Source: Candidatus Borrarchaeota archaeon
GTDB taxonomy: Archaea; Asgardarchaeota; Sifarchaeia; Borrarchaeales; Borrarchaeaceae
DNA length: 35,114 nt
Assembly (NCBI GenBank): GCA_016840315.1
Contig: JAEOSO010000005.1
Span: 1-35,114 of the forward strand
Direction: 5' to 3'
Below the pieces are notes generated by a model. It was not told where the DNA came from. It saw nothing but the letters and a program-made list of their open reading frames with translations, and did no database searches. Positions 1 to 35,114 of the stretch are shown here, one piece after another; the first letter of the stretch is position 1, and each line of letters starts with the position of its first letter. Made by a program: the position numbers and the translations under genes.

Positions 1-1
1 A

Positions 2-1534
2 GTGGTTGCAACTGTTTTCAATGATCCAATCGCGGGAGACATACGATGGCAAATTATGAGAATCGCATTAATTAGATCATTTGAAATTGCGGGTATTGTG
101 ACAGTTATTAATGTTATAATCGGATTGCCAATGGCTATCCTTATTGCCCGATATGATTTTAAAGGAAAAGAAATTTTGGATACATTAGTGGATCTGCCTA
201 TGGCGGTTCCAACGGCAGCCCTTGGCTTTAGTATATTCTTATTCTGGGGTAGCCGTAGTGGAATTTCGGTGCTTTTTGGCTTGGAATCAGGTCTTGTATC
301 CCGTGGTCCGCTTTTAATTATTTTAGTTCATACAGCGTTTACCTACCCTTACATCGTAAGATCTCTAAAAGCAGTTATATTAGGAATTGATACAACCTAT
401 GAGGATGCTGCAAAAACCTTAGGTGCGTCGGGATTCACTACATGGCGGACGATAAGTATGCCCTTAATGAAGGAAGGTCTCATTGCGGGCGCAATACTCT
501 CATTTACCAGAAGTTTGGGTGAAACTGGCGCCACATTGATTGTGGCAGGCGTATATGACACAGCACCAATACTCATAGTATCCTGGAGAAAAATGCTATT
601 AATTCCTGCCACTGCATTTCTATCGATGATACTTGTAACTATAGCTGTAGTAATGCTAGTTTTAGTTAGATTTATGGCACGAAAGGTTGGATTTCCGATT
701 GAAAAAGTATGGCCACGTCCAGAACAGTTTTTAAGTGGCATTTGGCAACGAAGATTTCGAAACTCGGTGACCATAGCTATATTTCTAGTTATCATTCTTC
801 TTCCGAGCCTCTTCACCTTTCAATATGTGGCATTATGGTGGAACGGTTCCCCTGCAACTGGGCGGTTTGAATCAGGCGTATTTTATCAAGTGTTTAGAGC
901 GCCTGATTTGAAATGGGCATGGTTGCTCATTAGTTTGGTGACTTCTCTGCAGATTGCAACATTAGCAACGTTAATAAATTTAGGGTTTGGGTTACCTATG
1001 GCATTTATTTTGGTTAGACGCAAATGGGGCAAAATTAATGGTATACTTGATGCTATTATTGACATTCCTCTTGCAGTTCCTTCTTCTGCAATTGGCTTTT
1101 CAGCTTTCCTATTCTGGAGAGGCATTATTAATCCAGGTTTTTGGCTTATTCTGATGGTTCATATTATCTTTACATATCCTTATTTTATCCGTCCTGTTAT
1201 CGCAGTCATAGAAGGGATCGATCCAGGCTACGAAGAAGTCGCAAGAACACTCGGCGCATCTGATTTGACAACTTTTCGAACAGTCTCGCTTCGTTTGACT
1301 GGACGCGGCATTCTTGCAGGTGCAATAATGGTGTTCACACGATCGCTCGGAGAAACCGGCGCTACAATCGTTGTAATGGGTTTATCACGAACAGTTCCTG
1401 TATATATTGTGGATTTAGTAGAATCATTGGCTCTTCCTGCAGCAGCCTTTGCGTCCATTATTTTAATTTGTATCTCTTTGGCGCTTTTATTGATATTGCG
1501 CTATATTAGCAGGTCAGCAGAAGAATGGAAATGA
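2..1534 (+). CDS. ABC transporter permease with two tandemly duplicated permease domains (molybdate/sulfate/Fe-type superfamily); may begin upstream of the window
   Basis: 510-aa ORF. Two homologous halves, each with an EAA-type loop (YEDAAKTLGAS.../YEEVARTLGAS...) and a FTRSLGETGAT motif. Many TM segments. The ORF starts at the window edge. Confidence 0.88.
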   Translation: MVATVFNDPIAGDIRWQIMRIALIRSFEIAGIVTVINVIIGLPMAILIARYDFKGKEILDTLVDLPMAVPTAALGFSIFLFWGSRSGISVLFGLESGLVSRGPLLIILVHTAFTYPYIVRSLKAVILGIDTTYEDAAKTLGASGFTTWRTISMPLMKEGLIAGAILSFTRSLGETGATLIVAGVYDTAPILIVSWRKMLLIPATAFLSMILVTIAVVMLVLVRFMARKVGFPIEKVWPRPEQFLSGIWQRRFRNSVTIAIFLVIILLPSLFTFQYVALWWNGSPATGRFESGVFYQVFRAPDLKWAWLLISLVTSLQIATLATLINLGFGLPMAFILVRRKWGKINGILDAIIDIPLAVPSSAIGFSAFLFWRGIINPGFWLILMVHIIFTYPYFIRPVIAVIEGIDPGYEEVARTLGASDLTTFRTVSLRLTGRGILAGAIMVFTRSLGETGATIVVMGLSRTVPVYIVDLVESLALPAAAFASIILICISLALLLILRYISRSAEEWK

Positions 1535-1562
1535 AAATAGAAACTTATGGAAAGGCGAAAAA

Positions 1563-2669
1563 ATGCCTGAAGTAAAATTAAGCACCATCTCGAAACATTA
1601 TGATGAGGTCATCGCTGTCGATTCAGTAAATTTGACAGTTCATAATGGTGAATATGTTGCCTTACTAGGTCCAAGCGGTTGCGGCAAAACAACGACTTTA
1701 CGAATCATTGCTGGTCTAACATTGCCTACTGAAGGTGATGTCTTTATAGACGGAAAACACGTGACATATGCTCCACCTGGCAATCGTGATATTGGTTTCG
1801 TCTTTCAACATTTTGAGATTTTTCCATTTTGGGACGTCTGGGATAATGTAGGATATGGTCCTAAATTGAGAGGATTGGATGAAATAGAAATTGAGAAACG
1901 TGTTTGGGAGGCTTTAAAAACTACTAAACTTACAGATAAGGCAGATAATTTACCTGATGAACTAAACACGCCTGAACTACAACGTGTTGGAGTCGCTAGA
2001 GCTTTGGCTACTGGCGCCAGACTTATGCTATTTGATGAAGCACTAGGGGCTCTAGATCCCAAAGTCAAAGCTATTTTTCAGCACGAACTGCGCAAGATTG
2101 TAAAAAAGAATAAATTAACTGCAATTCACGTAACACACGATCAGCAAGAAGCTATGGCAATTGCAGACAGAATAATTGTTATGAGAAAAGGTAGAATCCT
2201 TCAGATAGGAAAGCCTACAGAACTTTATTACAAACCGAACGACATTTTCATAGCGAATTTTCTTGGCGAGTCAAATTTTATTGAAGGCGTTGTTTCAAAA
2301 GTTACTGAGACGGGATCTGAAATACGATTACGTGATGGATCCATACTTAGAACAGATGAAAAGGCAATAAAAGGGGGCAGGCGTGTTATTATAAGCATTC
2401 GTCATGAATTATTGAAACTGCAGCCCTTTGAAAGATTTAGTGCCCTCAATTTCATCCCTGGAAAGGTAATTGGGTACAGATTTTTGGGAGACCGGCACTC
2501 ATATGAAGTAAAACTGGACGCAGGTGAGATAGTTGGGGTAAAGGAATTTGCTCGCGCTCCACCACCCTTTAAATTGGAAGATCCAGTAACAGTTCGAATG
2601 GACACCTCATTGGCTGTTTTATTCTCATATCCAAGCAACGGTCTGGCCCCGCATCTATCTTTAGAATAG
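1563..2669 (+). CDS. ABC transporter ATPase subunit 1 (degenerate signature motif)
   Basis: Walker A GPSGCGKTTT, Q-loop FVFQ, Walker B LMLFDEALGALD, H-loop HVTHD, C-terminal TOBE-like region. The signature reads LNTPELQRV instead of LSGGQ. Confidence 0.9.
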   Translation: MPEVKLSTISKHYDEVIAVDSVNLTVHNGEYVALLGPSGCGKTTTLRIIAGLTLPTEGDVFIDGKHVTYAPPGNRDIGFVFQHFEIFPFWDVWDNVGYGPKLRGLDEIEIEKRVWEALKTTKLTDKADNLPDELNTPELQRVGVARALATGARLMLFDEALGALDPKVKAIFQHELRKIVKKNKLTAIHVTHDQQEAMAIADRIIVMRKGRILQIGKPTELYYKPNDIFIANFLGESNFIEGVVSKVTETGSEIRLRDGSILRTDEKAIKGGRRVIISIRHELLKLQPFERFSALNFIPGKVIGYRFLGDRHSYEVKLDAGEIVGVKEFARAPPPFKLEDPVTVRMDTSLAVLFSYPSNGLAPHLSLE

Positions 2670-2693
2670 TTAAATGTAGAGGTAGAACTACGC

Positions 2694-3809
2694 ATGTCGC
2701 CTAAAGTTGAACTAAGGCATGTTACAAAGAGATATGAAAGCCTTGTTGCATTAAACGATCTTATTTTGACAATAAACGACGGCGAGTACCTTACATTATT
2801 AGGACCCACGGGTAGTGGCAAAACTACAACACTTCTCTTAATTGCCGGGTTAATCCAGCCAGATAAGGGAGGCGAGATCTATATTGACGATGTACCTGTA
2901 GCTGATATATCTACAGAAAATCGTAACATAGGTTTTGTTTTTGCGCGATATGCATTATTTCCTCATCTAGATGTCATCGATAATTTGATATACTCTCCCA
3001 GAGTTAAAGGAGAGAATTTAGATGAGTCAAAAAAAAGCGCCCGAGAAATGTTAGAACTTATGGTACTTAGTGGAAGGGGAGATGCCATTCCAAAAGAATT
3101 AAGCGGTGGAATGAAGCAAAGAGTGGCACTAGCGCGTACATTGATGAGTGGAGCAAAATTACTTCTTTTAGATGAACCGCTTGGTGCTCTAGATGCACGA
3201 ATTAGAATGGCATTACGTAAAGAACTCAGAAAAATTGTAAAAGACCTAAAGATAACCGCAATACATGCGACTAATGACATTACTGAAGCATTTTTAATAT
3301 CAGACAGAGTCGCTATCTTGCGAGAGGGAACTTTAATACAAATTGGCACGCCTGCTGAAGTTTATGAGAAACCAAGAAATATTTTTGTCGCGAATTTCCT
3401 CAGTGACACTAATTTTTTTGGAGGAATTGTAAAAAGCGTCGACATACAGAAAAAAAGTGCATTGCTAGAACTCGAAGGTGATCTAAGAGCAAAAACCAAT
3501 AAAACATCCAAACCAGAAAATTTCCAGATTGTTCTTGGCGTTCGAGCCGAAGATATTCAAATTAATCCAAGAATTAGTATTGATGAGCCAAATCATTTCA
3601 ACGGAGAAGTAGAAAGTTCAAAATTCATTAGCGGCACGAATAGATATGAAGTAATATTAGAAAATAAAGACTTGGTAATAATCAGAGAGAAAGCTTCGAA
3701 AGAATGGTTTGAAGAAGGTGACAGTGTAACAATTTCTTTTCACCCAAGAGAGACATTACTTTTTGACTATCCAGAAGAAGGTTTAGAAAAAGCGTTAGAG
3801 TTTGAATAA
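2694..3809 (+). CDS. ABC transporter ATPase subunit 2 (degenerate Q- and H-loops)
   Basis: Walker A GPTGSGKTTT, signature LSGGMKQRVALARTL, Walker B LLLLDEPLGALD. The Q-loop position reads FVFARY and the H-loop reads HATND. Confidence 0.9.
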   Translation: MSPKVELRHVTKRYESLVALNDLILTINDGEYLTLLGPTGSGKTTTLLLIAGLIQPDKGGEIYIDDVPVADISTENRNIGFVFARYALFPHLDVIDNLIYSPRVKGENLDESKKSAREMLELMVLSGRGDAIPKELSGGMKQRVALARTLMSGAKLLLLDEPLGALDARIRMALRKELRKIVKDLKITAIHATNDITEAFLISDRVAILREGTLIQIGTPAEVYEKPRNIFVANFLSDTNFFGGIVKSVDIQKKSALLELEGDLRAKTNKTSKPENFQIVLGVRAEDIQINPRISIDEPNHFNGEVESSKFISGTNRYEVILENKDLVIIREKASKEWFEEGDSVTISFHPRETLLFDYPEEGLEKALEFE

Positions 3810-3879
3810 GTACCGTATTAAAAAAAGTTTCACCTTAAAGCAGATGGGGGGTCTTCTTGCGGAGAAATGATAAAAGTAG

Positions 3880-4587
3880 TTATCTCACTTCTTCTCGCAA
3901 AGCCATCAATTTGACAATGTCAGCTGTATCTTCACACGCATCTGCAGTGTTTTCAATACGTTCAATAAATTCGAGAACCACTATCGCTTCAAACGGGTTC
4001 GTTGTGAGGTTAGACTGTATTAAGAAGCTTTTAACTTCTGAAAACAAGAGATCGACCTCGTGTTCAATATCCCCAATCTTGTCTGTAAGTCGCAGAATTT
4101 CTGATGCATCGATTCCAAGTTTTTCAATGCACTCCTTCACCATGTCACTACATTGTAATGAATGCGACATCATCTTTAATATCAAGTCTTTGAGCTCATC
4201 AGGAAATTCTCTTACATTAAGTAAAGCCATTCTTCTTACCGATGCATTAGCATTGTTTGCTACATCGTCCATTCTTTTGACTATATGCATTAGATCTTCT
4301 CTCTCATTTGGCTGGGTGAGTTCTCCACCAGTTGTTAAAATTGAGAAAATTTCTCTTCGTAAAATATCCGCCTCATGTTCGATTTGCTCAGTTCTTTTTT
4401 GAGTTCTTCTGGGAGTTTTTCCTTCAAACGCCTTAATAATAAAGGCTTGTGTTTCGTGAACAACCTGATTCACTTTTAGGGCATGTTCCCTAGTTTTTCG
4501 AATTACTTCGGATTCACGTCTCGATTTAAACCATTCAAGAAGCCCACTCATAAATTCACACGTCCATCTCTCATCAAAAAAAATCAA
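3880..4587 (-). CDS. PhoU-like DUF47 family protein (likely start at M13, about 4551)
   Basis: Helical protein with EHEADILRREIFSIL...DIEHEVDLLFSEV and E(F)IERIENTADACEDTADIV repeats typical of DUF47/TIGR00153. Confidence 0.75.
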   Translation of the reverse strand: MIFFDERWTCEFMSGLLEWFKSRRESEVIRKTREHALKVNQVVHETQAFIIKAFEGKTPRRTQKRTEQIEHEADILRREIFSILTTGGELTQPNEREDLMHIVKRMDDVANNANASVRRMALLNVREFPDELKDLILKMMSHSLQCSDMVKECIEKLGIDASEILRLTDKIGDIEHEVDLLFSEVKSFLIQSNLTTNPFEAIVVLEFIERIENTADACEDTADIVKLMALREEVR

Positions 4588-4724
4588 CTTTAAGAAATTT
4601 ATAGTTAAGTTTTAGAAACTTATAGTTTTTGGTTTTTGAGTTTCCCTACAGAAATTTTATTTGGACTTTAGACCCAGTTTTCCATAACATCTATAACATA
4701 GTGATAATCTCAATGTGATGGCTT

Positions 4725-5711
4725 ATGAAAATTAATCTCAGTAAATTTCTAGCCGAACTGAAAGATTTTTCGGCGATAAAAGCGAAAAGAGCTACTGAAC
4801 CGATCCTTAAGGAACTTGAAATTAAAGGATACAAATCACCTCACGTTATTCTATTCAAAGGCGAAGATTGTGCAAGCGTGGAATTTGATACTAAATCGGC
4901 TTATGAACTCGTATTCCATGCAGACAGCATAACTGAAAAGTTCATTGAAGTAAACCCCTATATGGCAGGTTATTCTCTTGTTATGGTAAATGTGAATGAC
5001 ATTTACTCGACCGCAGCTAAGCCTCTAGCTATGGTTCTTACAATAGCATATCCAAATGAACAAATTGGAGATGCTCTGGTTCAGGGCATCATTGAGGGAT
5101 CCAAAAAATTCGAAACGCCAATAGTAGGCGGTCATACACACTCGAATGACACCAGAAACATAGCCAGTGCAGGAATAATAGGCAAAGTCAAAAGAGAACA
5201 TAGGATCTCAAGTAGCGGAGCCCGAGCAGGTGATATTTTGCTCACAGCAATTGACACAAAAGGGCATGTAGGGCAAAAATATACTTTCGGGTGGGATTGT
5301 ACTTCAATGAAAACATCAGAAGAGGTACTTCGGCATAGGCAGGCTATTTGTGAAATTGGGAAGGCAGGATTTGCGACCGCATGCAAAGATATAAGTAATG
5401 CCGGACTTCTTGGGACGCTCGGCATGCTTTTTGAGGCTAGTCAAGTTGGTGCTGTTATTGACCTTAAAAAAATTGAGGAGAGCAAACCAGAACCAGTACC
5501 ACTTGACCATTGGGTCAGAATATTCATTTCTACAGGATTTATCCTTACTATAAAACCGCAGCATGTTTCAGCGGCGGTAGAGCTCCTTAAATCTTACGAA
5601 TTAACAACTGCCGTGATTGGAAAAATAGATGAAACGAAAATATATAGTATAATCTACGATTCTGAAACTGCTATATTTTTCGATTTCAATAAGGAAAGCA
5701 TCCTAGGTTAA
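4725..5711 (+). CDS. AIR synthase-related (PurM superfamily) protein
   Basis: PurM-like layout: DSITEKF...NPYMAGYSLVMVNVNDIYSTAAKPLAMVLTIA, IVGGHTHSNDT, CKDISNAGLLGTLGMLFEAS. Confidence 0.75.
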   Translation: MKINLSKFLAELKDFSAIKAKRATEPILKELEIKGYKSPHVILFKGEDCASVEFDTKSAYELVFHADSITEKFIEVNPYMAGYSLVMVNVNDIYSTAAKPLAMVLTIAYPNEQIGDALVQGIIEGSKKFETPIVGGHTHSNDTRNIASAGIIGKVKREHRISSSGARAGDILLTAIDTKGHVGQKYTFGWDCTSMKTSEEVLRHRQAICEIGKAGFATACKDISNAGLLGTLGMLFEASQVGAVIDLKKIEESKPEPVPLDHWVRIFISTGFILTIKPQHVSAAVELLKSYELTTAVIGKIDETKIYSIIYDSETAIFFDFNKESILG

Positions 5712-5734
5712 AACAAGATAAATAAGAAGAGATT

Positions 5735-6700
5735 TTAATCCTCTAAGTCTTCTAATTTGTCTAGTTCAGCTTCAATCCTATCTAATTCTTCATCTGTTAT
5801 GTCTTCGGTTTCTTCTTCCTTTTCTTCCTTTTTCTCTCTTTCAAGATGCTTTTGTGCGTTTTTAATCCAAGTTCTCACCGTTTTAGTAGAGACATCTGCT
5901 GTTTCTGGCATCATATCCACTTCAAGGGCTGCTAATTCTTCAATCGATGTAGCACCTAACTCTACAATTTTTTGAGCGGTTTTTTTACCTATTCCACGAA
6001 CCTGCATAAGTTCTTTATAAATCTCTTCTTTTTTAGACTCTTCTAGTTCTTCTCCAGGTGCTTCCTCTACTACTATCTCTTCTTCCGCTCCAATTTCCTC
6101 TAATTCAGCTTCTAACTCCTCTAGTTCTGCTTCCTCAAGTTTATCCATTTCCGCTTCCATTTCCTCTAAATCTTCTTCCTCTATCTCTTCTAATTCTGCT
6201 TCGATCTCTTCTAGTTCCTCTTCCTCTACCTCTTCACCAAGGTGTTTTTTCGCATTTCGAACCCATCTCTTTAGCGTCGTGATAGGTAAATCCATTTCTA
6301 ACTTATCTACTTCAAAGGCTGCCAACTCTTCAACAGATGTAATGCCCATATCAACTAATATCTCTGCACTTGATAAGCCAATTCCTCGTACCTGCATTAA
6401 CTCTTTATATTTTTCTTCGACGATCTCTTTCTCTAATTCTGCCTTGACTTTACGTGCTCTTTCTTCCTCAAGTAATTGCTTCAGGAAGTTTACATTGAAA
6501 TCATGCACAGATTTACGCCTTGTATCCACCAGGATGCCAAACTTTTGAGCTTCGAAGACGGTACCGCCGGCTTCCTGTAATTCTAAACGGCTGAAACCTC
6601 GTCCTTTCCTTAATAATTTGCCTCTTACTGGTTTTCCAACTCCTGGTTCCACTTTGAATACATTTGCGCCTTCTTGTTCGTTGCTCATTGTCCTCACCAA
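5735..6700 (-). CDS. Ribosomal protein eL13 (L13e)-like N-terminus plus two helix-hairpin-helix modules separated by Glu-rich linkers (likely start at M5, 6688)
   Basis: RGKLLRKGRGFSRLELQEAGGTVFEAQKFGILVDTRRKSVHDFNVNFLKQL resembles eL13. Two repeats follow: YKELMQVRGIGLSSAEILVDMGITSVEELAAFEVD and YKELMQVRGIGKKTAQKIVELGATSIEELAALEVD. Confidence 0.75.
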   Translation of the reverse strand: MVRTMSNEQEGANVFKVEPGVGKPVRGKLLRKGRGFSRLELQEAGGTVFEAQKFGILVDTRRKSVHDFNVNFLKQLLEEERARKVKAELEKEIVEEKYKELMQVRGIGLSSAEILVDMGITSVEELAAFEVDKLEMDLPITTLKRWVRNAKKHLGEEVEEEELEEIEAELEEIEEEDLEEMEAEMDKLEEAELEELEAELEEIGAEEEIVVEEAPGEELEESKKEEIYKELMQVRGIGKKTAQKIVELGATSIEELAALEVDMMPETADVSTKTVRTWIKNAQKHLEREKKEEKEEETEDITDEELDRIEAELDKLEDLED

Positions 6701-6834
6701 ACTTTTCGATGTTTGATTTAATAAATTTGAAAGATTTGAAAGACTAACTAGAGAAGACCTACTTTTTTAATTTGTTTTTAAATATTATGACGCTTTTCTA
6801 ATCTCTTAAAAATAAATGGAATGCAAGGCAATCC

Positions 6835-7218
6835 TTAGTCTAGCGATTCCACAAGAAGTGCACCTGCAAGGGTTAATTCCGCATTAATCCCTTTTTCATT
6901 CACGTCTCCACCTTTAAGCAACCCAACATCTCGTAAAGCGCGAAGGTTCCATTTTACTGTCGAATGTGCTAGGTTTAGCTCTGTAGATAAGTACTCTGCT
7001 AAAGATGTTAGGGTCATCTTTCTAGAAGACAGCAATGTCTTTGACTTTTTAAGAAGTAACTTTTGTTTCGTAGACAATCGAAATTGTGCTAATCGGACAA
7101 AAGATCGCATTACAATAGAGAACATTGCTTTGTAATCAATGTTGTTTAACAAACTTAAATCAATGTTATCTAATTCAAAAAACAATTCATTTGTGGATTT
7201 CGTGATTCCTCCAGTCAA
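6835..7218 (-). CDS. Winged-helix (ArsR-like) DNA-binding protein
   Basis: C-terminal wHTH-like segment MTLTSLAEYLSTELNLAHSTVKWNLRALRDVGLLKGG. Confidence 0.6.
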   Translation of the reverse strand: MTGGITKSTNELFFELDNIDLSLLNNIDYKAMFSIVMRSFVRLAQFRLSTKQKLLLKKSKTLLSSRKMTLTSLAEYLSTELNLAHSTVKWNLRALRDVGLLKGGDVNEKGINAELTLAGALLVESLD

Positions 7219-7302
7219 CTCTTTCTGACTGTTTCACCTCATTCACGTCCCCTGAACTTTTTTATTGTCACCAGCTTTGATGATTCGCACTTTTTAAGTG
7301 TT

Positions 7303-8112
7303 TTGCTTATTACTGAACGGCTTCTAACATATTCAAAGTTTAAAACGTATTACTCTATTTTAGAAAGTAGTCAAAGAACTTTCGGAGAGTTCGAAGTGAA
7401 ATTTATGGCTAGATATGACACTCAAGTACTATCATCATTACTTAAGTATAAAAATGAATTAATTAGCATAGAATTGCTAGCCGGCTTAACAGGAATTGAT
7501 GATCTGGACCGTCTTAAAAGTATAATAGATGCTCTTGTTACAGACGAAATTATAAATAGAGAAAATCATCATCAGGTCACTTTAACACCTAAATCTAGAC
7601 TTAAACTTGCCTTTTTGTTAATTAAAGCGGGCATTGATGTTGAACATGTTGCAAAACATCTCGATTGGAAAGAGTTCGAAGGTTTTACTAAAGATATCCT
7701 TCTTCTTCACGATTTCAATGTACATTCAAGAGTTCGATTCAAGAGTTCAAAGAAAAAACGTTACGAACTCGATTTACTAGCTATACGTAATTCAATTATC
7801 TTATGTATCGATTGTAAGCATTGGAGTGCTAGAACTGGCAAAAAACATGCATTAAAAAATGCTGTTGAAAAGCAGGTAGAAAGAACTATAGCTTTTTCAA
7901 ACTTAGAAGACTTTTCAAAGTTTGATATTGAAAAAAGGGATGATCTACAACTAATGCCACTTCTTGTCAGTTGGCTAGTAGAAGATATAAAAACTTATCA
8001 AAACGTTCCAATTGTCCCTATATTTCAATTAAGTAATTTTCTCAATCAAATCGATGCTTACATAGATGAATTAAAGATAATATCTATTAAAAAACGATAT
8101 AAGATCATTTAA
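7303..8112 (+). CDS. PD-(D/E)XK (Mrr/restriction-endonuclease-like) nuclease; possible start at the internal ATG at 7405
   Basis: E.FTKDILLLHDFNVHSRVRFKSSKKKRYELDLLAIRNSIILCIDCKHWS has E...E-LD-x(n)-CK spacing of a restriction-endonuclease fold. The N-terminal region looks helical/wHTH-like. Confidence 0.65.
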   Translation: MLITERLLTYSKFKTYYSILESSQRTFGEFEVKFMARYDTQVLSSLLKYKNELISIELLAGLTGIDDLDRLKSIIDALVTDEIINRENHHQVTLTPKSRLKLAFLLIKAGIDVEHVAKHLDWKEFEGFTKDILLLHDFNVHSRVRFKSSKKKRYELDLLAIRNSIILCIDCKHWSARTGKKHALKNAVEKQVERTIAFSNLEDFSKFDIEKRDDLQLMPLLVSWLVEDIKTYQNVPIVPIFQLSNFLNQIDAYIDELKIISIKKRYKII

Positions 8113-8166
8113 TTGAAGAAACGTGAGCATTATGCCTTGTGAGTACAATAAATGGGGTAAATAGAT

Positions 8167-8697
8167 ATGGCTAAGGATGGAAGTGAATCACTTGATGCAG
8201 TAGTGATTCCTACACTCTTTTTGGGAGAACTCAAATATTCTCCTGATGAAATTGCCTGCATGGTTTATTTTGAAAGCAATAATAGAATTTCTGAAGATTT
8301 AAGAAATGACAAAATACCAGCAGGGGAAATACATATTGGTATTCCAATTCATATTAACCTTAAAACTATTAAATTAGTTGTCGAGCGATTTTTCATACGT
8401 GCATTTGAAACTGGTGCTAAGGTTTACGATCAAGTAAAATTAATACCGAATGAAAGTATTACAGAAATTTGGAGAATTATCGGCACAACATACTGGAATA
8501 CTTCTGGTGCACTAAAAGGAAAGATAAAAGAGGCATATAGAAACGCAGCAGAAATAACAAAAGAGATCGCAAAAAAGGATAAAAATAATATGTCACTACT
8601 TGAGGAATTAGAAACTTTTCTAGCTCTTTGTGTTTCTGTATCAAATAATTTGCCTCCTCTAAGTCCAAACGTCATCAAACAAATTCTGCCAATTTGA
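8167..8697 (+). CDS. Hypothetical protein
   Basis: 176-aa ORF directly downstream of the nuclease ORF, same strand. No family recognised. Confidence 0.6.
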   Translation: MAKDGSESLDAVVIPTLFLGELKYSPDEIACMVYFESNNRISEDLRNDKIPAGEIHIGIPIHINLKTIKLVVERFFIRAFETGAKVYDQVKLIPNESITEIWRIIGTTYWNTSGALKGKIKEAYRNAAEITKEIAKKDKNNMSLLEELETFLALCVSVSNNLPPLSPNVIKQILPI

Positions 8698-8725
8698 GAA
8701 ATAAAAAAAGTGGTAAGGGGATCTT

Positions 8726-9355
8726 ATGGTGGTAGATGAAAATTTCATTCATAGAATGACTTTACGTTTTGTAGGAGCTATTAACAAAGTAAGAGAAGAC
8801 AAAATTCGCGAATTAGGAGACTTTTTCCAAATATTGAAAACGCATTATTCCCAGAAACCACAGAGCCATAAGGAAATAAGTTTAATCGAAGTGTTCGAAA
8901 AAATTGAGGTTAAGGTCACAGATAAACTAACGCAAATTATTAATTCGATTACTGTAAAAGCAATTGGTCATCTTGGACAGTTAAGAGAAGAGATTATTCA
9001 AAAAGGAATGATCTTAGATCAAATTACGGAAGTACCTACAAAAGCAGAGACACAACTTTCAACTCAACCTGAGATAATTGATGTAAAAAATATAGAAACC
9101 GCACGTAAGATCAAGGAAGAAATTGTACGGAGAAATCGGATCCTTAAAGAACTGCTAGAAGCTGTGCCGCAGTTCAAAATTCTTGAGATCATAGAAAAAA
9201 CCAAAGCCGACAACTATACGACCCTTAGTAAAGCTACAGGATATTCTAATACAGCCATCCGAAACTACATAAGCGAACTTGAAGAGGGTGGGTTCATTAT
9301 TGTTGATAGATCCAGAAAGCCCTTCATGCTTAAAATTGCAAAAACTCCGTGGTAA
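8726..9355 (+). CDS. Hypothetical protein with helical region and C-terminal winged helix
   Basis: C-terminus KADNYTTLSKATGYSNTAIRNYISELEEGGFIIVDRSRKPFMLKI is wHTH-like. Upstream purine-rich GTAAGGGG. Confidence 0.65.
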   Translation: MVVDENFIHRMTLRFVGAINKVREDKIRELGDFFQILKTHYSQKPQSHKEISLIEVFEKIEVKVTDKLTQIINSITVKAIGHLGQLREEIIQKGMILDQITEVPTKAETQLSTQPEIIDVKNIETARKIKEEIVRRNRILKELLEAVPQFKILEIIEKTKADNYTTLSKATGYSNTAIRNYISELEEGGFIIVDRSRKPFMLKIAKTPW

Positions 9356-9420
9356 TTATAAGTTCTGCTATTACAGATTTCATGGAATAATAATGAATAA
9401 AAAAGAGAAAAAGAATAAGT

Positions 9421-10488
9421 TTATTCTTGTTTTGTACGACGCACTAGAACAATAGCTATGACTGCCAAAACCGCAACTATTACAATTATCTCTATGAACA
9501 GAATGTTGCTCAAGATACCGGGGAGTCCCTGAAAGATAGAAGTAACATCTCCTAATCCTCCAAATCCTCCTTGTCCTTGATCTGTAGGTGAGCTTAGAGA
9601 TTCTGGTACTCCAAGCGACATTTGGTGAACGCGAGACTTACCTATGTTCGAATAACTGGACATTATGGCAATTTGAGTCCCAGTTGCCCTATAGGTATGA
9701 TGTTCATCCGTATCTTGGTTATCCTTATCAGCTAGCCGTATATAACCCATCTGTGCGCCAGTCGAATTAGAAACCGATACAAGGTGCAAATTAGCAACGG
9801 GGAAATCCTTATAGTCGTTCATAGTTTGTACCGACTGTCCATCTATAGTAGCAGCATCTCCTGACTGCATTTCGAGTGATGTGTTTAACGCAAGAACGTT
9901 AAATTCTTTACTAGCGTAGTCCCATTCATCCACAATTACTTCAATTGCCATTTCTACGCCATCTTGAGGCGCATAAACAGCTGCTCCGCTTTCGGAGGAA
10001 AAGATTTTGAAGACGAAGCGCACATCAGCAAAACCCACGTCGTCACCGGTTGTATCTAATATATCACCTCGTACCCTGAAAGTCAACGTTATTTTATCTG
10101 AACCAATCGATTTAGTTACATCATAGCCCTTACCAAAAAGTTGATTTGGATCGTCTATGGCGAAGTTCCGGTAAATAGTGTCTCCATTATCATATCCTGC
10201 GGGATCGGGATTTTTATCGAAGTACTCTGTGATTCCTTTTATGGATAAAGAGAGTTTATGCTTGCCTGTTTCGTTACTGTACCACTCGACGAATGGGCGT
10301 TTCTTAACAAATTTTATTTGAATGTAGTCATTTTCAATGATGAACGAATCCGTTTCTGTGAAAGTAAGTTCCTTAGATTTTTCATCTTGTGCAACAACTG
10401 GGGATGGCATTAGTACCAGGGAAACCATTAAAAACACTAGAATTGCCGATATGAAAAAGGTAAGCAATTTGTTAGATGACCACCTCAT
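9421..10488 (-). CDS. Secreted/membrane-anchored protein with N-terminal signal sequence and C-terminal TM anchor (track ORF begins at 10566)
   Basis: Internal ATG at 10488 gives MRWSSNKLLTFFISAILVFLMVSLVLMPSPVVAQDE (signal peptide). C-terminus ILFIEIIVIVAVLAVIAIVLVRRTKQE is a TM segment with a basic tail. Confidence 0.7.
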   Translation of the reverse strand: MRWSSNKLLTFFISAILVFLMVSLVLMPSPVVAQDEKSKELTFTETDSFIIENDYIQIKFVKKRPFVEWYSNETGKHKLSLSIKGITEYFDKNPDPAGYDNGDTIYRNFAIDDPNQLFGKGYDVTKSIGSDKITLTFRVRGDILDTTGDDVGFADVRFVFKIFSSESGAAVYAPQDGVEMAIEVIVDEWDYASKEFNVLALNTSLEMQSGDAATIDGQSVQTMNDYKDFPVANLHLVSVSNSTGAQMGYIRLADKDNQDTDEHHTYRATGTQIAIMSSYSNIGKSRVHQMSLGVPESLSSPTDQGQGGFGGLGDVTSIFQGLPGILSNILFIEIIVIVAVLAVIAIVLVRRTKQE

Positions 10489-10679
10489 AGTAATCCTCCA
10501 AAAAAATATAGAGTTGCATCTCGATTTATTCGATATTATAACCTTGGACAAATTACTATATATCATTTTTTTTAAGTTGACAAAAATTCTTTTGCAAACG
10601 TCATGGTTTGTTAAAGAAACATTTTAAAAAATCAAACACAAAAAATTTCTGATCAATAGTTTCATGCAATTTAAAGACT

Positions 10680-11066
10680 TCATAAAAGTTCAGTGACCTG
10701 TTGAGCCGTTCGTTTCATGTCAAGGAAAATTAGACCTAACAAAGCTCCTTCAGGTGCTAATGCGACTAAAACTGCACTAGGACCTGCAGACATAATAACC
10801 ATATAACCTTGATTGCCCTTCACAAATAATTGTTCCAAATTACCCCGGGTTAACTCGTCAACAGCCCGTTCTCCGAGTGAAAGCATGGCGGCGGTCATAG
10901 CTCCAACGATCTCTTCATTAACGTCAGAGGGCATGGCAGAAGTTATAGGCAAACCCTCACGACTGATAACCGCGCTGGCGGTCAATCCTGAAGAAAGTTC
11001 CATCTTCTTGAGAAGTTTTGTGATTTGCTCTATTTTTGTCGTCGGAGTTTCTTCCATTTTTATCAT
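10680..11066 (-). CDS. Roadblock/LC7 (MglB-like) domain protein
   Basis: LLKKMELSSGLTASAVISREGLPITSAMPSDVNEEIVGAMTAAMLSLGERAVDEL...VLVALAPEGALLGLIFLDMK is typical of roadblock/LC7. Confidence 0.85.
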   Translation of the reverse strand: MIKMEETPTTKIEQITKLLKKMELSSGLTASAVISREGLPITSAMPSDVNEEIVGAMTAAMLSLGERAVDELTRGNLEQLFVKGNQGYMVIMSAGPSAVLVALAPEGALLGLIFLDMKRTAQQVTELL

Positions 11067-11302
11067 CCTAATGTGCTATAGGTCTACAAAGGGCTATTAT
11101 TCTTAGACACTAATCTATCTTAAATAAATATTGTCTGTCCTTAATTATGAATTGTTCGCCCTTAGGATAAGCAAAAAGGTATACGAGACGCGATTTTTCT
11201 CGTGAGTTATGAAAAAAAGCATATTTAAAGGCAGCGGGACAGAATTATTATGATATACTCCATTGAAAAAAATCGACTTCAGTAACAAGTAATGACAAAT
11301 AT

Positions 11303-11842
11303 TTGGGTGTCCTAATGTCCACTAGAAATGAATCGTCAAAATACACAGCAAAGGATGTTAAAATAAGATATGCAACAAAAGAAGACGTTGTAATTCTCAA
11401 AAAGATGTTCAACAAGGTTGTTCAAGAAAAGCGATTTTTGCCTACCCTGCAAGAAATAGATATAGAAGAAGTTGAGAATGGATGGCTTGACTTTAGATTT
11501 CAAAATTCTATTGTAGTAGCAGAAATTAAAGGTGAAGTAGTAGGACAGGTTCAATTGGAGCGGTTAGAAGATGCTGCTGCTCAGCATGTATGCGAAATTG
11601 GAATAATAATAGACCCTGATTATCGAGGGAAAGGTGTAGGGAGCGCATTGTTGGAGAAGGCAATACAAACAGCAAAACACCTGGGATTCGAGAAAATCAC
11701 CCTTAGCGTATTTTCCACTAATAATAAGGCAATTAAGTTATACACAAAGTTGGGATTTATTGAAGTTGGCAGAAGAGAGAAACAGTTTAAGATAATGAAT
11801 AAATATATTGATGAAATACTAATGGAACGTTTTCTAACGTAG
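11303..11842 (+). CDS. GNAT family N-acetyltransferase (likely start at M5, 11315)
   Basis: EIGIIIDPDYRGKGVGSALLEKAIQTAKHLGFEKITLSVFSTNNKAIKLYTKLGFIEVGR: GNAT motif A and B regions. Confidence 0.9.
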   Translation: MGVLMSTRNESSKYTAKDVKIRYATKEDVVILKKMFNKVVQEKRFLPTLQEIDIEEVENGWLDFRFQNSIVVAEIKGEVVGQVQLERLEDAAAQHVCEIGIIIDPDYRGKGVGSALLEKAIQTAKHLGFEKITLSVFSTNNKAIKLYTKLGFIEVGRREKQFKIMNKYIDEILMERFLT

Positions 11843-12056
11843 AAAACGCATGAAATACATTAAAAAGATTTTATTTAGTGAGAAAACTATTTTGATAATT
11901 TAAGGGGTTTATCTTCGAGCCATAATATTTTTAAGTTTTCTATTTTTAATAAGGAGTCGGAAAGAACGTATTGACAGCCTTAGCAATCACATAATTGTTT
12001 CTAGAAAGTAGAATAAGTAAAAATATGATAAGAGATCTAAAGTAATAGGTGAGCTT

Positions 12057-12452
12057 ATGGATGATTCAGAACTTGAAAAAATCAGAGAAAGAAAAAGGGC
12101 TCATTTACAAAAAGCACTTGAGGCTAAGAAGAAAGAAGAGGAAGCGAAGAAAGACGAAGAAATAAAAGCGAAAACTCTTGAAGAGCGTAAGAAACAATTG
12201 ATTCAACAACTTCTAATGCCAGATGCCTTAGTTTATTTAAACAATATTAGAAAAAATAACGAACCTTTGGCAAATAAAATTGTAGATACGATCATGTTGA
12301 TGTATGTAAATCACTTAATTGATGAAAAACTAACTCTTGTAGATGTTAAAGCTGTGGAGCGGCGGTATACAGGGCAGGAATCGTCTATAATGGTAAAAAG
12401 ACGTGGAAAAGATCCTAAAACGCTTTCTGACGAAATTACTGGCGAACAATAG
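12057..12452 (+). CDS. PDCD5/TFAR19-family DNA-binding protein
   Basis: Basic helical N-terminus, then LIQQLLMPDALVYLNNIRKNNEPLANKIVDTIMLM, as in the PDCD5 family. Upstream GGTGAG. Confidence 0.85.
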   Translation: MDDSELEKIRERKRAHLQKALEAKKKEEEAKKDEEIKAKTLEERKKQLIQQLLMPDALVYLNNIRKNNEPLANKIVDTIMLMYVNHLIDEKLTLVDVKAVERRYTGQESSIMVKRRGKDPKTLSDEITGEQ

Positions 12453-12461
12453 CGTGTCATT

Positions 12462-13535
12462 TCATCTATCGGGTTTTTCTGGATTTAAAAAGGGTAACAA
12501 TTCATCTACAATTTGTTCTGTTTTCTCCATCACGTTAATGTTCTCATATGGCTCCTTTTCGCAATTATCATCATAGGGCGTTAAATCTAGATTTAACTTG
12601 GCTAATTCATTTATCACCACTGCCCAGCAAAGAGATGCTGCCAACGGGTCGTAACCACCTCCACCAAGAACAATTAATTTTGTCTTAGGCCACGTGTCGT
12701 CCAAGAGTTCTCGAAGTGTTCGTGCTACTGTTTGATACGCAGTCTTTGTTAACAATAAATGACTTTGCCAATCTCTACAATGTCCATCTACACCAGATTG
12801 AAATATTATGAAATCAGGCTCGTAAGAAGTAACTATAGGCAAAAAAGTAGAGTTAAATGCATACTGAAATGCATCGTCATCAGCCCAAATTGGGATCGGA
12901 ACATTTAGATGATAACCGTACCCTTCACCTTCTCCGAAAAGTTGTTCATCAGAATAAGGATATAAAGATTCACCGCTTTCGTGAAATGAAAGTGTAAAGA
13001 ATCTGGGGGTATCTTTAAAGAAAAGGTATGTTCCGTCGCCAAAATGAGCATCGATTTCCACATACAATATCCGTTGAAATCCTCTATTTAATAAAATCGT
13101 CCCTAATATATTCACATCGTTGAAGATGCAATATCCTCTAGCTTGATTTGGCATCGCATGATGAAAACCACCCGAGAGATTCATTGCGCATTTTACATGT
13201 CCACGCAATACTGAATGCAAAGCTGTTATTGATCCGCCTGTAGTTAACCTCGCAACCTCAAATATACCTTTATAAGCAGGTGTGTCCGCATCAAATTCAC
13301 CTTTTCCGTGTTCACTAAGCCTTTGAACTAGCTGTAAGTGATCTTCTGTATGTGCAAGTAAGATCTCATAATTAGTAGCAGGCTCTGGTTCAATTAATTT
13401 AACAGAATCTAGAATTCCAACCTCATCAAAGAATCGAATACTTTCTAAATAACGAGTTCCTTGAAGGGGATGATTGGGGGGGTTCAGAACATCTGCATAT
13501 TTTGGACTATAGACGATCCCAAATTCCCGACTCAT
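12462..13535 (-). CDS. Histone deacetylase / acetoin utilisation (AcuC)-family deacetylase
   Basis: HPLQGTRY, LSGGFHHAMPNQARGYCIFNDVN, VEIDAHFGDGT, QSGVDGHCRD, GGGGYD: HDAC family catalytic and Zn-ligand motifs. Confidence 0.88.
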   Translation of the reverse strand: MSREFGIVYSPKYADVLNPPNHPLQGTRYLESIRFFDEVGILDSVKLIEPEPATNYEILLAHTEDHLQLVQRLSEHGKGEFDADTPAYKGIFEVARLTTGGSITALHSVLRGHVKCAMNLSGGFHHAMPNQARGYCIFNDVNILGTILLNRGFQRILYVEIDAHFGDGTYLFFKDTPRFFTLSFHESGESLYPYSDEQLFGEGEGYGYHLNVPIPIWADDDAFQYAFNSTFLPIVTSYEPDFIIFQSGVDGHCRDWQSHLLLTKTAYQTVARTLRELLDDTWPKTKLIVLGGGGYDPLAASLCWAVVINELAKLNLDLTPYDDNCEKEPYENINVMEKTEQIVDELLPFLNPEKPDR

Positions 13536-13599
13536 GGATTACACGTCCTTAAATAAAAATAGAGCAAAAATTCAGATAGAAGATTGTACGCACTTAAAA

Positions 13600-14064
13600 T
13601 CAACGTGTTTCATATTCGTATTCTGAATAATGAATATAGAGAATAAATAGGAAGATCCCAATTAAGACATAATAGAGATGCCATGCGAATAGATATTGCA
13701 CCACTTGCTCTGGCGCAGTTCTCGGATAATCCCACATAAAATACGCAATGATAGCCGTTAAAATGGCGGGTGTCAGTACTTCATTCCATCCTGGAAGATC
13801 TCCAGCCCTTTCCCGATATGTTGCTAATGCTAGTACGAACCCAACATAGAAGAAAACGAGCAAAAGCACACGTACGAAGGTCATCAACGAAATTCTGTAA
13901 GTAAAATCTTCACCTATAGTTAAATTTTCAGTTCTAACGTCAGAAATGAATCTAAATCGCCCAGGGTCACCCCATATCCAAAAAGTTATCCCAATGCAAA
14001 AGCCGGCGATTATTAGACCGATAAGTATGGCCCTGTTCATTTTATTTTGCCAAAATGTATACAA
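13600..14064 (-). CDS. Multi-pass membrane protein, unknown function
   Basis: Roughly four hydrophobic segments (AILIGLIIAGFCIGITFWIW, VLLLVFFYVGFVLALAT, ILTAIIAYFMW, LYYVLIGIFLFILYI). Confidence 0.6.
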   Translation of the reverse strand: MYTFWQNKMNRAILIGLIIAGFCIGITFWIWGDPGRFRFISDVRTENLTIGEDFTYRISLMTFVRVLLLVFFYVGFVLALATYRERAGDLPGWNEVLTPAILTAIIAYFMWDYPRTAPEQVVQYLFAWHLYYVLIGIFLFILYIHYSEYEYETR

Positions 14065-14180
14065 CTATGTCCACCACTCAAAACTTAACTCTTCTTTATT
14101 AATAAAAATGTTATAGGTTTAACATTTTCAAGAAATTATCTCTCTAATCATAATATTCAGTTTTTAAAAAACCATCGCTT

Positions 14181-14423
14181 TTGTGCCATAAGCTTTTTAT
14201 GGAAGAAGCGCAAATTTCAAGTAGCGAAATCAATTGGGGAAGAGGCAGAATGGATAGACCTGACGAATATATCTGTATTAAGTGTGATTCAAGGTTCCAA
14301 GAGGCGGAGTATAAACAATTTGAAGATGAAGATGGGCTATTTAAACTTCATCCTACATGCCCAAAATGTGGTTCAACAGAAATCACGCTAAAACAATGGA
14401 TTAAAGAGAAGAAGCAAGAATAG
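14181..14423 (+). CDS. Small zinc-ribbon protein (start possibly 14250)
   Basis: YICIKCDSRFQEAEYKQFEDEDGLFKLHPTCPKCGSTEI: CxxC...CxxC. Confidence 0.6.
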   Translation: MCHKLFMEEAQISSSEINWGRGRMDRPDEYICIKCDSRFQEAEYKQFEDEDGLFKLHPTCPKCGSTEITLKQWIKEKKQE

Positions 14424-14545
14424 TTTGAAACGCTCCGTACTCTTAGCTTGTTTTTCCTTCATCGTTTTCTAGACGTTATTTCTATTTAAAATGTTGAAGT
14501 TATGAAGGTATTTATCGTTATCACTCTCTAAATAACACAAAAATA

Positions 14546-14992
14546 ATGTTGGCGATGTTCTTGCCCCTTTTCAAAGAAGTCGTATTAGCGAAGAATTTAC
14601 ACAGGAAAATGCTAGAAGTAGCAAGAAACAGTTATCCGTTGGAAGGATGCGGAATTTTATTTGGTCATATCGATAATAACAAAGCAATAATTAGGGACGT
14701 TATTGAAACCGAAAATAGTGCTGACAATCCTACTGTGAGATTTTACATCGATCCTGAGTTGTTTTATACCATTCTTATATCTGCCGAAGAGTCAGGACTT
14801 GAATTCTTAGGAATCTTTCATTCACATCCAACACAGCCGAATCCATCAAATTGGGATCTTGAATACATGAAGTTACATCAAAATGTTTGGATAATAATTC
14901 AATCTCTCAACCGAGAAGAGAAGAAACTGAAAATGAAGGCTTTTCAGTGGTATAACAAAAAACTTTTTGATGTCAAATTGAAAATAACCTAA
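14546..14992 (+). CDS. JAMM/MPN+ metalloprotease (Mov34/Rpn11-like)
   Basis: YPLEGCGILFG...FLGIFHSHPTQPNPSNWDLEYM carries the HxHPx(6)SxxD JAMM motif. Confidence 0.85.
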   Translation: MLAMFLPLFKEVVLAKNLHRKMLEVARNSYPLEGCGILFGHIDNNKAIIRDVIETENSADNPTVRFYIDPELFYTILISAEESGLEFLGIFHSHPTQPNPSNWDLEYMKLHQNVWIIIQSLNREEKKLKMKAFQWYNKKLFDVKLKIT

Positions 14993-15128
14993 TCTAGGTT
15001 TCGATTACAAAAAATGTCGTTATACTCATTTTAATGATTATAAATGAATTCAGACTATAACACTTACAATTTTATATAGAACGTGTGACACATAGGGATG
15101 AGCTGAAAATTGGAAGGACGAATGAAGA

Positions 15129-15338
15129 ATGAGTACAAAACGTATTAAAAAACCAGAGGCCCTCTTAAAACACACACATTGTAAAAACTGCGGAGTATCA
15201 ATTCCATTCGGAAAGGAGTACTGCGGCCCTGAATGTGAGATCGATTACCAGAAATTTAAAAGGAGGCAGCAATATCAAATGATCGCAATCGTTGTGGCAT
15301 TAATAATCGTCGTTGCGTTTGTGTTTCTCACTCGGTAA
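15129..15338 (+). CDS. Small zinc-finger membrane protein (DUF2116-like)
   Basis: HCKNCGVSIPFGKEYCGPECEIDY (CxxC...CxxxC), then a C-terminal TM segment MIAIVVALIIVVAFVFL. Confidence 0.7.
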   Translation: MSTKRIKKPEALLKHTHCKNCGVSIPFGKEYCGPECEIDYQKFKRRQQYQMIAIVVALIIVVAFVFLTR

Positions 15339-15524
15339 AACTGTTGACATTCAGAGAGGTTCTAGTAAAAACATTATTATCAAAATAACGTTTTCCCAAA
15401 TCTTAAGATATAAAAATGATCGGATTCCAATAATGGTTTATAATATATTAGGAACGGTTACATTCTCATCTTTAATGCATCAATGTCAAATTTCATTGAA
15501 GAGATTGCAATTAGGTGGATAGAA

Positions 15525-16628
15525 ATGTCTACTAATGGGAAAATCGTACTCTATGAGGAACCAGGTGGCATTTATCGAGTAGAAGTTGAGCTTCCTTTAA
15601 GTTCAAAGGTGAAGCCGGAAGAATTTCCTAAAATAAGGGACGAGCTTGAAATACCTTCCTATGTAGATTTAGAGTATTTACCGATAAAAAGCGCATTAGT
15701 TATGCTAACAGCGGCAAGAAATGCCCATCAACTTCACAAAGAATTTCCTGACGTCGTTCGGAAAAGAATATCAAAAAAACCCTTAGATATCCTTATTTTT
15801 GGCGGGGGCGCATTTAAACTCCATTGTCCAAGTTGTAACGCTGGCGGTGTCTTTGAAAGGGAACTCCATGATATTGACATCGTTGTACCTAGGAAACAGG
15901 GAGGAGCGATAAGAAAACTTCTCCTTGCATTAAGCGATCTCTACGGAACAATGTTTCTGCACTTTATGAGCACCAGCGACAGAATTTTTGCAATGCAGAG
16001 GCGGGGTTCTCGCTTTCGCTTACGTTCGATCAAAACAATAAGTAACGAGGAGGGTCATCCGACAGTGGAAGTTATGGACATCCTGACGAATGAAATTGAT
16101 ATGAGACACACTGTTAATGTCGAGGATGAACTCAAAGAAGACCCGAAAAAACTGTTATATACTATTGGTCTAGAAAAAATGCTCGCAACGAAATGCCAAT
16201 TTATCATGGATATGGATAAAGCTGTTCAGAAGCAATTAGAAGAACAAGGAGTATTATATAGGCAACTTCACTACGAGCATTATAAAAAAGATAAAATCAT
16301 AATTGGAATGGAAAAGAAAGACATAAAAGATGTTAGCGCAGCCTTCCTTGATCATCCTCTTGGTGAAGGCCCAGAAACAATTGATGTAGAAAAAATGAAG
16401 CAAATCCTCTCAGATAAAAAAATTCTTAAAACCGTTCGCTTAAACCTTGAGAATCTCTTGCATAATCAAGATGTACTTGAATCAGCTGGAGCATCAACCA
16501 GTCAAATATCGACTATTACGACCAAAATTGAAGACTTGTTAGAGCAGCTTCCTAAGTCTGACAAAAAGTGGAGTAAGCCATGGTGGAACCTTGACGTGGA
16601 AACACCAGAAATTTTTGAGGGCCACTAA
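15525..16628 (+). CDS. Nucleotidyltransferase-fold-like protein, unknown substrate (track ORF begins at 15483)
   Basis: ILIFGGGAFKLHCPSCNAGGVFERELHDIDIVVPRKQGGAIRKLL resembles a GG...DIDIV nucleotidyltransferase core. AGGTGG Shine-Dalgarno-like motif just upstream of the ATG at 15525. Confidence 0.55.
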   Translation: MSTNGKIVLYEEPGGIYRVEVELPLSSKVKPEEFPKIRDELEIPSYVDLEYLPIKSALVMLTAARNAHQLHKEFPDVVRKRISKKPLDILIFGGGAFKLHCPSCNAGGVFERELHDIDIVVPRKQGGAIRKLLLALSDLYGTMFLHFMSTSDRIFAMQRRGSRFRLRSIKTISNEEGHPTVEVMDILTNEIDMRHTVNVEDELKEDPKKLLYTIGLEKMLATKCQFIMDMDKAVQKQLEEQGVLYRQLHYEHYKKDKIIIGMEKKDIKDVSAAFLDHPLGEGPETIDVEKMKQILSDKKILKTVRLNLENLLHNQDVLESAGASTSQISTITTKIEDLLEQLPKSDKKWSKPWWNLDVETPEIFEGH

Positions 16629-16675
16629 CAAATTAGTTGTGCTTAGATAGCATAAAGAATTCCTGCGTAAGCAAA

Positions 16676-17365
16676 TCACCACTCTCTTTTCGGTTTTATT
16701 TGCTTGAAATCCTTGAGACGTAAAATCTTAAGAAGTTGTTTGCTTAACCAGGTATCCCCTTGAACTATGATTTTGCGTTGTGGATCTGTAAGAGCTAAAC
16801 CAATTTCCTTTGTTCTAAAATTTAAAGTAGTGCCTTTTGCGGGACGTTCAAAGCCCCGTCCATTTACAATGACAAACAGCCATTTAAATTTTTTCTCCAT
16901 AAGCCATCTTTCTGCAGATTTAATAACATCTGATATATTCGACGCTGTTACCCAGTCTTTGAAATCGAAAATGAAAGTGGCTACGTCCCATTTTGGAGTC
17001 ATGACCGCGGCAATCTTTGCTAGGAGGAAGCCATCAGCCATTCCAGTATTGCCGTACAGCAGATACTTTGCTTTAACTTTATAAAGGGCTACATCTTCCT
17101 CAATGGCATACCACATTGCTACGCCTCTGTTTTTCCTCATCTTTGTCTTGACCCACTCAACGAAATCTTCTTCCAGTAGTGCTTCAGCCTCTGTTTTTTC
17201 AGACCTAAGAGCATATACAAGTGACCCAAAACCTACAAAAATCATAGCGATGCCATAATAAGGGAATGCAATAAAAATAAATACGCCAATCATAAGTAGA
17301 ACGACGCCGATGCCCATAAGCGTCCTCCTAGAGAAAACTTTATCCGTATCAGACATTTTTTTCAC
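16676..17365 (-). CDS. Membrane-anchored protein of unknown function
   Basis: Two N-terminal TM segments (LMGIGVVLLMIGVFIFIAFPYYGIAMIFVGFGSLVYAL), then a soluble alpha/beta-like domain. Confidence 0.55.
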   Translation of the reverse strand: MKKMSDTDKVFSRRTLMGIGVVLLMIGVFIFIAFPYYGIAMIFVGFGSLVYALRSEKTEAEALLEEDFVEWVKTKMRKNRGVAMWYAIEEDVALYKVKAKYLLYGNTGMADGFLLAKIAAVMTPKWDVATFIFDFKDWVTASNISDVIKSAERWLMEKKFKWLFVIVNGRGFERPAKGTTLNFRTKEIGLALTDPQRKIIVQGDTWLSKQLLKILRLKDFKQIKPKREW

Positions 17366-17489
17366 ATACCATCCTTTGAGTATCGAAAACTTTTCAACCC
17401 ATCCTTTATTGGATTACAAATATAACATTATTTATTTTGTAAGAAAGAAAAGATGGCATAGTCAATCTATCAATTAGACGAGATCAGTT

Positions 17490-17606
17490 ATTGAGTGAAA
17501 GCTAGTGGTACAGATATTTCAATACTCTTTCAAGCCGTCACATGGGGCTGTAACGTCTTAACTGACTTATGAGGAAGTTCCTCACTGCTTCAGCGTGAGG
17601 TAGTTT
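17490..17606 (+). mobile_element. IS200/IS605-type right-end / omegaRNA 3'-end-like remnant, no transposase
   Basis: GAAGTTCCTCACTGCTTCAGCGTGAGGTAGTTTAC: hairpin CCTCAC-(T)GC-TTCA-GC-GTGAGG (17580-17600), then TAGTTTAC. Preceded by AAGCCGTCACATGGGGCTGTAACGTCTTAACTGAC. Confidence 0.55.
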
Positions 17607-18561
17607 ACCCTCGTGTTCCCCAAAACTTCTCAATGCCGTCTTTTGTCAAATCGATAATATATCCCCTTAGGATACCTTCACCATATTCAGAACCTGGGTT
17701 CACGAGCTGCGTTTTTCCAAGCGTCACAGCTCCAGCTGATTCGTGGATATGTCCATGAATGCCCATTAAAGGTACATTTTTAAGAAACGACTCGCGTACG
17801 GCTTTACTACCAACTGGTTCCGTGAGTTGATGCCCTGCAATTTGAATCGTCCTTAGATCTTTGGTCAGTTTTGGGGCTTCATCGAGCCGGGTGCCATATG
17901 GCGGTGTGTGAAAATTACAAAGTAATTTTGGATACTCACCTGGGTCGACCATGTCGAATAGTTTATCTATTTTTTGCGCTAATTCTTTTTCAGAACATTC
18001 TCTTGGAGAGTTCCAAGGAGTTGGGTTAACCCATTCTAAGCTTATCATTGGATGATTGTCATCGAGATAAACCACCTCGTCTAAAGGATAAATAACTCGT
18101 TCAGCCTTTCGGATGACATCATCAATTAAAAAACTATCATCGTTGCCAGGGTTCACGATAACTTTTACATGAGGTGGAACCCTATCCTCTATCAAATCCA
18201 TCCAACGTTCAAGTTCCGAAACTATTACATGATCAAACAGTTCATCTAAGGCGTGTTTATCCTTTTCAAGCTCTTCTACACCTTCCGGTGTGGTTCGATA
18301 GGGATAAGACCCACAGTACCGGATAATTTTCTCTGCCTCTTCAATCTCCTTCTCACTTTTCATATGATATTCCTTGTTGAAACTCGCTCTCCATGAACCG
18401 TCGCTTTGTTCAACAATCGGGACGATTACCTTACCTGTAGTATCGCCGCCCAATATGGCTACGTCGATCTCCTTGTAAAATTTTGTGACATTTAGAAATT
18501 TTCGCCAACACTGTTCACTTCCGTGGACATCCGTAGTAAAGAAAATCCGAGTTCTTGTCAC
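17605..18561 (-). CDS. Calcineurin-like metallophosphoesterase
   Basis: FFTTDVHGSEQCWRKF, AILGGDTTG, VNPGNDD, CNFHTPPYG, GIHGHIHES, NPGSEYGEG: metallophosphoesterase motifs. Confidence 0.9.
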   Translation of the reverse strand: MTRTRIFFTTDVHGSEQCWRKFLNVTKFYKEIDVAILGGDTTGKVIVPIVEQSDGSWRASFNKEYHMKSEKEIEEAEKIIRYCGSYPYRTTPEGVEELEKDKHALDELFDHVIVSELERWMDLIEDRVPPHVKVIVNPGNDDSFLIDDVIRKAERVIYPLDEVVYLDDNHPMISLEWVNPTPWNSPRECSEKELAQKIDKLFDMVDPGEYPKLLCNFHTPPYGTRLDEAPKLTKDLRTIQIAGHQLTEPVGSKAVRESFLKNVPLMGIHGHIHESAGAVTLGKTQLVNPGSEYGEGILRGYIIDLTKDGIEKFWGTRG

Positions 18562-18940
18562 GTCACTACCTCCATATATATGACCATATTTTATCTAATT
18601 CTCGCAATAAAACACTTTTCTTTGTAGAGGGGTACACTGCGCTTATTAATTATTTTCTGTAAACATAAACAGGAATACTTTCCCTTACTTAATCAACTGT
18701 ATGTTTTTAATGTTAGTATTCACGGTATCTTCTTGAGTACACAGTTGCACGTCTTTCGAATTCATCTACCAATAATACAATTGTATTAAAGGTTTTTCGG
18801 TATGGTGCAACAAAAGGTTAGAAATGAAACCGGGCATAAAACTAGCTTTAAGGTGTTAAGAGGTAGACTATTCTTGGTTTATTATATCGTATTTAAAATG
18901 AAAAAAAAAGAGAGAGGATTTTAATTTGTTGACGCCATCG

Positions 18941-20569
18941 TTATTCGGGCGGTATCTCTGAGTATATAGTATCGACATCGATACCCATTTCTTGGTTCTT
19001 GTTCTGCATCCAGATCCATACTATGACCGAGAGCGTAAACCACAGCATTAACACAGGCACACCACCGGGTATTGTAGCTCCTGCACTCACTACGAGAACA
19101 TAAGTATTAGCTACAAATCCGATAAACCCTAGGATTGCCAACACGGGCGCAGGTCCTATCTTAAACGCCGCTCCCTTCTCAAAGAGGTCCTTACGCATGT
19201 ATGGTAGCATCATGGCTGTCAAGCAGCCTGCCCACATCATGATCGTGTCTAAGAACGTCTGAGTGGCAATTACTGCAAACCACGTGCCCAGAATAGGTGT
19301 AACACCCATGTCTTCACCTGTAGTCTGGAAAACTCCAAGGAGACCTAAGAACGCGGTCAGGTTTATTGCCCATACGGGAGAATGCCATCTGTCGCTTACC
19401 TCTGCGAATTTTAGTGGGAATGCACGGTCAAATGCCCATGCAAACAAAGTTCTCGAAGAGGTAATTAGGAACGGTGGTATATCGTTGGCTAACCAAATAG
19501 CGCCTGTAATTGCTATAAACACAGCAACCGCTGGATTTGAATGCATTAAAATTGCAGCAAATGTTGGCAGTAGCGCGACCACAGGAGGTGTATTCCCGTT
19601 TAGCACCACACCATTGACGTCACAGTATGTATATGACTTTATAAATACTCCAACGGAACCATACATCAAACCAGAGATTCCAATGTAATAGACTGCGATT
19701 AGGATTGTACCCATGCCAAGGCCGATGAGCATATTTCTTTTTGGGCTCTTTACTTCACCACCAATGAAGGAGGTTGCAGTATAACCAATGTAAGCCCAGA
19801 TTGCACCGACAGCCATAAATGTCATCGTAGCGCCGAAGTCAAATGGTGCCGTTCCTGCTACAGCCCCCGCAGTTATTATTTGGTCATACGACGCATAATA
19901 GAACTGAGTGCCTTGAGTTCCGAAAGGACTAGAGTTCCAAGCAGCAGCCATTGCCGCTTCGCCACCGCCCATAAAAGCACCTGCATACACGCCAATCGTG
20001 ATGAAGCTACCAATAATGGCGATAATGAACGAAGCGTTCAATACCTTGCCATATATATCGACACCCATTATCGCTAGTACCCAGAATATAACTACTATTA
20101 TAATACCGAGAACAATCCAAGCAACTGGATTGGTCGCCAAAACTGTACCAGCATTATAGGTCCCAATATTGTTAGTAGACGCACCTGCAATTTGCAAGCT
20201 AAGACCCCAGAACCACACATCCCATACCGCCAATGATCCGAAAGCAGTCGCTGTGCCAAACCACCAGCACCATGAGGCTAAGAAACCAGCATATGGTCCC
20301 AAAACTCTAGAGACCCAGACGTATGGACCACCACTTCTTGGCATAGAAGTTGCCATAAGTGCAAATGCCCATGCTGTACATACTGCTGGAATAGCTCCAA
20401 TAGCAAAACCAAGTGGAACATTTGTGCCCCATCCGGCTACGGCTACTGTTCGAACCGACTGAAAGTTAATTCCACCACCGATAACGTAGCACATAACAGT
20501 TGTCATAGCTGTAAACCAGCCAATCTCTCGGACAAGTCCGGTTGCATCACGCGCGAATGTTTTAGACAT
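18941..20569 (-). CDS. APC superfamily amino acid permease
   Basis: 542 aa, about 12 hydrophobic segments. MPRSGGPYVWVSRVLGPYAGFLASWCWWFG and GGEVKSPKRNMLIGLGMGT are APC hallmarks. Confidence 0.88.
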   Translation of the reverse strand: MSKTFARDATGLVREIGWFTAMTTVMCYVIGGGINFQSVRTVAVAGWGTNVPLGFAIGAIPAVCTAWAFALMATSMPRSGGPYVWVSRVLGPYAGFLASWCWWFGTATAFGSLAVWDVWFWGLSLQIAGASTNNIGTYNAGTVLATNPVAWIVLGIIIVVIFWVLAIMGVDIYGKVLNASFIIAIIGSFITIGVYAGAFMGGGEAAMAAAWNSSPFGTQGTQFYYASYDQIITAGAVAGTAPFDFGATMTFMAVGAIWAYIGYTATSFIGGEVKSPKRNMLIGLGMGTILIAVYYIGISGLMYGSVGVFIKSYTYCDVNGVVLNGNTPPVVALLPTFAAILMHSNPAVAVFIAITGAIWLANDIPPFLITSSRTLFAWAFDRAFPLKFAEVSDRWHSPVWAINLTAFLGLLGVFQTTGEDMGVTPILGTWFAVIATQTFLDTIMMWAGCLTAMMLPYMRKDLFEKGAAFKIGPAPVLAILGFIGFVANTYVLVVSAGATIPGGVPVLMLWFTLSVIVWIWMQNKNQEMGIDVDTIYSEIPPE

Positions 20570-21062
20570 TGTATTTTTCCAACCTTATTTTTTTTTTGTA
20601 AAATATTAGGCTCGTTTATGAATTGGCAATTACGTAAGAGTTCCTTATATAAATAGTTAATGGGAAAGCGCGTTTACAAAGCGCATTAGTCAATTTGACT
20701 TGACATTGTTTCTAATACTATGTGTCTTGAGTAAAACAAAAAACAATTCTCTTGAACAACTAAGACACACAACGTTGAGCGTACTGTCAAACAAAGATGA
20801 GGCGCCTAATAAAACGGGAATTCATTTCGTCAAAATCATACTTAGAACTGGACAATTTAATGAACTTGCGTTCAAAAAACCTCAGGAAGGTTGAGAATTC
20901 ATTAGTTTTTGTAGTTTGGCTTGATATAACAAGGGCACAAAGTCCTCTAAGGAAAGAAACAAGCAAAAGAGTCTGCTTTAAAATATTGGTGATATAGTTT
21001 TCCACAATAGATAAAAAGAGGCATCACTGTAGATAACACAAGCAAGGTGAAGGGATACCATT

Positions 21063-21785
21063 ATGAAGGTAATAATAACGGGCGCGTTTAGTTCTGGCAA
21101 ATCTACCCTTGTAAGAACGCTAACAGGTGGAGATTGCGTCAATTTAGATCGTTCTGGAACCACAGTTGCCCTCGACCATGGAACAGTAGCTGTTTTAGGG
21201 ATTCCAGCTTTTCTTTTTGGAACTCCCGGGCTTGTCCGGTTCTCAATTTTGCGTCAAATCTTATCAGAGGGAGCTGACGGTATGGTCTTCACTGTAGATT
21301 CTGCAAATCCAAATATAGAAAATTTCAATCAAATATGGAAAGAGATGCAAGAGATACAGATCGGTGCATCAGTGCCATGTGTTGTAGCAGCAAATAAGCA
21401 GGATTTACCGGATGCAAAGAGCGTGGAAGAAATAAGAGAACTTTTAGGACTTAATGGATATCCTATCATACCCATTTCAGCTAAGACAGGCGAAGGGATG
21501 ATGAGACCGCTACTCTTACTTCTGATAATGAACATTTTACGTTCGAGCCCAATGCTACGTATAGTAGAACGCATCGGAACTGAGAAAAATGCGATGGAAC
21601 AGATTTCAGAGATAATAGAATTGGGTAGATATAAAACAAAACTAAGATTGTACTGGCTTGAGTGGCGTGGACTAATTGAGGCGGATTGGAATACAGAGCG
21701 ATTTAAAGTAGTTCCAGCAGTTAAAAAAATCTTTGAAATACTTCCTAATTTGATCCGCTCATATGAAGAGATTTCATTAATGTAA
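21063..21785 (+). CDS. Arf/MglA-like small GTPase with C-terminal extension
   Basis: G1 GAFSSGKST, G3-like GTPG, G4 NKQD, G5 SAK. About 60-70 aa C-terminal helical/wHTH-like extension. Confidence 0.85.
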   Translation: MKVIITGAFSSGKSTLVRTLTGGDCVNLDRSGTTVALDHGTVAVLGIPAFLFGTPGLVRFSILRQILSEGADGMVFTVDSANPNIENFNQIWKEMQEIQIGASVPCVVAANKQDLPDAKSVEEIRELLGLNGYPIIPISAKTGEGMMRPLLLLLIMNILRSSPMLRIVERIGTEKNAMEQISEIIELGRYKTKLRLYWLEWRGLIEADWNTERFKVVPAVKKIFEILPNLIRSYEEISLM

Positions 21786-21951
21786 TGCTATTTTCTTTTT
21801 CTCAAAATTCTGTGAACTATCCCCTTTTTGGAGGAGACTTCGCACCGATTAAGTTAAAAGAAACTATATTATCTAATTGTTTTTAACCCATAAGAAAACT
21901 TTATTGTAGTTGAAGATTATCCATGCACGATTTATTTTGGAGAAAGTGTTG

Positions 21952-22662
21952 ATGAAAGTAGCCATCGTGGTTCCTGCGCATAATGAAGAAGAAAATATCA
22001 AAAGACTCATATCGGACATAGATAAAGTACTGCGCTCACTAGATAGGTCTATTTCAGAAAATCAAATAATAATCGTAGATGATAACAGTGACGATAACAC
22101 AAGTATAATTCTCAGGGATTTATCAAAAGAAATGACGAATTTAACCCCAATTTATCGTAACGACGGAGTTTGCGGTGTGGGATTAACTTTACGAGAGGGT
22201 ATAAAGGCTGCCAAAAACAGTGATATTATCGTTACAATGGATAGCGACTTCTCTCATGATCCGAACGAAATCCCAAAACTGATTCAAGGAATTAAAAACG
22301 GTGCAGATCTGGTCATCGGATCGCGTTATATGAAAGGGGGAAGAGCAGATATGCCCCGCTCTCGGATTCTCATCAGTGGCTTATACAACATATTGAGTAA
22401 GATCTTCTTGCGGACTTTTATAAATGATTTAACGACGGGATTCCGTGCAGTGAGAAAGAAGGCAGTAGAAAAGATAGAACTTAATTCTGAAGGGTTTGAG
22501 ATTCATCCAGAAATCCATTTAAAAGTTTACAAAAAAGGTTTTAAAGTTATAGAAGTTCCAATTCATTATCACAGAAGAGGAGGAGGAACTTCCAAATTAA
22601 GATATTTCAAAGTGGGCCCAGGCTATCTTAAAGTGGTGTTTAAACAATTATTAAAGCAATAG
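21952..22662 (+). CDS. GT2 family glycosyltransferase (dolichol-phosphate mannosyltransferase-like); track ORF begins at 21910
   Basis: MKVAIVVPAHNEEENIKRLI, IIIVDDNSDDNT, TMDSDFSHDPNEIP, GSRYMKGG, DLTTGFRAVRKKAVE. GGAGAAAG motif upstream of the 21952 ATG. Confidence 0.9.
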   Translation: MKVAIVVPAHNEEENIKRLISDIDKVLRSLDRSISENQIIIVDDNSDDNTSIILRDLSKEMTNLTPIYRNDGVCGVGLTLREGIKAAKNSDIIVTMDSDFSHDPNEIPKLIQGIKNGADLVIGSRYMKGGRADMPRSRILISGLYNILSKIFLRTFINDLTTGFRAVRKKAVEKIELNSEGFEIHPEIHLKVYKKGFKVIEVPIHYHRRGGGTSKLRYFKVGPGYLKVVFKQLLKQ

Positions 22663-22683
22663 TAGTATGGTAACTGAGGATTT

Positions 22684-23319
22684 TTGATGAGTAAAGACAC
22701 ATGGGATACTGTCTGGGAAAAACAACAAATTCGCCAATCTGCCCTTCATTCGCTTATTTATTTTTTACGGGAGCATTATTTTTCTTCTACGTTTGCACGT
22801 TTTGCCAGAAAACGAATCAAGGGTTTGATTCTAGAGGTTGGTTGTGGTACTGCGCAATGTTCACTAAAAATAATTGCAAAAGGAACAGATATAATCGGTG
22901 CTGATTTTTCCTCCTCTGCTTTGCAAGTAGCCAAGAAATATTCTGCAAGCAACAAACTCATCAAATTCGTTGTTACAGATGCATTTAACTTGCCATTTAA
23001 CGAAAACACTTTTAACGCGGTATGGAGCGTTGGTTTGCTAGAACACTTTGAGACTCCAAGCCTGGCATTAACAGAGATGAGACGTGTTGTTAAACCAGAA
23101 GGTAAGGTAATTGCAATAGTGCCTTACAAATATGGGCCTTTAGGGATGCTGAATTATGGGTTCCAAAAATTAGGGAAAGAATGGATTTGGGAAGAGGAGA
23201 CACCAATGGATCAAGACGAAATGTATAGAATTTTTGAACAGGCAGAACTAAGAAATATTAACGTCCAAAAAATGTATGACACATTCCTAATGTTCTTGGG
23301 AGCGACCGGAGAAAAATAG
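22684..23319 (+). CDS. Class I SAM-dependent methyltransferase (ATG as in track, near 22687)
   Basis: LILEVGCGTAQCSL, DIIGADFSSSALQVAKKYS, DAFNLPFNENTFNAVWSVGLLEHF. Confidence 0.88.
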   Translation: MMSKDTWDTVWEKQQIRQSALHSLIYFLREHYFSSTFARFARKRIKGLILEVGCGTAQCSLKIIAKGTDIIGADFSSSALQVAKKYSASNKLIKFVVTDAFNLPFNENTFNAVWSVGLLEHFETPSLALTEMRRVVKPEGKVIAIVPYKYGPLGMLNYGFQKLGKEWIWEEETPMDQDEMYRIFEQAELRNINVQKMYDTFLMFLGATGEK

Positions 23320-23434
23320 TTGCCCAAAGTTTTTTTAGTTATTGGTAATGATTTAGACATAAGAGTTTAATGGAATAAATACTATCTCAATATAGTGTTC
23401 ATTTGGAAATGTATTTAAAATCCGAGCATATTCG

Positions 23435-24010
23435 TTGTCTAGTTTAAGAACAGCACGGAGTGTTAAGCTATTGGATGAAGAATACGAAGATTCTATGCCT
23501 TGCAACATGGATCCTTTTGTTAGCTTAGAACCATATACTGTTATTTCCGATTTAATCACTCAGGCATTAAGAGAGGGAGTCCAACTTCGATGCATTCTCT
23601 GTGGAGGCAAAGTAGATACTAAAAACGTTATAGTTGTCCAGGGGCATCATGTAATTCACGAGGACTGCTTTGTTAATACAATGTGTGATAATGAAAGAGT
23701 AATTCAGGAATCAATTAAACTAGGTATCATGGGGCGCGAAGAGATCTGTAAACGACTGAAGAAATATCCAGTTCGTTATGTACTATCTAAACTCCGTTGG
23801 ACCATAAAAAAGCAGACAGGTGTTAGGTTGCCGATTCCTATTCGAGAAAGAACCTTCAAAGAGCTTCTTAAAAAGAACAGATCCATAACCGAAACAAATG
23901 AATCTGCTTTAATTGATTGGTTTAAAACAGCAAACCAACCATCACGTCTCAGAGATGACTATTCAGGTGTTGAGGATGATATGGATCCTTCATTTTCGTA
24001 TTTCACATAA
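23435..24010 (+). CDS. Hypothetical protein with a putative zinc-binding Cys/His cluster
   Basis: CILCGGKVDTKNVIVVQGHHVIHEDCFVNTMC. Start uncertain (MPCNMDP is a possible internal start). Confidence 0.55.
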   Translation: MSSLRTARSVKLLDEEYEDSMPCNMDPFVSLEPYTVISDLITQALREGVQLRCILCGGKVDTKNVIVVQGHHVIHEDCFVNTMCDNERVIQESIKLGIMGREEICKRLKKYPVRYVLSKLRWTIKKQTGVRLPIPIRERTFKELLKKNRSITETNESALIDWFKTANQPSRLRDDYSGVEDDMDPSFSYFT

Positions 24011-24151
24011 CATTAATTTATATTACTAATTTTTTAAACAATTACGGCTGTTTTTCGTTTATTTGACACCAGCTTTCAACTCGCGCTCAGAAAAGGTCAG
24101 TGAAAAAAGTTAGATTAAATATTTTTTTAAGCACTGTTTTTAATATATAAT

Positions 24152-24215
24152 GGGCAATGATGGTGCCGTCCCAATCCGAGTTAAAACTATGAGGATCTCG
24201 CGACGATCTGAGCCC
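24152..24215 (+). ncRNA. C/D box sRNA (putative rRNA 2'-O-methylation guide)
   Basis: GGGC A ATGATGG(C) TGCCGTCCCAAT CCGA(D') GTTAAAACT ATGAGGA(C') TCTCGCGACGAT CTGA(D) GCCC. Terminal GGGC/GCCC stem, two 12-nt guides, AT-rich promoter-like stretch about 25 nt upstream. Confidence 0.75.
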
Positions 24216-24254
24216 AATATTTTTCATCTTAGTCACGATAAATCTGATAAAAAA

Positions 24255-25496
24255 TCATTTTATTACTTCTGCAAGTATCTCTGAAAACGAATAGACTTCT
24301 TCAAAAGTATTGTATAAGGGGTGAGGGGCGACACGAATTATATTTGGCTCCCTCCAATCAACGGTTACGCGTTCTATCAACGTATTAAATAATTTCTTAC
24401 CGTTTTTGAGAGTTCGAATTGAGAGTTGGCATCCTCGCTCATTAGTTTTTGAAGGAGTAATTATCTGGTAATTTTCAGGGCCTAGTTCTTTTATCAAATA
24501 CTCTAAGTAGCCAGTCAATAACTCTCTTTTCTGATGAAAAAGAGATAGATCTTTTAACTGGTCCCAAATATCCAATGCTGCTTTTAAACTTGCCAATAGA
24601 AGTACAGGATGTGTACTAACTTGCCAACCCTCCGCTCCATATGCTGGATTAATGTCTGGTTCCATTAGGAACATGCTCTCACGTTTTCCGCCCCACCATC
24701 CCTCGAACCTATGGAGGTCTTTTTCAAAGTGGCGTTCATGTACGAAACATGCACTTATTCCGCCAGGACCGGCATTAAGATATTTATAATTGCAGAACAC
24801 CGCAAAATCTACATTCCATTTATGCAACTCAAGAGGAATATTCCCGACTGCATGAGCAAGATCGAAGCCAATTATACATCCCTTTTCATGACCTGCTTTC
24901 GTTATTGCTTCCATATCAAATGCTTGACCAGTGAGATAGTTGACTCCAGAAAAAAGAACTAAGGCGAAAGATTCATCTATTGCTTCAATAATGTCTTCCG
25001 TCCTAAGCGTTGCTTCACCAGCTTTAGCCTTAACTTCTAGCAAAGAACCATTAACATCGTAGCCATGAAAACGGATTTGGGATTTAAGGGCATATTCATC
25101 ACTTGGAAAAGTATGTTCTTCAATTAAGATTCGATAGCGTTCTGGTGTAGGACGGTAAAAACTTACTAGAAGAAGATGGAGATTAACAGTCAAAGAATTC
25201 ATTATTGAGACTTCTTCAGGTTTTGCACCTATAATTCGTGCCATGCTTTTTACTAAATCATTTGACATATCCAGCCAGTTTGATGAACCATGAAACCATC
25301 CTTCCACGCCAATTTCTTCCCATGTCTTTAAGATGGTCTCAATTTCTGTTCTTGCGGTTTTTGGTTGAATACCTAATGAGTTACCACAAAAATAAATAAC
25401 GGATTTGGGATAGTGGAACATTGTTCGATATTTAGCTAATGGATCAACCAAATCCATCTCTTTTGCAAACTCTAAACTTCGCTCAAATTCTTTCAT
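24255..25496 (-). CDS. kynU: Kynureninase
   Basis: VIYFCGNSLGIQPKTARTEIE, GVEGWFHGSSNWL, VSIMNSLTVNLHLLLVSFYRPT, GFDLAHAVGNIPLELHKWNVDFAVFCNYKYLNAGPGGI (PLP lysine region), GWWGG. Confidence 0.92.
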   Translation of the reverse strand: MKEFERSLEFAKEMDLVDPLAKYRTMFHYPKSVIYFCGNSLGIQPKTARTEIETILKTWEEIGVEGWFHGSSNWLDMSNDLVKSMARIIGAKPEEVSIMNSLTVNLHLLLVSFYRPTPERYRILIEEHTFPSDEYALKSQIRFHGYDVNGSLLEVKAKAGEATLRTEDIIEAIDESFALVLFSGVNYLTGQAFDMEAITKAGHEKGCIIGFDLAHAVGNIPLELHKWNVDFAVFCNYKYLNAGPGGISACFVHERHFEKDLHRFEGWWGGKRESMFLMEPDINPAYGAEGWQVSTHPVLLLASLKAALDIWDQLKDLSLFHQKRELLTGYLEYLIKELGPENYQIITPSKTNERGCQLSIRTLKNGKKLFNTLIERVTVDWREPNIIRVAPHPLYNTFEEVYSFSEILAEVIK

Positions 25497-25520
25497 GTGC
25501 TAATCACAAATTTTGAGTTT

Positions 25521-26411
25521 TCACTCACTTTTTAAAAGAAATTGAGTAAATTTCATAGCACTTTTAACTCTGTTTTCAAATAAACCGAGTTCCCTGACTC
25601 CGAATCCCATTGAGAGTCCCATTAATTGCGGCAGGTGAAGAACAGGAATTTCATAATCAAGGTTCCAGAGTTCCTTGACCTTTATTTGATTCAAATCTAG
25701 ACTAAGAGAACAAAATGGGCAAATCGTAATAAGTGCACGAAGATCAGCAGCATGTGCAGTCGAAATGATGCGATGCGTAAGTCGCCAAGCAACATCAGGA
25801 TTTACGCTCAGGACGGGTGCGCCGCAACAGGATATTTTCCCCTGATAATCGCCAGCGCTAATTCCAGGGATCATATTTATAATCTCATCCATTTGAACTG
25901 GTCGTTCTGGATCACCATGGTGCATGATTTCGTAAGGTCTGAGCATGTGACAACCATAATATGCTCCAACCTTTAGATCATCTTTGAACGGTATTTTAAG
26001 GTGCTCTTTTATCCTTGCAAGACCGACATCCTCATAAAGAACTTTGAGGAAGTGCTTAACTTCAATTGTGCCTTTATATTCTAGATCAAAGTCTGATAAA
26101 ACGTTGTTAACGTATTCCTTTAAAGTGTCATCTTTTTTCAAAGCGTCATTTGCGTGAATGAGCGAGCCTACACATCCATTACAAAGAGCACAAATATCCA
26201 ATCCCATGTTTTCCGCTGTGGCCAGAACCCTAGCAGCCAGTAAAGTATAGTAATGTTCATCGATTGAACGAATAATTGGAGACCCGCAACATCCTGAATC
26301 AGGGAGGTCAATCAATTCGACACCTAACTCGCTTGCGACTACGCGAGTTGACGCTTCGTACCCATTCATCTTTTCTGGAATCGTGCAACCAAGAAAAAGT
26401 GTGTACTTCAC
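25521..26411 (-). CDS. hdrB: CoB-CoM heterodisulfide reductase-like subunit B (two CCG domains)
   Basis: LGCTIPEKMNGYE...SGCCGSPIIRS...CALCNGCVGS and YGCHMLRP...ISCCGAPVLSV...CPFCSLSLDLNQ. Confidence 0.92.
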   Translation of the reverse strand: MKYTLFLGCTIPEKMNGYEASTRVVASELGVELIDLPDSGCCGSPIIRSIDEHYYTLLAARVLATAENMGLDICALCNGCVGSLIHANDALKKDDTLKEYVNNVLSDFDLEYKGTIEVKHFLKVLYEDVGLARIKEHLKIPFKDDLKVGAYYGCHMLRPYEIMHHGDPERPVQMDEIINMIPGISAGDYQGKISCCGAPVLSVNPDVAWRLTHRIISTAHAADLRALITICPFCSLSLDLNQIKVKELWNLDYEIPVLHLPQLMGLSMGFGVRELGLFENRVKSAMKFTQFLLKSE

Positions 26412-26944
26412 TCCTTTTCACCACTTTTTTCTTTGAAATGGACTAATACATCGAATTTGATCTTTTCGGCAAGTTTTTTAATCGTATCTGAGTCTGGGGT
26501 AGGGAGTTCTGGTAGTTTGAAGCGAGTTTGGCGTATTTTATTCTCATATTCACCTACTTCGTTCATCAGACCAAATGTTAAGATGTTAGCAGCTATATCT
26601 GGCCACGCATCAGGTAGAATATCCTCTTTCGATGCAATATTCCTCAGTTTCACAATAATCTCAGGAGGCTTGACGTCTTGTGGACAGCGCTCCTCGCAGA
26701 CATAACAGCTTGTGCACAACCAAATGAGCGAATTGTGCAATACTGCGTCTCGGTCGCCCATCATAATTAGCCGAATAATATTTCTTGGGCTAAATTCTTC
26801 GCCACCGAAACGTGCTACAGGACAGCTACCCGTGCATGTCCCGCACTGGTAACAGGCAAAGAGGTCAAATGTAAGGTCCTCGATAAATTCCTCTGCGAGA
26901 CGCAAGTCTACATCTGAAAGTCTTACTACCTTCTCAGTTGTCAC
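26408..26944 (-). CDS. hdrC: Heterodisulfide reductase-like subunit C (two 4Fe-4S clusters)
   Basis: CYQCGTCTGSCPVARF and CTSCYVCEERCPQDVKPPEII. Overlaps hdrB start by 4 nt. Confidence 0.92.
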   Translation of the reverse strand: MTTEKVVRLSDVDLRLAEEFIEDLTFDLFACYQCGTCTGSCPVARFGGEEFSPRNIIRLIMMGDRDAVLHNSLIWLCTSCYVCEERCPQDVKPPEIIVKLRNIASKEDILPDAWPDIAANILTFGLMNEVGEYENKIRQTRFKLPELPTPDSDTIKKLAEKIKFDVLVHFKEKSGEKE

Positions 26945-26947
26945 GCT

Positions 26948-27403
26948 CTATTCCTTCTTCTTTTGTTCTTCCATTTCTTTTTTAACTCGAATAATTTCAG
27001 ATTTTTGCCACTCAATAAATTCGTCCGAACCGCCTTTCATTAGTTTTGAAAGGTCTTCTTGCAAATTAGATGGATTAACTTTGACAAGCCAGCCGAGACC
27101 ATAGGGTTCTTTATTGACAAGAGAGGCATCATCCCATAACGCTTCATTGAAGGCTGTTACTTCGCCATCTACTGGAGCATAAAGTTTACCTGTCCACTTA
27201 CCGCTTTCAAGTGTTCCAAAAGGCTTCATAAATTCTACTGGTTCATCTTCAAATGGTAGTTGCACAGCCTGTACCTTTTCAGCTAGTGCTTGAGCAAAAT
27301 CTGTAATGCCAAACACTACGCTATCTCCTTCGATTTTCACCCAAGAATGTTCAGTAGTATAATATAATTCATCTGGGAGATCATAATCTTCAATTTTTAC
27401 CAT
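26948..27403 (-). CDS. GcvH-like lipoyl-carrier protein (H-protein family / LbpA-like)
   Basis: YYTTEHSWVKIEGDSVVFGITDFAQALAEKVQAVQLP...GTLESGKWTGKLYAPVDGEVTAFNEALWDDASLVNKEPYGLGWLVKV. The candidate lipoyl lysine lies in ESGK. Confidence 0.9.
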   Translation of the reverse strand: MVKIEDYDLPDELYYTTEHSWVKIEGDSVVFGITDFAQALAEKVQAVQLPFEDEPVEFMKPFGTLESGKWTGKLYAPVDGEVTAFNEALWDDASLVNKEPYGLGWLVKVNPSNLQEDLSKLMKGGSDEFIEWQKSEIIRVKKEMEEQKKKE

Positions 27404-27462
27404 CTTTTCATTCTCCTTTTCAATTCATAGAAATTGTTTTCTTTAAAGGTTATATATAAAGG

Positions 27463-27483
27463 AGCACCCTGCGTAAGGGAGCT
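27463..27483 (-). other. Second hairpin in the selenoprotein-gene 3' UTR (possible terminator or SECIS accessory)
   Basis: Minus strand AGC-T-CCCT-TACGC-AGGG-T-GCT (7 bp with one T/T mismatch), followed by CCTTTATATATA. Confidence 0.45.
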
Positions 27484-27484
27484 A

Positions 27485-27530
27485 GTCCTTCTCTCAGTCC
27501 CATTGGGTTTCCCAAGAGAATTCATTCCAA
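27485..27530 (-). promoter_or_regulatory. Candidate SECIS element (eukaryote-like form-2 fold) in the 3' UTR of the hdrA-mvhD gene
   Basis: Minus strand: TTGGA ATGAA [TTCTCTTGG] GAAA [CCC AAT GGG] A [CTGAGAGAA] GGAC. A 9-bp helix (two G-U wobbles), tandem G.A/A.G-capable core, unpaired AAA, apical 3-bp mini-hairpin. Basal helix is weak. Confidence 0.65.
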
Positions 27531-30500
27531 TTAAGATTCTATTATCCGCGACGGATTGGGCCCAAGTTTGGACACGTTTTTGCCAAAGGATTGCATTGCT
27601 TCTCTAAACTTTTCTGCTTCTGCAGATGACAAGAAGTACATAGCAACTCGTGAGTCACCGAGACCAAGAACTTCGAGTAATTTATTAGCTAATTCAACAG
27701 ATCGTTCAGCCATCAAGTTTCCGTCGATATAATCGCAATCGCCCTTGTGTCATCCAACTACTGCAACGCCATCAGCGCCTTGTGAAAGCGCATTTAAAAT
27801 CCAAGCTGTGTCAACTCGACCAGTACAAGGTACGCGTATTATACGTACACGGTGATCATATTGGAGTTTTGATAGACCAGCCAGATCCGCTGCACCGTAT
27901 CCACACTTTTCACAAGCGAAAACTAGCAATAATGATTTGCGACTCTGGAGCATAGCTTCAATTTGCGGATAAAATTGTTCATCGCGCCAGTATCGAAGTT
28001 CTCTTGCACTAGAAGGACACGCTGCGACACACATACCGCAGCCTTTGCATTCTATTTCATCAGTAGCCGAAACAAGTTTTCCTTCTTCTTTTTCTTCCAG
28101 ATATATTGCGTCGTATGGGCAAGCAGCAACACAAATGGCGCAACCACTACAGAGATCTTGGTCACAAACTGCTTTAATAAGTTCAAGTTGTAGTTCTTTT
28201 TGTCGTAAGAGTACTCCTGATGCCGAAGCAGCAGCCTTACCTAGGGCTATTGAGTCACCTATACTTCGAGGTGAAAGAATTGCTCCAGCGAGATAGATGC
28301 CATCCTTTCTTGTTTCGACAGGCTTAAACTTGATATGAACTGGCTCTATAAAGCCATCAGCCGATCGAGTAACACCAGTCATCTTGCACATATCTTCGAA
28401 ATCTTCAGGTGGTTCCTGTCCAACTGCTAACACTACATAATCTGCGTCGATTTCAAACGCTGTTCTTGACAGAGTGTCATATACTTGAACAACGACATTT
28501 CCATCTTGTCCCTCACTAACGACGGGAGGTTTATCTTCGATCCACCGCATAAAGTTAGTTCGATACTTTTTCCGTGTGGTTAGATAGAACTCCTCCATAT
28601 AACGACCTGCAGGTCGTAAGTCCTCTTTATAGAGAATGAATGTTTGACATTCAGGGAAGAGTTCTTTCACTGCTTGCGCATTTTTCATTGAAGCGCCGCA
28701 ACAAACACGAGAACAATGTACGTTTCCATCTTTTTCCCTTGAACCGACACACTGAATAAAAACTACGCGCTTTGGATCTGGATTTATTGATTTGTCTTTC
28801 AGCATTTGTTCGAATTCAAGTGAGGTTACAACATCCTTAATAGAATTGTAACCATATTCTCCTTCATTAGGCGTGTATATTTTTGTTCCGACTGCTAAGA
28901 TTATAGCGCCAACGTTTACAGCGACTTCTGCGCCATTCTTTGTCCTGATTTGTGCAAGGAAGTTACCAATATGTCCGTCAAGAGATGCTAACGATGCTTC
29001 AAGGTAAATCGAGATATTAGTAGACTGGAGTATCTGAGAAGTTAGTTCGTCTACAATTTGATCGGCTTCGACAAGTTCCGGTGCAATTTTGTAGAGAGAG
29101 TTTAAACGTCCACCAAGTTGTGCTTCCTTTTCAATGATGTGAACATTGAACCTTTGTTGCGATAAATCAAGAGCGGTTGACATTCCGGCTATACCGCCCC
29201 CAATTACTAAGGCCTCATTGATTACCTCTACTGTCCGGTAGGGAACGATTTCAAGATGTAAGGCACGTGAGATGCCAGCTCTGATTAAATCTTTTGCCTT
29301 TTCTGTGGCTTCTTCCGGTGTCTGCATATGCACCTGGGAACTCTGATCTCTAAGATTCACCATCTCGAACAGATATTTATTCAAGCCTGCCTCCTCTACC
29401 GCTTGGCGAAAAGTCGGTTCGTGTAGTAAAGGAGAGCATGATGCAACGATCACTCTATTTAGATTATTTCCCTTGATTGCTTCCTTAATGTCTGCTTGTC
29501 CAGGTTCACTGCAGAAGAATTGATCTTGAGCTGCGTAAACAACGTTAGGCAGTGTTTTTACATAGTCTATAACTTCGGGTACATCAGTGTAATTAGAAAT
29601 GTTACCACCACAATGACATACAAAAACGCCAAGTCTTGTTTCGCCAGAAATATCCAACTCTGTCTCTGGTACTGACGGTTTAATATACGGGGGACGACTA
29701 TCTAGAAAACTTATCGCTGACGAAGCCGCAGCTCTTGCCTGAGTGACTGTATCTACCGCATCTTTTGAACCAGTTGCTACTCCTGCCAAAAAGATTCCTG
29801 GTTGGGACGTTTCAATCGGATGATAACTATTTAGCTGCTTAGGAAATCCGTCCACACCTAAATCAATCCCTAAGAGGTTGCACAGATCAATCGTTCCTTT
29901 AGAAGGAACAAATGAGCAATTTAGGACAACTAGAGCGATATCTCTAATTTCTGAGATTTCTCCAGTGTCGGTATCTTCATTCCAGACAATTAGATTTCTT
30001 GTTTCAGCGTTTTCTTGTATTTCTGCAACCTTTCCACGTACGAAATTCACATCATATTTCTCTTTAGTCTGTCTATAGTATTCTTCGTAGAGTTTTCCAG
30101 TAGTACGCATATCAATATAGCAAATATCTGCTTTTCCCTCATTTACTTGGAGTCTATATGCTCTAGCCTGTTTTAATGCCCACATGCAGCAAACTCTATT
30201 ACAGAATTCATTGCCTTCTTTAGCACTTCTAGAACCTACGCATTGAACCCAGAGAATACTTTGTGGTACATTTCCATCAGATGGCCTCACTATTTTACCA
30301 GTGCTCGGTCCTGTAGGATGAAGTAAACGCTCATATTGAAGCGATGTAATGACATTTGGGTAGATTCCGTAACCAAAGTGCTTTAATTGACTTGGATCGA
30401 ATTCATCAAATCCAGTAGCCATTACTATAGAACCAACTTGAATCTCAAAACTCGTTTCTTTTTCATCAAAGTTAACCGCGTCTGCAGGGCAGATTTTTTG

Positions 30501-31025
30501 ACAAATCTGGCAGATTCCGTATTTGAAGTAAAGGCAATGGGCTGAATCAATTTTGTACACAAGCGGAACTGCTTGTGGAAATGGCACATATATAGCACTT
30601 TTGTTATCAAAAGATTCATTGTATTCATTTGGCGTCTTTATTGGACAATTCTGAGTACATAAACCGCATCCTGTGCATTTCTCTTCATTGACATAGCGCG
30701 GGTTTCGCTTTATCTTAACCTTCCAGTTTCCTGGATAACCTGAGATTGATTCTATCTCAGATAAGGTTAATACATTGATGTTTTCCGTTCGTGCAACATT
30801 TGCCATTAACGGAGCGAGAGGTCACGCCGAACATTCGTCTGTAGGAAATATTTTGTAGATTTGGCTGTATCGTCCACCAATTGTTTCTTGCTTTTCCACC
30901 AAAAATGCAGTGTACCCTTGATTCGCAATGTCTAGCGAGGCATACATTCCAGCCATACCGCCGCCGATAACTAGTATTGAAGTACTGGGATCACTTGTAA
31001 CCTTTTCATTTTCCAATGCATTCAT
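27531..31025 (-). CDS. Selenoprotein HdrA-HdrA'-MvhD fusion with two UGA-encoded Sec residues (complements 30822-30824 and 27750-27752)
   Basis: Track ORFs 30822-31025, 27750-30806 and 27531-27716 share one frame (3495 nt = 1164 codons + stop). Junctions read FPTDECSA-UGA-PLAPLMANVAR and GADGVAVVG-UGA-HKGDCDYIDGN, where HdrA and MvhD families have Cys. Multiple CxxCxxCxxxCP clusters, two FAD GGGxAGM motifs, AGGAGG upstream of the ATG. Confidence 0.9.
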
Positions 31026-31256
31026 TTAAAGAGCCTCCTATTACTTGTTAGACACCTCCATAACACGATGGTCTGAAGTTTCTTTTGTTTTGATCGAATT
31101 CTGCTTTGAATTTTTTGTCACAATGACTAGAATATGTTATTAGAACTCATTAAAAAAAGATTAGGAGGGGATGTTGGTTAGAAGTTTGTAGTATTTGCAC
31201 AGTGATTTGTCACTATTCGCGACTAGATATAGTTATTCTACGTACGTCAACATCCT

Positions 31257-32444
31257 TCACCGGTAAGAATCAACTATACCTGCTGAATAAGCAACGAGCC
31301 TTGGCAATTCCAACACTCTAATGCGCTCTCTGTAAGCCCGCATACCGATAGAGTGATGACATGTAGGACAAGTAGTGAGAATATACTGTACTCCTAACTT
31401 AGCTGCATCTTTTACTATTTCATCGCTTAGATCATTTCTTAGTTCAGTATATGGGACACGGATAGGTCCACCACAACATCTCGCATCGCCTTTAGTTTCA
31501 GGTAACTCGACGAATTCAACACCTGGAATGCTTTCTATGATCTTCCGAGGGGCATCGTATTTCAGTGCATACCTCCCGAGATGGCACGGATCCTTGAAGG
31601 TAACCTTTCCTTCAAGTGGCTTTGTCAGTTTTATTTTACCCTCGTCGATTAAACGTGTGAGCACTTCCGAAATGTGATATGCTTTTGGAGCATCCTCTGA
31701 GATAGCTTTATAATCCTCATTGAAGACTGAAGCGCACATCGGACATGCTGTAATAATAGTCTCAATCCCTTGCGATTTAAAGAGTTCGATGTTTTTCTTA
31801 GCAGCTTTCTCAAAATATGGTTTGAATCCTAACCAATTAAGAAATCCTGCGCAGCAATCCTCTGCATCGAGCATCGTAAAATCTTCGCCAGCCTCTTTCA
31901 AGAGTTTAACTCCAGCAAGTGAATTGTCGGGATAATCTATGGTCCCTACACAACCAGCGTAATAGAGCGTAGAAGATTCCTTTGGTAAGGTTGCTTTTAT
32001 TTCGCCAAAAACCTCGTTGAAAACGACAGGGTAATCCTGTCCATGGGTATTTCCTTTCTCAAGAATATTGTCAGCAATGCTCCTATGCTCTGAAAGCGTA
32101 TAATCGTTATCGGCTAAATAAACGCGCACGCTATCCATAACGTCTGTCACTTTTATTTTTGCTGGACAGTGCTCCTCACACTTTTTGCACAAAGTACACG
32201 TGTAGAGAATTTCCATTGCATAATCATCAATGGGAAATCCCCCTTCAATGAGAGCTCGCTCTAGCATGATCCTTCCTCGACAGTTGTAACTGTCCACCTG
32301 TGTAGCATCAAAAATCGGACATGCAAACCGACAAAATCCACATCTTACGCATCTATACGTTTCTGTTTCAGCATCATCTTCAATTACCATTTTCTTGTAT
32401 TTTGGTTCCAGCATTGTACCTGAAACCACATCTTCTTGCGTCAT
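31257..32444 (-). CDS. Fe-S oxidoreductase, GlcF/HdrD-like (4Fe-4S plus two CCG domains); track ORF begins at 32507
   Basis: CVRCGFCRFACPIFD, CTLCKKCEEHCPAKIKV, YAGCVGTIDYP...CCAGF...CPMC, DPCHLGRY...CCGGPIR...CPTCHHS. The start at 32444 immediately follows the GlcD stop. Confidence 0.9.
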   Translation of the reverse strand: MTQEDVVSGTMLEPKYKKMVIEDDAETETYRCVRCGFCRFACPIFDATQVDSYNCRGRIMLERALIEGGFPIDDYAMEILYTCTLCKKCEEHCPAKIKVTDVMDSVRVYLADNDYTLSEHRSIADNILEKGNTHGQDYPVVFNEVFGEIKATLPKESSTLYYAGCVGTIDYPDNSLAGVKLLKEAGEDFTMLDAEDCCAGFLNWLGFKPYFEKAAKKNIELFKSQGIETIITACPMCASVFNEDYKAISEDAPKAYHISEVLTRLIDEGKIKLTKPLEGKVTFKDPCHLGRYALKYDAPRKIIESIPGVEFVELPETKGDARCCGGPIRVPYTELRNDLSDEIVKDAAKLGVQYILTTCPTCHHSIGMRAYRERIRVLELPRLVAYSAGIVDSYR

Positions 32445-32446
32445 CT

Positions 32447-33880
32447 CTAAGCATCCTCCAAAATATTGATTCTTTGACCTGGAATTGGGATTATGTGCCC
32501 CGGACAAAGAATGTTCTTAGGGTCAAACGCGTCCTTGATCTTCTTTTTGAGCTCAAGCACTTTAGGTTGATGTTCAACGGGCATCATCATGAGCTTGGAA
32601 ACACCAATTCCATGTTCCCCGGTGACTGTCCCTTCTAACTCAATCGCCGCATGCCACAAATCAACTAGTGTTTGCAATGCTCTTCGATGTTCATCCGGAT
32701 CTCTTTCATCCCAGAGTAAAATAGGGTGTAAGTTTCCGTCTCCTGCGTGACCGAACGTGGCAATCTCAATCCCATTCTTTTCGCTTACTCTATCAATTTC
32801 TTGGAACATGGCAGGTAAGTTTTTCAGAGGTACTGATACGTCCTCCATTCGTGCCGTTGGACGTCGAAGTGTTAGTGCTGGAAATGCAGCCTTTCTTGCA
32901 GCCCAGACTTGTGTACATGTTTCCAGATCTCGCGCTGTTTCGGATTTGATTGCTCCCATCTCCTTGAACAAAACTTCCAGTTTATCAAGCCGCATCTCTA
33001 CGTCATCTCGATTTCCATCTAGTTCCACGAGGACAACAGCTCCGCATTCGGGGAATTTTAAGGTTCCTGAATATTCTTCCACTGCTTTAAGGGTCTTATA
33101 GTCGAGTATTTCTGTTCCTGAGGGGTCAAACCCTCTCTTAATGATTTCTCTGACACACTTTCCTGCTTCAAAAGCAGAATTGAAATAACCACTTGCCACA
33201 AGGCGGACTGCAGGCAAAGGCTGTATTTTGAGCATTGCCTTGGTAATAATACCGAGAGTCCCTTCTGACCCTACAAATAGAGAAACAAGATCGTAGCCGC
33301 ATACAAATTTAATAGCCTTGTTGCCGATATTAATGACATTTCCGTCCGCTAGAACGACTTCCAGACCCATGATCCATTCCTCCGTAACGCCGTACTTAAG
33401 GGCTCTGATGCCTCCGGAGTTGTTGTTTATCATGCCACCAATGGTCGCCGTTTTGTCGCTTGCAGGATCTGGCGGAAAATAGAAGCCATAGGGCTCTAAG
33501 TAGGTATTAAGGTCTAGACATACGATTCCTGGCTCAACAGTTATTAGAAAATTCTCAACATCGAAATCTACAACTTTATTCATCCTTGCGAGCACCAAAA
33601 TCAAACAATCAGGCTTTGCAGGGATGACGCCTCCACTGACGTTGCTTCCAGCCCCTCTTGGAATAATTGAGAATCCTTCTTCATTAGCTAGTTTCACGAT
33701 ATCTGCAACCTCTTCTGTGGTATTAACAAAGGCCACAGCAGCTGGCATACCTACATCAATGCTAGCGTCGCGCGAGTATATGTATAGGTCGATCGCGTGG
33801 TTTAAAACATTGTCCTCTCCAGCTATTTTCTTTAATTTTGGGATGATTACACCATCCCAGTTTAATAAATGTTTTTCCAT
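32447..33880 (-). CDS. glcD: FAD-linked 2-hydroxyacid oxidase (glycolate oxidase subunit GlcD / D-lactate dehydrogenase-like)
   Basis: IIPRGAGSNVSGG, PPDPASDKTATIGGMINNNSGGIRALKYGVT, FVGSEGTLGIITKAMLKI, FGHAGDGNLHP, EGTVTGEHGIGVSK. Confidence 0.92.
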   Translation of the reverse strand: MEKHLLNWDGVIIPKLKKIAGEDNVLNHAIDLYIYSRDASIDVGMPAAVAFVNTTEEVADIVKLANEEGFSIIPRGAGSNVSGGVIPAKPDCLILVLARMNKVVDFDVENFLITVEPGIVCLDLNTYLEPYGFYFPPDPASDKTATIGGMINNNSGGIRALKYGVTEEWIMGLEVVLADGNVINIGNKAIKFVCGYDLVSLFVGSEGTLGIITKAMLKIQPLPAVRLVASGYFNSAFEAGKCVREIIKRGFDPSGTEILDYKTLKAVEEYSGTLKFPECGAVVLVELDGNRDDVEMRLDKLEVLFKEMGAIKSETARDLETCTQVWAARKAAFPALTLRRPTARMEDVSVPLKNLPAMFQEIDRVSEKNGIEIATFGHAGDGNLHPILLWDERDPDEHRRALQTLVDLWHAAIELEGTVTGEHGIGVSKLMMMPVEHQPKVLELKKKIKDAFDPKNILCPGHIIPIPGQRINILEDA

Positions 33881-34096
33881 ATCCGCAAGAGAAATTTTAA
33901 AGCCTCCTTTTCTTAATGCTCCCTCTATCTAATTTGGTGTTAACTTTCCGTTTTTATTCGCCTCAAACTAATACCGAGTATTAGTCGCTGAAAGTTATAA
34001 ATGTTCCAATATGACAATTTATCGTAGTGCGCGCTCGAATGATTCAATTTATAAATTGTAAGTGATATAAAACTCCTCTACTATCTATCGAGATCG

Positions 34097-34437
34097 TCAA
34101 CTACCCCACCCAAAGGGTAGGGGCTTGTTCAAAACACAAGTCCCTTAGTTGATTAGAGGGCTTCTCAGGTATGTGAGATGCAGTAGTTGTTTAGGTTATG
34201 ACACCCTGGGGTGTTCCACTAGCCCCCTGCTCTGTCGTCGGTGGTTAAAAGTTCTGAGGGGTAGGAACGGTGCTGCCGATGTAAAAAGCCTTTACAACAG
34301 CCTCGAAGTGGACTTACGCCTTGGTGTTGGGCGGACGGGACTTGCGAGTTCCCGTTATTACAACACCACAATGTCTCTATTAAGAAAAGAACCGCAATTC
34401 CTCTCCCCGCTAAAGCTGGGGAGTTCCTTGCGGTGGA
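34097..34437 (+). mobile_element. TnpB-less IS200/IS605-like element (left-end hairpin plus omegaRNA/right-end-like stem-loop; MITE/PATE-like)
   Basis: 5' hairpin CCCC-ACCC-AAA-GGGT-A-GGGG, then CTTGT..ACAAG (34102-34140). 3' nested stem CCGCAA...CTCCCC-GC-TAAA-GC-T-GGGGAG...TTGCGG (34392-34433). No convincing protein between them. Confidence 0.6.
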
Positions 34438-34461
34438 ATTGTAGAGTTGTGAGGGTTAGTT

Positions 34462-35114
34462 TTGAGTGAAAAACCTAAAGTCTTTGTTTCTCGTATAATC
34501 CCAAAGCCAGCTTTAGATATGATCGATGTTGAGTGTGAGATGGAACTTAATGAAAGTGATATTCCTCTTACACAGGCAGAGTTTATAGAAAAAATGAAAG
34601 GTCTCGACGGACTTGTCTGTTTACTAACAGATGCTATCAATCGTGACATTTTACAAACGGTGAAAGATGCAAATCCAAATCTCAAAGTAGTTAGTAATGT
34701 AGCTGTGGGCTATAATAACATAGACTGGAAAGCAGCGACAGAGTTAGGTATAGCAGTAACTAATACACCTGGTGTTTTAGATGACACGACTGCGGACTTT
34801 ACATGGGCAATTATTATGGCCGTGGCGCGGAGAGTGGTAGAAGCTGATAAGTATTTCCGTAAAAAGACATGGAAGGGCTGGGGAATCATGCAATTTCTTG
34901 GTTCTGATGTTTACGGAAAAACGCTGGGTATCGTAGGAGTTGGACGTATCGGACGTGTCGTTGCGAAAAGAGCGCAGGGATTTGACATGAAAGTTCTTTA
35001 CACTGATGTTATACGGTTCGAGGATCTAGAAAAAGAATTTGGAATCCAATATGTGGACAAAGAGACGCTTCTCAGAGAAAGTGACTATGTGACGTTGCAT
35101 GTTCCATTGCTTCC
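34462..35114 (+). CDS. D-isomer-specific 2-hydroxyacid dehydrogenase (glyoxylate/hydroxypyruvate reductase-like), truncated by window end; TTG start
   Basis: Frame from TTG 34462: LSEKPKVFVSRIIPKPALDMI...VVSNVAVGYNNIDWKAATELGIAVTNTPGVLDDTTADFTWAIIMAVARRV...GKTLGIVGVGRIGRVVAKRAQGF. Open to the window end. GAGGG motif upstream. Absent from the supplied track. Confidence 0.88.
   Translation, partial: MSEKPKVFVSRIIPKPALDMIDVECEMELNESDIPLTQAEFIEKMKGLDGLVCLLTDAINRDILQTVKDANPNLKVVSNVAVGYNNIDWKAATELGIAVTNTPGVLDDTTADFTWAIIMAVARRVVEADKYFRKKTWKGWGIMQFLGSDVYGKTLGIVGVGRIGRVVAKRAQGFDMKVLYTDVIRFEDLEKEFGIQYVDKETLLRESDYVTLHVPLL

Follow-up and report, generated by a model that had tools for sequence, protein, structure and literature searches.

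In eukaryotes, SBP2 and eEFSec read the core and the adenine bulge of the SECIS element; to our knowledge, no SECIS-binding factors are known from archaea. Eukaryote-like SECIS elements of Asgard hdrA/frhD genes were reportedly described by Mariotti in 2016. Published reports of such elements, which the first-pass annotation of this locus had mentioned for Lokiarchaeota, do cover the hdrA/frhD genes of Asgard archaea (PMC11227280; PMC9723677) and include Sifarchaeia/Borrarchaeales with G[U/G]AAA apices (PMC11227280). The Asgard type II eSECIS-like model is a two-stem model with an upper stem of 7-15 bp, a mini-stem of 2-8 bp, a bulge of 4-12 nt and an apical loop of 2-6 nt; no highly conserved nucleotides are reported around it, and the second hairpin described below (P3) is not mentioned (PMC11227280). 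The vhuD elements are known to have a eukaryote-type core (PMC11227280), and SBP2 is reported as not found in archaea and as absent from Asgard archaea (PMC11227280; PMC9723677). Both As of the GAA motif are required in Methanococcus maripaludis, where the SECIS of a lokiarchaeal vhuU did not function (PMC11881835).

A probable SECIS element behind an hdrA-frhD fusion gene

We analysed a stretch of 35,114 nt (hereafter the window), which is contig C129 in a genome of 1.70 Mb and 77% completeness. On its minus strand a gene with an in-frame UGA is followed directly by a 70-nt element, which is very probably the SECIS of an HdrA-FrhD selenoprotein gene, with the UGA read as selenocysteine, in an Asgard archaeon that belongs to the genus Ca. 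Borrarchaeum or stands close beside it. The features referred to below are:

27534..30806 (-), hdrA-frhD (FlpD/MvhD/VhuD) fusion ORF, 1091 aa with TGA taken as selenocysteine
27750..27752 (-), in-frame UGA, predicted selenocysteine 1019, motif VVG-U-HKGDC; the same codon is TGA in the congeners G001 and G003
27531..27533 (-), UAA stop of hdrA-frhD
27461-27530 (-), whole candidate SECIS element, 70 nt, including the second hairpin P3
27482..27530 (-), stem under the kink-turn, UUGG 27530-27527 / CUAG 27485-27482, 3-4 bp, two of them G-U
27522..27526 (-), kink-turn-like core, 5' half, A-AUGA; AUGA is invariant in 18 other Asgard elements
27489..27520 (-), P2 stem and apex; stem of 9 bp, UUCUCUUGG (27520-27512) / CUGAGAGAA (27497-27489), from the minimum-energy fold and covariation in relatives
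27498..27511 (-), apex; GAAA bulge 27511-27508 opposite A 27498, mini-helix CCC-AAU-GGG 27507-27499, from the methanogen-model alignment and the congeners
27485..27488 (-), core, 3' half, G-GA-C; [G/A]A followed by C in 93 of 98 elements
27465..27481 (-), P3 hairpin CUCCCU-UACGC-AGGGUG, with one U.U mismatch and GC at the loop end

The fusion protein contains an FlpD domain (PF02662, aa 961-1082) together with Fer4 and FAD/NAD domains. The nearest genomes bearing the fusion are those of Ca. Borrarchaeum yapensis and B. weybense (FlpD identity 79-81%). The gene, the TGA and the SECIS fold are all retained in two congeners, in which the apical loops differ (mini-helices CCC-UUUA-GGG and CCC-UUUC-GGG) and the stop codon is the UGA within the AUGA motif of the SECIS. 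In the window the element occupies the 3' UTR directly after the UAA, ~225 nt downstream of the UGA at 27752-27750.

The window genome encodes the selenocysteine synthase SepSecS. A tRNA-Sec, PSTK and a Sec-encoding selD were not found in this 77%-complete genome; PSTK and a Sec-encoding selD are present in the congeners. The Rfam tRNA-Sec search gave no match in the window genome and, in the congeners, only matches under the family cut-off. A tRNA-Sec has been reported for B. weybense isolate lw60_2018_gm2_56 (PMC9723677).

The 9-bp helix, bulge, mini-helix and core are present exactly where the first-pass annotation had placed them. Two of its measurements needed adjustment: the AUGA (27525-27522) does lie just 3' of the UAA, at a distance of 5 nt rather than 4, and the interval 27485-27530 holds the stem and the core, while the element runs ~24 nt further 3', to 27461, and includes P3. 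The weak basal helix given earlier as the main caveat is real, in that the helix under the core has only 3-4 bp before P3 begins; the expected lower helix is largely replaced by P3. The pairs of this lower stem differ as U-A, U-G and C-G across the three Borrarchaeum copies, and UUGG/CUAG overlaps a possible longer P3.

Folded as a 70-nt RNA, the element has P2 with the mini-helix plus the second hairpin as its minimum-energy structure (-19.5 kcal/mol). A longer, 106-nt piece favours a different pairing, with a stability no greater than that of shuffled sequences (z -0.66), and the evidence for the element is therefore comparative and not thermodynamic.

Conservation and covariation in relatives

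The first-pass annotation had made its proposal hinge on conservation of the core and AAA bulge, and on covariation of the helix, in related genes. MAFFT alignments mixing different P3 lengths put the core or P3 in the wrong place, and an alignment of 18 Asgard elements (A5) was used instead. The AUGA_GA core and the A-rich bulge are conserved, the conserved columns being G-x-AUGA, AAA atop the stem and AC past the core, and the helix covaries: 97.9% of P2 cells are paired, with changes on both sides in all eight pairs. Covariation over the whole structure scores 0.63; shuffles give 0.25, and sliding the structure along the alignment gives no more than 0.18. Below the core there are only 2-4 bp; the first G-C pair occurs in 18/18 elements and the next pairs are variable. 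The short lower stem, [A/G]AU as a bulge of 3 nt and the tandem G.A pairs are together arranged as in a kink-turn.

We searched with two covariance models. The Asgard model (R1) was built from 18 frhD/hdrA elements, of which two belong to Borrarchaeum frhD genes and the remaining 16 come from other families; the window and fusion copies were left out. It finds the element as the sole significant match in the 35-kb window (26.2 bits, E 8.4e-6; runner-up 7.5 bits) and has matches in 22 of 59 Asgard genomes. A second SECIS in the window genome lies on contig C134 (L110), behind an ordinary two-UGA frhD. The methanogen model (R2) was built from eight methanogen-type vhuD elements (Methanocaldococcus and Methanothermococcus, with one from an archaeon without a genus name). 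It scores the element at 39.2 bits (E 1.6e-8; runner-up in the window 5.5 bits), the only match in the whole window genome. The SECIS identity proposed in the first pass is thus borne out by both models.

R2 gives 37.5 and 39.4 bits for the congeners, 41-43 for Methanopyri, and at most 24 bits or no match for the other Asgard elements tested. Among 232 Asgard genomes only four have matches, three being the Borrarchaeum fusion copies and the fourth a weaker Jordarchaeal vhuU (28.5 bits). This specificity across Asgard archaea assigns the window copy to the methanogen vhuD type. Both apex types are present in one Borrarchaeum genome.

Comparison with the described SECIS types

The window element shares with the Methanococcales vhuD SECIS (Methanothermococcus, Methanocaldococcus) the [A/G]UGA_[G/A]A motif at the stem base (here AUGA_GA), a 9-bp stem, a GAA_A bulge between G-C pairs, the three consecutive S-S pairs over the bulge (CCC/GGG in the window, G001 and G003) and a P3 past the core. 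It differs from them in an extra bulge A (GAAA_A, in all three fusion copies), weaker stem pairs, the lack of a clear outer helix (P1, see below) and its host gene, an Asgard hdrA-frhD fusion. Its likeness to the Asgard eSECIS-like hdrA/frhD elements (PMC11227280) lies in AUGA_GA, the adenine bulge, the 3' UTR site, a stop codon overlapping AUGA (in the congeners) and the R1 score; most of those elements, however, lack the CCC/GGG mini-helix and are hardly scored by R2. With eukaryotic SECIS of form 2 it has in common the AUGA_GA quartet, an unpaired run of As and an apical mini-helix.

This last likeness was the basis of the first-pass assignment to a eukaryote-like, form-2-shaped SECIS. The part that concerns the core stands: AU precedes the 5'-GA_[G/A]A-3' motif (AUGA 27525-27522, GA 27487-27486), and the AAA bulge is there. 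The tip, in contrast, is of the methanogen kind, a GAA_A bulge plus three C-G pairs. A purely eukaryote-like element, with AUGA_GA quartet, AAA bulge, apical mini-helix and ordinary lower helix, would explain the invariant core bases in relatives and the agreement with every limit of the Asgard type II model (PMC11227280), the stem being 9 bp, the mini-stem 3 bp, the bulge 5 nt counted as GAAA + A, and the loop 3 nt. We nevertheless consider it unlikely, since the methanogen model outscores the model of ordinary Asgard elements (39.2 vs 26.2 bits), P3 takes the place of an ordinary lower helix, and the Rfam eukaryotic SECIS families have no match in the window, either at the gathering threshold or at E<=10.

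We class the element as a SECIS of the methanogen vhuD type that has a eukaryote-type core, within a broader junction-type class of archaeal SECIS. With the methanogen vhuD SECIS as its closest known kin, eukaryote-type and methanogen-type recognition features would be combined in one RNA. As to a possible lateral acquisition of the gene from methanogens, the FlpD tree has no supported grouping of the Borrarchaeum fusion with methanogens (long branch, 84/44); the topology of this tree does not separate an ancestral from a transferred methanogen-like apex.

A second hairpin and an outer helix in related elements

A structure-seeking parse covered 98 of 102 Asgard and methanogen elements, with the core AUGA_GA in 76 and AUGA_AA in 22. 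P3 starts 1-4 nt past the core in 94 of the 98, has at least 4 bp in 85, and has a loop with GC or GU in 92. P2 and P3 are enclosed by an outer helix, P1, with 5 bp or more in 78 of the 98; examples from Asgard archaea are CUGCUGC/GCGGCAG, GUAGGCUU/AAGCCUAC and GUUGGCUU/AAGCCAAU, and Methanocaldococcus has GCCGGAGA/UCUCCGGC. Because the parse favours helices, shuffle and swap controls were applied. The P3 score is 12.3, compared with 7.7 (sd 0.34) in dinucleotide shuffles, and its pairs covary (37 cells changed on both sides, against 9.5). For P1 the score is 14.1; exchanging the 3' flanks among elements gives 10.4 (sd 0.34). Most Asgard and Methanococcales elements are, on this comparative evidence, predicted three-way junctions with covarying helices, P1 closing around P2 and P3. 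We found no description of the second hairpin or the junction in the archaeal SECIS papers compared, a set that covered work other than that of Mariotti (2016).

No clear P1 can be made out in the window or the other Borrarchaeum fusion copies (n=3), where the best window candidates score no better than the swapped-pair mean. The window P3 by itself is not significant, 20% of shuffles reaching its score; its assignment, which we make provisionally, rests on the congeners, which keep the hairpin with U-A in place of the U.U mismatch, and on the wider kin.

Two other readings of P3 were weighed. The first takes P3 as an independent neighbour and P2 alone as the functional unit. The M. maripaludis fruA SECIS keeps its function after truncation to the KTL hairpin (PMC11881835), so that some genes may do without P3, and two Methanopyri vhuD elements (L145, L187) are without P3. 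The regular placement of P3 1-4 nt past the core, its GC or GU loop, the covariation of its pairs and the covarying P1 that encloses it in most elements all speak against independence, and we hold this reading possible but doubtful. The second takes the pair of hairpins mainly as a transcription terminator or a stabiliser of the mRNA 3' end, with the likeness to a SECIS secondary. The window has UUUAUAUAU right after P3, as a terminator might. In most relatives, however, P1 pairs across P3, so that transcription must pass P3; moreover, the AUGA, AA and GA core bases are conserved and the elements lie behind TGA-bearing genes. This makes a primary role in termination or stabilisation highly improbable.

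Several elements show variants of this architecture. In the two Methanopyri elements, which have AUGA_GA and GAA_A, the lower helix (GGCGG/CCGCC) follows directly, giving two stems as in the eukaryotic form. In selD 3' UTRs (L207, L208, L212), inspected by eye, P1 (UAAUGAUGAC/GUCAUCAUUA in L212), AUGA_GA, a longer linker and P3 can be discerned, the latter with a GC or GU loop (CCACC-AAUGC-AGGUGG); R1 gives these elements no score despite the visible P1/P2/P3 layout. A Methanothermococcus vhuU SECIS (L151:5979-6044) is without AUGA, yet it too has a hairpin behind it, whose loop is UAUGC.

Proposed mechanism and wider bearing

In the mechanism we propose for the SECIS reading, the 3' UTR RNA would fold into a kink-turn-like base (AUGA_GA), the GAAA/A bulge and the CCC/GGG tip, followed by P3. 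A kink-turn-binding protein of the L7Ae/L30e family, together with an archaeal EFSec, may read the core and the adenine bulge in the manner of SBP2 and eEFSec, perhaps with P3 as well. The bound factors would hold Sec-tRNA ready, and ribosomes would then decode the UGA at 27752-27750 as selenocysteine. P3 might serve as a further contact or as a brace.

The locus bears on how the eukaryotic selenocysteine signal arose from an archaeal one, as eukaryotic AUGA_GA and methanogen GAA_A, signatures that are supposed to be unrelated, appear in one Asgard RNA. A wider proposal strikes us as evenly balanced between true and false: the ancestral archaeal SECIS would have been a three-way junction of P2 with AUGA_GA/AAA (in the vhuD type also a GAA_A apex), P3 with a GC loop, and P1 around both; eukaryotic SECIS would have arisen once P3 was lost, and in archaea P3 would serve the selenocysteine machinery as a binding site that has gone unnoticed. 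The conserved hairpin and outer helix from the wider comparison offer a definite target for mutation. Should P3 prove important, it may also bear on the failure of the lokiarchaeal SECIS in Methanococcus, depending on the ends of the construct.

Other observations

In Lokiarchaeia, loci L217-L231 (for example G048:C12:3643-3834, plus strand) encode tiny one-helix membrane proteins of about 61-75 aa with one in-frame UGA and the pattern MPLK...TM...GGG-U-[PL]-x. They superficially resemble eukaryotic SELENOK/SELENOS. These proteins match no Pfam family and are absent from the seven Asgard selenoprotein families of PMC11227280. They have matches in about 30 of the 66 genomes of one lokiarchaeal family, and an R1 SECIS stands behind all 15 of the loci fetched (44.9-51.8 bits). 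The window itself, an Asgard archaeal contig, also carries a HEARO RNA (RF02033, 128.7 bits) at 34096-34317 on the plus strand.
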